This document shows, piece after piece, positions 1 through 58,030 of a stretch of DNA of 58,030 nt. The stretch is from assembly GCA_016180195.1 (NCBI GenBank), contig JACPBS010000009.1:1-58030 (forward strand). Reading direction: 5' to 3'. The notes beneath the pieces are model-generated. The model saw nothing but the letters and a program-made list of their open reading frames with translations. It had not been told where the DNA came from and searched no databases. Within the stretch, counting starts at the first letter, position 1. The number at the start of each line of letters is the position of its first letter. The stretch comes from Candidatus Woesearchaeota archaeon (lineage in GTDB: Archaea; Nanobdellota; Nanobdellia; Woesearchaeales; UBA10216). Position numbers and translations under genes: made by a program.

Positions 1-106
1 GTCACCTCGTCGTTAAAATGTGTTTGCACAACCCATTTATCGACGAGAACTTATATTTATAACCTGCTATTTTTCATTAGGATTTCACAAGAGCCGCAAC
101 AACAAT

Positions 107-116
107 TATAAACTTA
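107..116 (+). promoter_or_regulatory. TATA box for the first gene
   Basis: The sequence attataaact lies about 25 bases before the ATG at 136. This is the archaeal TATA spacing expected if transcription begins at or next to the start codon, so the mRNA would be leaderless. No Shine-Dalgarno-like sequence is visible before the ATG, which agrees. Confidence 0.5.
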
Positions 117-135
117 CCTTCTTCATCACATCCGA

Positions 136-489
136 ATGACAGACCTGGTAGCGTGCCTTGGAACCGATCCAAAGCTCTGGAACTACATCGAGAAGCTGAC
201 ACAGGGTGAAAATTGGGACAATATCCACCTTATATGCTCAACCGATTCCAGCAGCTTTTCTTCAAAAAAAAAAATTTCAATAATCCAGATAGACCTGAAA
301 ACACCGCTTCCCCAGCTAACAAGCCAAATCAGGAATAACATGGATGGAAAAATAAACGATACCGAAATCGCAGTGAACCTTGCTTTAGGGGCAGGAAAGG
401 AGCACATGGCTGTTCTGTCAGCGCTAATCAAGCTGGGGCTTGGGATAAGGCTGGTTGCATTAACCCCTGAAGGGGTCAGGGAAGTGTAG
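136..489 (+). CDS. Small Rossmann-like (possibly CARF-like) protein
   Basis: This 117-residue soluble protein starts with a beta-strand-like segment (LVACLGTDP) and ends with a glycine-rich loop followed by a helix and strand (ALGAGKEHM, then LGIRLVALTP). That arrangement recalls the CARF-type Rossmann domains of CRISPR-associated regulators, which carry a similar G-G-T-K-x-M loop. No DNA-binding or nuclease domain is attached and no CRISPR array or cas gene is in the window, so a CRISPR role is not supported. The ATG sits behind a well-spaced TATA box and is probably leaderless. It converges on the next leftward gene. The domain resemblance is inference; the function is unknown. Confidence 0.6.
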   Translation: MTDLVACLGTDPKLWNYIEKLTQGENWDNIHLICSTDSSSFSSKKKISIIQIDLKTPLPQLTSQIRNNMDGKINDTEIAVNLALGAGKEHMAVLSALIKLGLGIRLVALTPEGVREV

Positions 490-714
490 TTCTATTACAA
501 TAAATTTTTTTGGGCTCAAAGCGGCTTTTGGGCGAAATTCCCGATTGGGCACGCAGAATCGATGCATGATTAATGATAAGGATTTGAGGCAGCTTAATTT
601 TTTATTTTCCGTTATGGGCTTGAGCTTTCTTTGAATATCAGGAAGAAAGCGGAAACAGAAGATTTTATTGGCAAAAATACATGACTCGGATGCTAAAAAA
701 TAATTGACACAAAA

Positions 715-1335
715 CTAATCCCTTACTATCCCATACCACTTGTATATTGCCTTCTCAGCAGCGCGGACAACATCGGGCCCTTCTCCTTGTATTGTTGCGC
801 ACCTCCCGTTTAGGTAAATCATGGTCGGGCTTGCATGCTTCAGGTAAATCACTGAAAAGTTCTCCGGGACATTTGTGCAATTGATTATCGGCCTTGAGGC
901 GCATGCCTCTGTTAAATTAGCAGTGCATGCAGCAACAGGGGTAATGTCAAAGGCATTGACCAGGTTGAGGCTGATCTCTGCTGCCGAAAGCGCCAGATAC
1001 TTGAAATCAGAGCCATCAGGATCGAAGGAAATATACGTTTGCTGATGAGCTTCCCATCCATCATCACCCCCTATGCTCACATTCTCCACTTGGCGGGGAT
1101 TGTAATGAAGCCTGAGGTTAAATACCTGTCCTTGGTTCTGCCATTGCGTATTCCACAGGCCTCCATAAAATTCAAAATTAAATCCGTTGTAAGTGATTTT
1201 TTCGTTATCATCAGGAACCTGCTGCTTCCCAAGGCTAAGCAGGAATAAGGCAACGCCGATAGCAATGAGCAGAACTGCTGCGATGATAAAGAATTTAGTT
1301 GTGCTGCTTCCTTTGTCAACTGCTTCAGGTTCCAT
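715..1335 (-). CDS. Membrane-anchored protein of unknown function
   Basis: The 206-residue product has a charged N-terminus, one hydrophobic segment at about residues 13-35 (FIIAAVLLIAIGVALFLLSL) and a long presumably extracytoplasmic domain. That domain carries a few cysteines (CTANLTEAC, INC) and ends GRCATIQGEGPDVVRAAEKAIYK. The last part resembles the end of the upstream neighbour (GDCIIIESSDSDGFIKARDRLFYG), so the two are probably diverged tandem paralogues. Its start overlaps the end of that neighbour by 11 bases, implying translational coupling in one operon. I do not recognise the family. Confidence 0.65.
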   Translation of the reverse strand: MEPEAVDKGSSTTKFFIIAAVLLIAIGVALFLLSLGKQQVPDDNEKITYNGFNFEFYGGLWNTQWQNQGQVFNLRLHYNPRQVENVSIGGDDGWEAHQQTYISFDPDGSDFKYLALSAAEISLNLVNAFDITPVAACTANLTEACASRPIINCTNVPENFSVIYLKHASPTMIYLNGRCATIQGEGPDVVRAAEKAIYKWYGIVRD

Positions 1336-1906
1336 CCATTATCCCCGATACGCCGTAAAAAAGCCTGTCCCTGGCCTTTATGAATCCATCAGAATCTGAA
1401 GATTCAATTATTATGCAGTCCCCTTCCTTGTAAATCCCTGTTTCATTCCCCTCCCTGAACATGATTACGGGCACAGAGCTGGTTGCGTTATTGCAGCTAA
1501 TTACGGGAAGAGCTGTTACGTTCTGGACAAATCCTTGGACTGAAAAAATAGAGTAAACATCTGATAGGGCAAGCCCGAGGTTATATCCGGCTATGCCTAT
1601 TGTCTTTGAAAAATTCCCATAATAATCTGAAGTCATGTAAACCATACGCGTTCCCCTGATGAGGTCTATGATTTCCCTGCTAACATTAATGCCTTCCACT
1701 TCCGCGGGAAAGTACAGAAAGATAACATCCTTCCCATCTATCTTTGCTTGCAGTGAACCGTCAGCAAGCCTTGAAAAGCGCTGTCCCTTATAATTTAACT
1801 CCCCGGAGTTGCTGCCGTAATTGACCAGGACTATTCCGATGACACTGGTTATCATAATAAACCCGAGGAAAAGCGAAACTGCAATCTTTTTTGCTTTTTC
1901 GTTCAT
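1325..1906 (-). CDS. Membrane-anchored protein, paralogue of its neighbour
   Basis: The 193-residue product has a lysine-rich N-terminus, one membrane segment at about residues 9-29 (VSLFLGFIMITSVIGIVLVNY) and an exposed domain with paired cysteines (ISCNNA, GDCIII). It shares the pattern GDC/GRC, I-I-E/Q, then R-A/R-D-x-x-x-Y-G with the protein encoded just downstream. The same plan recurs: N-terminal anchor, F-x-F/F-L-Y-F-P strand early, ISCxN in the middle. It is the first gene of the leftward pair. The function is unknown; a surface or redox-linked role would be a guess. Confidence 0.65.
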   Translation of the reverse strand: MNEKAKKIAVSLFLGFIMITSVIGIVLVNYGSNSGELNYKGQRFSRLADGSLQAKIDGKDVIFLYFPAEVEGINVSREIIDLIRGTRMVYMTSDYYGNFSKTIGIAGYNLGLALSDVYSIFSVQGFVQNVTALPVISCNNATSSVPVIMFREGNETGIYKEGDCIIIESSDSDGFIKARDRLFYGVSGIMDGT

Positions 1907-1944
1907 GTTCTTATGAAATCTGCAGGGGTATATAAATATAATGG

Positions 1945-2985
1945 CTATCGTCTAATGAGCGTATAATAAAGTCTCTCGTAGGCATCGGTCATTTTGTTAT
2001 CGTTGAAGTTTTCAAGGGCGTGTCTGCGGCATTCTTTTCTGTCTATGCGGTCTATTTTGGGTATTGTGTCGATCATCTCATCAACGTCATTGACTACGAA
2101 TCCTGTCTTGCCGTTTACAATGATTTCAGGGATTGAGCCTTTGTTGAAGGCTATGACAGGACACCCGCAGGCCATTGCCTCTATTATTGTTAAGCCAAAA
2201 GGTTCACGCCACGTGGCAGGATGCAGGCACGCCAGAGCTTCGCTCATTAATTTGTTCCTTTCCTGCTCATCCACCTCTCCGATCCACTTGACCTGTTCCC
2301 CGTAAAGCCTTGGCTTGACATATTCCTTAAAATACTCAACATCCTCATCATCCAGCTTGGCTGCAATGACGAGCGGAATATTCAGATCCGCTGCGGCATC
2401 AATTGCGTAATGCACGCCTTTTTCCATCGAGATTCTTCCCACAAACAAAAGATACCCTTTATTCGCAGAACAGAAGGGATAATCTTTCATGTTCAGCCCG
2501 TTAGGGATGATTGCTGCAATTTTCAGGTTAGGCACATGACTTGTCTGCGCTTTTGAAATCGAAACATAACTGGGATTGCTTACAGTCTCGAACAGGCGCC
2601 TGTTGTATGGAGTTATTGGGCCGTGAATCGTAAAAACCGTTGGGGTCGTGGCAAATTGGGCTGTAGGTATGCTAAAAATCCCGTTATGATCATGGATTAT
2701 GTCGAACTCGGCCTGCCTCTTGTACGCAACCGCGATGTTAAGGAGTATCCATGTATTCATGCCATGGGGATCCTTTATTCTAGCCTCCCTTAATGCCCTA
2801 GGATAAACAGAAACCAATCTTGCTGATGTAATGCTATCGCCACTCGCAAAAAGAGTCACCTCATGGCCCCGTTTGACCAATGACTCGGTCAAGGCGTGCA
2901 CCACCCTTTCTGTGCCCCCATATCTTTTGGGAGGAACCCTTTCAGCAAGAGGCGCTATCTGGGCGATTCTTAGCTTTTTATTCAT
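1945..2985 (-). CDS. Family 4 (GT-B) glycosyltransferase
   Basis: This 346-residue cytoplasmic enzyme is of the length usual for GT4. The N-terminal domain has the glycine-rich acceptor-side loop (PPKRYGGTERVV, residues 18-29). The C-terminal nucleotide-sugar domain has FVGRISMEKG (181-190) and the retaining E-x7-E motif in EPFGLTIIEA (E261 and E269), followed by GCPVIAFNKGSIPEII. It would transfer a sugar from an activated donor to a lipid or glycan. Given the sequon-rich surface proteins nearby, surface glycan assembly is a plausible job but donor and acceptor cannot be read. It is divergent from sppA across a short shared promoter region. Confidence 0.88.
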   Translation of the reverse strand: MNKKLRIAQIAPLAERVPPKRYGGTERVVHALTESLVKRGHEVTLFASGDSITSARLVSVYPRALREARIKDPHGMNTWILLNIAVAYKRQAEFDIIHDHNGIFSIPTAQFATTPTVFTIHGPITPYNRRLFETVSNPSYVSISKAQTSHVPNLKIAAIIPNGLNMKDYPFCSANKGYLLFVGRISMEKGVHYAIDAAADLNIPLVIAAKLDDEDVEYFKEYVKPRLYGEQVKWIGEVDEQERNKLMSEALACLHPATWREPFGLTIIEAMACGCPVIAFNKGSIPEIIVNGKTGFVVNDVDEMIDTIPKIDRIDRKECRRHALENFNDNKMTDAYERLYYTLIRR

Positions 2986-3003
2986 ATTATAAATATGCTT
3001 GCT

Positions 3004-3037
3004 AAATTTTTAAGATTTCCTCAAAATATTTATAAAT
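3004..3037. promoter_or_regulatory. Divergent promoter between glycosyltransferase and sppA
   Basis: On the + strand tttataaat (about 3029-3037) lies about 25 bases before the ATG at 3058 and fits a leaderless sppA start. On the - strand a TTAAAAATT-like element (about 3004-3013) lies about 25 bases from the glycosyltransferase ATG at 2985. Spacing is the main evidence. Confidence 0.45.
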
Positions 3038-3057
3038 ATGCAAATGAAATGCGATTG

Positions 3058-3975
3058 ATGAGGAAAATCTGGCTCGTGCTTGGAGGCATAGGGTTAGTTG
3101 TGCTTTTTGGCATACTTTTCACGTTCCTTCTGCTTATCTCTATCGTTCTCATATCTCAGGATGATGTTGAAATAACAGGCACAGGAAATGTCGCAATTAT
3201 CCCCATAAAGGGGCAATTATCTATCGACCCTGAATTCAGCATAAGCTCCTCGCAAACATCTTCGGATGACATAATCAAGCTTATTGAAAGGGCGGAAAAG
3301 GATGATGAAATCCAGGCAATAATACTGGAGATAAACTCCCCTGGGGGAAGCGCTGTCGCGTCTGAGGAGATAGCAAGACAGGTAAGGCAGGTCAGCAAGC
3401 CAAAGGCAGCATGGATAAGGGAGGCAGGGGCTTCAGGCGCTTACTGGGTTGCAACCTCAACAGACCACATAGTTGCAAGCAGGATGTCGCTGGTCGGGTC
3501 AATAGGGGTGACTGCGTCTTATTTGAGATTAGGGGGCCTTCTAAACAGGTATAACATAACATACGAACGGCTGGTATCAGGCAATTACAAGGATACGGGA
3601 ACACCATACAGGGACTTGACTGAAGAAGAGAGGGCTATGCTGCAAAAAGAGCTGGGCACTATTCACAGGGAATTCATACGGGCGGTTGCTGAAAACAGGA
3701 ATTCGAGCTACGGAGAGATTGAAAAGATAGCTAATGGAAACGTGTTCCTGGGGGAAGAGGCGCTTGAGCTGGGACTTGTTGACGAGCTGGGCGGCAAGAA
3801 AGAGGCTCTTGACTACATCAGCACAAGAATAAACAAAACCGCAAATCCTGTCGAGTACAGGAAGAGAAAATCTTTTTTCGAATCATTCGGGGAAACATTG
3901 AGCACACAATCGTTCTCGGTTGGGAGGGGAATAGGTTCTGCACTCATCCCCGAAAATGCAGGGGTGAGGATATAA
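3058..3975 (+). CDS. sppA: Signal peptide peptidase SppA (S49 serine protease)
   Basis: A membrane-anchored Ser/Lys-dyad protease that degrades leftover signal peptides. I start it at the ATG at 3058 (MRKIWLVLGG): the open frame extends 21 codons upstream, but a TATA box covers that part. One transmembrane segment (VLGGIGLVVLFGILFTFLLL) precedes the S49 domain. LEINSPGGSAVAS is the oxyanion-side motif. The nucleophile serine is in GASGAYW (residue 126 from this start) and the lysine in GNYKDTGTP (178). About 305 residues is normal for single-domain archaeal SppA. The stop overlaps the next ATG (taatg), so the pair is coupled. A cell exporting many proteins would need it. Confidence 0.92.
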   Translation: MRKIWLVLGGIGLVVLFGILFTFLLLISIVLISQDDVEITGTGNVAIIPIKGQLSIDPEFSISSSQTSSDDIIKLIERAEKDDEIQAIILEINSPGGSAVASEEIARQVRQVSKPKAAWIREAGASGAYWVATSTDHIVASRMSLVGSIGVTASYLRLGGLLNRYNITYERLVSGNYKDTGTPYRDLTEEERAMLQKELGTIHREFIRAVAENRNSSYGEIEKIANGNVFLGEEALELGLVDELGGKKEALDYISTRINKTANPVEYRKRKSFFESFGETLSTQSFSVGRGIGSALIPENAGVRI

Positions 3976-4178
3976 TGGAAGAGGAAATAGGCAGAGTCAG
4001 GAAGTCGGCAACAACAGAGATAGTGATAAGGATTGATGATTTTGGAGGCGAGAAGGGGGTTACAATAAGGGAATACATTTCCTCTGAAAGATACACGGGG
4101 TTTACGAAGCAGGGCACAAGGATCCCTGCTGAAAAATGGGCTGATTTTAGGAAACTTGTTGAAAAAGTTGTACTATGA
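3975..4178 (+). CDS. PC4/p15-like single-stranded DNA-binding coactivator
   Basis: This 67-residue protein matches the core of the transcriptional coactivator PC4/Sub1 family. After a basic start come strand EIVIRIDDFGG, then VTIREYISSERYTGFTKQGTRI, then the characteristic helix PAEKWADFRKLVEKV. Family members bind single-stranded DNA as dimers through the curved sheet and act in transcription or DNA repair. Its ATG overlaps the sppA stop by one base, so it depends on that transcript. The 3' end overlaps the convergent MFS gene by six bases. The fold assignment is fairly firm; the role in this organism is inferred. Confidence 0.75.
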   Translation: MEEEIGRVRKSATTEIVIRIDDFGGEKGVTIREYISSERYTGFTKQGTRIPAEKWADFRKLVEKVVL

Positions 4179-5597
4179 TTTGCCTTTCCTTTTTTTTCTT
4201 TTAGATGCATCATTAAAAATAACCTTGTTTCCGACTTCAGTTGCAGCGCTCAAACCTTTCTTCCCAACAGTTATTGCGGCGTTGACATTGGTCATCATGT
4301 TATCCGCCATTTCCCTCATGGGATCGAGTATTATGAGCTTAAGGAAAAGCCTATGCTCAAGATCTGCTGCCTTTTCCACAGCCCTTACTTCCTGAATCCC
4401 CCTGATAAAGACCAGCACAACTGCCATTCTCGCAATAAAGCTGATCATGAAAAGGTCGTGGAACTTTGAGGAGAAAAGGATCGGGGCAGGCATAATGGAA
4501 AGAATAATCCCGCCAAGGAAAGTCCCGCCAAAAACAGCAAGCCCGTTAAGAACATTATAATAAGCAATGACCCTGGTCCTGTTTCCAGGCTCAACTGCGT
4601 CATAGATGAAGTTAGACGCGCTTAATGAAAACCCCAGCCATACGAAAGTGCCGAATGCCTGTATTAGGGTTATCAGATAAAAATTCCTCGTTGCAACCCA
4701 TAAAAGAGGCATAAGAGGCAATGCAATCGAGGTGATCGTGAAAATTGCCCTGTTCCCATGCCTATCGGACTTAACGCCCCAGTATGTCACGAAGAGAAAA
4801 GAGATCAATACGCTCACAAGGGTAAAAATGGTGTATTGCAAGTAGTCATAATGCAAATCCTGAAGAACATAAAGCGACAAGAAGGAAGACGCGATGTTCA
4901 TGGCAAACGCCATCAAAGTCATGAAGAGCACGAACCTCCCGAAGTTTGTTGAAAGAAAAGATCCGAGAAATTGCCTGAACCCATAATTCATCTCCTCAGA
5001 TCTTTTATGAATTGGCTCATGAATCCTGGAAAGAAGCCTTGCAGAAACCAGCTTTGAAAACATCGCTATGCCAAAAATAGCTGCAAATCCTACATATTCC
5101 ATGCCGATATCGCTAAAGAAGGATATCATCACACCGAAGACCAGAATGGCAAAAAAAGCAACAACTCCAGTTACCTTGCTCCTGTAGCTGAAATACGAGC
5201 CCCTCTCCCTCTCCTTTGTCAGGTCGCCCATCCAGGCACTCCAAAGAGGGCTGGCAACCGCCCCAAATGTTGAGATCAGGATTGCGGCAACTACCAATAG
5301 GTAGGGGCTCCTAAGAAACAAGGCAACAGCAACCAGAAGTGCACAGGACAACGCCTGGAAAAGAACTGAAAGCACAATGATCTTTTTCTTGCTTCCAATC
5401 ATTTCCGACAACTGGGGGGAAAAGAATTGAACAACAGATGAGCCTAGCTGCGGAAATGCCCGGATAAGGCCGATCAGAAAAGGCGAGGACTTTAAGGCAA
5501 CCGCCAAGGGCACAAGGAATTGGTCTATTTGCATCAAAGAAGCGAAGCATCCTTCCAATACAGATATCCTTAGGCTTTTTTCCCTTTTCCCACTCAT
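4173..5597 (-). CDS. Major facilitator superfamily transporter
   Basis: The 474-residue integral membrane protein shows about twelve hydrophobic segments, with a shorter loop around WSAWMGDLTKERERGSYFSYRSK that is typical of the MFS cytoplasmic loop 2-3 region. The C-terminus is a basic tail (DASKRKKRKGK). It probably exports or imports a small molecule by proton coupling; the substrate cannot be read. It lies 11 bases downstream of the TFE gene on the same strand and is probably co-transcribed with it. It converges on the PC4-like gene and overlaps it by six bases. Confidence 0.85.
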   Translation of the reverse strand: MSGKREKSLRISVLEGCFASLMQIDQFLVPLAVALKSSPFLIGLIRAFPQLGSSVVQFFSPQLSEMIGSKKKIIVLSVLFQALSCALLVAVALFLRSPYLLVVAAILISTFGAVASPLWSAWMGDLTKERERGSYFSYRSKVTGVVAFFAILVFGVMISFFSDIGMEYVGFAAIFGIAMFSKLVSARLLSRIHEPIHKRSEEMNYGFRQFLGSFLSTNFGRFVLFMTLMAFAMNIASSFLSLYVLQDLHYDYLQYTIFTLVSVLISFLFVTYWGVKSDRHGNRAIFTITSIALPLMPLLWVATRNFYLITLIQAFGTFVWLGFSLSASNFIYDAVEPGNRTRVIAYYNVLNGLAVFGGTFLGGIILSIMPAPILFSSKFHDLFMISFIARMAVVLVFIRGIQEVRAVEKAADLEHRLFLKLIILDPMREMADNMMTNVNAAITVGKKGLSAATEVGNKVIFNDASKRKKRKGKS

Positions 5598-5608
5598 AAA
5601 AAAAGCGC

Positions 5609-6166
5609 CTAGCTGAAATTCTTCTCTAATTCTGCGATCTTGGTCCTAAGCAAAGCGATGGTCTTGCTGTTTTCTTGGTTAACCAGCGTTCTCCCGCACT
5701 CTGGGCACTTGAACTCTACATCAGTGGCGTTATCAAAATCCATTCTTGTGCACAAGCTAGGGCAAACATAGAACAAATCCCGGTTTTCCTCTTCCCTGTT
5801 AAGCCGCTCCTTAAACTCCTCTATTTTTTGCTTTCTCAGCATCCTGGATGCGTGCTTGAGCCCTGCAGGATTGAAAGTCCAATAGCTGATATACCACCCT
5901 TTCTGCCTGTCCTTCTTCCGGTAATATGAGACCAGGTTCTGGCTGTGGAGCCTGTAAAGCATGCTTCTCACCTGGTTAACCTCAGTGCTTATGTCCTCTG
6001 CGATCTTGAATTCAGAAATATTCTTCTTGTCCTGAAGGTACTCTACAATAGGCAAAACATCATCTCCCACAATCTCCCTAATATTGTTTAATGATCTCTC
6101 AGATACCGGTTTTGTGGTCGTGGTTGTCATAACCTTTGCCTTTATGCTTTTACTTGCTTTTTTCAC
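5609..6166 (-). CDS. tfe: Transcription factor E (TFE alpha, TFIIE-like)
   Basis: The archaeal TFIIE-alpha homologue stabilises the open complex of RNA polymerase. After a basic, threonine-rich leader the winged helix spans about residues 25-105 (NIREIVGDDVLPIVEYLQDKK, then SEFKIAEDISTEVNQVRSMLYRL, and the wing YYRKKDRQKGWYISYW). A coiled linker follows, then a zinc ribbon with VCPSLC and KCPECG. The first knuckle has three rather than two residues between cysteines, a small oddity. About 185 residues is the usual length. A run of G (about 7-13 bases before the ATG) can act as ribosome binding site, and a TATA box lies further upstream. Confidence 0.93.
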   Translation of the reverse strand: MKKASKSIKAKVMTTTTTKPVSERSLNNIREIVGDDVLPIVEYLQDKKNISEFKIAEDISTEVNQVRSMLYRLHSQNLVSYYRKKDRQKGWYISYWTFNPAGLKHASRMLRKQKIEEFKERLNREEENRDLFYVCPSLCTRMDFDNATDVEFKCPECGRTLVNQENSKTIALLRTKIAELEKNFS

Positions 6167-6200
6167 ATTGCCCCCCTAAACCATTCTATTGGAGAACTAA

Positions 6201-6210
6201 TATATAAATA
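6201..6210 (-). promoter_or_regulatory. TATA box for the tfe-MFS operon
   Basis: On the - strand this reads tatttatata, about 40 bases before the tfe start. It would give a short leader of about ten bases containing the G-rich ribosome binding site. Confidence 0.5.
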
Positions 6211-6284
6211 TTTTGCTTTTAAAAGAGATAAGTATAAACTATATATAAAATATAAATAAAAAAAGAATACTTGTATGCACAAGT

Positions 6285-6491
6285 CTATCTTTTTTTGCGC
6301 CTTTCGGGAGCAACTGCCTTTGGACTTGCACAGCACCCTTTTGGGTTTAGAACGATGCTCAACCCACCAACCGCAATCAGAAGGCCAAACACTATCCACG
6401 GATCAAGCCTGAAAATATACTGGTTTGCTATAATAACCAAGCCGAAAACCAGCATCTCATATCCCTTGTATACATGTAAATTCTCCATCAT
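6285..6491 (-). CDS. Small two-helix membrane protein
   Basis: About 68 residues. Two hydrophobic segments (YEMLVFGLVIIANQYIF and WIVFGLLIAVGGLSIVL) are joined by a short polar turn, and the tail is basic and cysteine-containing (GCCASPKAVAPERRKKR). The start is set by a clear gaggtgat ribosome binding site on the - strand (6493-6500); the first ATG after it is at 6491, with another at 6488. A TATA-like ttataaa sits near 6524-6530. It lies upstream of tfe on the same strand but 118 bases away and with a separate promoter. No known family is recognised. Confidence 0.6.
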   Translation of the reverse strand: MMENLHVYKGYEMLVFGLVIIANQYIFRLDPWIVFGLLIAVGGLSIVLNPKGCCASPKAVAPERRKKR

Positions 6492-6731
6492 AATCACCTC
6501 TTTGGAAACTTTTTCTACGTCGGTTTATAAATACCTTTCGGTTTATGCCTGATCCAGCTTCCAATCCAATTCTGCATGCTTTGTGCACAAATATGCAAAA
6601 ACACATTCATGAACTCGTGCCTTGATCCTGTCAAAATCGGGTTTTTCGAGCAAAATAAACGAACCCTCCAGCCTGTTCAATCAAGCTTTTCATTTGCAAA
6701 CCAGACAAGCCTAAGATTTAAATTCATGCAA

Positions 6732-6818
6732 AGCCCTGGAGGGGATTTGAACCCCCAACCTCCGCTTTACCCTTGGTTGATACGAGAGCGGCGCTCAACC
6801 AGGTTGAGCTACCAGGGC
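6732..6818 (-). tRNA. tRNA-Thr(CGT) with a short intron
   Basis: The acceptor stem GCCCTGG/CCAGGGC closes perfectly. The D-arm is GCTC...GAGC, the anticodon stem CCGCT/AGCGG, and the T-arm has GGTTCAAAT. The anticodon loop plus insert is 20 bases; a canonical archaeal intron after position 37 leaves C-T-CGT-A-A as the loop, so anticodon CGT and an intron of about 13 bases (exact edges uncertain). G1:C72, C2:G71 and T73 fit archaeal tRNA-Thr identity. CCA is not encoded. The 5' end lies only one base after the stop codon of the upstream zinc-ribbon gene. Confidence 0.88.
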
Positions 6819-6819
6819 A

Positions 6820-6975
6820 CTATAAATTCCTAAGAATCTCATCTTTGGTTCCAAGCTTTTTCTGGCATTCAGGACAGATAATGTGTATCTTCCCCTTGGG
6901 ATCCTTAACCCCTGTTCCAACAATCTTTTTCAGGAAAGTCTCCCCAATCCGGGCCTTGCAAACCTCACATTTCAT
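6820..6975 (-). CDS. 51-residue zinc-ribbon protein
   Basis: A tiny protein with two CxxC knuckles, CEVC near the N-terminus and CPEC near residues 34-37, separated by a basic segment (KKIVGTGVKDPKGKIHI). This is a classic small zinc ribbon, probably binding nucleic acid or protein. The longer frame upstream is discarded: the ATG at 6975 is preceded at about 25 bases by a TATA box (atttatatat on the - strand), so it is a leaderless start. The gene ends one base before tRNA-Thr, so the two share a transcript. The function is unknown. Confidence 0.75.
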   Translation of the reverse strand: MKCEVCKARIGETFLKKIVGTGVKDPKGKIHIICPECQKKLGTKDEILRNL

Positions 6976-6995
6976 GGCTCTGAAAAAAAATTTCC

Positions 6996-7005
6996 ATATA
7001 TAAAT
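6996..7005 (-). promoter_or_regulatory. TATA box for the zinc-ribbon/tRNA-Thr transcript
   Basis: It reads atttatatat on the - strand and is spaced about 25 bases from the ATG at 6975. No separate well-placed TATA box is seen directly before the tRNA, so this promoter probably serves both. Confidence 0.5.
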
Positions 7006-7119
7006 CTTTTTTTTGGCTTCAAGTTGCATTGAAGCTATGGATTCTTTTTTTAATAAACATAGATCAACATGCCAAAACTCGGGGCAGGCACAAACCCCCT
7101 GCCTGCGCCTGAGCAATCG

Positions 7120-7133
7120 ATAAATATATATAT
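7120..7133 (+). promoter_or_regulatory. TATA box for the large secreted protein gene
   Basis: The sequence ataaatatatatat lies about 45-55 bases before the ATG at 7177. A ribosome binding site aaggtga (7166-7172) follows, so this mRNA would have a leader of about 25 bases. Confidence 0.5.
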
Positions 7134-7176
7134 GTATATGGATTAATCCGGATTGTTGGGAAAAAAGGTGAGAATA

Positions 7177-10100
7177 ATGAACAAGAATCATCAAATATTC
7201 ATAGTTCTTATGATCGCTTTTATCATTCCCAGCACAGTGTATGCTGTCAAATTGACCCGAATAGCCGGAGCTGTTACAGGGTCTGATGATATTTCAGTCA
7301 AGATTATTGGAGGGGTTGCTATTGACGGGTCAGACAGCCTCGGACCTAACAGGTTTACAGCAAAATCATGCCCGGGGACAACATACAAAACAGATTCTTC
7401 AATGGCTGTCAAGTCATCTCTTGGCGACGCTGGCTGGGACTGCACACCTGCATTTTATTATGGCTCCTCATACGGTTCACCTGTTAATGTTGCACCAGGA
7501 ACTTACTCATTTACAATAACACCCCCAGCAGGCTACAAATGCCACTGGTACGCAGTCTACGGGACACGCGACTCTGAGTCTTTCAATGGGTGCGCAGTAA
7601 CTGTGTCAGTATCAAAAAGCACAGACCTGACAATCTGGTATTTTGTAAAGCCGGATACTACGGCTGCCAAAACATGCACTGATACCGAGGGTGGAAATGA
7701 TATTTTCGTAAGAGGTTCCAGCACAGGGTATAATTCCGATTTCTCGGTTATTTATACCGCTTATGATGAATGTAAAGATTCTTCAACTGTTTATGAGACT
7801 TGGTGTCAATCTGACGGCAGGGTAAATGGTCAGTATTATGCTTGTGCTAATGGCTGCGACAATGGAGCATGCATTGAGCCCAAATTCTGCTTTGAAGGTT
7901 GTAAGCAGGTAAGGGACCAGTGCGTATGCCCTGATAGGCCAAAAGGGTTTATAGATCTTGCAGTGACTGAATTAGCCACCGTCGGAGAGTTGGCCTCAGG
8001 AAAACAGATTGAAATTGTGGGAAAGGCAATGAACGACGGCAACATAACGGCTCAGACAGTAGCCGGGAAGATTAAAGTTGACGGGCAATCAATTCCAGTC
8101 GAGCCTGTCCTTGGATTTGGATACGTTTATTCGAACCAAGAAGCATCGTTCAAGGCGAAGTGGACGGCAACTAAAGGAGCCCATACTATTAGCTTCTCTA
8201 TAGACCCTGAGAATTCGATAAGCGAAAGCGACGAAACAAACAATTTGAAATCGATATCCATTACAATACCTGATTCAACAACCAAAACATGCACTGACAC
8301 CGATGGTGGCAAGAATTATGATTTAAAAGGAACTGCAACATCCTGTACTGGTTCATCTTCATCAGGCGGCGGATCAGGAAGCTGTGCTGCTTCCTCTGAT
8401 TACTGTCTTACAGACAAAATTTTAGTGGAACAATACTGCGACTCAGAAAGCAACAAGAACTATGAAACATACTCATGTGCGAATGGATGCGTGGAAGGGG
8501 CATGCTTAAAGTCAACAACACAGACATTTGACCTTGCAATCTCGAACATGGTTCTGTCTTCTGAAAAGCCAGTCCAGGGTTCTGCTGTAAAGGTGTCTTT
8601 CAATGTCAAGAACGTTGGCTCGTATCCGACGAACTACACTGGCTATCGTGTTTCCGAGGAATCAGGAGGCACAATTGCTAGTGCTAACATGGAAAAACGG
8701 ATCGTCTTAAAACCCGGTAATTCCATAACAGAGTCTTTTAACCATACATTTACGCATTCAGGCAAAAATACATTGAATGTTAAAATATTATCTGATATGG
8801 ATTTCAACGCTGGAAATGATTACGTCTCAAAAACAGTATACGTGTCTGAAGGAACCATCAAAACCTGCACTGATAGTGATGGCGGGAAGGATTATTACAC
8901 TTACGGCTCCGTGAAATCGTGTGGCAGTTCTTCGTCATCCAGTTCTTCGTCATCTGGTGGTGGTGGGGCCTCTTGCTTTGTGACTCCTGATTACTGTACA
9001 GGCAGCACTCTGACTGAGTATTACTGTGATTCGAATCAGGCAATGACTGAAAAATATGTCTGCGCGAATGGCTGCGATAAGGGTGCTTGCACCAGTTCAA
9101 CAAGTGAAGTTGCTGAGTTAACTTTGAAGCCAAACGGCAGTAATAATTACAAGCTTTCCTTCAAGAATAAGGCAGGGGTTGAATATAATGAATTTGTTTT
9201 TGGGCTATGGAATGGAGAGGTGCAGTATGGGCAGTCAACAAGCACAACCTCAGGGCACCGCTTAGTAACTTCCGAAGGGGATTGGGTTGATGATGAAGAC
9301 TATTTCATAGTTGCCCCCAATAGCACAACAGCAGGAATGGTCAGCAGGATTCTTCAGCTTAAGGAAGTTGCGCCTGGAAATTCAATAACTGACAATGCAG
9401 GATATGTCATGTTCAGGGACACTGGTTCAGGTGACACATATGAGGTAACGTATGCAGGCCTAACTGGAGATCTTGTTTTGGATGGAAACACGTATAAGGT
9501 GCAGGTTCAGCGTGACACTTCAGATGCGAAGATACGAGTATCCGTGGACAATTATGGACGTTTCATCGCTTTGGATAGGCTTTATACCCTTAACGGGCTT
9601 ACAATATCTTTCAATAAAGCGAATTTTTCTAATGGGCGTACACAAGTATATATTGATAGCCCAAGCTTGAAGGAGTCCATAACTGTTAACATGTATGATG
9701 CCGACAAGACTGGGGCTGATTTGTTAAATATAAAATCTGTAGATGGGGCTGATGCATTGTCTGAAATGCAGGTTAGTTACAGTAAGAACGGGCCCCAAAC
9801 TGAAATGTCAGTTAAATTAGCTTCAAAAACAAAGAAATATTGCAACGGAGGCAGCAAGGACCCGGACTGCTACTGCAAGGATGGCGAGAAGAAGTCCTGC
9901 TCATATCCAATTGAGCTTGGCAGCAACCAGCCTTTCTGTGTATGCACCAAGTCTTCAAGTGGCGTTGAGGTAAGCATAAATCCGAAAGTGCATGAGGTAA
10001 AGAGGGGCGAATCAGCAGCTTACGAAGTTACAATAAGAGACCTTAGAAGCAGGGAGGCATCCAGCAGTCAGGCAGCAATTGATTACTTATTAAAAATTGA

Positions 10101-11205
10101 AGGCTTAAAATATCCAAATGACGGGCTTCCATCATACGCAACCCTCTCTCCGGGAGGAAAAGCGGAGTACAAGCTCACGGTTTATACCAACAGGGTCGTG
10201 ATAGATTCTCCAGAGCAAACTGCTGTTACAGATAGGGCAAGGCAAGTTTCAAATAAAGCGGCTGGAAACGCGGTTGTTGAGACTAAGTCCATACCCGTGT
10301 ATTGTGGAGGGGGAAGTTCGGACATAAACTGCTATTGCAACCCGGGAGAACAAAAGGTTTGCAGCAATGGCGAGCCCAACTGCCTCTGCGCAAGCCAGTC
10401 CAGCTCTGCGGAAATAGTGGATTTCAAGATTATCGCGGAAAATGGTGACCATAAGGGTGAAGCAAAGGCAAAACTGATAATAACAGAAGGGTCGAAAGGT
10501 CCAAAATATGAAGTTGCGATGGCAAAGGGCTGGAACATTGTTTCCCCTGTAATATTCGGGATTCAAAATGGAGCAGAAGTGGGCAAGACAGATTGCATGC
10601 CTGATGACTTCACGCTCTTTTCATACTTCCCGTTCGAAAAGAAATATGGCCAGTACAAGCTCAGGAAAATGGCCAGGCTACAGGAGAGTAAAGGGATATC
10701 ACTAATAACAGGAAAAGCAGCAGTTGAAAGCATCAATTGGGAAGACCTTGAAATGGCAGGCGCAACTAAAGAGGAACAGGAGCTTTTGAGCAAATACTCT
10801 AACAGCTTCACATACCTTATTTCATCACCTGTGAACTCATGGTGGGCTTATTCGAGCAAGGATTGCCTGATGAGGGGAACAATGGTTGATGAATTCAAGG
10901 AACCCGGGCTGATAAACTACATCGCAGAAAGGAACGTGAAGCTGGTGAAAGGCTGGAACTTCCTCATGATAAGCCCTGATATGGCGGGCTATAGCCTTAA
11001 TGACTTTAATGGGAATTGCGAAATAAAGTCAGCGTACATGTACCAGGACAGGAACTGGAAACAGGTAACAAATTCGCAATTCAGAGAAGGGCAGTCCGGG
11101 TACGGAATGGTCTTAAGGACTGATGGAGAATGCGTGCTGGGATTCAAATCATCACTTCCCCCACCACTCCCTAATCTTCCAACTAAAACAGGTGATTACC
11201 GGTAA
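7177..11205 (+). CDS. Large secreted CARDB/cysteine-module surface protein
   Basis: About 1,342 residues, started at the ATG at 7177 after aaggtga. A signal peptide (IFIVLMIAFIIPSTVYA) is followed by a domain of unknown type. Then come alternating modules: cysteine modules beginning CTDT/SDGGK and ending CANGCxxGAC (nt about 7668-7880, 8284-8512, 8857-9090), with CARDB-type Ig domains between (each with ITAQTV or NVGSYPTNYT-like adhesive strands). Ser/Gly linkers interrupt modules two and three. The later part has two YCxGGSxDxxCYC elements and an SLH-like hydrophobic C-terminal region (GWNIVSPVIFG, GWNFLMISPD). It ends in a proline linker without membrane anchor, exactly where the next frame continues. 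An extracellular adhesive or structural role is inferred. Confidence 0.8.
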   Translation: MNKNHQIFIVLMIAFIIPSTVYAVKLTRIAGAVTGSDDISVKIIGGVAIDGSDSLGPNRFTAKSCPGTTYKTDSSMAVKSSLGDAGWDCTPAFYYGSSYGSPVNVAPGTYSFTITPPAGYKCHWYAVYGTRDSESFNGCAVTVSVSKSTDLTIWYFVKPDTTAAKTCTDTEGGNDIFVRGSSTGYNSDFSVIYTAYDECKDSSTVYETWCQSDGRVNGQYYACANGCDNGACIEPKFCFEGCKQVRDQCVCPDRPKGFIDLAVTELATVGELASGKQIEIVGKAMNDGNITAQTVAGKIKVDGQSIPVEPVLGFGYVYSNQEASFKAKWTATKGAHTISFSIDPENSISESDETNNLKSISITIPDSTTKTCTDTDGGKNYDLKGTATSCTGSSSSGGGSGSCAASSDYCLTDKILVEQYCDSESNKNYETYSCANGCVEGACLKSTTQTFDLAISNMVLSSEKPVQGSAVKVSFNVKNVGSYPTNYTGYRVSEESGGTIASANMEKRIVLKPGNSITESFNHTFTHSGKNTLNVKILSDMDFNAGNDYVSKTVYVSEGTIKTCTDSDGGKDYYTYGSVKSCGSSSSSSSSSSGGGGASCFVTPDYCTGSTLTEYYCDSNQAMTEKYVCANGCDKGACTSSTSEVAELTLKPNGSNNYKLSFKNKAGVEYNEFVFGLWNGEVQYGQSTSTTSGHRLVTSEGDWVDDEDYFIVAPNSTTAGMVSRILQLKEVAPGNSITDNAGYVMFRDTGSGDTYEVTYAGLTGDLVLDGNTYKVQVQRDTSDAKIRVSVDNYGRFIALDRLYTLNGLTISFNKANFSNGRTQVYIDSPSLKESITVNMYDADKTGADLLNIKSVDGADALSEMQVSYSKNGPQTEMSVKLASKTKKYCNGGSKDPDCYCKDGEKKSCSYPIELGSNQPFCVCTKSSSGVEVSINPKVHEVKRGESAAYEVTIRDLRSREASSSQAAIDYLLKIEGLKYPNDGLPSYATLSPGGKAEYKLTVYTNRVVIDSPEQTAVTDRARQVSNKAAGNAVVETKSIPVYCGGGSSDINCYCNPGEQKVCSNGEPNCLCASQSSSAEIVDFKIIAENGDHKGEAKAKLIITEGSKGPKYEVAMAKGWNIVSPVIFGIQNGAEVGKTDCMPDDFTLFSYFPFEKKYGQYKLRKMARLQESKGISLITGKAAVESINWEDLEMAGATKEEQELLSKYSNSFTYLISSPVNSWWAYSSKDCLMRGTMVDEFKEPGLINYIAERNVKLVKGWNFLMISPDMAGYSLNDFNGNCEIKSAYMYQDRNWKQVTNSQFREGQSGYGMVLRTDGECVLGFKSSLPPPLPNLPTKTGDYR

Positions 11206-12193
11206 CAGCTCTAACACCTCATACGAAATTCCGGTACTGGTGTTGGCATACTATCCATCTGAGAATGGTGTTCTGAAGCTTTCCAACGCGTCAAAGGAAA
11301 AAGGGTTAAACCTTTGTGACGGGCTTGAAGGAATGCCCCTCCAGGCTGCGAAAGACAAGGTCGGCATGCTAAACAGTCAGACGCTGGATGCCATGAATGC
11401 AGGCAGCAAATATCGCGGATATAAATATCCTGATGTTGAGCCTTCACTTAATTATTTTGTTTACGACAAGATAGAATTTGAAACAGAGGAAGGGATGACA
11501 TTGAAATATGGCGAGCTTTTCAGGGATTACAACAGCATCCTTAAGAAAGTGAATATTTGTGATTATGTGAACAGGGGCGTGAAGGAGGTGTGGCTGTGGG
11601 ACTACTGCACGCAGCTGAAGGGCTGGGAATCCAACATGGCAGGGCCTTATGGCGACATAAGCAACAGCGACCGGGACCCGAATGACATGCCGATCTGCAG
11701 CAGCACATACACGCTTTATGATTACAACTATGGAAGGGAAGTGCAAGAGGCAGTAGAGGACCATGGCCATCAGATTGAGGCCGTGCTTTCATATGCGGAC
11801 AGTTACCTATTCTGGGAAAAGTTTGTTTCGCCATACGGAAACAGGCAGCCTGCGGTTAACAGGTGTGGAAATGTCCACAGCCCGCCTAACACGAAAGCAG
11901 ACTATGACTGGCTGAACATATCCCTGGCTGCTAGCGACTGTGAAGACTGGAAACCTGATGAACTTGGACAGGTAAAGATAATAAACTGCCGGACATGGAG
12001 CAAAAGCGAAGACTGCATAACCTCCCGGGAATATGGCGACGGCAATCTGGCCTACAAGGTATGGTGGATGCAGAGCATTCCCGGCAAAGGCAATAACCTG
12101 ACGTATAAAGGCTGTCAATTGAGAAACTGGTGGGATTTCATCGGAGACTTTGACAATGCAAACAAGGCAGGAAGAAATCTTGCATTATGCTAA
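11192..12193 (+). pseudogene. Out-of-frame C-terminal domain of the preceding protein
   Basis: A 333-residue stretch in the next frame, open from before the preceding stop. It lacks any signal peptide although it has several cysteines and sequons, and begins right after the proline-rich linker of the previous protein. One base fewer in the A4 run at 11185-11188 would join PPPLPNLPTK directly to QVITGNSSNTSYEIPVLVLAYYP. I therefore read it as the frameshifted C-terminal domain, caused by a mutation, a sequencing error or programmed slippage. A GTG at 11192 could also start a separate product. The domain (YGDISNSDRDPND, VEDHGHQIEAVL, WWDFIGDFDNA) recalls uncharacterised secreted bacterial proteins, from memory only. 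It ends three bases before cutA. Confidence 0.6.
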
Positions 12194-12196
12194 AAT

Positions 12197-12502
12197 ATGA
12201 TAACCTTATACATCACCTTCAAGGATGAGAATGAGGCGAAAAAAATCGCCTTCAATCTCATGGAGAAGAGGCTGATAGCGTGCGCAAACATATTCCCTAT
12301 AAAAAGCGTCTACAGGTGGAAAGGCTCAGTAACTGACACCCAGGAGCACGCAATGATGGCAAAGGCGCTTAGGAAGAATTTCCACATCATAAAGGAGGAA
12401 GTGAAGGCGATGCACAGCTATGAAATCCCCTGCATCGTAGCCTATCCAATAGCTGAAGCAGACGAAGGCTTCAGGAAATGGGTTGAGGATGAGACTAAAT
12501 GA
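12197..12502 (+). CDS. cutA: CutA1-like divalent-cation tolerance protein
   Basis: The 101-residue protein has the family layout: first strand MITLYITFKDENEAKKIA, the signature RLIACANIFPIKSVYRWKG (residues 27-45), then a helix with KAMHSYEIPCIVAYPI, and a C-terminal WVEDET. CutA1 forms very stable trimers of ferredoxin-like folds and is linked to metal tolerance, but its true role is unsettled. It starts three bases after the preceding frame, so it is probably on the same transcript as the secreted protein, an odd pairing that may only reflect compact gene order. Confidence 0.93.
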   Translation: MITLYITFKDENEAKKIAFNLMEKRLIACANIFPIKSVYRWKGSVTDTQEHAMMAKALRKNFHIIKEEVKAMHSYEIPCIVAYPIAEADEGFRKWVEDETK

Positions 12503-12567
12503 TGGGCTTTTGAACCCTGCTTATGAAATTGTTCTTTAAATGCAACAAATGTTAGGTATATAAAACA

Positions 12568-13233
12568 TTATTCCCCAATAACGGTGCCTTTAAACGGGTT
12601 TCCTTTCAGAAAATTCTCCAGGTTTTTCAGGTATTTTCCCATGGCAACAACCCGGATGCCTGATCTCTGGGCCTCCTTGCTTGCAACCGGGTCAAAAGGC
12701 ACATTAAGGCCAGGGCTCCATTTATCGCCTACCATTTCCCGGAAATCTTTCCATGATACCTTTTCCAATGGCCTTGCATCAGCGTATTGGTCAGGGTTCT
12801 TGTCATATACGAAATCCTTGTTGGTCAGGTTGATAATTGTCTTTGATCTGTTCTTTTTTGCCATAAGCACCGCGATATAATCAGTGCTCCAACCCGGTTT
12901 CCATCCTGACACGACCAGGACCTTTTTGAAATCCACTTTCTTCGGCCGCTCAATTATGGTCTCGAAAGAGATGTCAGACAAAACAGACCTGACGAGCTGC
13001 GCATTAAGCCTAGTCGAATACACGCCGATCCAGTCCAGGTCATCCTTCTTCACATCAGCCACTTCCGAGGCTGCCTTCTGGTAATCCCTGCAAACCCTGC
13101 CACCGCCGCAGATAATTATGAACTTAAACTCGCGGTTGTTAAGAATGAATGCCCTTAATGACTTGAGGAATTGAACATCAACACCTGAGGGGGCTATTAC
13201 TGAGCCTCCGAGCGAAAGGATGACTGTCTGCAT
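12568..13233 (-). CDS. pyrH: UMP kinase (archaeal PyrH)
   Basis: A cytoplasmic amino-acid-kinase-fold enzyme that converts UMP and ATP to UDP and ADP. Visible motifs are the N-terminal phosphate loop SLGGSVIAP (residues 7-15), IICGGGRVCRDYQ (40-52), the UMP-site region with VSGWKPGWSTDYIAVLMA, and INLTNKDFVYDKNP, which precedes the ATP-side DPVASKEA. About 221 residues is the archaeal length. It is transcribed divergently from psmB. A TATA-rich stretch (atatattaatatat, about 13247-13265) lies before its start on the - strand. Confidence 0.93.
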   Translation of the reverse strand: MQTVILSLGGSVIAPSGVDVQFLKSLRAFILNNREFKFIIICGGGRVCRDYQKAASEVADVKKDDLDWIGVYSTRLNAQLVRSVLSDISFETIIERPKKVDFKKVLVVSGWKPGWSTDYIAVLMAKKNRSKTIINLTNKDFVYDKNPDQYADARPLEKVSWKDFREMVGDKWSPGLNVPFDPVASKEAQRSGIRVVAMGKYLKNLENFLKGNPFKGTVIGE

Positions 13234-13290
13234 GACTCATTTTGAAATGTATATATTAATATATTTTTTGAATTGCCACTTCAGAGGCAT

Positions 13291-13406
13291 TTTTTGCCAA
13301 GCAAAAAAGCGTCCAACCATCGTTATTGTTGGCACAATCAAATAAAACAAGCAGAAATTTCACTTACAATGCGGAGATACTGCGTAAATCGAAACCTTTA
13401 AATAAA
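13291..13406. repeat. Dispersed 115-base repeat, copy A (before psmB)
   Basis: This stretch is nearly the same as 51810-51925. The first 58 or so bases differ at only one or two positions; the rest is clearly related and has no length difference, including gcggagatactg and cgaaac just before a TATA box. It contains a perfect hairpin TTTTTGC-CAA-GCAAAAA and a second, CCAAC/GTTGG with a ten-base loop. Both copies sit directly upstream of a promoter. It may be a shared regulatory element or a structured RNA. The strand is unknown. Confidence 0.75.
13397..13406 (+). promoter_or_regulatory. TATA box for psmB
   Basis: The sequence tttaaataaa at the right end of repeat copy A would start transcription near 13426. 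It leaves a leader of about 30 bases with an AAAGG-type ribosome binding site before the ATG at 13457. Confidence 0.5.
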
Positions 13407-13456
13407 AGCACACTATCTTAAGTATTTGAAACGGATTTCTGGCAAAGGTTAATAAG

Positions 13457-14095
13457 ATGGAATCTATAAATGTCAAAAAGGGAACAACAACAGTAGGCCT
13501 TGCGTGCAAAGATGGAATAGTGCTTGCAGCAGACAAAAGAGCAACTGTAGGCTATCTAATTGCTGACAAGAAATCCCAGAAGATACTGCAGGTAACGGAC
13601 AAGATAGCGTTAACCATGGCAGGGACTGTCAGTGATGCACAGCTTCTTTACAAGCTAATAAAAGCTGAGCTAAAGCTGAAGCAACTAAGGACAGACCGCG
13701 AATCAAATGTAAAGGAGTCTGCAAACCTTCTCTCAGGAATGATATACGGCAACATCAGGAAATTCAGCATAATACCCGGAATATCGCATTTCCTTCTTGG
13801 AGGCGTGGACTCGGAAGGATTCCACCTATATGACCTTTTTGCTGACGGGTCAGTTACTGAGATTGATGATTATGTATCCACAGGTTCTGGAAGCGTAATG
13901 GCTTATGGTGTCCTTGAGGCACTATACAAGAAGGATTTGACAGTGAAGGAAGGATTGCAACTTGCAGTGAAAGCAATAAATGCAGCGATTTCAAGGGATA
14001 CAGCGACAGGCGAAGGCATTGACGTTGTTACAATTACAAGTGAAGGCGTGAAAACCGCGCTTGAAAGAAGAATAGACACCACTGTCAGGGTTTAG
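13457..14095 (+). CDS. psmB: Proteasome beta subunit (threonine protease)
   Basis: The catalytic subunit of the 20S proteasome. A nine-residue propeptide (MESINVKKG) ends at the cleavage site G-T; T10 becomes the N-terminal nucleophile. The partner residues are in place: D26 and K42 correspond to mature D17 and K33, and YVSTGSGS plus AISRDTATG supply the later active-site residues. At 212 residues it is full length. It is followed 29 bases later by aCPSF1, a pairing I recall from other archaea. The alpha subunit is not in this window. Confidence 0.96.
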   Translation: MESINVKKGTTTVGLACKDGIVLAADKRATVGYLIADKKSQKILQVTDKIALTMAGTVSDAQLLYKLIKAELKLKQLRTDRESNVKESANLLSGMIYGNIRKFSIIPGISHFLLGGVDSEGFHLYDLFADGSVTEIDDYVSTGSGSVMAYGVLEALYKKDLTVKEGLQLAVKAINAAISRDTATGEGIDVVTITSEGVKTALERRIDTTVRV

Positions 14096-14124
14096 AACTG
14101 CCAGATTGCTAAAGGTGTTTTTCT

Positions 14125-16011
14125 ATGGCAAAAATCATAAAGGAAATTCTAAAAAATCTGCCTGAGGAAAAGGTAAGCGAAGCTGTCTTCGAAGGCGCAA
14201 ACATAGTACTATACACGAAAGATAGAAACTTCTTTCTTGACAATGAAGGTGTCATCAAACGAATAGTTGATGAGATCAAGAAAAGGGTTGAGCTGAGGCC
14301 TGACCCTGAAATAACGATGAACAAGGAAGAGGCCCAGGATCTCATAATGAAGGTAATGCCTGAGAAGGCCGGGGTGAGCAACGTAATATTTGACACGCAA
14401 AGAAGCCAGGTAGTGATCGAAGCTGAAAAGCCCGGGCTTGCAATAGGAAAGCAGGGCAGCATATTGCGTGAAATAAGAAACTCAACCTTCTGGGTTCCCA
14501 TAATAAGAAGGACTCCTGCAATAAGGTCCAAGCTAATTGAAAACATAAGAAGCGTGCTTTACCAGCATTCGGACTACAGGAGAAAATTCCTGAACGCAAC
14601 AGGCCACAGGATTTATGACGGGTGGATTCGCGAGAAAAAGAATGAATGGGTAAGACTAAGCTTTCTTGGAGCTGGAAGGCAGGTGGGAAGAAGCTGCCTC
14701 TTCCTGCAGACACCCGAATCAAGGGTGCTCCTTGACTGTGGAGTGGATGTAGCAAGCTTTGACCAGAACGCATACCCTTTCCTGGAAGCCCCTGAATTCG
14801 ACATAAACCAGCTGGACGCAGTCATAGTAACTCATAGCCATATTGACCACTGCGGATTCGTGCCTTACCTGTATAAATTCGGGTTCCGCGGCCCAACATA
14901 CTGCACTGCCCCGACAAGGGACGTATCGGCCCTGCTTTTGCTAGACTACATCAAGATAATGCACTCAGAAGGAAAAGAGGCTATATTCTCAACAGAGGAT
15001 GTCAAGGAAATGGTGAAGCACACAATAACCCTTGATTACGAGGAAGTGAGCGACGTAACCCCTGATGTAAGGATAACACTTTACAATGCAGGCCACGTTC
15101 TTGGCTCATCAATGGTACACCTTCACATTGGAAACGGCCTGCACAACATTCTCTACACTGGAGACATGAAATATGGCAAGACAACGCTTCTGGAGCCGGC
15201 AGCAACACAGTTCCCAAGGCTTGAAACACTGATAATAGAGTCCACGTATGGCGGAAAGGAAAACATGATGCCTGAAAGAAGGGAAAGCGACGAGGAGCTT
15301 GGCGGAATAATAAAAGAAACTGTAGAGCGGGGAGGAAAAGTATTGATCCCGACATTGGGTGTTGGAAGAAGCCAGGAAGTTATGCTGGTAATCGAGCATC
15401 TGGTGAGGACAGGCGCAATAGATAAGATCCCTGTCTTCATAGACGGCCTGGTATGGGACGTGACCGCAATCTATACTGCCTATCCTGAATTCCTCAACAG
15501 CAACGTAAGGAAGCTTATCTTCCACAAGGACCAGAACCCATTCCTCTCCGAGATATTCAAAGAGGTTGCAAGCCAGAAGGAAAGAATGCAGGTAATAGAG
15601 GAATCCGGGCCATGCGTCATACTTGCCACATCAGGAATGCTAACAGGAGGCCCAAGCGTTGAATACCTCAAGCACCTTGCAGACAACCCAAAGAACAGCC
15701 TGGTTTTTGTAAATTACCAGGGAGAAGGAAGCCTGGGAAGAAGGATACAAAGAGGCGAAAGAGAAATACCTATGTCAGCCCAGGACATACTGAAAATAAA
15801 CCTGCACGTGTTCAGCGTGGAAGGCTTCTCATCACATTCAAGCAGGAAACAGCTGCTAAGCTTCATCTACAAATGCATGCCAAAGCCAAAGAAAGTAATA
15901 ATAGGCCATGGCGAGGCATCCAGGACACTTGACCTTGCCAGCGCAATACATAAGATAGCAAGGATTGAAACCATTGCGCCGAGAAACCTTGAGACTGTAA
16001 GGTTGAAATAA
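14125..16011 (+). CDS. aCPSF1 (FttA) transcription termination nuclease
   Basis: The archaeal CPSF73-like endoribonuclease that cleaves nascent RNA and terminates transcription. Two KH domains occupy about residues 1-150 (GLAIGKQGSI at 104-113). A metallo-beta-lactamase domain follows (HSHIDH at 237-242, AGHVLGSS, YTGDMKYG), with the beta-CASP insert (ESTYGG, GVGRSQEVM, TSGMLTGGPSVEYL) and the closing VEGFSSHSSR and IGHGEA histidine motifs. The 628-residue length is standard. The ribosome binding site aaaggtg stands at 14111-14117. It converges with the cis-prenyltransferase-like gene, seven bases away. Zinc ligands all appear present. Confidence 0.95.
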   Translation: MAKIIKEILKNLPEEKVSEAVFEGANIVLYTKDRNFFLDNEGVIKRIVDEIKKRVELRPDPEITMNKEEAQDLIMKVMPEKAGVSNVIFDTQRSQVVIEAEKPGLAIGKQGSILREIRNSTFWVPIIRRTPAIRSKLIENIRSVLYQHSDYRRKFLNATGHRIYDGWIREKKNEWVRLSFLGAGRQVGRSCLFLQTPESRVLLDCGVDVASFDQNAYPFLEAPEFDINQLDAVIVTHSHIDHCGFVPYLYKFGFRGPTYCTAPTRDVSALLLLDYIKIMHSEGKEAIFSTEDVKEMVKHTITLDYEEVSDVTPDVRITLYNAGHVLGSSMVHLHIGNGLHNILYTGDMKYGKTTLLEPAATQFPRLETLIIESTYGGKENMMPERRESDEELGGIIKETVERGGKVLIPTLGVGRSQEVMLVIEHLVRTGAIDKIPVFIDGLVWDVTAIYTAYPEFLNSNVRKLIFHKDQNPFLSEIFKEVASQKERMQVIEESGPCVILATSGMLTGGPSVEYLKHLADNPKNSLVFVNYQGEGSLGRRIQRGEREIPMSAQDILKINLHVFSVEGFSSHSSRKQLLSFIYKCMPKPKKVIIGHGEASRTLDLASAIHKIARIETIAPRNLETVRLK

Positions 16012-16018
16012 AACCTCG

Positions 16019-16645
16019 TTAAATCCTGCTTTCAACAATATCCCTTAATTCGGATTGCGCAAGCTCAGACCAGTGCTTTCCGGTAAAATAAACCATCGAA
16101 TTGGCGGAATCCCAGAGAAGAAAACCGTCAAGGCGCTTTTCTCCAGTCTTTATTATCAGGTCAGGAGGGATAAAATAGGATGAATAGATGTTTTCCTTCA
16201 GTATGTCCTGGCTTATGCTTTCCACAGCAAGCCTGTCTGACTTAACCTTCAGCGCGATTATCCTGCACGAGTCAATGATCTCTTCCCTTCCATCATAATT
16301 CAGGCAAAGATTAAAGAAAAGCCGATCATAATCCTTGGTTTCTTCTATCATCATCTTGATGGCATCAACATGCCTTCCGGAGAGGTTATACCATTTACCG
16401 AGGACAGAGATCTTTGCCCTGTTCACGTGAGCAATTTCACATATCGCCTTGCAAAGCGCAGGGAAATCCTCACTTAAGAGGCTGCCAAGCGGAAGCAGGA
16501 AAACTGAAACAACAGGTATCCCCAGCTTGGACTGGAGGTGCATCATTCCGGAAATAACACTTTGCCTCTTCATGCCTAGCCTAGAATCAGTGGCATCATC
16601 ATCAGGGGAAAACAAGCTTACAGCCACGTGCTTGAAGCCAACCAT
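16019..16645 (-). CDS. Degenerate cis-prenyltransferase (UppS-like)
   Basis: About 208 residues from the ATG at 16645, with a promoter just upstream. The C-terminal two thirds fit undecaprenyl diphosphate synthase: FFNLCLNYDGREEIIDSCR matches the family's L-N-x-x-x-x-Y-G-G-R-x-E-I, and DLIIKTGEKRLDGFLLWDSANSMVYFT matches the R-T-G-G-E-x-R-x-S-N-F-L-L-W-Q region. The N-terminus, however, reads HVAVSLFSPDDDATDS where active enzymes have H-x-A-I-I-M-D-G-N-x-R-W-A, so the catalytic aspartate and diphosphate-binding loop are not recognisable. It may be an inactive partner subunit, as in heteromeric eukaryotic enzymes, or a changed enzyme. Divergent from the prepilin peptidase gene. Confidence 0.75.
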   Translation of the reverse strand: MVGFKHVAVSLFSPDDDATDSRLGMKRQSVISGMMHLQSKLGIPVVSVFLLPLGSLLSEDFPALCKAICEIAHVNRAKISVLGKWYNLSGRHVDAIKMMIEETKDYDRLFFNLCLNYDGREEIIDSCRIIALKVKSDRLAVESISQDILKENIYSSYFIPPDLIIKTGEKRLDGFLLWDSANSMVYFTGKHWSELAQSELRDIVESRI

Positions 16646-16660
16646 ATACTGGGGAATCAA

Positions 16661-16680
16661 AAATATTATAAATATTTTTT
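16661..16680. promoter_or_regulatory. Shared A/T-rich divergent promoter
   Basis: The sequence aaatattataaatatttttt is close to symmetric and sits about 20-25 bases from both start codons (16645 leftward and 16695 rightward). It can act as TATA box in both directions. Confidence 0.5.
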
Positions 16681-16694
16681 CAAGAAAGATAAGA

Positions 16695-17558
16695 ATGGAA
16701 GAATATTTGCCGATTATCCTGGCAGGAACTGTTCTTGTCGCAGCATCGATAACAGACATAAGGACAAGGGAGGTTCCGGACTGGATAAACTACTTCGGGA
16801 TAGCTTCAGGGATAGGCATTAACCTTATTTATTCAATAATAACCTGGAGCATATGGCCAATTGCCTTCAGCGCCATCGGAATAATCGCCTTTTTCGCTGT
16901 TGCCAGCCTTATGTTCTACGCAGGGCAGTGGGGTGGGGGGGATAGCAAGCTTCTCATCGCGCTAGGCGCAATACTAGGGCTGGAATTTTCCCTTTCCATG
17001 CCGTTCATTGATCTAAGCCAGCATATCGTATCTATCTGGATGAACCTGATGGTTATAGGGATCTTATATGCATTGATTTGGAGCTTTGGGCTTGCCATCG
17101 TAAACATGAAAGACTTCTCAAAACAATTCACTGAGCAGGCGGCCGAGGTAAAAACGATAACAATCACGCTGTTTTCAGCAATCATGGTTCTCATTATCGT
17201 CATTGGGGACAGGGACATAAGAATAGCGATGTTGGGAGGGGCAGTAGCATCCGGAATTGCCCTGCTAATCTGGATATTCGGGAAATCTGTTGAAAAAAGC
17301 TGCATGCTGAAATATGTCAGGACAGATAAGCTGACCGAAGGGGATTGGATAGCCAAGGATGTATTGGTGAAAGGCAAATACATATGCGGCCCAAAAGACC
17401 TGGGGATAGAACGGAAGCAGATAAGGCAGCTGAAGAAAATGAACATCAGAAGGGTAATGGTGAAGGAAGGCATACCTTTTGTGCCAGCATTCTTCATTTC
17501 CTTCCTGGTAACGTTAAAGTTTGGAAACCTGCTCTTGTTAGCTTTCCAAATGATTTAA
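16695..17558 (+). CDS. Type IV prepilin peptidase (A24 aspartyl protease)
   Basis: A 287-residue membrane protease that cuts class III signal peptides of pilins and archaellins. The two catalytic aspartates are visible: D in SITDIRTREVPDW (about residue 20 of this start) and D in the GGGDSKLL motif (about residue 80). Several hydrophobic helices follow, and a C-terminal cytoplasmic domain (KDVLVKGKYICGPKDLGIERKQIRQL) is longer than in minimal archaeal PibD. The start at 16695 (MEEYLPIIL) follows the TATA box; the upstream open frame is discarded. The substrates are probably the KKG pilins encoded at 39-42 kb. Its 3' end overlaps the HIT gene by four bases. Confidence 0.88.
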   Translation: MEEYLPIILAGTVLVAASITDIRTREVPDWINYFGIASGIGINLIYSIITWSIWPIAFSAIGIIAFFAVASLMFYAGQWGGGDSKLLIALGAILGLEFSLSMPFIDLSQHIVSIWMNLMVIGILYALIWSFGLAIVNMKDFSKQFTEQAAEVKTITITLFSAIMVLIIVIGDRDIRIAMLGGAVASGIALLIWIFGKSVEKSCMLKYVRTDKLTEGDWIAKDVLVKGKYICGPKDLGIERKQIRQLKKMNIRRVMVKEGIPFVPAFFISFLVTLKFGNLLLLAFQMI

Positions 17559-18082
17559 GGCATTCTATTCAGATTATCAAGAAAATAGTCCGGCTTGCCA
17601 CTCTTCTTTGGAATGTCTAATCTAGGCCGCTCCTCTTCTACATGATTTTCCTCTTTGCCAGAACCAACTGCAGGCAGTCCCAGGTCGAAAGCCTGCTCTC
17701 TTATCTGCGATTCGATCAGCATCATCTGGTCATCAGAAAGCTTTCTTGTGGGCCAGGAAAAATTAAGCCCATCATCCTTGACCCTGGGAAGCACATGAAC
17801 TGAAAGATGAGGAACCTTCTGCCCTGCAGCCAGACCATTCATCAAAACAATATTTGTTCCCTGAGCCTTCAAACCTTCAAACAATGCAACTGAAATCCTG
17901 TTTGCAGCATCAAAAAGCGCTGTAACGACATCTTCCGGAGACTGCTCAAGAATCTGAATATGCCTTTTGGGGATCACCATCACGTGACCGGGAACAGCAG
18001 GATGCTCAGGAAGAACTGCGGATACCAAGTCATCATCAAATATCCGATCCCCCTTAAAACTGCAATACGGGCATTCAGTCAT
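17555..18082 (-). CDS. HIT-family nucleotide hydrolase, second of a pair
   Basis: From the ATG at 18082 (MTECPYCSFKG) this is 175 residues. HIT features: zinc-like CPYC at the start, GHVMVIPKRHI in the middle, and the histidine triad HLSVHVLPR (H-x-H-type active site, with GLAAGQKVPHL before it). HIT enzymes hydrolyse nucleoside phosphoramidates or dinucleoside polyphosphates. A C-terminal charged tail ends SGKPDYFLDNLNRM. Its start overlaps the end of the upstream HIT gene by eight bases, so translation is coupled. Confidence 0.88.
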   Translation of the reverse strand: MTECPYCSFKGDRIFDDDLVSAVLPEHPAVPGHVMVIPKRHIQILEQSPEDVVTALFDAANRISVALFEGLKAQGTNIVLMNGLAAGQKVPHLSVHVLPRVKDDGLNFSWPTRKLSDDQMMLIESQIREQAFDLGLPAVGSGKEENHVEEERPRLDIPKKSGKPDYFLDNLNRMP

Positions 18083-18680
18083 CCTTCCCTCCTGCCAGAA
18101 CCCGCGTAATTGAATCAAGGTCTGCCTTGCCACTCTTCGCTGGTTGTGGCTGGTTTTCAGAATCCTGCTTGCTTCCTGTTCCAGTGGCACTCTTCATGCC
18201 TTGCTTCTGTTCTGCAGGATTTACAACAGGTTTTATTCCGAAAAGAGCGGAGAGCGTCTCTGTAACCTGTGACTTGACCCTGGATTGAACCTCTGCGACA
18301 ATATCATTCTCAGGCACAGAAAGCATGACGCCATCACCTGCAACCCTCGGAATTACATGCATCATGAAATGAGGAGCTTTCTGTCCCGCAACACCCCCAT
18401 TCGCAATAAAAACGCTTGTACCCTCGCTTTTGAGAGCCTTAAGCAAGCCATTTGAAAGCTGCCTGGATATTATGAAAAGCCGTGAAAGAACGGAAGAAGG
18501 GACCTGGGGCATGAACATGTAATGCTCCTTCGGCATAAGAAGAATATGGCCCGCATTCGCAGGGTTGATATCAAGAATGCCTATAACCAACTCATCCTCA
18601 AAAACTTTCCTGGACTGCACCCTTCCCTCAGCAATTTGGCAGAAAATGCAGTTTTCCTTCATCGTTTCTGATTGGTCCAT
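18075..18680 (-). CDS. HIT-family nucleotide hydrolase, first of a pair
   Basis: The 201-residue protein has CIFCQIAEG at the N-terminus, GHILLMPKEHY, and the triad region GQKAPHFMMHVIPR. After the HIT fold comes a disordered, Gln/Ser/Lys-rich linker and a short end segment (SGKADLDSITRVLAGG) resembling the end of the neighbouring paralogue (SGKPDYFLDNLNRM). That shared tail, a helix after a flexible linker, may be a docking peptide. A TATA box on the - strand at 18701-18710 suggests a nearly leaderless start. Tandem duplication is the simplest origin of the pair. Confidence 0.88.
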   Translation of the reverse strand: MDQSETMKENCIFCQIAEGRVQSRKVFEDELVIGILDINPANAGHILLMPKEHYMFMPQVPSSVLSRLFIISRQLSNGLLKALKSEGTSVFIANGGVAGQKAPHFMMHVIPRVAGDGVMLSVPENDIVAEVQSRVKSQVTETLSALFGIKPVVNPAEQKQGMKSATGTGSKQDSENQPQPAKSGKADLDSITRVLAGGKDD

Positions 18681-18915
18681 ATTAAATCTAAAATACGGTC
18701 TTTTAATAAAACTTTCCCAAAATAGTTCGGATGGTCAAGGAAATGTCCCATATAACAGCCTCTCACAGAGGAACAGACATCCAAGGCAGGAATAATTCAT
18801 TCTAAAAAAGATTGGCGATTTTCCATTGGGAGATGCCATAGTTGCGGCTGAATTAAATTGCATTATCTTATCAACTTATGCACACTTCAGCCAACTTAGG
18901 GATTCTATGGTTTTG

Positions 18916-18937
18916 AACTAATAACCACTTCGTAGTT
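18916..18937. promoter_or_regulatory. Inverted repeat, possible operator
   Basis: AACTA and TAGTT are separated by 12 bases and lie just upstream of the TATA box for the gene series that begins with a ribbon-helix-helix protein. Such regulators often bind paired half-sites at their own promoter. The arms are only five bases long, so chance is quite possible. Confidence 0.25.
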
Positions 18938-18947
18938 AATGCCAACA

Positions 18948-18957
18948 TTTTTATACT
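18948..18957 (+). promoter_or_regulatory. TATA box for the surface-appendage gene series
   Basis: The sequence tttttatact is the only good TATA-like element before the first gene of the series, about 40 bases before its TTG start. It leaves room for the gatggggga ribosome binding site in a short leader. Confidence 0.45.
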
Positions 18958-18992
18958 AAATATTTGTATGGACAAGTATTGATGGGGGAAAA

Positions 18993-19154
18993 TTGGCCAA
19001 AGCAAAAGTATCCATGACAATAGACCAGCATGTATATGCCCGCTTCAGGCAGTACTGCAGGGAAAACGGCATGAAGGTGAGCACAAAGGTGGAGCAGATG
19101 ATGCGCGAATCCATGAAAAACAGCTCACTCTCACAATTCATAAAAGAGAAATAG
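18993..19154 (+). CDS. Small ribbon-helix-helix DNA-binding protein
   Basis: A 53-residue protein starting at TTG 18993 with gatggggga just before it; no in-frame ATG fits. It has the ribbon-helix-helix pattern: strand AKVSMTID, helix HVYARFRQYCRENG, turn MKVS, helix TKVEQMMRESMKN, and a short tail. Members form dimers that insert the strand pair in the DNA major groove, acting as antitoxins or repressors. No toxin is adjacent: the next gene, nine bases on, encodes a membrane protein. As the first gene of the 28-kb series it could regulate the appendage locus. Confident of the fold, not of the target. Confidence 0.72.
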   Translation: MAKAKVSMTIDQHVYARFRQYCRENGMKVSTKVEQMMRESMKNSSLSQFIKEK

Positions 19155-19163
19155 CGAGGAACT

Positions 19164-19454
19164 ATGGAAAAACTTAAGGTATTGATAGCAGCACTTTCCG
19201 TGCTCCTCATGCTTGCACTCGGCTACATAGCAAATGGGAAACTGGAAGCGATCAGGACCGATGCGGGCAAAGAAGGCTATGGCCAGGGTATAACAGCTGC
19301 GGTTGTTGCAGCATACCAGCAAACAGAAAACTGCCAGGTCGCAACGATAACCATGGGAAACCTTACCAAGCAGGTAGTTGATGTCGAATGCGTGAGGATG
19401 CTGCTGGAGAATAAAGGGGTGCCAGTTGAAAGCAGTAACGAACAGGGCAAGTGA
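19164..19454 (+). CDS. Small membrane-anchored protein
   Basis: This 96-residue protein has an N-terminal hydrophobic helix (VLIAALSVLLMLALGYIA), then a helical exposed part with a glycine-containing segment (GKEGYGQGITAAVVAAYQQTENC) and paired cysteines (C at about 58 and 76) that may form a disulfide. It lies nine bases after the ribbon-helix-helix gene and its end overlaps the first beta-helix gene by 29 bases. The family is unknown; context suggests an accessory of the surface locus. Confidence 0.65.
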   Translation: MEKLKVLIAALSVLLMLALGYIANGKLEAIRTDAGKEGYGQGITAAVVAAYQQTENCQVATITMGNLTKQVVDVECVRMLLENKGVPVESSNEQGK

Positions 19455-21870
19455 GTCAGGCCACATATGGTTTGGCCTGTTCCTGATAATTGTACTTGTT
19501 TTTCTAATTCCTGCAGCGTTCTCAGCAGATCCTGGACACCCTGCTTCTGACATAAGCCCGGGCACATTCACTCCAGGAAACTACAACATAAGCGGAAACT
19601 TCAGCATAGGATCTGGAACACTCAGGCTGTTCCTGGACAACAGCACGGGAAGTATAGGTATAGGAACAACAAGCCCGCTTTCGCTCTTGCATGTAGTTGG
19701 TTCGTCCAACCTGCTGAATGTGAGCAGCGGAGACAATGCCCTTCTGATTGCAACTACAGGCTATACCGGGATAAACACAACCGATCCAAAATATGCGCTT
19801 GACATGAATGGAACAACGCGCATACAGAGCGGCCAACTTTACATTTCTGGGATAGCGAACTCAACAGAGGAAAAGGAAGGGGCAATGCACTATGACAGCG
19901 ATGACGACCAGCTAAAGATTTATGCAAACGGGAAATGGCAGTCAGACAGGTCAATAGCAACTGTAGTAGTTGCAGCAAATGATTCGGTGTTAGGTGAAAA
20001 AGCAGACTACGTTGCAGACGGCCTGCTGGGAACAGATGACTCCGCAACCATAAAAACCGCGATAGACTCGTTGCCGCCATATGGAGGCTCAGTCGTGCTC
20101 CTTGAAGGCACTTTTTACCTTGAATCACCGCTCAGGATAAACAGATCCAATTTTACGCTAATAGGAGCAGGAAAGCCAACAGTGCTGCTAAGGAGGTTCA
20201 ACGAAACAACAGCGAACAACAGCGGCCTGTTAACGATAGGCGACGGAGAAAATGACTATTCGGACATCATAATCTCGGACATGCATGTATTCGGGGACAA
20301 CCAAACGAACAGGAACATAAACAACCACGGCATATTCATCAACAAAAGCACTTCAAATGTATTCATAAAAAGCGTCTGGGTAACCTATAACGCAGGGGCT
20401 GGGATACTGAGCCTCAGCAGCGGCACATCCAGGAACAACTTCATCTCTATAAAGAACAGCGAGATATCCAACAACCACAGAGACGGCATACGGCTTGACA
20501 ACAACACCGAAGCAGGAATGATAACAGGCAACTTGCTGCTGAACAATGAGGGAAGCGGGATATACATGAACTATGCAAACCACACAGTAATCAGCGGGAA
20601 CTACATCTACCAGAGCAAGCTGGACGGGATAACCCTGAACACCGGGTACAGGAACACGATAGCAAGCAACATGATCCAGGCAAACTTCAATTCAGGCATA
20701 TGGCTCATGAACACTGCAAACAATGCGGTCACCGGAAACATGGTTTATGACAACTCATGGGCAGGAATAAACCTGACAAATGCAGACAACAACACAATAA
20801 CAGGTAATGTATTCTATGATAATGGCGACTCTGGAACATATGACTCTGTGCAGCTACAGGCAGATTCTGACGGAAACGTGATATCCTCCAACAGGATTGC
20901 TGATACGGGAGGAACAGGCTCTGCAATCAATATACTGGGGCCAACAAACGACGACAATCAGGTTATAGGAAACTACTTTACAGGAACAGGCGCAACGCTC
21001 CTTAACGACACGGGAACAAATACTGTATACACTTCACAATTGTCTGAATACAAAAGCAAATTCGACATCGTGCTCACGCCACAAGGAAATGTAGGATTCG
21101 GAAGCCTGGTACCCGCAGCGAAACTCCATGTCAATGTCACAAACGCCTCCGGAGGAGGATCTTACTCAATGGTGGACGCATTCACAATTACAAACTCTTC
21201 AGGACAAATTTATCTCGTAATCAATGGAACAACGGGATTTACCGGGATTGCAACAACAAAGCCAACCCACACGCTAAACACCAAAGGCTCACTTAACGTA
21301 ACCGGCAGCACAACTAGCGAGGGCGGGATAATCATAGACAGCTCTGGAAGAATGGGGATTAATAACTCTGCGCCCACACAAACACTCCAAGTGAACGGAA
21401 GCATGGCAGTGTGCACATTTGCAGACGCAAGCTGCCCGACCACAATAACAGCAGGAGACAGCTACGCAACAACCAGGGCAGGGGGCGCAATAGATGTATC
21501 CGAGTGGATAAAATACGCCGGAAGGAAGCCAATTGCAGGTGATGTGGTCTGTGCTGTAGAAGACGGGAGCGAATCAGGAACAGTGGCAATATGCAACGGG
21601 GAAAATGGCAGGCTTGCAGTTGGCATAATAAGCACAAAGCCGCACATGAGCATAGGAGCAGAATATAAGGGAAATGATGCAGTGCAGCTTGCAATCACTG
21701 GAAGGGTTCCTGTCAATGTAATTGGAGAAGTTGAGCCCGGAGACCTGCTTGTATCTGCAGGAAACGGAAAGGCAAGGTCATGCTACAGCGATTGTTACGG
21801 ATCAGTAATTGGAAAAGCGATGACAGTTCCAGAGAAAGGCAAAGTGCTTGCATTATTATCAATAAAATGA
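19426..21870 (+). CDS. Tail-fibre-like beta-helix surface protein 1
   Basis: An 814-residue secreted protein, TTG start after aaaggggtg. Order: signal peptide (15-33); collar-like repeats of the phage tail-fibre type G-I-G-T-x-x-P-x-x-x-L-H-V (78-90) and YTGINTTDPKYALDMNG; a pectate-lyase-3-type entry motif (YVADGLLGTDDSATIKTAIDS, about 195-215); a right-handed beta-helix of N-rich coils (about 250-540); a second tail-fibre-like part; and a C-terminal domain (about 685-814) with IDVSEWIKYAG, GDVVCAV, VGIISTKPH, AITGRVPVNVIGEVEPGDLLVSAG. That last domain resembles one found in bacterial and phage fibre proteins with S74-like architecture. Probably trimeric and adhesive. ATGA overlap with its paralogue. 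Confidence 0.82.
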   Translation: MKAVTNRASESGHIWFGLFLIIVLVFLIPAAFSADPGHPASDISPGTFTPGNYNISGNFSIGSGTLRLFLDNSTGSIGIGTTSPLSLLHVVGSSNLLNVSSGDNALLIATTGYTGINTTDPKYALDMNGTTRIQSGQLYISGIANSTEEKEGAMHYDSDDDQLKIYANGKWQSDRSIATVVVAANDSVLGEKADYVADGLLGTDDSATIKTAIDSLPPYGGSVVLLEGTFYLESPLRINRSNFTLIGAGKPTVLLRRFNETTANNSGLLTIGDGENDYSDIIISDMHVFGDNQTNRNINNHGIFINKSTSNVFIKSVWVTYNAGAGILSLSSGTSRNNFISIKNSEISNNHRDGIRLDNNTEAGMITGNLLLNNEGSGIYMNYANHTVISGNYIYQSKLDGITLNTGYRNTIASNMIQANFNSGIWLMNTANNAVTGNMVYDNSWAGINLTNADNNTITGNVFYDNGDSGTYDSVQLQADSDGNVISSNRIADTGGTGSAINILGPTNDDNQVIGNYFTGTGATLLNDTGTNTVYTSQLSEYKSKFDIVLTPQGNVGFGSLVPAAKLHVNVTNASGGGSYSMVDAFTITNSSGQIYLVINGTTGFTGIATTKPTHTLNTKGSLNVTGSTTSEGGIIIDSSGRMGINNSAPTQTLQVNGSMAVCTFADASCPTTITAGDSYATTRAGGAIDVSEWIKYAGRKPIAGDVVCAVEDGSESGTVAICNGENGRLAVGIISTKPHMSIGAEYKGNDAVQLAITGRVPVNVIGEVEPGDLLVSAGNGKARSCYSDCYGSVIGKAMTVPEKGKVLALLSIK

Positions 21871-24296
21871 GAACAAGAAGCAGCTTAAAAAGAGGTGCAG
21901 TAATCCTTCTAGTTTCTGCACTGGCAATCTTCATACTTGCAAACTACGTTTTCCCGGCAGACCCAGGGCATCCTGCATCAGACCTCAGCTCAGGCGAATT
22001 CGGGCCAGGGAACTTCACAATAAGCGGAAACCTCATCATTGGATCAGATGCCTTGTTCTTCGCGGACAACAGCACAGGAAGAATAGGCATAGGCACAGCA
22101 AACCCTCAATCACTGCTGCACATAAGCGGAACAGGACACATCCTGAATGCGAGCATAGGAAGCCATGCAATGATATATGCAAACGGCACAACAGGAATGG
22201 TAGGCATAAACAACTCAATACCACAATACACCCTTGATGTAAATGGGAACATGAGGATGATGACTGGCGAACTATATTTAACGGGAATCGCCAACACCAC
22301 CTCAACAGAGGAAGGAACAATTTATTATGATACTGATGACGACCAGCTAAAGGTTTACGCAAACGGGAAATGGCAGTCAGACAGGGCAGTTGCGTCAAGG
22401 GTTGTTGCTGCCAACGACTCGGTGAACTGGGAAAAAGCAGACTATGTAGCAGATGGAATAAATGGAACTGACGATGCTGCAACAATAAAGGCCGCAATAA
22501 ATTCGCTGCCAAAAAGCGGAGGCATAGTTTACCTTCTTGATGGAACATTCTATCTTGATTCCTCGCTACAGATAAACAGGTCAAATTTCACCCTGACAGG
22601 GACAGGAAGGGGAACTGTCCTGAAAAGGATGTGGAACGAGACAACAGCAAATACCGGGGGGGTTATAACCCTGGGGAACGGATCGGCAGCGGTGTATAAC
22701 ATAATGATAGCGCAGCTTTCCATCGATGGGAACAACAAGACCTATTCAAATGCCAACAACCACGGCATCTTCTTCAACCACAGCGTGCATAGATCCATAG
22801 TAAGGAACACCTGGATACATGACAACGGAGGTAACGGGATTTTCCTAAGGGCAACAGGGGGAAATACTGCATTGTTCAACAGGTTCGAATACAACTACAT
22901 AACCAGCAACTCAGGAGCGGGGATTTTGCAACAGACAAATGCTGACCAAAGCGTTATAGTTGGAAACACAATAATAGGAAATAAGGGAATTTCAGGATCG
23001 GATGCAGGCATATACCTCGACTGGGGCGCGCAAAATGTCATAATGGGGAATTACTTCTCGAACAATATAGGAGGAGGAGTGTTTACATTTAATGGAGGCC
23101 AACAGGCGATTATTGCAAATACATTTGACCAGAACGGTTTGATTGTCCAATATGATACCGCTGCTGCAATCCTTGGGAACTCTTTCTATAAAGGAGGTTT
23201 GAGTTTTAAATTGAACAGTGATGTTGCAGTGATTGGCAATGTTTTTGCCGAGTCAACGGGCGACTCAATCTTAATATCTGGCGGTGAGAACAACATGATG
23301 GCGGCATCCAATTCATTCTTTGACAACGGCGGTGCCTCATACGCTATAGATCTTGACTGGGCCGTTGCAACGTCAATGGACTTTTACCTGGGAGCAAACC
23401 TCTACACCGGAACAGGTGCAGCATCCATTAACGACCCGGCAATGGACACCATATACTCTGCACAGACGTTCGGCGACAAGAACAACACAGACCTGATATT
23501 AAGGTCAAAGGGAAAGGTTGGAATAGGCACAAAGGTGCCTGCAGCAAAGCTGCACATAAACGTGACAAACTCATCAGGAGGGGGAACAGGATCCATGCTT
23601 GATGCACTCCTGATAACCAATGCATCCGGCCAAACATATCTTTTTGTGAAAGGGACAACAGGATTTGTGGGAATAGGCACAACAAAGCCAACACATACTT
23701 TCAACGTTAAAGGAACGCTGAACGTGACTGGCGATACAACAGGCGGTGCTGGCATCCTAATAGATGAATCAGGGAAAACAGGAATAAACAACTCGGCACC
23801 GGCAACAACATTGCAGGTCAACGGAAGCATGGCAGTGTGCTCATTTGCAGACACAGCATGCCCCGCCGCGGAAACAGCAGGAGACAGCTACTCAACAAGC
23901 AGGAGCGGAGGAGCAATAGACATCGCAGAATGGATAAAATTCTCTGGAATAAAACCCGAGCCAGGAGATGTTCTGTGCATAGCGAAAGGAAAAAGCAAAG
24001 GCGGAACAGTACGGGTATGCAACGAAAGCAATACCCGGCTTGCGGCAGGGATAGCAAGCACAAAGCCGCACATGATAATAGGAGAGGAATACAAGGGAGA
24101 GGATGCAGTACAGATAGCAATAGCAGGAAGGGTTCCTGTAAACGTGATAGGGGATGTTAAGCCAGGAGACCTCCTTGTATCCGCAGGAGAAGGAAAGGCA
24201 ATGGCGTGCAAGGAGGAATGCGAAGGACTGGTAATCGCTAAGTCAGTCACAAAGGCAAGGAACGGAAAAGCGCTTGCAATGATAACAATACAATAA
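21867..24296 (+). CDS. Tail-fibre-like beta-helix surface protein 2
   Basis: An 809-residue paralogue of the preceding protein, started at the ATG that overlaps the previous stop (ATGA). N-terminus: signal peptide (VILLVSALAIFILANYVF), then ADPGHPASDLSSGEFGPGNF, the fibre motif GIGTANPQSLLHI and DYVADGINGTDDAATIKAAINS. The middle is a beta-helix whose coils (about nt 22,990-23,340) use visibly more T-ending codons than the flanks. The C-terminal domain is almost the same as in the sisters (IDIAEWIKFSG, IAGRVPVNVIGDVKPGDLL, paired cysteines CKEEC). Conserved ends with a variable core suggest one architecture with different surface specificities. Same operon. Confidence 0.82.
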   Translation: MRTRSSLKRGAVILLVSALAIFILANYVFPADPGHPASDLSSGEFGPGNFTISGNLIIGSDALFFADNSTGRIGIGTANPQSLLHISGTGHILNASIGSHAMIYANGTTGMVGINNSIPQYTLDVNGNMRMMTGELYLTGIANTTSTEEGTIYYDTDDDQLKVYANGKWQSDRAVASRVVAANDSVNWEKADYVADGINGTDDAATIKAAINSLPKSGGIVYLLDGTFYLDSSLQINRSNFTLTGTGRGTVLKRMWNETTANTGGVITLGNGSAAVYNIMIAQLSIDGNNKTYSNANNHGIFFNHSVHRSIVRNTWIHDNGGNGIFLRATGGNTALFNRFEYNYITSNSGAGILQQTNADQSVIVGNTIIGNKGISGSDAGIYLDWGAQNVIMGNYFSNNIGGGVFTFNGGQQAIIANTFDQNGLIVQYDTAAAILGNSFYKGGLSFKLNSDVAVIGNVFAESTGDSILISGGENNMMAASNSFFDNGGASYAIDLDWAVATSMDFYLGANLYTGTGAASINDPAMDTIYSAQTFGDKNNTDLILRSKGKVGIGTKVPAAKLHINVTNSSGGGTGSMLDALLITNASGQTYLFVKGTTGFVGIGTTKPTHTFNVKGTLNVTGDTTGGAGILIDESGKTGINNSAPATTLQVNGSMAVCSFADTACPAAETAGDSYSTSRSGGAIDIAEWIKFSGIKPEPGDVLCIAKGKSKGGTVRVCNESNTRLAAGIASTKPHMIIGEEYKGEDAVQIAIAGRVPVNVIGDVKPGDLLVSAGEGKAMACKEECEGLVIAKSVTKARNGKALAMITIQ

Positions 24297-24297
24297 A

Positions 24298-26751
24298 ATG
24301 GTAACAAAAAAATCAGGTTACGGGATCGCAGCGGTTTTGCTGCTGCTGATTGTAATATCATCAATAACAGTCATTTCAAAAAACCCCGGGCACATAGCCT
24401 CATCAATAAGCCCGGAATTCTTTTCTGTTGGAAACTACAGCATAAACGGCAACTTCAGCATCGGGGACAATACTGTGATTTTCTTCGCGGACAACAGCAC
24501 AGGAAACATAGGAATAGGAGCAAGGTATCCAAGATCCCAAATCCATGTAAGCGGAACAGGACACATGTTCAATGTAAGCAGCGGAAACAACGCACTAATA
24601 TATGTTAACGGCACAGAAGGATACGTCGGAATAAACACCTCAACACCCCAATACACTCTGGACATAAATGGCAACCTGAGAGTACAGAACACACTCATAT
24701 TACCTTCCCTGCCCAACTCCTCTTCAACAACGGAAGGAGCAATATACTACGATACTGAAGAAAAGCAGCTGAAGGTGTATGCAAACGGAAGGTTTGATTC
24801 AGACAACACGGTCTCAACAAGAATAGTTGCGGCGAACAACTCAAAAAACAGGGAAAAGGCCGATTTTGTAGCTGACGGATTGGGGGGAACAGATGACACC
24901 GCAACCATAAAGGCGGCAATAGACTCGCTGCCAGCAAAAGGAGGCTCAGTATACCTTCTGGACGGAACATTCTACCTTGAATCCTCAGTAAGGATAAACA
25001 GGTCAAACTTCTCACTGGTAGGCGTTGGAAAGGCAACCGTGCTTAAAAGGATGTGGAACGAGACAACAGCAAACAACGCAGGAGTGTTGACACTGGGAGA
25101 CTTCAACAGCCCATACTCAGGAATACTTATCTCGCAGCTATCAATAGATGGCGACAACAAGACCAACACCAACTCAAACAACCACGGAATACTGCTCAAC
25201 GGATCAATAACATACAGCACAATAAAGAACACATGGGTACATGACAGCGGAGGAACAGGGATATATGCCTGGAGCGCATGGAACCAGCAGAACAAATACA
25301 ACACCGTAGTTGATAACGAAGTATATAACAACAACAATGATGGCATCCATATCGATGGAAACCAGAACTCACAGTATTTCATAATAACAGGAAACAAGAT
25401 ATACCAAAATGGTGGCGGCAGTGCAGGCCTTTTCCTTAACGGCGGCGGCTATCATACGGTAACAGGGAACTATATTGCTGCAAATGGAATAACGGGCGTG
25501 AGAATAAATAATGCGCCCAGCATTTCCTTTTCAGGAAACATAATAGTTGATAATTATCAGTCTGCCGGAATCCTTGATTTTGGTTCACAATATCATTCAT
25601 TAACAGGAAACATCATCTCTAACAACGGGTTGACTGGTCTAAATATGTGGGTTTCCTACTCGACAATTACAGGAAACGTGTTCTCTGGAAATGGAGGAAC
25701 TGGCAGTTCGAACTCTTTATATGTGGGGGGCCCTGGAGGCTCTGGCGGCATCTACAATGTAATCTCCTCAAATTCAATTACTGACACTGCAGGAACTGGT
25801 TACGCGATAGAGGTCTCAGGGAATACGCAAACAAACAATTACCTGTACGGAAATGCATACTTTGGGACAGGGGCAACAAGCATTCTCGACGGAGGATCAC
25901 AAACCCTTTTCGGAGGGCAGCTGAGCGGAAACAACATGATATTCGTGCCACAGGGCCTGATAGGAATAGGGACTGTAACGCCCACAGCCAAGCTGCACCT
26001 TAACGTAACAAACGACACAGGCGCAGGAGCAGGGAATTCAAAGAGGCCAAGAAGCGATGCGCTGTTCATAACAAACTCAACAGGCGAAGTTTATGTTTTG
26101 ATCAACGGGACAACAGGATTCATTGGGATAGGAACCAGCATGCCCACACATACCCTGAACATCAAGGGGACGTTCAACGCAACAGGAAACAACAGCATCG
26201 AAGGAGGGCTCATAGTGGATTCTGCCGGAAAAGTAGGCATAAACAACTCTGCACCATTCCAAACATTGCATGTGAATGGAAGCATTGCAGTGTGCTCATT
26301 TGCAGATACAGGCTGCCCGACAACAATAACAGCAGGGCAAAGCTACTCAACAAGCAGGAGCGGAGGAGCAATAGACATTGCAGAATGGATAAAGTTCAAG
26401 GGAGAAAAGCCTAAGCCAGGAGATGTTGTATGTGCCGCAGAAGGTGAAAGCCCAGGGGGAACTGTTGAGCTTTGCAGCAGCAATACATCAAATAAAGCAA
26501 TAGGTGTTGTAAGCACAAAGCCGCACATGACAATAGGGCAGGAATACAAAGGAGAAGACGCAGTAAGAATAGCGATCACAGGAAGGATTCCGGTCAGCCT
26601 AACTGGAGATGCAAAACCTGGAGACCTGCTTGCAGCATCGGAAAACGGAAAGGCAACTGCCTGCAACAACGGCTGCCAGGGCTCAATCGTTGGAAAGGCA
26701 ATCTCGAAATCAAGGGAAGGAAAAGTGATGGCTTTGCTCACGCTTAACTAA
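24298..26751 (+). CDS. Tail-fibre-like beta-helix surface protein 3
   Basis: The third paralogue, 817 residues, starting one base after the previous stop. Same plan: signal peptide (GIAAVLLLLIVISSITVIS), KNPGHIASSISPEFF, fibre motif with IGIGARYPRSQIHV, FVADGLGGTDDTATIKAAIDS, beta-helix core, IGIGTVTPTAKLHLNVT, then the C-terminal domain (IDIAEWIKFKG, GDVVCAA, ITGRIPVSLTGDAKPGDLLAAS, CNNGC). In the collar the GIGT glycine motif is changed to GIGARYP. The core (about nt 25,390-25,860) is glycine/asparagine-rich with a codon style unlike its flanks. No anchor is seen, so it is released or held by partners. Confidence 0.82.
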   Translation: MVTKKSGYGIAAVLLLLIVISSITVISKNPGHIASSISPEFFSVGNYSINGNFSIGDNTVIFFADNSTGNIGIGARYPRSQIHVSGTGHMFNVSSGNNALIYVNGTEGYVGINTSTPQYTLDINGNLRVQNTLILPSLPNSSSTTEGAIYYDTEEKQLKVYANGRFDSDNTVSTRIVAANNSKNREKADFVADGLGGTDDTATIKAAIDSLPAKGGSVYLLDGTFYLESSVRINRSNFSLVGVGKATVLKRMWNETTANNAGVLTLGDFNSPYSGILISQLSIDGDNKTNTNSNNHGILLNGSITYSTIKNTWVHDSGGTGIYAWSAWNQQNKYNTVVDNEVYNNNNDGIHIDGNQNSQYFIITGNKIYQNGGGSAGLFLNGGGYHTVTGNYIAANGITGVRINNAPSISFSGNIIVDNYQSAGILDFGSQYHSLTGNIISNNGLTGLNMWVSYSTITGNVFSGNGGTGSSNSLYVGGPGGSGGIYNVISSNSITDTAGTGYAIEVSGNTQTNNYLYGNAYFGTGATSILDGGSQTLFGGQLSGNNMIFVPQGLIGIGTVTPTAKLHLNVTNDTGAGAGNSKRPRSDALFITNSTGEVYVLINGTTGFIGIGTSMPTHTLNIKGTFNATGNNSIEGGLIVDSAGKVGINNSAPFQTLHVNGSIAVCSFADTGCPTTITAGQSYSTSRSGGAIDIAEWIKFKGEKPKPGDVVCAAEGESPGGTVELCSSNTSNKAIGVVSTKPHMTIGQEYKGEDAVRIAITGRIPVSLTGDAKPGDLLAASENGKATACNNGCQGSIVGKAISKSREGKVMALLTLN

Positions 26752-26769
26752 AAAGGGGGAGAAAAGGAT

Positions 26770-29700
26770 TTGGGGGAAATAGGAAAAAGGGGCAAGATAG
26801 TAGTAAAGACAGTACTCCTAATGGCTTTAGCCCTCCTTTTCATCATGGCTGCAAGGTCTTTTGCAGCAACAATAAGCTGCAGCTACCAGGAAACATGCGG
26901 CGGAAACGTATCCCTTCTATTTGTCAAGAACGACACAAGCGGCTACCAGAACGCGCATGCACAGCTCGCAAGCAACGGATCTTATCCTTTTAGCCTATGC
27001 TGTAATTCAAGCATCGGCATAGACACGACATGCCCAAACGACGCCACAGTATTGAACCTGTCTTCAGGAACAAACGCCCACGTGCAGGCAGGAAACACCT
27101 CAGCACATGCATACGGCAACGGGGTATGTGCAGGAACCACAAACGGAACGATAAAAATAACCTACATGTCAACATGCCCTGCAGGATACACAGCGATAGC
27201 AAGCATCAGCAACGACACAAACGCGCACATCGCAGACTCGAATGAATACTCGCTCAAGGTATGCATGAGGATAACCTCCAAGCCCTCACCCAAATTTGTA
27301 AGCCTGACTGACTCGGATAATGCAACATTTAGCATTTCGAGAAACTACACATTTGTAAACATCACTGTATCCAATGATACAATACTTGATACTGTAATGA
27401 TAAACTGGAACGGTACAAACGTGACAATAGATGACCCAAGCCTTGTTCTCTCTCTTGACTTCAACAACAACACGCAGGACAAGAGCAGGTATGGGCACCA
27501 TGGCAGGCCAATGGGAGCTGTCAACTGCAGCACATCTGTTCAGGGAAAATTCCAAACCGCATGTAAAATAGCAAACTCAGGCACATTCATAAACATAACT
27601 GACAGCGATATGCTTGACATTGATAAGGATACGAACTTCACTGTCACTGCATGGATATGGACAAATGATGGGAGTCCTGCAGCAGATGGTTTTGATGCGA
27701 TAATTGAAAAGAACATTTATGGAGGGGTATCAACCGGATGGGGAGTGGGGTTTTCAAATCTCGGGCAACTGAGGCTGGTCTTGGGTGATGGATCAACACA
27801 GGATGATTTTTCTGACAATAATGTCCTGAATGACGGCAAATGGCACTTTGTTGGAATAACCCTTAACGGGACAGCAATCACATTTTATGTTGATGGGGGT
27901 GCATCAAGAACTGCAACAAGGACTGCAGGAAACACCTCAAACATCCATGCAATAGGAATAGGCGGAAGGGCAAGGGATGGAGGTGCATTTTTCCTTAATG
28001 GCCAGATTGACGAGCTAAGGGTGTGGAGGAGAACACTATCAGGCAGAGAACTCAATGCGTCATACAAAGCAGAGCTGGGTAAGCATAACCAAACAAATTC
28101 TTACTATGCAAACTTCACAGATATAACCGAAGGAACGTACAGCTATTCTGCATATTCAAATGACACTGACGGGAATGAGAACAGCACACCAATGAGGACA
28201 TTCACCCTAGACTATACCCCTCCATCACCGCTATTTGTCTCGCCAACAGACCCAGACAACACAACACTTGGGTTAAGAAGAAACTACACCTACATAAACA
28301 TGACAATCAGCGAGGCAAACCTTGACACCCTCATCCTCAACTGGAACGGCACGAACATAACAATAAACGACCCTAACCTTGTATTGGCAATGAACTTCAA
28401 CAACAACACAGAAGTGATGAGCAGATACAAGTACACTATAGTAAATAACAGCGGGGCGAACTGCAGCACACTCATAACAGGAAAATTCGGAACCGCATGC
28501 AGCTTCAACGGGCAGACAAGCAACATAATGATAAATGATTCTGCTTCAGTTCTGGACATACAGAAAAACCTCACAATAACAGCCTGGGTATATGCAAATG
28601 GAATATCAACAAACAGCACCCGACAGGCAATATTCCACAAGGGAGGAAACAGCGGGCTTGCAGACGCGGGCGGGTATAGTTTACTTTTAAGGCACACAAA
28701 CCTGACACTTGACTTTGTAAAGCTTAACGCTGCAGAAATAGAGTCATCAGTAACGGTAACGCCGAACCAATGGCAATATGTTGCATTAACTGTAGGGGGC
28801 AATAACGTAAGCTATTATATCAACGGAGTTCTCGGCGACTCAAGAGCAGAAGGAAGCGCGATAAACAGCGCATCATCAATGAACGCCTACATCGGGGCAT
28901 ACTGGTCAACAAGCCCGACACTGATCCAGTACTTTAATGGCTCGATAGATGAGCTGAAAGTATGGAACAGAACCCTAAGCCCGGCAGAGATAAGCGCATC
29001 ATACCGGGCAGAAATCGGGAAATTCAACGGAACAAACATGTACTATGCAAACTTCACTGATCTTGGAGAGGGAAACTACACATACTTTGCATGGGCCAAT
29101 GACACAGTTGCTCAGTCCAACAGCTCTGTCATGAGAACATTGGTTGTTGACTACACAAACCCAACGGTATCATACGCATCAACAAGCGACCCTGACAATT
29201 TAACAATAGGCACGAAAAGGAACTACACCTACATAAACGTGTCAGTCTCAGACGCTTCAGTCATTAATTCAGTCATCATCAACTGGAACGGGACAAATGT
29301 CACCGTAGACGATCCAACGCTTCTTCTTGCTCTTGATTTCGACAACAACACGATTGACAGAAGCAGGTATAGGGTTACGGTAACGCAAAACAACACAAAC
29401 TGCAGCTCAACAGTCCCGGGAAAATACGGCGCAGCATGCAACTTCTCATCAATAAGAAGATCCAACATGACAACCAACCTTAACCTATCCACGAATGCAA
29501 GCCCGTCATCAACATGGATGGCGTGGGTTTACCCGATAAATTTTAATGCAGCGAAAAGACAGGCAATACTTTCAATAGATGCAGGTGGCTTTGGAAGGAC
29601 TGTCCTTATAGAGCAGAATACTGAAAACTTTGCTATATTCAGCGGCGCCCTGTCTGTAAATACCGGCGCAGCAGTTTCCTTAAATGAATGGCAGCACATA

Positions 29701-32700
29701 GTGGTCATATTCAATTCAACCTCGCTTCAATTCTATAAAAACGGTATAAAATACCCCCTTCCACAAGTTCCTGTCTCTCCAGCCTCAACAGTGTTCCTTG
29801 AGATAGGAGGAAACAGGGGGTATGGGGAATACTTCAACGGCTCAATAGACGAAGTCAGGATATGGAACAGAAGCATGAGCTGGACTGAGATCAATGCATC
29901 CTATAAATCAAGCATTGGAAAATATAATGGCACAACATCATATTACGCAAACTTTACAGACCTGAGGGAAGGAAACTATACTTATTTTATCTGGGCTAAT
30001 GACACTGTAGGAAACCAGCAAAGCACCCCCTTAAGGACAACAAGCGTTGACCTCACAATACCTGCCATCGGATTTGTCGAGCCCACACATTCAGATAACA
30101 CAACAATTGGTTTAGCAAGGAACTACACATTCATCAATGTAACGGTCAATGAAGCCAAAGTGCACTCAGTAGTCCTAAACTGGAACGGTACAAACCAGAC
30201 ATTAGCATCCAATGGCACATCAGCCTTTGGAAATTTCTACTCCATCAACATGTCAGACCTTGCTGAAGGAAACTATACTTATTTCATTTATTCGAATGAC
30301 ACAGCAGCAAATGAGAACAGCACGCCCATCCGCACATTGATCGTTGATTACACCGTGCCCGGCCTGACTTTTGTCCCGCCTAGCGACAGCGACAACACCA
30401 CTGCAACAAAAAAAAGGAATTACACATTCATCAACGTGACAATCAGCGAATCCAACATACACACCGTGATAGTCAACTGGAACGGGACAAACCAGACCCT
30501 GGCATCAAACGGCTCATCAACTGCAGGTCCATTCTACTCCATAAACATGTCAGACCTGGGCGGGGGGAACTATACCTACTTTGTGTGGGCCAATGACACT
30601 GCAGGAAACCAGAACAGCACGGCGAACAGAGTTCTCATAGTTGACCTTATAGGGATAAGGATAACCCAGAACAGCCCGGTACCAGACCCGTACACGGACA
30701 GGGTCAACCTTTCAGTCAACTTCACAATTACAAACAGCCTGGGGTACGCAACCAACTGCACACTTGACATCAACACAAGCGGGGAAATCATGATTGCAAA
30801 TGCCTCAGCATTTAACATAATCTCAGGAACAAGGCTTAACCTCACAACATCAAACCTGAATACCGAAGGAAGCTACAAGTACAGGATAAACTGCTCAGAC
30901 AGGAACGACAACAACCAGACAACTGACAATAGGACCTTCAATCTGGATACCACAAATCCAATCATCACCATAGGAAACCCTGCGGCAAATACAGTCACAT
31001 ATGGCAGTGACGCGAACCTTTCGCTTTACCTCACAGCAGAAGACACAAACCTTTTCGCATGCGAAGTTAACGTGACTTATTCAAACGGAACTGAAGTATT
31101 CTATAACCTCACCCGAAACATAACAGGCAGCATGTTCATCCAGAACTCAACCGTTAACCTCAGCGCAAACGCGAACTACACTGTTAACTGGACCTGCACG
31201 GATGACCACACCGCAAAGCAAATACCTGACTGGGCAAACAATGTGGATATCCAGACCAGAAGCATGATGTTCAACACAGGAAACAATGAAATCGCAATAA
31301 CCGTTGATAAGGTTCCTGACGCCGGAAGGTTTGCAAACTTCGGCGTTGACAAGGAACAGGACAGGTACTCGTTCAGGTTCAGGGACAACTCGCCAGGAAC
31401 AAAGACATATGCATTCATCGTCGAATCCCCAGGCACGATTGATTACAGGGGAGACAGGAACTTCCCCGCCCATTTTGTAATAACAAAGAACGGGTCTGTA
31501 AGAGGAGAATGGGTGGACTTCAGGCTTGAGGGCTCAAGGAAAGGCTGGGATACAAATTATACAGTCACCAAATTAAACCCGCACAAATACGAGGTTACTG
31601 TCAACTCCACCCTGAACAACATGGTTTTCAGGAGCCTTGGCGGGCTCAACGAAATGAGTGCATTCGGGCACTACTACCTTGACAACACAACGCCATTAAT
31701 CAACTACATAGACCCCACACCGGCAAACAAGTCAACACTAAGCAGAACCGACATACTCATAAATATCTCATATACCGAGACGAACAACAACTCATTCGTG
31801 ATAAACTGGAACGGGACAAACTACAGCCAAGACAGCATAAATGCAACAACCACTTATTTCTATCACAACTTCACCTCACTAAATGATGGCAACTACACGT
31901 ATTACGCATGGATACGCGACCTGTCAGGAAACACGAATGCAACACCACAGAGAATGATGACGATTGATACAACACTCCCCTCAATAAGCTCAATAAACGC
32001 AAGCCCTGTTGACTGGACCCTTATGTCGTCATCAAGCAGGTCCATAACGTTCAGCTTCGTCGCAAGCGACTACAACCCCGATATGTGCACTGTGATGCAC
32101 AACGCCTCTGGAACAATGCAGCTCAACCTCAGCAGGCAGTTTGTGACCGGAGCCAACACGACGATAGGCCCTGTTAATTTCAGCAGCGACGGCTCATATA
32201 ATTTCACGATTTATTGCAATGATACAGCAGGCAACAACGTGATATACAGCAGGAACTACACGCTGCTTATCGACACAGCCACGCCCGCGGTTGCTCTTGT
32301 CAGCCCAGCGAACTCAACAACCTTCTTCACAAGGACAATAGGCTTCCAGTACAATGCCTCTGACACGAACAATGCAAGCTGCGAATTATGGACCAACATG
32401 ACAGGGTCGTGGATTATCAACACGACAAGACAATTCAATTCGGGCATCAGCGACAACTTCACAATACCCCTTGCAACCAAGAAGAGCTACCTGTGGAATG
32501 TAAGATGCAATGATTCAGCATGGAATTATGGCACTAACCTCACAAATTACACGCTGCACATATCCGCAGTATGGCCTGTGATAAACTTCGCAGACCCGAC
32601 AGATGCCGATAATTCAACATGGAAACAGTCAAGAAACAACGCTTTTGTCAACATTTCCATACAGGGCAACGGGACAGGCATTCACACCGTGATATTGAAC

Positions 32701-35700
32701 TGGAACGGCACAAACCAAACACTTGTGCAAAACGGAACCGGCTTCTATTCAGTAAACCTTACCGGGATTAACGAGGGCAACTACACCTTTTTCGCACGGG
32801 TAAATGATTCCGACGGCGAGGAAAACAGCACAAATCTCAGGCACATAATTTTCGACTTCACAGCCCCGGCGTTCACATATATTCCCCTGACAGATGAGGA
32901 CAATGCTACAGTCGGGCTTAACAGGAACTATGCATATATCAACCTGTCCACAACGGAGCCATACATACACACTGTAATCCTGAACTTCAACGGGACAAAC
33001 CAGACCTTGACGAGGAATGGAAGCAACATATACTCGATAAACAAGACAGGCTTGGCAGAAGGAAACTATACGTATTTCGTGTGGGCGAACGACACTGCAG
33101 GGAACGAAGGCTCTTCGAGCTTGAGGCGCATAAGCGTGGACTTCACCAAGCCTTCACTTGCCTTTGTTACACCAACTGACCCTGATAACACAACAGTTAA
33201 CATAAGGAGGAACTTTACCCTTGTGAACGTAACGGTTTCCGGGAACTCAACAGCGATCCACACCGTTATGGTAAATTGGAATGGAACCAACCAGACGCTA
33301 GTTCAGAACGGAACAGGGTTCTATTCAATAAACAAGACAGATCTGGTAGAGGGAAACTACACCTACTTCGGATGGGCCAATGACACACTTGGCAACCAGA
33401 ACAGCACTGAAAACAGGGTTTTTGTTGTCGACATAACACCCCCAACACCTACATACATCCCGATAACCGATCCTGACAATAGGACTGCAAACATAAAAAG
33501 GAACTACACCTTCATAAACATATCAATAGAAGAGCCATACATACACACAGTAATCCTTAACTTCAACGGGACAAACCAGACACTAACCAGGAATGGAAGC
33601 AACATATTCTCAGTAAACAAGACAAACCTTGCTGAAGGAAACTACACTTATTTCGTCTGGGTCAATGATACGGTAGGAAACACCAACAGCACACCGAACA
33701 GGATATTTGTTGTTGACTACAGGATGCCAACAGCGCTTTTTGTTGATCCGACATACCCTGACAGCAAGACAGTCAACTTCAGAAGGAACTATTCTTTTGT
33801 CAACTTCACGGTGACAGGCAACACAACGCCGCTGCACACAGTGCTTATAGACTGGAACGGCACAAACCAATCCCTGACCCTGAACGGGACAAACTGGTAT
33901 TCAATAAACATGACAAACCTCTCAGAAGGAAACCACACATACTATGCGTGGGTCAATGATTCCGCAGGGAACCCTGACACAACAGACATAAGGGTTCTTA
34001 TCGTGGATAATACACCGCCTGTGCCTGCATTTGTGACACCTTCTGATCCTGATAATTTCACGGCCGGCCTGAATAGGAATTCCACTTTCATCAATGTATC
34101 AATCAACGAACAATACGTGGACACTGTGATCCTTAATTTCAACGGCACCAACCAAACCCTTACTGTTAATGGGACCAACATTTTTTCAGTGAACAAAATG
34201 AATTTGGAGGAAGGAAACTATACATATTTCATATGGGTGAATGACACTGCAGGAAACATCAACAGCACCCCAAACAGGGCGCTGGTTGTCAGCTTTACAA
34301 GGCCCAACCTCGATTATGTAACACCCACAGACACGGACAACAGGACTTTTAACTACAGAAGAAACTATACATACGTGAACGTGACCATATCAGGGAATGT
34401 AACAGCACTACATACAGTACTGATAAACTGGAACGGGACGAATGAAACCTTAGTTCAAAATGGCACAGGATTCTACTCGATCAACAAAACAGACCTCGCT
34501 GAAGGAAACTACACATACTTTGTTTATGCAAACGACACAGGGGCAAACCAGAATAGCACTCCCAACAGGGTGCTGGTAATTGACAATACCCCGCCGTTCA
34601 TTAATTTCACTGCATGGAGCCTGGCCAACAACAGCTTCAGCAGCAACTGGACATTCCTCAACATCAGCTTCAGGGAGCTATACAACGACTCATTCATAAT
34701 AAGCTGGAACGGGACAAACTACACCAAATCAAGCTTTACTGTGATAACAACCAATGGAAGATTCAGGGCGTTCTACAGGAACTTCACCAGCCTTAACGAC
34801 GGCAACTACACGTATTATGCGTGGGCTAATGACACTGCGGGAAACACAAACGAGACCGAAACAAGGCAGATAACGATAGACAACACAGCGCCTGTAATGC
34901 AAGCCATAACCGCGTCAAGCAACATAAGCGGAAGGATGAGCATATACAGCAACAGCAGCACATCGGCGCTGATCTACTTCAACGCCATCAACGGGGAGGG
35001 TGACGGCCAGAACATAACCCTTTATGCATCCCACTCTGAGGTGTACAGGGCAAACCTTACGGGCAACCTTACATTTTCAGAATCGCCAATCAGCACCGCA
35101 GAAGCTGCACAGATGCAGATAAGCTACACTATAGAGGTCAATTCAACAAACGCCTCGACTTTGGTGCGGGCTTTTGACAAGGCCCGCAACTATGGCTCAA
35201 TCACAGTTTCATGGGCAAATGACTCCGTTGACCCTGTAACCATTGATGATTCTGCTCATGACATTGCAAACACATGGTACACAAACGACACCCTCATAAC
35301 CATAAACTCGACAGATGTGCATTCGGGATTCAACAGGACATACTGGTGCGTTTATACTGCTGGGGCTACGGAATGCTCTCCGAATGCGATGTCGTTCAAC
35401 AGGACGAACTTTGTTCCGCTTAACTGCTCGGATGACAGCAGCTGCCAGTGGGTTATAAAATACTATTCGGTTGACAATGTCAGCAACAACGAAAGCGGCG
35501 GCGCAAACGGAGGGAGATTCAGGGAAAGCAAAACAATACATATCGTAAAAGGATCAAATGTCAACAGCTCGCTTGTAAACAACTCAAACATATCCATGGG
35601 CTCATACGTTAGGGACTCAAACATATCAAACTCCACAATAGCCTCATGTGATATACAGAACTCGAGAATAGTAAGGAGTACAATAGGCAGGAACTCAACC

Positions 35701-38700
35701 CACAGGTATAACTGCACTATCCACAGCTCAACTATACTCGATACAAACGTAACCTCTGCAGTCATAAGAAACTCCTTCATAGACCCAAGCATAGTTGTAG
35801 ATTCAGTGATTGAGAACTCCAACGTAACAAACGCACAAGTCTATTATTCAAGGATAGAGAACACGACGTTCTGCATCTCAGGACTTTACGCTTATGAGGC
35901 AATAATAAGGAACGACACACTGGTAAGCGGCCTGATCAAGTACAATGAGACCTATTACTATGGGCCATACCAACTCGCCGGAATCTGCGCATTGCTTAAG
36001 CCGACCTCTGTCGGGGTAATGAGCGCGAGCCCAAGCATAGTCAACAACACAGGCATAATCACATTCACGTACACAACCGCAGGAATAGGATATAACGCAT
36101 CAATCAACAAGTCCGAATTCCAGGAAAAGCTGCATAACAGCACAACAAGCGACCTGATACTCAGGGATAATGGCGACCTTCCTGATACTGTGCAGGGAGA
36201 CGGAATATACAAAGCAAACTTCACGATGACCCCGAACAACAACATGAGCGATGGCCAAAAAACCCTGGTTGCATACATTGATGACCTGATGGGGAACAAG
36301 TGGAACCTGAACATAACAATCACGCTTGACAACACAATCCCGAACGCAAGCATAAGGATACAGGGAACTAACAGCACCGCAACAACATCAAGCAGGTCGG
36401 TAACGCTTGTCCTGACATATAATGACTCTGTGGGAATATCATCATGCAGGTATGCAAACGAGGACCTGCTATTCAGCGATTTCGAAGCCTGCTCGGGAAC
36501 AAAGGCATGGGCATTGAGCTCTGGAGATGGGACGAAGGCAGTCTGGCTTGAAGTCAGGGATCACGCAGGAAACGTGAACAGGACAAATGCAACAATAAGC
36601 CTGAATGTCTCGGGAACAAGCGTTGACACGACCGCGCCTTCCACACCGACAGTAACAGATGACGGGCTCTACACAAACACGAAGCACATGCTTCACGCAA
36701 GATGGAACAGCACGGACCACGAGGATGAGGTTCAGCACGTGCCTTTACAGTACGAATACAGGATAAGCTACAACAACTCCAACAATTTCGTTAACGGAAG
36801 CGCATACCTAAGCGTCTCGACAGCAACAGAAATCAGGGTATATGGACTAAGCCTGGATAACAACACGAACTACACATTTGAGGTAAGGGCCATCAACAAT
36901 GCCGGGCTGAGGAGCTCAGCAGGGAAATCTGATGGAATAATAGTTGATATAACGCCCCCTGAAACCCCCTGGATAACAAGCACCCACACAGCCAACTGGT
37001 CAATGGAAAACAGCATAATGTTCAACTTCAGCTCAAACGACACGATATCAGGAATAAAATCCTTCTCATACCTGCTTGATACAAATTCGACAACAACCCC
37101 TGATAACGCAGATGAGTCTGAAACAGAGCACATCCAGATAACAGGCCCCAAAAACACAGGCCAGCAGCAGGCTCTGAAATACAATGCCACGGGAAACGCG
37201 TCAGGCATTTACATAGAGGTAAAGCAGAACCTCACAGTGCTCGACACCCTGAGAATAACCCTGTATGCAGCTGAAAGCCATGTGGAGACCGAGGACATCT
37301 ACAGGCTGCACATATACGCATTCACAAACTCAAGCCCCATAGCATACAACATGACATCAGGAAACGTAACCACCATAGCAAACATAACATTCGATCCCAA
37401 GTACAGCACCCTGATTAATGCAGAATCCATAACCGCTGACATTACCAGCAGCACAAACATAACCGCAGGAAGCTTCTTTGTCGCAATAGAGGCTGCACCA
37501 TATGACGATGACAACAACTACAACCTGCTGGTTCCCGGATCAAACACGAGCATGGACAACACCACTCAGGCAATATACTGCCCAGAAACCGGAACCTGCA
37601 CCGACATGTCTGCTTCATTCGACTACGCGGTTTCGGTAGCCAGAAATGACTTAAGAGGGGATAATGTGTGGGACAAGAGCTACACAGTAGGGAACGGAAG
37701 ATATTATTTCCATGTAAAGGCACTTGACAACTCAGGAAACTGGGGCGAGACAGCCATGTTCAACATAAGCATAGACCGGAGCGCACCGTCAACACCCCAG
37801 ATAGCCGAGCCTGTAAAGACCACAAGCAACAGCTCGATCGTGTTCGAGTGGACGCAGAGCACTGATGCAGAGTCAGGGGTTGACAACTATTATCTTGAGG
37901 TTGACAATGACTCTGACTTCAGCAGCATAGAGTCAGCAAGCGGATGGGTTGGCAACAGGACAAACCAGACACTCACAGTCACGAATATCAGCTCCACATT
38001 CCATGCAAGAGTCCGATCAAAAAATCTTGCCGGGGTAAACAGCTCCCTCAGCTCGTCAGTCTCAACAATACTGGATACAACCCCTCCGATCATCACTTAC
38101 CTCAGGCCAAACGGAACAATAGCAATTGGCCAGACAACGCTTGCTGTAAAGACAAACGAACTATCCAGGTGCACATATTCAGTCGGGAGCGGCGAGTCAA
38201 TGAACTTCAGGTTCACCAACTCGACATACCATGAAACCTCAATAAGCTTAAGTTCAGGGGCTACGAGCACAGTCACAGTAACCTGCTCTGACTCTGTAAA
38301 CAACGCAAGGCAGGCAACTGCAACCGCAACAGTTCCATCCTCGCAGCCATCAGTCTCAACAGTAACGCTGGTTCCAACCAGCAAAAACGCATTCACAGAT
38401 GAAACAACGAGCATAGATGTGATCGTTGCAACCTCTGGAACGCGGCTAGGTGCAATAAGCACTTACAACTTCGGCCTTTACATTGACACCTCGCTGCAGG
38501 ACACCTCCATAACAGACAATGGGCAGGGCAACTACACTATTGCATTCATCGCCCCAAAAACCAACGGAACCCGAAACATGACCGCAATAGTAAGCGGAAT
38601 AGCCAGCGATCAGGGAACCCTCACAGTATCAAACCTCGTGTTTTCAGTACAGTTCATAAACAGCACCCTATCCCCTGTGTCAAGGCAGAAAATGACTTAT

Positions 38701-39081
38701 GCAGTCATCGGGAATAATTTCACGGTTGGCATAGCAAGCCAGTCCAAGAGCGTGTCAACAGCAAGCGCTTCATCCATCGGCCTTAACCTGACCGCAAACG
38801 CCAAGGACAGCGATATACTCGTTTTTGTGACCAAGTCCACACCCGGCGTTGAAAGGATAGAGAGCCTGCTAAGGGATGGAACCTTCATGGATGCAGTATC
38901 CCCAAGCTTCGGATATGCAGTAAAGGATGATGTATTCGTTGTATTCACTGAGCTGGAATATGACAGCATAGCCCTCTCATCCAACAAGACATTATCAACA
39001 GGCAGGCATAATCTCATCATTGAAAATAAGGGATACGATTCAGCTATAAACAAGACAAAACTCGAGGTTCGCATAACGTGA
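26770..39081 (+). CDS. Giant secreted LamG/Ig-like/FN3 adhesin-like protein
   Basis: A 4,103-residue protein, TTG start after a ggggga ribosome binding site. Signal peptide (VLLMALALLFIMAARSFA), then a cysteine-rich domain. Three LamG-type lectin-like domains (nt about 27,440-28,085, 28,370-29,020 and 29,310-29,920; each ends with NGxIDELxVWxRxLS) alternate with Ig-like repeats (start FVxPTDxDNxT, middle NWNGTNQTL, end EGNYTYFxWANDT). About 14 such cores occur, seven of them in an alternating array. Later come a beta-solenoid-like stretch, two FN3-like domains (about 36,635-36,955 and 37,780-38,080) and an end without anchor. N-x-S/T sequons are extremely dense, so heavy N-glycosylation is likely. 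Adhesion or coat role inferred from context. Confidence 0.85.
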   Translation: MGEIGKRGKIVVKTVLLMALALLFIMAARSFAATISCSYQETCGGNVSLLFVKNDTSGYQNAHAQLASNGSYPFSLCCNSSIGIDTTCPNDATVLNLSSGTNAHVQAGNTSAHAYGNGVCAGTTNGTIKITYMSTCPAGYTAIASISNDTNAHIADSNEYSLKVCMRITSKPSPKFVSLTDSDNATFSISRNYTFVNITVSNDTILDTVMINWNGTNVTIDDPSLVLSLDFNNNTQDKSRYGHHGRPMGAVNCSTSVQGKFQTACKIANSGTFINITDSDMLDIDKDTNFTVTAWIWTNDGSPAADGFDAIIEKNIYGGVSTGWGVGFSNLGQLRLVLGDGSTQDDFSDNNVLNDGKWHFVGITLNGTAITFYVDGGASRTATRTAGNTSNIHAIGIGGRARDGGAFFLNGQIDELRVWRRTLSGRELNASYKAELGKHNQTNSYYANFTDITEGTYSYSAYSNDTDGNENSTPMRTFTLDYTPPSPLFVSPTDPDNTTLGLRRNYTYINMTISEANLDTLILNWNGTNITINDPNLVLAMNFNNNTEVMSRYKYTIVNNSGANCSTLITGKFGTACSFNGQTSNIMINDSASVLDIQKNLTITAWVYANGISTNSTRQAIFHKGGNSGLADAGGYSLLLRHTNLTLDFVKLNAAEIESSVTVTPNQWQYVALTVGGNNVSYYINGVLGDSRAEGSAINSASSMNAYIGAYWSTSPTLIQYFNGSIDELKVWNRTLSPAEISASYRAEIGKFNGTNMYYANFTDLGEGNYTYFAWANDTVAQSNSSVMRTLVVDYTNPTVSYASTSDPDNLTIGTKRNYTYINVSVSDASVINSVIINWNGTNVTVDDPTLLLALDFDNNTIDRSRYRVTVTQNNTNCSSTVPGKYGAACNFSSIRRSNMTTNLNLSTNASPSSTWMAWVYPINFNAAKRQAILSIDAGGFGRTVLIEQNTENFAIFSGALSVNTGAAVSLNEWQHIVVIFNSTSLQFYKNGIKYPLPQVPVSPASTVFLEIGGNRGYGEYFNGSIDEVRIWNRSMSWTEINASYKSSIGKYNGTTSYYANFTDLREGNYTYFIWANDTVGNQQSTPLRTTSVDLTIPAIGFVEPTHSDNTTIGLARNYTFINVTVNEAKVHSVVLNWNGTNQTLASNGTSAFGNFYSINMSDLAEGNYTYFIYSNDTAANENSTPIRTLIVDYTVPGLTFVPPSDSDNTTATKKRNYTFINVTISESNIHTVIVNWNGTNQTLASNGSSTAGPFYSINMSDLGGGNYTYFVWANDTAGNQNSTANRVLIVDLIGIRITQNSPVPDPYTDRVNLSVNFTITNSLGYATNCTLDINTSGEIMIANASAFNIISGTRLNLTTSNLNTEGSYKYRINCSDRNDNNQTTDNRTFNLDTTNPIITIGNPAANTVTYGSDANLSLYLTAEDTNLFACEVNVTYSNGTEVFYNLTRNITGSMFIQNSTVNLSANANYTVNWTCTDDHTAKQIPDWANNVDIQTRSMMFNTGNNEIAITVDKVPDAGRFANFGVDKEQDRYSFRFRDNSPGTKTYAFIVESPGTIDYRGDRNFPAHFVITKNGSVRGEWVDFRLEGSRKGWDTNYTVTKLNPHKYEVTVNSTLNNMVFRSLGGLNEMSAFGHYYLDNTTPLINYIDPTPANKSTLSRTDILINISYTETNNNSFVINWNGTNYSQDSINATTTYFYHNFTSLNDGNYTYYAWIRDLSGNTNATPQRMMTIDTTLPSISSINASPVDWTLMSSSSRSITFSFVASDYNPDMCTVMHNASGTMQLNLSRQFVTGANTTIGPVNFSSDGSYNFTIYCNDTAGNNVIYSRNYTLLIDTATPAVALVSPANSTTFFTRTIGFQYNASDTNNASCELWTNMTGSWIINTTRQFNSGISDNFTIPLATKKSYLWNVRCNDSAWNYGTNLTNYTLHISAVWPVINFADPTDADNSTWKQSRNNAFVNISIQGNGTGIHTVILNWNGTNQTLVQNGTGFYSVNLTGINEGNYTFFARVNDSDGEENSTNLRHIIFDFTAPAFTYIPLTDEDNATVGLNRNYAYINLSTTEPYIHTVILNFNGTNQTLTRNGSNIYSINKTGLAEGNYTYFVWANDTAGNEGSSSLRRISVDFTKPSLAFVTPTDPDNTTVNIRRNFTLVNVTVSGNSTAIHTVMVNWNGTNQTLVQNGTGFYSINKTDLVEGNYTYFGWANDTLGNQNSTENRVFVVDITPPTPTYIPITDPDNRTANIKRNYTFINISIEEPYIHTVILNFNGTNQTLTRNGSNIFSVNKTNLAEGNYTYFVWVNDTVGNTNSTPNRIFVVDYRMPTALFVDPTYPDSKTVNFRRNYSFVNFTVTGNTTPLHTVLIDWNGTNQSLTLNGTNWYSINMTNLSEGNHTYYAWVNDSAGNPDTTDIRVLIVDNTPPVPAFVTPSDPDNFTAGLNRNSTFINVSINEQYVDTVILNFNGTNQTLTVNGTNIFSVNKMNLEEGNYTYFIWVNDTAGNINSTPNRALVVSFTRPNLDYVTPTDTDNRTFNYRRNYTYVNVTISGNVTALHTVLINWNGTNETLVQNGTGFYSINKTDLAEGNYTYFVYANDTGANQNSTPNRVLVIDNTPPFINFTAWSLANNSFSSNWTFLNISFRELYNDSFIISWNGTNYTKSSFTVITTNGRFRAFYRNFTSLNDGNYTYYAWANDTAGNTNETETRQITIDNTAPVMQAITASSNISGRMSIYSNSSTSALIYFNAINGEGDGQNITLYASHSEVYRANLTGNLTFSESPISTAEAAQMQISYTIEVNSTNASTLVRAFDKARNYGSITVSWANDSVDPVTIDDSAHDIANTWYTNDTLITINSTDVHSGFNRTYWCVYTAGATECSPNAMSFNRTNFVPLNCSDDSSCQWVIKYYSVDNVSNNESGGANGGRFRESKTIHIVKGSNVNSSLVNNSNISMGSYVRDSNISNSTIASCDIQNSRIVRSTIGRNSTHRYNCTIHSSTILDTNVTSAVIRNSFIDPSIVVDSVIENSNVTNAQVYYSRIENTTFCISGLYAYEAIIRNDTLVSGLIKYNETYYYGPYQLAGICALLKPTSVGVMSASPSIVNNTGIITFTYTTAGIGYNASINKSEFQEKLHNSTTSDLILRDNGDLPDTVQGDGIYKANFTMTPNNNMSDGQKTLVAYIDDLMGNKWNLNITITLDNTIPNASIRIQGTNSTATTSSRSVTLVLTYNDSVGISSCRYANEDLLFSDFEACSGTKAWALSSGDGTKAVWLEVRDHAGNVNRTNATISLNVSGTSVDTTAPSTPTVTDDGLYTNTKHMLHARWNSTDHEDEVQHVPLQYEYRISYNNSNNFVNGSAYLSVSTATEIRVYGLSLDNNTNYTFEVRAINNAGLRSSAGKSDGIIVDITPPETPWITSTHTANWSMENSIMFNFSSNDTISGIKSFSYLLDTNSTTTPDNADESETEHIQITGPKNTGQQQALKYNATGNASGIYIEVKQNLTVLDTLRITLYAAESHVETEDIYRLHIYAFTNSSPIAYNMTSGNVTTIANITFDPKYSTLINAESITADITSSTNITAGSFFVAIEAAPYDDDNNYNLLVPGSNTSMDNTTQAIYCPETGTCTDMSASFDYAVSVARNDLRGDNVWDKSYTVGNGRYYFHVKALDNSGNWGETAMFNISIDRSAPSTPQIAEPVKTTSNSSIVFEWTQSTDAESGVDNYYLEVDNDSDFSSIESASGWVGNRTNQTLTVTNISSTFHARVRSKNLAGVNSSLSSSVSTILDTTPPIITYLRPNGTIAIGQTTLAVKTNELSRCTYSVGSGESMNFRFTNSTYHETSISLSSGATSTVTVTCSDSVNNARQATATATVPSSQPSVSTVTLVPTSKNAFTDETTSIDVIVATSGTRLGAISTYNFGLYIDTSLQDTSITDNGQGNYTIAFIAPKTNGTRNMTAIVSGIASDQGTLTVSNLVFSVQFINSTLSPVSRQKMTYAVIGNNFTVGIASQSKSVSTASASSIGLNLTANAKDSDILVFVTKSTPGVERIESLLRDGTFMDAVSPSFGYAVKDDVFVVFTELEYDSIALSSNKTLSTGRHNLIIENKGYDSAINKTKLEVRIT
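32570..34590 (+). repeat. Alternating A/B Ig-like repeat array in the giant protein
   Basis: Seven consecutive repeats of about 95-97 codons alternate between two subtypes. A has NVTVSGN..AIHTV..NWNGTNQTLVQNGTGF; B has NISIEEPYIHTVILNFNGTNQTLTRNGSN. Starts lie near 32,580 (A), 32,872 (B), 33,158 (A), 33,448 (B), 33,733 (A), 34,024 (B) and 34,309 (A); spacing alternates between about 291 and 286 bases. This points to expansion by a two-repeat unit of about 576 bases. Confidence 0.8.
35548..35965 (+). other. Beta-solenoid-like segment inside the giant protein
   Basis: About 140 residues with a short period of small/Asn/Ser positions and isoleucine or valine (NSSLVNNSNISMGSYV, DSNISNSTIASCDIQNSRI, DTNVTSAVIRNSFIDPSIV, DSVIENSNVTNAQVYYSRIE). 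The regular spacing is that of a pentapeptide- or hexapeptide-type solenoid, unlike the Ig-like repeats on both sides. It could be a rigid rod or a stalk-like element. Confidence 0.5.
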
Positions 39082-39584
39082 TGCGATCAAAAAAAGGGCA
39101 GTTTTACATAATCATCTCATTGCTATTAGTGGTTTACCTCATGATGATAACCATGCCTGAAAACAAAGTTAATGAGCCGCAGCATTCATTCAGGCAGCTT
39201 TACGAGAACTACATGGAGGAAAGCTCACAAGTAATCAACTCAGGCATTTACGACGGGGACCTTAATGGCCGTTTCAGGAATTTCACCGCTGCCTTCATCG
39301 GCTACGCAAGGACAAAAAACCCCGAATTCCGGCTATCCTACGCGCTGGCACATGAAGATACACTGCTCCTTGGGAACAATATCGGGGAGACCATCAGCGT
39401 GAATGCCGGAAACCAGAAATTCAACCTTAGCAGCGGCGATTATGCAGTGGTGAACAGCACCGAGAATATCACTCTCACCATAAAAAACAGGGATTATCCT
39501 TTTGCATTCAAGAAAGAAACAGACCTTAAGGCGGTTTTCATTAAATCAGACAGCAAAGAGGTAATAATACATGTTGAGGAATAA
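39081..39584 (+). CDS. Pilin-like protein with KKG class III signal
   Basis: A 167-residue protein whose ATG at 39081 overlaps the giant gene's stop by one base; a GTG three bases earlier is possible. MRSKKG is followed by a hydrophobic helix (QFYIIISLLLVVYLMMI), the layout cut by archaeal prepilin peptidase after the glycine. The mature part is a small soluble domain with beta-strand-like ends (NITLTIKNRDYPFAFKK, LKAVFIKSDSKEVIIHV). It is the first pilin-type gene of the set. Major or minor pilin status cannot be decided. Confidence 0.72.
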   Translation: MRSKKGQFYIIISLLLVVYLMMITMPENKVNEPQHSFRQLYENYMEESSQVINSGIYDGDLNGRFRNFTAAFIGYARTKNPEFRLSYALAHEDTLLLGNNIGETISVNAGNQKFNLSSGDYAVVNSTENITLTIKNRDYPFAFKKETDLKAVFIKSDSKEVIIHVEE

Positions 39585-40029
39585 ATCCGCTGCATCACAA
39601 TGGCTATCATGGGTATTGCTTGTAGGGCTGGCAGCAGTCCTTGGCATTTTCATGCTAAACTGGATTAGGGATACTGCCTCAACCCATACAGAAGACCTCA
39701 AGCTAAGGGCAGAACGGGCAACTTTATGCACAAACATCGGGGTCAGGATAGATGGGCTCTGCCAGAATACGCAAACTTTAAATATGAATGTCTCAAATAA
39801 CAATGATGCAGGCATCAAAAGCATTCTGGTGCTTATGATCGATATTTACGGTGACCCTCAACTGAGAGAAACCAACATAACCATATTGCCAGAAGAAAGC
39901 AAGGAACTCAAGATAGTCAAGCAGGGAATAGTTCAGAAGATCGAGGTTGTTCCATCAACCTACCTGGGGAACAAAAGGATAGATTGTCAGGAAAAGCGCG
40001 TGGCAACTGAAATCATCCCCATCTGTTAA
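39571..40029 (+). CDS. Pilin-like protein with atypical signal
   Basis: A 152-residue protein overlapping the preceding gene by 14 bases. MLRNKSAASQ precedes a helix (WLSWVLLVGLAAVLGIFML) that strongly resembles archaeal pilin helices and ends NWIRDT, the same N-W-x-R-x pattern as the typical pilin at 40,331 (NWGRSY). The canonical KKG cleavage site is missing, so cleavage may occur after KSA or not at all. Four cysteines (CTNIG, GLCQ, DCQ, C-terminal C) may form disulfides. A minor pilin is the best reading. Confidence 0.68.
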   Translation: MLRNKSAASQWLSWVLLVGLAAVLGIFMLNWIRDTASTHTEDLKLRAERATLCTNIGVRIDGLCQNTQTLNMNVSNNNDAGIKSILVLMIDIYGDPQLRETNITILPEESKELKIVKQGIVQKIEVVPSTYLGNKRIDCQEKRVATEIIPIC

Positions 40030-40041
40030 AAGAGGTGAATA

Positions 40042-40329
40042 ATGGTATCGTCCAAGAAGGAGAATATCCTTATAAACCTGGAAATAGAAAGATCCAAAAT
40101 AAACCGTGAAAAAAGCCGTCTTGTTCTTGACAAGGCACTTATGCTTTATTTCTCTTTCCTGATCCTAGGCATCCTTGGGTTCATAAACGGATACGTAACC
40201 CCGAAAATACTCAACCTGATGATATTGATGAGTTTTGGGGTGTTGGTTGTTGGAATAACACCCTACTTCATAACCATGAGGAAAGAAGAGAAAAACCTTG
40301 ACAACCTCATAAGAAACGCTAGGAGGTAA
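40042..40329 (+). CDS. Small two-helix membrane protein in the pilus set
   Basis: A 95-residue protein behind a strong ribosome binding site (agaggtga). A charged helix (KENILINLEIERSKINREKSRLVLDKALM) leads to two membrane helices (YFSFLILGILGFINGYV and LNLMILMSFGVLVVGITPYFI) with a basic C-terminal tail. It lacks a pilin signal. Its place between pilin genes suggests an accessory membrane component, such as an assembly or anchor protein, but no family is recognised. Confidence 0.65.
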   Translation: MVSSKKENILINLEIERSKINREKSRLVLDKALMLYFSFLILGILGFINGYVTPKILNLMILMSFGVLVVGITPYFITMRKEEKNLDNLIRNARR

Positions 40330-40330
40330 A

Positions 40331-40858
40331 ATGAGATCAAAAAAAGGCGTCTCACCATTGATTGCAACAGTCCTTCTCATTGCATTTGCAGTAGCCCTCG
40401 GGGCAGTGGTGATGAACTGGGGAAGAAGCTATACTGAGAACACTGCTGCAAGCGTGAAGGAAAAATCAGATGTTGATGTCAAGTGCAGCCTTGATGTGAA
40501 GCTCAAAGTAATTGAATACTCGGACAAGCCACAGATATGCGTGGGCGAATGGGACGCTAACAGCTACATTAACGTAACCCTCCAGAATATAGGGGAAAAG
40601 AAAATCGAAGCATTAAAGGTAACAATATTCGGGGACTCAGGAATATTCTCTAACACCTCAGTTCCGAACTCAACGATTGACAAGGCAGCGTCCACCAAGA
40701 TAAGCGCAAAATACCCATTTGGAACAACAGGGACAATAAAGATGGTTCAGATCATACCCGTGGTTGAGATAGGCGGCAAGCAGACATCATGCACAGGAAG
40801 TGGAAGCATGATAGAAAAGGATATTGCTGATATTGTGGCGTGCAATTCCACAACCTGA
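40331..40858 (+). CDS. Archaeal type IV pilin
   Basis: The most typical pilin of the set, 175 residues, with an aggaggt ribosome binding site. MRSKKG is followed by VSPLIATVLLIAFAVALGAVVMNW, the classic archaeal pilin N-terminus (the S-P-L/I-A-T-V-L-L-I-A pattern). The mature part has an Ig/archaellin-like beta domain with cysteines (VKCSLDV, QICVGEW, TSCTG, VACNS). Likely the major subunit or a key minor one, processed by an A24 peptidase such as that at 16,695. Confidence 0.88.
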   Translation: MRSKKGVSPLIATVLLIAFAVALGAVVMNWGRSYTENTAASVKEKSDVDVKCSLDVKLKVIEYSDKPQICVGEWDANSYINVTLQNIGEKKIEALKVTIFGDSGIFSNTSVPNSTIDKAASTKISAKYPFGTTGTIKMVQIIPVVEIGGKQTSCTGSGSMIEKDIADIVACNSTT

Positions 40859-40860
40859 AA

Positions 40861-41304
40861 ATGGCAATGTATAAGGCCATCACTGTTTTTTTGCTTGCAA
40901 TGACCATTGTCCTGGGCATTTACATATTCACTCATGGATGGAGCGCGTATAAGGCAACCAGGCAGCATACAGAGAGCACGCTGAACCCATCAATAGAGTG
41001 CTCGCGCTACATCTATTCAGTAGATGACATAGATTATGGAGATTCAAGGCTTTCATTCCTGTTCAAAAACGAGGAGTACAGCGACCATGAGATAAGCAGA
41101 ATCACCTTGAAATCAGATATGAACTTCAGCCAGACAATCACAAAACAGCTATACAGGGGTAATCATGCGAGGATATCCCTCGAAGGGTTTGGAATAGGCA
41201 AAAACTTTACAATATACCCTGACAATTGCCTGCTGTTTGCAAAAACATGCACACTACAAACAGGTGAATGCCTTGGCTATGAGCCGCCAAGCTACAGGGA
41301 ATGA
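40861..41304 (+). CDS. Pilin-like protein with atypical signal
   Basis: A 147-residue protein, started at the ATG two bases after the previous stop; the open frame extends further upstream with GTG at 40840. MAMYKA then ITVFLLAMTIVLGIYIFTHGW gives a short basic leader and hydrophobic helix like the neighbouring pilins, but without KKG. The exposed domain holds four cysteines (IECSRY, NCLLF, KTCTL, GECLG). It overlaps the next gene by ATGA. A minor pilin is likely. Confidence 0.65.
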   Translation: MAMYKAITVFLLAMTIVLGIYIFTHGWSAYKATRQHTESTLNPSIECSRYIYSVDDIDYGDSRLSFLFKNEEYSDHEISRITLKSDMNFSQTITKQLYRGNHARISLEGFGIGKNFTIYPDNCLLFAKTCTLQTGECLGYEPPSYRE

Positions 41305-42011
41305 GAACAAAAAAAGGGGAAATATGGATATCTGTCGTAATATACGTTCTTTCAATAATCATAGTGATGGTCCTTGTACTTGAAGCAGGCATACCGATAC
41401 TCAACAAGCTTAACGACAAGAACACGTTCAAGAAAGTGAAAGACACAATGATTTCCCTGGATCAGCACATAGTTGACATAGCCAATGAAGGGCAAGGGTC
41501 GCAGAGGGTAATACCGCTCGAGGTTCCCAATGGCGACATAGAAATAAAAAACGAGAAGATGATATGGAAAATAGAGACAGGAACCAAGCTGATGGAGCCA
41601 AGATCAAGGGTAACCCAGGGCAACCTCGTGATATCCTCAGAGGTAGACGTTTCGGCAAAGGAATACCCTGGCTCATACATCATTGAAAATTCAATCATAC
41701 TCATCAACATCACAAGGCAGGGAGCCCAGGAAAACTGGACAAACGTGGATACAGGGGCCCTGATCAATTACACGGAATTCAAGGAGCAGACAGCAAGGAC
41801 TGCAGGCACATTCAGCTTCATACTCCAAAACAACCCCAGCTCAGCGCTGGGAACCGGGTACACAAGACTCGTTGAGCAGGGAACAAAGCTGACCACCGGA
41901 GTTGTGATAACCCACGTGAACTCAACAAGCTACGAATACGACCTCAAGATATCCCTGGACAGCAAATCAGACTTTTTCAGGGCAAGCATAGAAAACTTCA
42001 GAGTAAAATAA
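41301..42011 (+). CDS. Pilin-like protein with KKG class III signal
   Basis: A 236-residue protein with an ATGA overlap to the previous gene. MRTKKG is followed by EIWISVVIYVLSIIIVMVLVLEAGIPIL, another class III leader with helix. The larger exposed domain is beta-rich with several sequons (NWTN, NYT, NSTSYEYDL). It is larger than the others and adjacent to the ATPase gene, so it could be the tip or a main subunit. Two bases separate it from the ATPase start. Confidence 0.72.
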   Translation: MRTKKGEIWISVVIYVLSIIIVMVLVLEAGIPILNKLNDKNTFKKVKDTMISLDQHIVDIANEGQGSQRVIPLEVPNGDIEIKNEKMIWKIETGTKLMEPRSRVTQGNLVISSEVDVSAKEYPGSYIIENSIILINITRQGAQENWTNVDTGALINYTEFKEQTARTAGTFSFILQNNPSSALGTGYTRLVEQGTKLTTGVVITHVNSTSYEYDLKISLDSKSDFFRASIENFRVK

Positions 42012-42013
42012 AG

Positions 42014-43822
42014 ATGGCAGAAGAGCAGGAGCTAAGCGGCGAGGGTGAATTCCCCCCATTCTCAATAGACCTAAGGCCAAGGATCATGTCCATCCCTGAC
42101 ATAAAGATGAAGACAAAGATAAACATAAGATACCCACTCATGCCTCCATACGCAACAGCACATATCTACTGGGACAACGAATCAAAGGAGCTTTTATACG
42201 CAGTCGAGGAAGCGCAGCTAGACGAAACAGAAAAAGAGCTTCTGAGACTCCTACAGATCGGCCTTGAGGAAATGATCAACATAAGCTTCGTTTACGCCTC
42301 AAAATCAAACCTGATACTCAAATACCTTGAGAAAAACGTGCAATCAATACTCCTTGAACTGGGGGCGAAAGTGTCAAAACAATCCTACCTCAAGATAATG
42401 TATTACCTGTACAGGGACTTCATAGGGCTGAACGAGATAGAGCCCCTGCTGAACGACCACTACATAGAGGATATAGAATGCAATGGGTCTGGAAGCCCGA
42501 TTTACATAGTCCACAGGAAATACCAGAACATCAGGACAAATGTAATGTTCTCCGAACCCAAGCGGCTTGTTGACTTTGTTGAGAAGCTTGCCCAGAAGAC
42601 CGGAAGGTATGTAAGCTTTGCCAAGCCCCTGCTGGACGGGACCTTGCCTGATGGAAGCAGAGTCAACGCCACCTATACAAGCGACGTAACAACCCATGGA
42701 CCAACCTTCACCATAAGAAAGTTCACAAAGGAGCCGCTGACCCCAATACACCTCCTGGGATATGAAACCGCGACACCTGAGCTCTTCGCATACTTCTGGC
42801 TCGCAATCGAGCACAAGTTCAACGTCATGATCATAGGGGAAACTGCATCGGGGAAAACCACTTTCCTCAACGCAGTCCTCCAATTCGTTCCGACAGAGTC
42901 AAGGATCGTGTCAATCGAGGATACAAGGGAGCTGAGCCTATCACACGAAAACTGGGTTCCCTCCGTATCAAGGTCAGGATTCGGAATACCCAACATACTC
43001 GGCCAGCAATACGGCGAAGTCACCCTGTTCGACCTCCTAAAGGAAACATTCAGGCAAAACCCTGACTATGTGGTGGTAGGAGAGGTCAGGGGCAAGGAAA
43101 CCTATGTGCTGTTCCAGGGCATGGCATCAGGCCACCCATCATTCAGCACATTCCACGCAGCATCAGTTGAAACGGTTCTCAGGAGGCTTGAAACCCCGCC
43201 GATAAACCTTCCGGCATCACTCGTGAATTCACTCAACATAGTCTGCAGCGTTGTACACATAAAGGAACAAAGAAGAAACATAAGGCGTGTCAAGGACGTA
43301 AAAGAAATAATAGAGGTAAAACAGCAGCTCGGCGAGGCCGAGACCAATACACTCTTCGAATGGAACCCTGTCAATGACGAGATAATATTCCATGGAAACT
43401 CATACCTCATAAAGCAGATAAGCAAGAAGACAGGAATCCCTGTCCAGGATCTTGAAAATGAACTAAAGATAAGAGCAGAGCTTCTCAGAAAACTTCAGGA
43501 AAAGAACGTACTTAACCACGAGGAATTTACAAAAACAGTAAACCAGTATTACAAGGACCCTGAAGCAGTAATGACCCAGTTCCAGATAAAGGGAAAGCTG
43601 ACGATGAGGTCAGAAGAAGTTGCCGATATAAACAGGAGGAAAAATGGAGACAGCAAAAATCAGCCAGCAGGTAAGCAGGATGATCTCAATGATAGACATG
43701 TACGAAAGGCTGGCAAACAAAAAAATAAGCAGCCAGCAGGAACTGCAAAAGGCAAAAACAGAAATGAAAATAATAAAGGAAGAGCTCCTTTCCGCCGCAA
43801 TAACAGCAAAAAAGATGATTAG
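42014..43822 (+). CDS. Type II/IV secretion ATPase (GspE/TadA-type)
   Basis: A 602-residue cytoplasmic ATPase that powers pilus assembly. The N-terminal domain (about 1-240) includes LDGTLPDGSRVNATY. The RecA-like domain has Walker A GETASGKT (275-282), an aspartate box EDTRELSLSHENW, Walker B-type DYVVVGEVRGKE (351-362) and the His-box GHPSFSTFHA (373-381). Residues beyond about 540 are a low-complexity charged tail, which lies over the overlapping small gene at 43,644. Without it the protein is the usual archaeal size. It probably works with the two platform proteins just downstream. Confidence 0.93.
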   Translation: MAEEQELSGEGEFPPFSIDLRPRIMSIPDIKMKTKINIRYPLMPPYATAHIYWDNESKELLYAVEEAQLDETEKELLRLLQIGLEEMINISFVYASKSNLILKYLEKNVQSILLELGAKVSKQSYLKIMYYLYRDFIGLNEIEPLLNDHYIEDIECNGSGSPIYIVHRKYQNIRTNVMFSEPKRLVDFVEKLAQKTGRYVSFAKPLLDGTLPDGSRVNATYTSDVTTHGPTFTIRKFTKEPLTPIHLLGYETATPELFAYFWLAIEHKFNVMIIGETASGKTTFLNAVLQFVPTESRIVSIEDTRELSLSHENWVPSVSRSGFGIPNILGQQYGEVTLFDLLKETFRQNPDYVVVGEVRGKETYVLFQGMASGHPSFSTFHAASVETVLRRLETPPINLPASLVNSLNIVCSVVHIKEQRRNIRRVKDVKEIIEVKQQLGEAETNTLFEWNPVNDEIIFHGNSYLIKQISKKTGIPVQDLENELKIRAELLRKLQEKNVLNHEEFTKTVNQYYKDPEAVMTQFQIKGKLTMRSEEVADINRRKNGDSKNQPAGKQDDLNDRHVRKAGKQKNKQPAGTAKGKNRNENNKGRAPFRRNNSKKDD

Positions 43823-43850
43823 GAGGGTGGAAGACGTAAAAGATGTCTGA
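43644..43850 (+). CDS. 68-residue coiled-coil protein overlapping the ATPase end
   Basis: A complete small gene in a different frame from the ATPase, over its last 179 bases. The ATG is preceded by a strong aggagga (43,634-43,640). The product (METAKISQQVSRMISMIDMY, then heptad-like charged helices ending MIRRVEDVKDV) is a plausible all-helical coiled-coil with good amino-acid make-up, while the overlapping ATPase tail is low-complexity. Its stop overlaps the platform gene's start by eight bases. Probably a real accessory factor; which of the two overlapping frames is under selection needs comparison. Confidence 0.6.
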   Translation: METAKISQQVSRMISMIDMYERLANKKISSQQELQKAKTEMKIIKEELLSAAITAKKMIRRVEDVKDV

Positions 43851-45894
43851 TGCAAAACACTTTCTTCAGGAGGCAATCGAGCTCATCAAGGAACTTGAAA
43901 CCTATAGAAGCTACAGGGAGGAGCTCCTGTCAAGATCGAAAAAGCTGTACAGGGAATACCAGAAAGGGAAATACAAATATCTCGAATACCAGCTAAAGCT
44001 GAAGGAAATTCTAAAGGGCAAGACAGAAAAGGAATGGATAAGCTATTATGAGTCCTGCGAATTCGGCCTCCTCAAAAAAGTAGAGTACCTGCTTGACCAG
44101 TCATTCTACCTCATCCACAAGGACGAATCATTCAACCAACTGAAGATCCAGTCGCTGCGCATAGAAGAGCCGGAAAAAGTTTCCCGCAGCATCAGGCTAT
44201 TCAGCCTTGTTCCCCGAATACGGGTATTTGACCTGGAATCAGAGCTCGCAGGGATAAGGAATGCCCTTTCCAGCCTAAACAAGCCTGATGATGAGAAGAA
44301 AATCAGGCAGCTAAAGGAAAGGCTCAGCAAGCATGAGCAGAAAGCAATAACAGGGATCATGTCTGAACAAGCCACCAAAAGCCCTGCCACGACAGCCTAC
44401 GACATCCAGCTAAAGAAAATACGTGGCAAAACAAAGTCATTACAGGTCAACATCGGCTCGGCACTTAACCGGCTCTTCAAAGTCCTGAAAACAATAGCTG
44501 CAGCGGTTAGGAACACAACAAAAGCCATCACCCCCCTGATTCTGTCTTTGAGATTGTGGAAAAGCTCTGAAAAGCAAACCGCAGCTGCCGAAAAAAAAGT
44601 CACAGAACAAGCATCGCAGAAAGCAGAACCTTCAAACCACTTCCTTGGCAATCTTAAGCAGCTGCTTTTCCCGAAAAAGAGAAGGGTTGTCATCGAGGAA
44701 GTTGTGGGAATGGAAAAGACAGTCAAAGGCGGAGCATCAACTCCCAAAGAGCTTGCGATGGGATGGACATCAAGCGTATACTCAGTAAAGGAGGCTGTGA
44801 TAAGGTCAATAAAGCTTATGTTCAGCAAGAAGCAGGAAACTGTGATCAGCGAAAACACAGCAGTGCCTCCATACATAAAAAAGCTCAGGGACGTGAGGCA
44901 GCGCATATACTCAGAAGAAAGGCTATCCGGATTTGAAACGACCCTGCTTTCTCATGAAGCCAAGAAAATAAAAAGGATACTCGAAGCACAGAAGATGCAA
45001 TCATACTCCGGACTGACCATCGGCATAATAGCCAATATAACTGTGAAGAAGATAAGCATGCATCTTGTTGAGAAATTTCCGGGTTTTTTCGGATTCCTCT
45101 ATAACGCCTTAAGATCCGCCAACATAAGGATGCTCTCAAACACGTACTTAAACATCATGATCCTTGCATCCCTGCTGCTCACGATATCAACCACAATATT
45201 CCTGACAGTGCTTTTCTTCATACTAAACTATCCCCTTTACCAGGTATTCCTCAGAAGCATAATCCTGGGATTCCTGGCAGGGGTATTATGCGCAACCATC
45301 TTCTATGCCTACCCGTTCATAAAGATAAAGGAAAGGAAAAGAAGCATAACAACAAACCTGCCATTTGCAATAAACCACATGGCATCTGTAGCCACATCAG
45401 GAGTCCCGCCTCTTACAATGTTTGAGCTCATATCAAGCTCACTTGAATATGGTGAAGTCGCGATTGAGCTCAGGAAAATAGCGGAATATACGAACATCCT
45501 GGGCTATGACCTGCTTACAGCAATGAGGGCAGTGTCATCAACAACACCAAGCCCCGCGTTCAAGGAATTCCTGGAAGGAATGATAAGCGCAATAGAAACA
45601 GGAGGGGACCTCATAAGCTACCTGAAACAGGAAGCAGACCAGGCAGCCCTGACCTACCAGCTTGAAAGGCAGCGCTACAACCAAAGCATAAGCATGTTCT
45701 CTGATGTTTATACAGGACTCCTGATAGCAGCACCACTATTCTTCGTTGCAGCCCTCGCCCTAGTCAACATACTCGGAGGCAAGATAGGCGGGATGGGCGT
45801 TGACCTCATAATGGCACTGGGCGCTTACTTAGCAATCCCCCTTCTAAACGTGGCTTTCCTGATATTCCTGGAAATAAACCAGCCAGAGGTTTAA
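43843..45894 (+). CDS. Platform membrane protein (GspF/TadC-type) with long N-terminus
   Basis: A 683-residue protein: an unusually long cytoplasmic N-terminal part of about 420 residues, rich in charged helices (LIKELETYRSYREELLSRSKK and others), then membrane segments near 435-500 (NIMILASLLLTISTTIFLTVLFF, IILGFLAGVLCATIFYAYPF), a T2SSF cytoplasmic domain (NLPFAINHMASVATSGVPPL, then AIETGGDLISYLKQE) and two C-terminal helices (LIAAPLFFVAALALVNIL and LIMALGAYLAIPLLNVAFLIFL). The typical protein is about 300 residues, so the N-terminal half is extra and possibly contacts the ATPase. The gene follows the ATPase. Confidence 0.88.
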   Translation: MSDAKHFLQEAIELIKELETYRSYREELLSRSKKLYREYQKGKYKYLEYQLKLKEILKGKTEKEWISYYESCEFGLLKKVEYLLDQSFYLIHKDESFNQLKIQSLRIEEPEKVSRSIRLFSLVPRIRVFDLESELAGIRNALSSLNKPDDEKKIRQLKERLSKHEQKAITGIMSEQATKSPATTAYDIQLKKIRGKTKSLQVNIGSALNRLFKVLKTIAAAVRNTTKAITPLILSLRLWKSSEKQTAAAEKKVTEQASQKAEPSNHFLGNLKQLLFPKKRRVVIEEVVGMEKTVKGGASTPKELAMGWTSSVYSVKEAVIRSIKLMFSKKQETVISENTAVPPYIKKLRDVRQRIYSEERLSGFETTLLSHEAKKIKRILEAQKMQSYSGLTIGIIANITVKKISMHLVEKFPGFFGFLYNALRSANIRMLSNTYLNIMILASLLLTISTTIFLTVLFFILNYPLYQVFLRSIILGFLAGVLCATIFYAYPFIKIKERKRSITTNLPFAINHMASVATSGVPPLTMFELISSSLEYGEVAIELRKIAEYTNILGYDLLTAMRAVSSTTPSPAFKEFLEGMISAIETGGDLISYLKQEADQAALTYQLERQRYNQSISMFSDVYTGLLIAAPLFFVAALALVNILGGKIGGMGVDLIMALGAYLAIPLLNVAFLIFLEINQPEV

Positions 45895-45947
45895 ATTCCG
45901 GAGATCACGCACAAAGTTTAAAAGATACCGGGATTCAGGAAGTAAAA

Positions 45948-46847
45948 ATGAACCTTAAATTCGAGGGAAAGCACCAGGCAGCGCTAATTATCGCGATGGC
46001 GCTGCTCATAGCCGACTTCTACCTGTTCTACGGAAGAATATTCTTCGTACCATTCCTGGCCATAATACTGACTGTTGCCTGGTTCCCATACTGGGCGGAG
46101 ATATTCGCGGAAAACCGCAGGCAGAAGGAGCTGGAGTCAAGGTTTCCTGAATTCGTCCGAAACCTTACCGGCGCGATAAAATCTGGGATGCCCGCAGCAA
46201 GCGCAGTAATCCACGTGGCCGAATCAGACTATGGCGCGCTCACACCCTACGTGAAGAAGCTCGCAAACCAGATCGAATGGGCAATCCCTTTCAGGAAGGC
46301 ATTCATTAACTTCGGAAAGGAAACAAACAACCCAGTCATAAAAAGGGCAATAGCGACAGTCATACAGGCAGAACAGGCTGGCGGCAACATTGAGGATGTG
46401 CTTTACTCGATAACAGAAAGCCTGATAGAGATCAAGAAGATAAGGGAAGAAAGGAAATCAAGCATACACTCCCAGATAATGCAGAGCTACATTATCTTCT
46501 TCGTCTTCCTTGGAGTGATGATAATAATCCAAAACCTGCTGATACCATACATGACCTCCTTCTCAGGCGGGGCAGTTGGAATTGTCCAAAACGCGGAATC
46601 GCAGGCAATAATCACTAAAGTCAGCATCAGCATATCATCCCCCTCAGAATTCGCAGGATCGGTAAGCGCATGGATCCTGAGCATGTACGGAATATTCCTT
46701 ATGCTCTCCCTAATCCAGGGATTCTTTGCGGGCGTGGTACTCGGGAAGCTTGCTGAAGGTGACATGACCTCAGGACTGAAGCATTCACTGATCATGATGA
46801 CCTTCGCATTCATAATAATAACACTGTCCCAGGCAATGATGAAATGA
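45948..46847 (+). CDS. Second platform membrane protein (GspF/TadC-type)
   Basis: A 299-residue protein of normal length: two N-terminal helices (LIIAMALLIADFYLFYGRIFFVPFLAIILTVAW split by a tight turn), the T2SSF domain (RFPEFVRNLTGAIKSGMPAASAV and AEQAGGNIEDVLYSITE) and two C-terminal helices. It pairs with the longer platform protein upstream, as TadB/TadC pairs do. A 53-base gap, the largest in the series, precedes it and contains a weak TATA-like gtttaaaag and an aggaag ribosome binding site, so an internal promoter is possible. It overlaps the next gene by ATGA. Confidence 0.88.
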   Translation: MNLKFEGKHQAALIIAMALLIADFYLFYGRIFFVPFLAIILTVAWFPYWAEIFAENRRQKELESRFPEFVRNLTGAIKSGMPAASAVIHVAESDYGALTPYVKKLANQIEWAIPFRKAFINFGKETNNPVIKRAIATVIQAEQAGGNIEDVLYSITESLIEIKKIREERKSSIHSQIMQSYIIFFVFLGVMIIIQNLLIPYMTSFSGGAVGIVQNAESQAIITKVSISISSPSEFAGSVSAWILSMYGIFLMLSLIQGFFAGVVLGKLAEGDMTSGLKHSLIMMTFAFIIITLSQAMMK

Positions 46848-47617
46848 GAATAAGGATAGACATAACAAAGACGCCTGAACAGAACGCTGCCCAATACTAC
46901 GAAAAGGCCAAGAAGGCAAAGAAAAAGCTTGAAGGGGCGACCAAAGCACTCGATGAAAGCAGGAAAAAGCTTAAGCTCCTTATCGAAAAAAAGGAACTGG
47001 AAGAGGAAAAGAAAAAGGCCGAGATAAAAAAGGAAAAGAAGTGGTATGACAAGTTTAGGTGGTTCATAAGCAGCGAAGGCTTTCTTGCAGTGGGAGGCAG
47101 GGACGCAACAACAAACGAGATCCTGATCAAAAAGCACACAGAGAGCAATGACATAATATTCCACTCAGACATGTCAGGAAGCCCGTTCTTCGTAATCAAA
47201 ACAGAAGGCAGGAAGCCCTCAGAAGAGACCCTCAAGGAAACAGCAAACGCAACCGCAAGCTTCTCAAGGGCGTGGAAGATGGGGCTCTCATTCTCTGACG
47301 TGTTTTACGTAAATCCAGAACAGGTAAGCAAGCAGACCAAGGCAGGGGAATACATGGGAAAAGGAGCATTCATGATATACGGGAAGAAAAGCACGATTAA
47401 TGGGATCATGAGCCTTGCAATAGGCATGCATGAAGGCAGGATAATGTGCGGACCAATCGAAGCAGTAAGGAAGAACTGCAGCAGCTACCTGGAGCTCATC
47501 CAGGCAAAGGAGAAGACAAGCGACACTGCGAAGAAAATAAAAAAGAAGATAGGCGGGGAACTCGATGAAATCATAGCAGCCCTGCCATCAGGCGGATGCA
47601 AGGCAAAAGGCAATTAA
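46844..47617 (+). CDS. Stand-alone NFACT-R domain protein
   Basis: A 257-residue protein. A basic coiled-coil start (about 1-65, KKAKKKLEGATKALDESRKKL) leads to the NFACT-R (DUF814) domain: KWYDKFRWFISSEGFLAVGGRDATTNE, HSDMSGSPFFVIKTEGRKPSEETLKE and VNPEQVSKQTKAGEYMGKGAFMIYGKK are typical. Full-length Rqc2/NEMF-type proteins that work in ribosome quality control also have an N-terminal NFACT-N domain and are about 600 residues, so this is a shortened form. It is translationally coupled to the platform gene by ATGA, perhaps only by chance of order. An RNA-binding or ribosome-rescue role is inferred. Confidence 0.83.
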   Translation: MRIRIDITKTPEQNAAQYYEKAKKAKKKLEGATKALDESRKKLKLLIEKKELEEEKKKAEIKKEKKWYDKFRWFISSEGFLAVGGRDATTNEILIKKHTESNDIIFHSDMSGSPFFVIKTEGRKPSEETLKETANATASFSRAWKMGLSFSDVFYVNPEQVSKQTKAGEYMGKGAFMIYGKKSTINGIMSLAIGMHEGRIMCGPIEAVRKNCSSYLELIQAKEKTSDTAKKIKKKIGGELDEIIAALPSGGCKAKGN

Positions 47618-47943
47618 TTTTCAGAATAACCGCCTATTACAGCCTGCCTTGTACACCAAGGATTGGTATTAATTTCAACTCCGGATCCATTATAGATCCA
47701 CTTGTTTTTTTCAGGAGCATAAATTGGACTGCCGAACTCTTTGGTTGTGTATCCCTCTTTATCGGTCGATCTTACAGTATATTTCCGGCAACCTGTTTCT
47801 ACCTCATTGCAATGAACCCTTGAAATCCTGAATAGTCCTTGGTAAGAAGCGCCCGAATCCAGTCTGATAGAGCCAAGCAACTTATGGGTTTCGCCTTCCT
47901 CCAAACTATTTAAAATGCTTGCCAAATCAAATCCAACAGCCAT
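47614..47943 (-). CDS. Hypothetical protein, about 109 residues
   Basis: A soluble protein of unknown type. I start it at the second methionine (MAVGFDLASILNSLEEGE) because aggtga lies just before it on the - strand; the ATG 15 bases upstream is the alternative. It is beta-rich (KLLGSIRLDSGASYQGLFRI, YTVRSTDKEGY) with three cysteines. It converges on the NFACT-R gene and overlaps it by four bases. No motif decides a function. Confidence 0.6.
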   Translation of the reverse strand: MAVGFDLASILNSLEEGETHKLLGSIRLDSGASYQGLFRISRVHCNEVETGCRKYTVRSTDKEGYTTKEFGSPIYAPEKNKWIYNGSGVEINTNPWCTRQAVIGGYSEN

Positions 47944-48026
47944 TTTTTCACCTTCCATTTTTTTGGCAATAGGAAAAATTATGGCTTTATTAATATGAGT
48001 GAAAAAAAAATTCCCTAAAGAATTTT

Positions 48027-48617
48027 TTAAAGATGGTCAATTGAATTCAATAAACTGGCATGGTGCTTTTTATCTTCGCTTATCTCAACAATGTTAATGC
48101 ACGCATTGTTCTGAGGAATCTCCACAGCTTCCTCTATGGGCTTGCCAAGCAGGATCCCTAATAGCATCCGGTTAAATCCTCCATGCGAGCATACAAGCAC
48201 TGTCCTGCCCTTGAATTCCTTTAATAGCCTATCAAAAAAAACAGAGGCCCTCTCCTTCAGCTGCCCGAAGCTCTCCCCTCCTTCGGGTATAAAGTCAACC
48301 TTATGCTTCCCGCTTTCCGATACTGCCTGCTTAAGCTCAGAATAGTGCCTGCCCTCATAAATTCCTACTTTCCTTTCCCTAAGCTCAGGAAGGAAATAAA
48401 CAGGGCAGCTATGATGCCTGCCTATTTCAGAAGCAGTACCCCTGGCCCTCTCCAGATCACTTGAAAAAATGGCATCAATCCGCTCATTTTTCAGCAACTC
48501 AGCCAGCTTAGTGGCCTGAAACACCCCCTTCTCGGTAAGCTTTCCATGCAAGTGCCCCTGCATAGTCTGATTCACATTGCCTTCCGTTTCGCCATGCCTT
48601 ACTATAATCAGCTTCAT
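48027..48617 (-). CDS. Histidine phosphatase (phosphoglycerate mutase-like)
   Basis: From the ATG at 48617 (MKLIIVRHGETEGN) this is 196 residues. The catalytic RHGET motif near residues 7-11, FSSDLERARGTASEI, the glutamate-containing PELRERKVGIYEG and the second histidine in VCSHGGFNRML are all present. The family includes cofactor-dependent phosphoglycerate mutases and broad phosphatases (cobalamin or sugar phosphates); this sequence does not reveal the substrate. The short upstream extension of the frame (MWLCFF) is discarded. Confidence 0.93.
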   Translation of the reverse strand: MKLIIVRHGETEGNVNQTMQGHLHGKLTEKGVFQATKLAELLKNERIDAIFSSDLERARGTASEIGRHHSCPVYFLPELRERKVGIYEGRHYSELKQAVSESGKHKVDFIPEGGESFGQLKERASVFFDRLLKEFKGRTVLVCSHGGFNRMLLGILLGKPIEEAVEIPQNNACINIVEISEDKKHHASLLNSIDHL

Positions 48618-48659
48618 AAAAAAACACAACCACATCCGTATTTAAACATTGCTATATGT

Positions 48660-49853
48660 TTAACTGATATAATAAATGATCACCGGAACTATCAGGCAGC
48701 CCATCGCGCTGCTCCTGTTGCAGCCCTTGATGATGGGAATAACGCCGATGGCAGCAGACGTCACCAAAACCAGGATGCCGATCCATCCCGAAAATACCAA
48801 AACCAGCAAAACAACAAATGCCATCACAAAAATGCTGACAACAGAATAGTTTACCTTATCAATGCACCTGGAAAAAAGCCTTCCAATTGCTAAAACGAAA
48901 AACAGGGCCATAAAGCCTGCCACAAGAGCAGACCCCAGAAGTATCAATAGAAGATTCACGCTCAACTCACCCACAATGTCCGCCATAACAACTATTGACC
49001 CGTTCCTTGCTTTTCCAAAGGAATAAAGGGTTACAAGACTCATAAGAACAGAAACAGTGCTGATAGCTCCAAGCATGACAAGCCTTGATGCCCTGCCCGG
49101 ATTCCCCGAGAATCGCTCTGCTATTGCAGCAGAATGAGATGGGCCAAGCGCGGGGAAAATGCCAACAAGGCTTCCTGAAGCGAGACCAAGAAAGACGGCC
49201 TTGGAAAAATCGCGGATACCAATATCTATCATTTCCACAGCATGCTGGATAGGAACCGAAACATCCCTCCCCAGGTTATAAAGCAAAAGGCTAATGCCAA
49301 AGAATCCTGAAAGCATAGGCAATAGCGGCTCATTAATGCCCATCTTCAAAACCACAAATCCCAGAATTCCTGAAAGAATGAAAGAAAGGATGTTCCAAAA
49401 CGGATTTTTCCCAAACAGGAAAATGCACGATAAAAGAAGAACAACCCACACAAATTCCCTGAGGTAAGAGTATATGAATGAGGCGACCCACGCAATTACA
49501 GGGAAAAACAGAACAACAGAAACCAGGCCGAAAACAGAGCCGTATGCAGAAAGCCTTACTGCATCAAGCCCAAAACCCCCTAGAAGATAACTATTAGCGG
49601 GCATGGCTGAAAGCGCAGTTCCCTCAGAAACGGCACCAAGGAAAACAGCGGGGATGAAATCCACAAATGCATGTGTTACTGACATCGAGACAATAATGAC
49701 CGCAACCAACTCAAAGCTGACAAACCGGGCCAGAACAGGAACTGCCCCGAAAAGGATAACCGAAACAAGATTTACATGCACTCCGGGTAGAAGGCCTGTG
49801 AAAGTGCCAATGAGCACACCGCACAAAATCGCAACAAAAATTTCAAAAAACAT
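48660..49853 (-). CDS. TctA-like membrane transporter
   Basis: A 397-residue protein with about ten hydrophobic helices. The N-terminal GVLIGTFTGLLPGVHVNLVSV and the repeated LGLASGSLVGIFPALGPSHSAA correspond to the two glycine/proline-rich G-x-x-P-G-hxx loops of the TctA (tripartite tricarboxylate transporter) large subunit family. Bacterial TctA works with a binding protein and TctB, neither of which is here; archaeal members of this size seem to stand alone. The substrate is unknown, possibly an organic acid or an unrelated ion. Confidence 0.78.
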   Translation of the reverse strand: MFFEIFVAILCGVLIGTFTGLLPGVHVNLVSVILFGAVPVLARFVSFELVAVIIVSMSVTHAFVDFIPAVFLGAVSEGTALSAMPANSYLLGGFGLDAVRLSAYGSVFGLVSVVLFFPVIAWVASFIYSYLREFVWVVLLLSCIFLFGKNPFWNILSFILSGILGFVVLKMGINEPLLPMLSGFFGISLLLYNLGRDVSVPIQHAVEMIDIGIRDFSKAVFLGLASGSLVGIFPALGPSHSAAIAERFSGNPGRASRLVMLGAISTVSVLMSLVTLYSFGKARNGSIVVMADIVGELSVNLLLILLGSALVAGFMALFFVLAIGRLFSRCIDKVNYSVVSIFVMAFVVLLVLVFSGWIGILVLVTSAAIGVIPIIKGCNRSSAMGCLIVPVIIYYIS

Positions 49854-49959
49854 AGCTTGCGAAAGCTTTTTGTCAAATATATGCCCTGCGGTCTATAAAC
49901 CGCAAATTCCGCACTTTTGGCCGAAACGTTTTCCGAAACCTGGAAAGTATATTGGGAAA

Positions 49960-50307
49960 TCAATCAATATCAACCTTCTCCGCCACAATTTCCATCTTAT
50001 TTCCAAAAGGCGTAACCCTGCCTGACGCTTCAATTTCGCGGCCAACTGACAGAGAAGCATTATTTTTCCCCTTGAAGAAAACCACACTTATTTCTTTCAC
50101 TTCAGAAACCCGTATAATGTAGAAAGCTCCCTTATCATCCACACTGCTTATCTTTCCCTTAACCCTCACAAACTTGTTGGCATCATCACGGCCAATGTCA
50201 TAAACGTGCTCCAACCCGGGCTTGTACGAAAAAGAGACGACCAGGATTACAGCAAGCCCGATAAACGCAGAAACCAATGAGAACCTAAGAGCCATAACCT
50301 CATCCAT
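49960..50307 (-). CDS. Membrane-anchored OB-fold protein
   Basis: A short protein of about 110-115 residues. An N-terminal hydrophobic helix (FSLVSAFIGLAVILVVSF) is followed by a beta-barrel-like domain (KFVRVKGKISSVDDKGAFYIIRVSEVKEISVVFFKG, then GREIEASGRVTPFGNKMEIVAEKV) with the strand order of an OB fold of the tRNA-anti or NfeD type. Starts at 50307 and 50295 are both possible; the second has gatgaggt just before it. A role in binding nucleic acid or peptide at the membrane is inference. Confidence 0.68.
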   Translation of the reverse strand: MDEVMALRFSLVSAFIGLAVILVVSFSYKPGLEHVYDIGRDDANKFVRVKGKISSVDDKGAFYIIRVSEVKEISVVFFKGKNNASLSVGREIEASGRVTPFGNKMEIVAEKVDID

Positions 50308-50376
50308 GGCATTTAAACCGGAATCCTGATTAAAATAACCACTGCTTAATAAATCGAAAACCATTCAAAGAAAGCA

Positions 50377-51345
50377 TCAAAACTGGTCAGTTCTCCAATA
50401 CGGCTTTATAAATGAGTCGCTTATGTTTAACGCACCACCCCTTTTGAAAGCAAGCAATCCTGCCCAGGCGATCATGGCACCATTGTCAACCAACACCTTC
50501 CTGTCAGCAGGGACAAACAACTTCGCACCCCTATCCAGGCACATGACACGAGCCATCTCCTGTAAGCGTGAATTGCATGCAACACCTCCTCCAAGAAGAA
50601 GCTCATCATTTCCCAAATGGGCCATTGCACGCTCAGACACCTCAATAAGCATTGCAAAAACAGTCTCCTGAAGGCTGAAGCATAAGTCCTCCTTTCCAAG
50701 TCCCGAATCAAACTTCTGCTTTAGGTTGGTAAGGATACCCCCCAGGCTAATATCCATTCCCTTCACAACATAAGGCAGATCAATATACTTAGTCCCTTTC
50801 ACGGCAAGTTCCTCAATCCTTGGCCCGCCAGGGAACCCGAGACCGATGTGTCTCGCGAATGAATCAAGAAAATTTCCAACACCTATGTCAAGAGTCTCTC
50901 CAATTATCCTATACCGCCCCTCCCCAGAAGCAATAACCTGCGTATTAGTTCCCGATACGTAAAGCAGCACAGGGTCATTTGCGCCAGTCAAAAGCTTCCC
51001 AATCTCCAAATGAGCTATGCAGTGGTTAACACCAACCAAAGGCAGCTTATTAGCCAATGACAACGTCCTTGCGGCAAACGCACCCACCTGAAGGCACTGG
51101 CCAATCCCGGGACCCTGGGAAAATGCAACCAGCCCAACATCTTTCATTTTAATCTTAGCCGCGACCAAAGCCTCCCCAAGCGCCAAATCACATATTTCAG
51201 CATGGTGATCAGCAGCCCGCCCAGGGATAATACCCCCCTTTTTCGTAGTGAAAGGCCTGATAACATTAGAAAGGATCGTTCCATTAGCATCAACAATGCC
51301 GACACCGAAAGTGTGCGCTGTCGACTCTATACCAAGACAAATCAT
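50377..51345 (-). CDS. kae1: Kae1/TsaD tRNA threonylcarbamoyltransferase
   Basis: The catalytic subunit of KEOPS, making t6A on tRNA position 37 from threonylcarbamoyl-AMP. It has the ASKHA fold start LGIESTAHTFGVGI, the metal ligands NHCIAHLEIGK (H-x3-H), the core SGTNTQVIASGEGRYRIIGETLDIGVGN and LLGGGVACNSRLQEMA. At 322 residues it is a Kae1 without a fused Bud32 kinase, so Bud32 must be elsewhere. Its start overlaps the end of the upstream unknown gene by four bases (ATGA-like). Confidence 0.96.
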   Translation of the reverse strand: MICLGIESTAHTFGVGIVDANGTILSNVIRPFTTKKGGIIPGRAADHHAEICDLALGEALVAAKIKMKDVGLVAFSQGPGIGQCLQVGAFAARTLSLANKLPLVGVNHCIAHLEIGKLLTGANDPVLLYVSGTNTQVIASGEGRYRIIGETLDIGVGNFLDSFARHIGLGFPGGPRIEELAVKGTKYIDLPYVVKGMDISLGGILTNLKQKFDSGLGKEDLCFSLQETVFAMLIEVSERAMAHLGNDELLLGGGVACNSRLQEMARVMCLDRGAKLFVPADRKVLVDNGAMIAWAGLLAFKRGGALNISDSFIKPYWRTDQF

Positions 51346-51683
51346 AACAAAGGATTAGCCGGGTTATTTAAATAATTAGCTCCATAGCCTGATCTTAGAA
51401 CCACATTAATAATAGACTGTTTATTAATTCCTGAGTCAGGCTTAAGTTCCAGCTCAAACCCCCCAGATTCCGAACCCTTGTAATATTTCGGACATAATGT
51501 TGCAATACGCCTGAATAACCCCTTTTTTCTTGATACAGCTATTACAGGAGCTTCGTAACCTATTCTTTCTTCTTCAGGGCAAAAATGCTCATATGATATA
51601 GATACGGAAAAATCAGGAAATGCCTCTTGCATGATGCGTTCAAGGCCAAGAAGGTTATCTGAAGGTTTGATCTTATTAACCAT
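51342..51683 (-). CDS. Hypothetical protein coupled to kae1
   Basis: A 113-residue protein starting MVNKIKPSDNLLGLERIM. It looks soluble, with a helix, a strand-turn region (SVSISYEHFCPEEERIGYEAP) and a basic stretch (VSRKKGLFRRIA). The family is not recognised. It is the first gene of a two-gene leftward operon, overlapping kae1 by four bases; an A/T-rich TATA-like stretch (ttttataatag on the - strand) precedes it at about 51,700-51,715. Its coupling to kae1 might hint at a KEOPS-related task, with weak support. Confidence 0.6.
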   Translation of the reverse strand: MVNKIKPSDNLLGLERIMQEAFPDFSVSISYEHFCPEEERIGYEAPVIAVSRKKGLFRRIATLCPKYYKGSESGGFELELKPDSGINKQSIINVVLRSGYGANYLNNPANPLL

Positions 51684-51781
51684 CCTTATTTTTTAACAAA
51701 CTATTATAAAAATTTTATGAGCATGTTATTCCGACAGTCTCCTCCACAAGAGCAGCCATACCTAATAGCAAATCGCATGGG

Positions 51782-51814
51782 CCCAATCATGCTAAAAGCG
51801 TGATTTGGGTTTTT
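51782..51814 (+). terminator. Long hairpin followed by a T run
   Basis: CCCAATCATGC and GCGTGATTTGGG pair (about 11 pairs, one bulged T, one G-T) around a TAAAA loop and are followed by TTTTT. This is terminator-like. The T run is the beginning of repeat copy B. The gene it would end, if any, is not seen on the + strand. Confidence 0.45.
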
Positions 51815-51925
51815 GCCAAGCAAAAAAGCGTCCAACCATTGTTATTGTTGGCACAATCAAAGAAAACAGGCAACGATTTTACTCATGCTGCGGAGATACT
51901 GGCTAGAGCGAAACATATAAAAAGT
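51810..51925. repeat. Dispersed 115-base repeat, copy B (before tRNA-Ser)
   Basis: It matches 13,291-13,406 without length difference; the first 58 bases are nearly identical and the rest related. It carries the same perfect TTTTTGC-CAA-GCAAAAA and CCAAC/GTTGG hairpins, and likewise leads straight into a TATA box. Conservation across the hairpins suggests it is kept by function, or was copied recently. Confidence 0.75.
51915..51924 (+). promoter_or_regulatory. TATA box before the tRNA-Ser repeats
   Basis: The sequence atataaaaag would start transcription near 51,940, just before the first 55-base repeat. If so the primary transcript carries both repeat hairpins ahead of tRNA-Ser. Confidence 0.45.
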
Positions 51926-51948
51926 ATCGGGCAGTTTTTGCGTCAATA

Positions 51949-52058
51949 CCGGGATCGCATACAAATCACTAACGTGATTGTCTGCGTCGAAGGCATCCAC
52001 ATGCCGGGATCGCATACAAATCACTAACGTGATCGTCTGCGTCGAAAGCACTTACGTG
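51949..52058 (+). repeat. Two 55-base direct repeats beginning with the tRNA 5' end
   Basis: Units at 51,949-52,003 and 52,004-52,058 each begin ccgggatcgcat, which is the start of the tRNA-Ser that follows exactly in phase at 52,059. Each holds a hairpin AATCAC-TAAC-GTGATT (second unit: GTGATC) flanked by CGCA/TGCG. A few substitutions separate the units, so they are not a fresh copy. Confidence 0.85.
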
Positions 52059-52141
52059 CCGGGATCGCATAACCTGGTATTGCGCAAGCCTTGAGAGCTT
52101 GTTCCCGAAAGGGTATGGGGGTTCAAATCCCTCTCCCGGCG
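52058..52141 (+). tRNA. tRNA-Ser(TGA)
   Basis: Acceptor GCCGGGA/TCCCGGC is perfect. The anticodon stem-loop is CAAGC-CTTGAGA-GCTTG with anticodon TGA, and there is the extra variable arm of class II tRNAs (CCC-GAAA-GGG). The T-arm has GGTTCAAAT and G73 is the discriminator, as expected for serine. The D stem is weak (GCAT...TTGC, three pairs). CCA is not encoded. Its first 13 bases recur in the two upstream repeats, its last 13 bases 71 bases downstream. Confidence 0.92.
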
Positions 52142-52213
52142 TTCAGGGGCTTTACGCCCCTCACCTTTGATGAAGCTTTAGAAAAGCTTCGTGAGAACCA
52201 CCTCTCCCGGCGT
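52130..52213 (+). repeat. Copy of the tRNA 3' end downstream, with hairpins between
   Basis: The 13 bases cctctcccggcgt at 52,130-52,142, over the tRNA 3' end, recur at 52,201-52,213. Between them are hairpins AGGGGC-TTTAC-GCCCCT (52,145-52,161) and GAAGCTTT-AGA-AAAGCTTC (52,172-52,190) with flanking CTCAC/GTGAG. With the upstream copies this gives a mirrored arrangement: extra 5' ends before, extra 3' end after. Confidence 0.8.
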
Positions 52214-52215
52214 AC

Positions 52216-52243
52216 GTTGGGCTAAACACCCGTTTAGCCCGAC
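52216..52243 (+). terminator. Strong 12-pair hairpin
   Basis: GTTGGGCTAAAC-ACCC-GTTTAGCCCGAC folds back with nine perfect pairs plus three more outside (one T-G). It is not directly followed by a T run, so it may be an RNA domain or processing signal rather than a terminator. Confidence 0.4.
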
Positions 52244-52307
52244 CCATTTCGCTGCAGCCTTTAAAAAAAGAAAATTTTATATCCCCTTTATATCCTGAAA
52301 TAAGGAT

Positions 52308-52730
52308 ATGCCTGAAAAGAGGTTAAACGAGCAATCAATAATTGCTATCAGCGGTGTGAAGGATAAGAGCATTCCGGAAGGAGCGATATTGCTTTCTACT
52401 GCTGGCGTGAAGTCTTTCTTTAAATTTTTCTATTTCACTTGCCAGATTTTTGCTTTCCTTGAAGGACAGGCAATAAGACAGATTTTAATGCTGTTTAGTC
52501 TGGTCGAAGTGAATTTTTTCATGTCATTGATCTCAGGGATCGTAATTGGCCACTTTAGCTTTATTCTTGCTGAAAAGATGTTGAAAAATCGCCAAACGAC
52601 CCTGATTATTGGCGTGCCTTTCATTAAAGAGATAGAAATGAGTTCTTATCAGCTTTTCATAAACTCGATTTTATTCCTGATTTTTTACATCTCGCTTTAT
52701 TTTTTAAAACTTTTTTTTAATACTTTATAA
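52308..52730 (+). CDS. Small phenylalanine-rich membrane protein
   Basis: A 140-residue protein with two or three hydrophobic stretches (SFFKFFYFTCQIFAFL, NFFMSLISGIVIGHFSFILA, LFINSILFLIFYISLYFLKLFF) and polar ends. The first 35 residues (RLNEQSIIAISGVKDKSIPEGAILLSTAG) look soluble. Two ttatatcc elements at about 52,280-52,300 and aagga before the ATG support expression. Base composition is more A/T-rich than the neighbouring secreted-protein genes. The family is not known. Confidence 0.58.
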   Translation: MPEKRLNEQSIIAISGVKDKSIPEGAILLSTAGVKSFFKFFYFTCQIFAFLEGQAIRQILMLFSLVEVNFFMSLISGIVIGHFSFILAEKMLKNRQTTLIIGVPFIKEIEMSSYQLFINSILFLIFYISLYFLKLFFNTL

Positions 52731-52829
52731 TTTTTATAGGAAGATTAAAATATGATTGTAACATCAATTCAAAACTTAAAAAAGGGTTCTAAGGCTTAAA
52801 CGCTGATTTAAATAAACAGGGGGATAATC

Positions 52830-54668
52830 ATGAAAAAGAATCAGATACTTCATTTATTTGTAATATCAATAATCGCGATTTTTTCGTTACAAATAGCAAC
52901 CGCAACCCTTCAGAGGGTTTCGCCTGTAGTAAATGCTACCAATGGATTTCCGTTCTGGTACATGGACTCAGATGGAACGACCCTTAGCCTGTGCAGCGAC
53001 CCAAACGATCCCAAGTGCATTGCGGATCCTGTTATCCCGGGGAACGCGTTTTCACAGCAAATAGGCTTCGGATCTGAAGCATTTTGGTGGGCGACAGATG
53101 GGTTAATGGATTCAATAAGGGCTGATGGAACGACAGGACGAGCCCTGCTTGTCATGGCAATGGAAGCCGCATTCCTAAATGAAGCGCCCATTAACGGTGA
53201 TCAGATGACTTTTGGAAGGATGCGAATGTTTATTGACGTTCCTGCAGCAGGCAGGTATACAATAACGCATCCATTTGGTGTTTCCGTATTCGATGTTACA
53301 GCTCAACATATTACAGACACAAATGGCATAAGAGCGATCAATTCCCACAGGCTCGTGGAGAGCGGATACAATGCTGCCCTCAGCACAAATATACAATTGG
53401 GGGATATCGGATGCGAAGTCGCTCCTTGTGATTTTTCACTTGCATTAAACAGCGGTATAGGGCCTTTCCTGAAATGGGACCCCGCCGTATTGCCTGCAGC
53501 TCCAGCCGGGTACCTTGGAGACCCGCTTTTTGATCATGCTATAACCGGAAGCCCGTTTAACACAAATATATTCAAAATAGAAGGGCCATCAGGAGTTGAC
53601 CTAAAAGTAACAGGAACACCGACACTAACCCTGGAAACAGGCGCAGTGGACAGGACAGCAACACTCACATCAGGCTCAGGAACAAGCACATTAACGTTCA
53701 CGTACACAGTGCAGAACGGAGACACAACACAAGACCTCGACTACACAGCCACAACCGCACTGACTGGAACAATTGCTGATACAACAGGACTTGAGGTAAA
53801 TCCTATTCTTCCAGCACCTGGAGCAGCAGGATCACTCGGAGCAAACAAGAACATAATCATTGATACCGCACAGCCGCCTGTCACGGCAACTGTGACATCC
53901 AACGCAAACACTCCGGGCGCGCTCAAGATAGGTGACTCAATAACATTCACCCTAACACCAAGCCAAGCAGCCCCGGCAGCAACAGTAACGGGGTCATACA
54001 ACGGCGTTACGCTAACATGGACAACAAACAACAACGGCAACACATACACAGCAACATACACCGTAGCACAAGGACAACCAGACCAAACAACCCCGCTACA
54101 AATAACAGACATCATACTGACAATCAACGGAGTCCCAACCGGACCCATAACGTATACAGTGCAGAACGGAGACACAACACAAGACCTCGACTACACAACC
54201 ACAACCGCACTCGCAGGAACAATAACAGACACTGCAGGCAACAACGCAAACCTAAACCTCCCAACACCAGGAACAGCAGGATCACTGGGAGCAAACAAGA
54301 ACATAATCATTAGCACTGTCCCGCCGCCAGGACAGGGACCGCAGCTTTCAGCTCCAACTGTACAGGCGCAAAGGAATTCAGCAACAATTTCATGGACAAC
54401 AGACCAGGATTCCACAACAACTGTAAGGTTCGGAAGGAATACGCGCTTCATGAGCACAAGGACAAATAACGCACTGACCAAGAACCATAAGATGACGCTT
54501 ACCGGGCTTTTTGCAGGAACAAAATACGTGTACACAGTAAGGTCTTGCAATGCAAACAAGATATGCACCACTTCAGCGCTCTTGTCATTCACCACGCCGA
54601 AAACCAATCCGCCGGGCAGCAAACCTTGGTGGTGCAGCTTTTTCCCGAACTTGCCGAGCTGCAAATAA
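52830..54668 (+). CDS. Secreted Ig-like/FN3 surface protein
   Basis: A 612-residue exported protein. Signal peptide ([17 protein letters not shown]); an N-terminal domain of about 230 residues ([30 protein letters not shown]-like and [18 protein letters not shown]) that recalls a secreted domain seen in bacteria; then Ig-like repeats containing [15 protein letters not shown], and a C-terminal FN3-type domain ([21 protein letters not shown]) ending [12 protein letters not shown] with paired cysteines. Start ATG follows aggggga. No membrane anchor is visible. The N-terminal part and the Thr-rich repeats suggest transfer from a bacterium, though this needs a search. Confidence 0.75.
53701..54325 (+). 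repeat. Internal repeat with an exact 450-base offset
   Basis: About 170 bases at 53,701-53,875 recur at 54,151-54,325 with offset 450 (150 codons). Long stretches are identical at base level, for instance around gcagaacggagacacaacac and in gcaaacaagaacataatcat, although less conserved sequence lies between. This implies recent duplication or gene conversion of an Ig-like repeat. Confidence 0.8.
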
Positions 54669-54693
54669 TCGAGGAACGACCTATTGGACAGAT

Positions 54694-54713
54694 TAATTTT
54701 TTTTAATTTTTAA
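54694..54713 (+). terminator. T-rich tract, likely terminator
   Basis: The tract aattttttttaatttttaat starts about 25 bases after the stop of the Ig/FN3 protein gene. Such T-rich runs end transcription in archaea, directly or through aCPSF1. Confidence 0.5.
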
Positions 54714-54765
54714 TTGATTAGAAGTATTGCATAGGTTTAAGTATTATAGATGCCTTCCAAAAGGC

Positions 54766-55143
54766 ATGAAACTCACCCTTTTGGCGGTATTGATAGCAGT
54801 TGTCATCACAGCAGGGGCAGCAGTGATTTACACCTCAACAGTGTCAGATAGCGAAATTTCTCTTAAAGCCGGGGAAACAGCAAATGTTGGTGGAAATAAA
54901 ATAACCTTCCTTGAATCCTATGATTCAAGGTGCCCTTCTGATGTGGTGTGCTTTTGGGAAGGGGAAGCCGTACTTGCTTTAAGCATCAATGGCAATCTGC
55001 AAAATGTGACTGTTGGCCGTTCAATCAATATTTCAGGCTACACCATATCCGCCCTAGCTCTGGAGCCTTACCCATCAATAAAAAATCAATCTGAAGGGCC
55101 CTCTAAAGCAACATTAAGGATCAGACGGGAAAAAGCAGTCTAA
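54766..55143 (+). CDS. Small exported protein of the DSRCP/VCxWxG family
   Basis: A 125-residue protein from the ATG at 54766, with a TATA-like ggtttaagtattata 20-30 bases upstream and no leader. A signal or anchor helix (LTLLAVLIAVVITAGAAVIY) precedes a small beta domain with SYDSRCPSDVVCFWEGEAVLAL and ISGYTISALALEPYPS. I recall this signature (D-S-R-C-P, V-C-x-W-x-G, then L-x-P-Y-P) from uncharacterised exported bacterial proteins. The two cysteines probably form a disulfide. It meets the GH44 gene end to end with no gap. Confidence 0.68.
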   Translation: MKLTLLAVLIAVVITAGAAVIYTSTVSDSEISLKAGETANVGGNKITFLESYDSRCPSDVVCFWEGEAVLALSINGNLQNVTVGRSINISGYTISALALEPYPSIKNQSEGPSKATLRIRREKAV

Positions 55144-58030
55144 TTAATTTCTTTTTTTCCTGGCAAGCAACAAGAATCCTGCAAGAGCAAAAACAAGCAC
55201 GCCCACTATAACAACAACCACGCTTACCTTTCCTTTCTGCTGATACTGTTGCCTTATTACTATTTCATCCATAGCAGGAATTCTGTCGGTTTCCTCTTCA
55301 GGAACCTCAATTATCTTCACATTCTTCACCGCAGACCAGCTCCCGAATTGTGCCTTGACGATCATTTCCCCTTTATCAGGGGCTTTAAGCTCAAAATCAA
55401 ATACACCCGGCCTTTCAGCAACAATATTAACAAGCCTCTCTTTGTCTCCAACCACAAGCTTTCTGCCACTAATACCCCTGTCAGACAAGATCCTGACAGT
55501 CGCGTTAAAAACCGAGCCTGCTGAAACAAGATCAGGAGCCACTACCTCAATCTTAACCTCCTCTGACTTTACAGGAGCTGTTATCCCTGAAACAGCGAAA
55601 TAGCTGAAACCAGGCAGGGAAGCCTTATAGGCTGTTCTTGAACCTGAATCTTCAAATACAGTTAACGGGATTGCTTCCCACTGCCCCGAATACCTGTATA
55701 AAACAACATCATTCTTTAAATAGCCTCTCTTGGCAAGCCATGACTTATTGACAGCCACATCCATCATGATAGATCCAACAACAGACGAATTCAGGTTCTT
55801 TGTATCTATGCTGAAATACTGATAAACCTCGCCCGGAGCTGCTCCAAACGGAGACGAATCTTTCTTCGCAATAGAGAGTTCGGCATTCCTGATGGGGACA
55901 AGAGCCTCTATACTAATGCTCCTGACAGAATAATCCTCCCTGCTTACATTCATGGTCACAAATCCGGGCATTATTATGCTCCACGCCTTTGAAACCTTAT
56001 CTGAAGAAGGCTTTGATCCACCGCCTCCTCCACCACCGCCTCCTCCACCACCGCCTCCTCCACCACTGCTGCTGCCACCTGGCTGACTATCCTGTATAGG
56101 CTGCTGCGGCTCAGACTCCGATCCCTCAATCATGAATTCCTTGTCGGAAAGCGAGAAGTTTGAAAAAACCGCGCTTGAGTCGTTAACCCCCAAGTTATAC
56201 CTGGACGTAACATCAACCCAGATCCTGTCCTGAAGCTCATAAAGCTTCCACGCAGGATAGGATGCGTTGATATCTAATATTGCACTCACGTTACCAAATG
56301 AGTTCTCTGAAGATATGTTGAACTTCTTCCTGTACATGGACTTGTTCATAACTATGTTTCTGTCCTCTTTCTTTACGGGTGCAGGAATCACAACTATAAG
56401 ATAAGTCTCCCTTCCTGAGCTTCCATTCCAGGAGACGTTTTCGCCGTCATCAAGAATATCCTTTAATTCACCTGACTCATTGATCCTGAACAGGGTTATG
56501 TTATAATACTGGGGTTTTGGAACAATAAAGGAATTCGCATATCCTGATATTGGCTGAATTATCCTATGGACAAGCGTAACATTCGGCCCCCCTACAAACA
56601 CCCGCGGCATGATCGTGAGATTCATGTAATCACTCCAGTTCCTTTGGCCTTTGACACAAACGCCATTTGAACAACCCAACGGGCATCTGTACTTTTCAGT
56701 GCCGCCGCAATACTGCTCATACACGGAATCTCCCAAACAATAATCCCAATTGGTCGCATTGGACCTGCCCGTAACATTCATTATTGAGCCAAAAACATAA
56801 ACATTCTTCCCGCCATCACTATCAGTGCAGGTAACATTAATACATGCTCCGTTCTCACAACCATTCGGGCACCTGTAAGTATCGGTCGCTGAAGTATCAC
56901 CATTGCAATACTGCTCAGCCAAAGAATCGCCAGCGCAAAAATCCCAATTTACTGCTGAATTTCTGGCAACAGTCGCATTTGTGAAGCCATAGACGTAATA
57001 ATGCTTCCCACCATCGCTTTCAATGCAATTTCGGGATAAGTTCTCTTCATTTTGGCCACTCTGGTTATTCACGGAATCGAATATTATCAATGAAATCGAG
57101 TAAGGAGGCAACGTGTAATTAAGGGAATTGTCCACAACACGCATGTTCGGCTTCCTGATAATTCTTTCCTGGTTGGAATTCGAATATTCAAATACCTGTG
57201 CAGTTGCCATAGCCTGGAAACTGCTTAAGTTGATTACTGCATTTATGCGCTTTGAAGGCAGCTTGTTTATCAGCATAAGCTTGAGCTCACCGGTAGCACT
57301 GTCCTTGCTTGCATAAGCAGACACTTTCTCGACATTCCCGGGAACGGCTCTTGCAGAAACATCTCCGAAGCCAGTACCAATACCATCATAGTTCCTGTAC
57401 ATCCTCCATGCCCAGTATGTAGGCGTGTTTTCAGCAGGATAGCCCCAATAAGTTGCAAAATACACATCCTCCCTTCCATAAACCCCGAGCACGTCAGCAG
57501 CCAGCAAGCCACCAACCATCCTGTCTTCAATACCATTTGAGTCATACCATTCAGACACGCCAATCTTGGTTCCAGGATAAGCCTCATCAATCCACTCCCT
57601 TAACCTAGGAATCCATCTCAGGTAAGGACCGCCATCAACATCCTTCATCCAAGATTCTTCCTGATAAGTCGGATCCCAATAGCTCCTTACCGCCCTGAAG
57701 CGTCTTGCATCATTCATTGAGCCTTGTGGACCTATGTGTGTATCAAGTACATCCAAGGTCCTGTATCCAACAGCATCGTCATGCTCCTTGACTTTTCCCA
57801 AAAGCCACTTGTAATAAGGGACGTCCCCATGGGCTGTCCTGTCATCAGCATCATAAACCGGACCGCAGCCTCTGTCCAGGCCACTGTACCACATGCTCAG
57901 GTAGCCCCAGCCAACGGGCGCTGTTATGTCTGCTGTCGGGTCAACTGCCTTGACAGCCTTCGCGTACTCCAAGAACAACGCCAAAGACTCATCATAACCA
58001 ACACGAACAGGATGAACATCCACATGGGTA
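55144..58030 (-). CDS. Membrane-anchored GH44-like glycoside hydrolase (partial)
   Basis: The 5' end lies beyond the window; about 961 residues are visible. The first part fits GH44 endoglucanases/xyloglucanases: THVDVHPVRVGYDE, DPTYQEESWMKD, IPRLREWIDEAYPGTKIGVSEWY (the E at about residue 158 is the likely nucleophile), YFATYWGYP and YWAWRMYRNYDG. Two cysteine modules (SDGGK ... NGCxNGxC), a region like the PGF-pre-PGF domain (EVYQYFSIDTKN, VVLYRYSGQWEAI, PGFSYFAVSG), a poly-Gly linker and a C-terminal membrane helix with RKKRN follow. It should sit on the outer surface and cut beta-glucans. The acid/base Glu is in the missing part. Confidence 0.8.
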   Translation of the reverse strand, partial: THVDVHPVRVGYDESLALFLEYAKAVKAVDPTADITAPVGWGYLSMWYSGLDRGCGPVYDADDRTAHGDVPYYKWLLGKVKEHDDAVGYRTLDVLDTHIGPQGSMNDARRFRAVRSYWDPTYQEESWMKDVDGGPYLRWIPRLREWIDEAYPGTKIGVSEWYDSNGIEDRMVGGLLAADVLGVYGREDVYFATYWGYPAENTPTYWAWRMYRNYDGIGTGFGDVSARAVPGNVEKVSAYASKDSATGELKLMLINKLPSKRINAVINLSSFQAMATAQVFEYSNSNQERIIRKPNMRVVDNSLNYTLPPYSISLIIFDSVNNQSGQNEENLSRNCIESDGGKHYYVYGFTNATVARNSAVNWDFCAGDSLAEQYCNGDTSATDTYRCPNGCENGACINVTCTDSDGGKNVYVFGSIMNVTGRSNATNWDYCLGDSVYEQYCGGTEKYRCPLGCSNGVCVKGQRNWSDYMNLTIMPRVFVGGPNVTLVHRIIQPISGYANSFIVPKPQYYNITLFRINESGELKDILDDGENVSWNGSSGRETYLIVVIPAPVKKEDRNIVMNKSMYRKKFNISSENSFGNVSAILDINASYPAWKLYELQDRIWVDVTSRYNLGVNDSSAVFSNFSLSDKEFMIEGSESEPQQPIQDSQPGGSSSGGGGGGGGGGGGGGGGSKPSSDKVSKAWSIIMPGFVTMNVSREDYSVRSISIEALVPIRNAELSIAKKDSSPFGAAPGEVYQYFSIDTKNLNSSVVGSIMMDVAVNKSWLAKRGYLKNDVVLYRYSGQWEAIPLTVFEDSGSRTAYKASLPGFSYFAVSGITAPVKSEEVKIEVVAPDLVSAGSVFNATVRILSDRGISGRKLVVGDKERLVNIVAERPGVFDFELKAPDKGEMIVKAQFGSWSAVKNVKIIEVPEEETDRIPAMDEIVIRQQYQQKGKVSVVVVIVGVLVFALAGFLLLARKKRN
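56021..56065 (-). repeat. Three perfect 15-base repeats coding for the poly-Gly linker
   Basis: The unit ccgcctcctccacca occurs three times without change and encodes an uninterrupted glycine run on the - strand. This is prone to slippage, which would change the length of the linker between the catalytic and C-terminal parts. Confidence 0.85.

Follow-up and report, generated by a model that had tools for sequence, protein, structure and literature searches.

tRNA-Ser nested between displaced copies of its own ends in a woesearchaeal genome, and a family of small hairpin elements beside tRNA genes

In Caldiarchaeum subterraneum, the tRNA-Thr(GGU) gene features a 1.8-kb recombinase-encoding insert, a stranded 5' fragment (nt 1–27) and an extra intron, and insertion was put forward as a link between tRNA fragments and the gain of introns (Sugahara et al. 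2012, PMC3293823). Integrative elements of the pNOB8 type and PYG1, which are kilobase-sized and carry integrase genes, are flanked by partial or complete tRNA copies in the form of direct repeats. Casposons target tRNA 3' ends and generate a target duplication of approximately 14 bp (PMC6977970).

We analysed a 58,030-nt stretch of a Candidatus Woesearchaeota genome (hereafter, the window), in which an intact tRNA-Ser lies between copies of its own 5' and 3' ends. As in Caldiarchaeum, a 5' tRNA fragment is stranded upstream of a complete tRNA; as in pNOB8-type and PYG1 insertions, the insert lies between direct repeats that consist of partial tRNA copies. In contrast to the single tRNA and the long recombinase element of Caldiarchaeum, the inserts described here are non-coding, approximately 60 bp long, and occur at both ends of many tRNAs throughout the order. 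Unlike the pNOB8-type elements, they have no genes, feature conserved hairpins and are found at many targets, including protein genes. They resemble MITEs and REP-type elements in being short, non-coding, hairpin-forming, multi-copy and conserved in structure, but differ from them in gene-end targeting, in that no terminal inverted repeat was seen by eye, and in that a Y1 transposase is absent from the window genome. The features of the locus are the following:

51914–51923, plus strand: TATA-like box CATATAAAAA, the probable native tRNA promoter, 5' of the first displaced copy
51949–51961, plus strand: displaced copy 1, tRNA nt 2–14 (CCGGGATCGCATA), an exact repeat
51961–51986, plus strand: hairpin insert 1 (ACAAATCAC-TAAC-GTGATTGT, then CTGCG), from sequence and fold, with the second tRNA-Ser compared
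51987–52002, plus strand: copy of the tRNA leader (TCGAAGGCATCCACAT), similar to ACGAAGGCATAAAGAT immediately 5' of the tRNA-Ser of genome G001
52003–52016, plus strand: displaced copy 2, tRNA nt 1–14 (GCCGGGATCGCATA), an exact repeat
52016–52041, plus strand: hairpin insert 2, from the identity of the two units
52042–52057, plus strand: leader adjoining the mature tRNA (TCGAAAGCACTTACGT)
52058–52141, plus strand: intact tRNA-Ser(UGA) (Rfam RF00005, 53.6 bits)
52142–52192, minus strand: antisense hairpin A/hairpin B element, B beside the tRNA and A toward the displaced 3' copy (models R3 and R1)
52201–52213, plus strand: displaced copy of the tRNA 3' end (CCTCTCCCGGCGT), an exact 13-nt repeat, 71 bp past the tRNA
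52213–52276, minus strand: second antisense element, older, with a decayed A hairpin, adjoining the displaced 3' copy (model R1)

Both Rfam and ARAGORN call the tRNA-Ser(TGA) at 52058–52141, and an Rfam search of the region at gathering and E-value thresholds returned nothing besides the tRNA. Upstream, two 55-bp units are arranged in direct tandem (51946–52000 and 52001–52055) and are 89% identical to each other. The initial annotation had described copies of the tRNA 5' end in both units, in phase with the tRNA itself, and this is correct: CCGGGATCGCATA is present in each, and the copies span nt 2–14 in the first unit, in which A replaces G1, and nt 1–14 in the second. The 13-base copy of the 3' end reported downstream is likewise exact, and the hairpins noted on each flank are borne out by the fold of the 315-nt strand, which is better than that of shuffled sequences (z = -5.1). 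The sequence CGAAACATATAAAAA is common to the tRNA-Ser genes of the window and of G001, which are 94% identical; in G001, no unit separates it from the tRNA, which begins approximately 25 nt further on.

The neighbouring Kae1/TsaD gene finds its nearest named relatives mostly in Candidatus Woesearchaeota MAGs, at 71% identity or less. A tRNA-Ser is also located directly beside Kae1 in genome G004 (L016, G004:C32), in an orientation unlike that of the window. A second tRNA of the window (6732–6818, minus strand) has an insertion in the anticodon region and is found by Rfam and missed by ARAGORN; many tRNAs of the window genome carry introns that defeat ordinary tRNA finders.

The sequence between a displaced copy and its tRNA often belongs to one family. 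A typical element spans approximately 60 bp and consists of hairpin A (8 bp), an A-rich linker (ATCAAAA...TCAAG) and hairpin B (7 bp). In the window genome, hairpin A is GCAACCTT...AAGGTTGC, the linker is ATCGAAATTRTTTAAG and hairpin B is TTGGGC...GCCCAA, and the A side faces the displaced fragment while the B side faces the intact tRNA. Inserts range from approximately 50 to 190 bp, and are too short to encode an integrase. Since BLAST with one element retrieved two copies only, a covariance model was needed. Model R1, built from eight elements of the window genome, gave 11 matches at E <= 0.0135 in this 1.23-Mb genome, all 11 beside tRNAs; eight of these are its own training copies, and two are located downstream of the window tRNA-Ser. 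Model R3, built from elements of several genomes, found matches in 123 of the 353 genomes of the order at E <= 0.001. In a control set of archaeal DNA (437 kb), which includes some members of the order, no R3 match exceeded 16.7 bits. Both hairpins covary in relatives, as evidenced by double-sided changes in 10 of the 15 R3 pairs (23 such cells versus 7.4 in shuffled alignments, 0/500).

Neither element downstream of the window tRNA-Ser was in the training set of R1 or R3. The element at 52141–52192 is the top R3 match in the window (32 bits, E 2.2e-5) and is also recognised by R1 (22.8 bits, E 6.4e-4), and the element at 52213–52276 scores 28.8 bits with R1 (E 2.1e-5) and only 8.9 bits with R3. 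The two upstream units, which represent a tRNA-Ser type also present in genomes G008 and G021, are matched by neither model, and their inclusion in the same family is therefore a supposition, resting on their architecture and on other tRNA-Ser units. A model of tRNA-Ser units (R2) yielded no consensus structure and was left unused. A box C/D or k-turn motif in the downstream hairpin was dropped by eye, the geometry being one base off and not kept elsewhere.

The same arrangement was found at many tRNAs of five related genomes. Probes were 12-mers from tRNA ends, and tRNAs were sampled by searches and sequence stretches. Displaced 5' copies are present upstream of 8 of the 119 tRNAs and displaced 3' copies downstream of 11, and 17 tRNAs feature side-specific end copies; the same probes gave 0 and 0 on the wrong side of the 119 tRNAs, and a swapped-probe control gave 0.8% and 0.5%. 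The displaced copies exceed chance. The arrangement is widespread but patchy among related genomes, and units are absent at orthologous tRNAs; the G001 tRNA-Ser, for instance, has none. In the window genome, a second tRNA-Ser (G000:C5:38172-38244) has one similar upstream unit, in which both stem arms have changed together, and a third (G000:C10:118815) has a 22-nt displaced 5' copy. Further displaced 5' copies are found in this genome at tRNAs Arg-TCT, Cys and Glu-CTC, and further displaced 3' copies at tRNAs Arg-TCG, Leu and two others. At most of the affected tRNAs, copies are confined to a single side. In the sequences, as read by eye, the exact repeat stops on the 5' side at nt 11–15, in the D-loop, in most cases, and on the 3' side extends 12–20 nt inward from the tRNA end, to the T-loop.

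Upstream units of tRNA-Ser genes from at least three genera have GATCGCATACA-hairpin-GTC in common. For G021 and G008, 8–11 of 12 positions of the outer arm complement the displaced end. Downstream units of G021 (L047, L051, L059 and L071) form long hairpins, the 5' arm of which is the reverse complement of the 3' end of their own tRNA at 9–11 of 12 positions, and simple target duplication does not explain this tRNA-specific arm. G128 features a perfect tandem array of at least three 97-bp units (L171, G128:C7:199648-199910), and the tRNA 3' end is copied in every one of them. In G073 (L314, L316 and L266), bare elements in tandem directly follow the mature tRNA 3' end, with no displaced copies. 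Two elements of G004 and several of G073, G183 and G122 adjoin intact tRNA ends without any copy.

Direct repeats with a score of at least 12 flank 36 of 73 elements; they are 12–45 bp long (median, 18 bp). The corresponding null, obtained by pairing flanks of different genomes, is 0.9%, and a distal control gave 0/68. Part of the first 53 elements helped to build the models, and repeats flank 6 of the 20 elements of the second set. The elements without a flanking repeat, about half of the total, are introns, decayed copies or copies abutting a mature tRNA end. At the tRNAs with a flanking repeat, tRNA-end copies surround the insert and the tRNA is intact. Most transposases generate target duplications of fixed length. 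The variable repeat length counts against a transposition reading, as do the elements that have no flanking repeat or copy, and it sets the family apart from casposons, in which the duplication is fixed at about 14 bp.

Elements obey a mirror rule. In the window genome, comparison of upstream with downstream elements favoured the reverse complement in 19 of 20 pairs and the forward strand in none, whereas same-side pairs were forward in 16 of 16. According to our own classification from sequences and tRNA strands, units of other genomes that feature a displaced copy lie in sense at the tRNA 5' end (9/9) and in antisense at the tRNA 3' end (10/10). The short hairpin cores of G021 and G008 are not decisive (12 reverse complement and 7 forward out of 25). 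A common RNA function would predict the same strand at both ends, and the mirrored orientation thus counts against it. The rule may instead reflect the acceptor stem, which makes both tRNA ends read alike on opposite strands, such that 3' elements would be inverted relative to 5' elements.

The element is not confined to gene flanks. As judged by eye, it is located inside tRNA genes in the D-loop (L280 and L319), the anticodon region (L284 and L183) and the T-loop (L170, L290 and L320), inside 16S rRNA genes (L295, L296 and L299; three genomes, two sites), where it is intron-like, and near RNase P RNA genes (L317 and L329). Some elements thus interrupt a structured RNA gene, and those of the window do not. 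These positions are those of archaeal BHB introns, but, unlike such introns, the same element also occurs outside genes next to duplicated ends. Displaced 5' units share their junction with putative D-loop introns, and displaced 3' units share theirs with putative antisense T-loop introns, which suggests one insertion process with two outcomes, in which the end is either restored or the interruption is kept as a putative intron. Protein genes feature the element beside a duplicate of their own end or start (L172, secY; L286, L1-like; L287, L37e-like; L332; L325). For secY, both the gene and its stranded piece contain MDMNPMLRKFMGG, and in the L37e-like gene the start is duplicated. T-loop introns with a common 3' border (TGAAAG/TC) and a hairpin (L030, L032, L033, L034 and G000:C5:38172-38244) apparently constitute a separate intron family.

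Three readings of the locus had been offered at the outset: guided processing, a tRNA-like regulator, and traces of repeated integration at the tRNA. The last one fits, because the elements recur at many tRNAs and at other genes with gene-end duplications, lie in mirror orientation at opposite ends, and are missing from orthologous tRNAs. We consider it probable that the nest was formed by several successive insertions of small, non-coding, non-autonomous mobile hairpin elements that duplicate gene ends. An element would insert near the end of a conserved gene, duplicating approximately the last 12–25 bp and sometimes the leader or trailer as well. The B side would then carry the restored gene, and the old end would remain stranded by the A side. 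In the case of a tRNA, what is stranded would reach from the 5' end to the D-loop, or from the T-loop to the 3' end. Tandem amplification would afterwards multiply the units. If the end is left unrestored, the element would stay inside the gene, and BHB splicing would presumably have to remove it.

The history of the window can be read along these lines. The presumed native promoter CATATAAAAA and the leader match the G001 order of TATA box, leader of about 16 nt and tRNA. On the 5' side, a hairpin of approximately 25 bp plus a duplicated leader and tRNA nt 1–14 would have come between promoter and tRNA twice, leaving the oldest 5' copy beside the old promoter. On the 3' side, an antisense element would have entered and stranded the old 3' end at 52201, with an older decayed element beyond.

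That the units function as RNA, in the form of tRNA-like leaders and trailers through which processing is guided, or tRNA-Ser regulated via decoy acceptor stems, appears unlikely. The strong fold speaks for it: in the minimum-energy fold of the 315-nt strand, the outermost CCGGGA pairs with the outermost UCCCGG, and a decoy acceptor stem is a possible fold here. Covarying hairpins could also mean RNA function, and the motif common to tRNA-Ser upstream units and the complementary outer arm of G021 and G008 are in keeping with it. As a general function, the decoy stem fails because most affected tRNAs have one-sided copies, because 3'-side elements are inverted, and because similar units are found at secY and ribosomal-protein genes. 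In addition, orthologous tRNAs carry units patchily, and the element also occurs within tRNAs and 16S rRNA. A need for units guiding special processing is unlikely, as the archaeal RNase P RNA (RF00373) is present in the genome and the units are not required to replace RNase P.

Less probable still is that the copies are attachment-site scars of larger integrase-bearing elements, since excised or decayed. Archaeal genomes commonly contain partial tRNA copies that stem from integrating elements (PMC9897764); in Caldiarchaeum, a recombinase element is accompanied by a 5' fragment of tRNA-Thr (PMC3293823). The inserts described here, however, are all short, lack coding capacity and have a conserved two-hairpin core, and they affect many different tRNAs per genome, as well as 16S rRNA and protein genes. 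A simple tandem duplication of tRNA ends, or slippage, with no mobile element involved would suit the perfectly spaced tandem units of the window (55 bp, twice) and of G128, but is highly improbable, as slippage cannot import the one family found between copies across tRNA types, genomes and gene classes.

For the insertion of mobile hairpins, the mover would most likely be a recombinase acting in trans, although this is a guess. Cas1 (PF01867) is absent from seven of the eight high-copy genomes (G000, G073, G083, G231, G290, G071 and G337) and present in G183. Y1 transposase (PF01797) is absent from six of the eight (G000, G073, G083, G231, G290 and G071) and present in G183, G337 and two low-copy genomes. 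It is therefore unlikely that a resident casposase or IS200/605 transposase is the mover. Casposons, moreover, need a Cas1-family casposase and terminal inverted repeats, whereas hairpins A and B differ here. By eye, the A and B ends showed no inverted repeat. No autonomous partner was found, and two pattern searches of viral contigs gave chance matches only.

More tentatively, the elements may represent an undescribed class of mobile hairpins, active throughout the order, that insert into conserved RNA and protein genes and are a direct source of tRNA and rRNA introns, the outcome being a harmless flank where the end is duplicated and a spliced intron otherwise. This wider proposal is possible rather than probable; no matching report was found in open-access papers. 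For annotators, the data are a warning that ARAGORN misses many tRNAs of the order and that tRNA fragments flank real tRNAs. The origin and spread of archaeal tRNA introns is a long-standing question, on which there is little direct sequence evidence. In many related genomes, one and the same small element is found both at intron positions within tRNA genes and just outside them, next to stranded ends, and the birth of introns, the capture of promoters at tRNA genes and a possible new insertion enzyme become testable.
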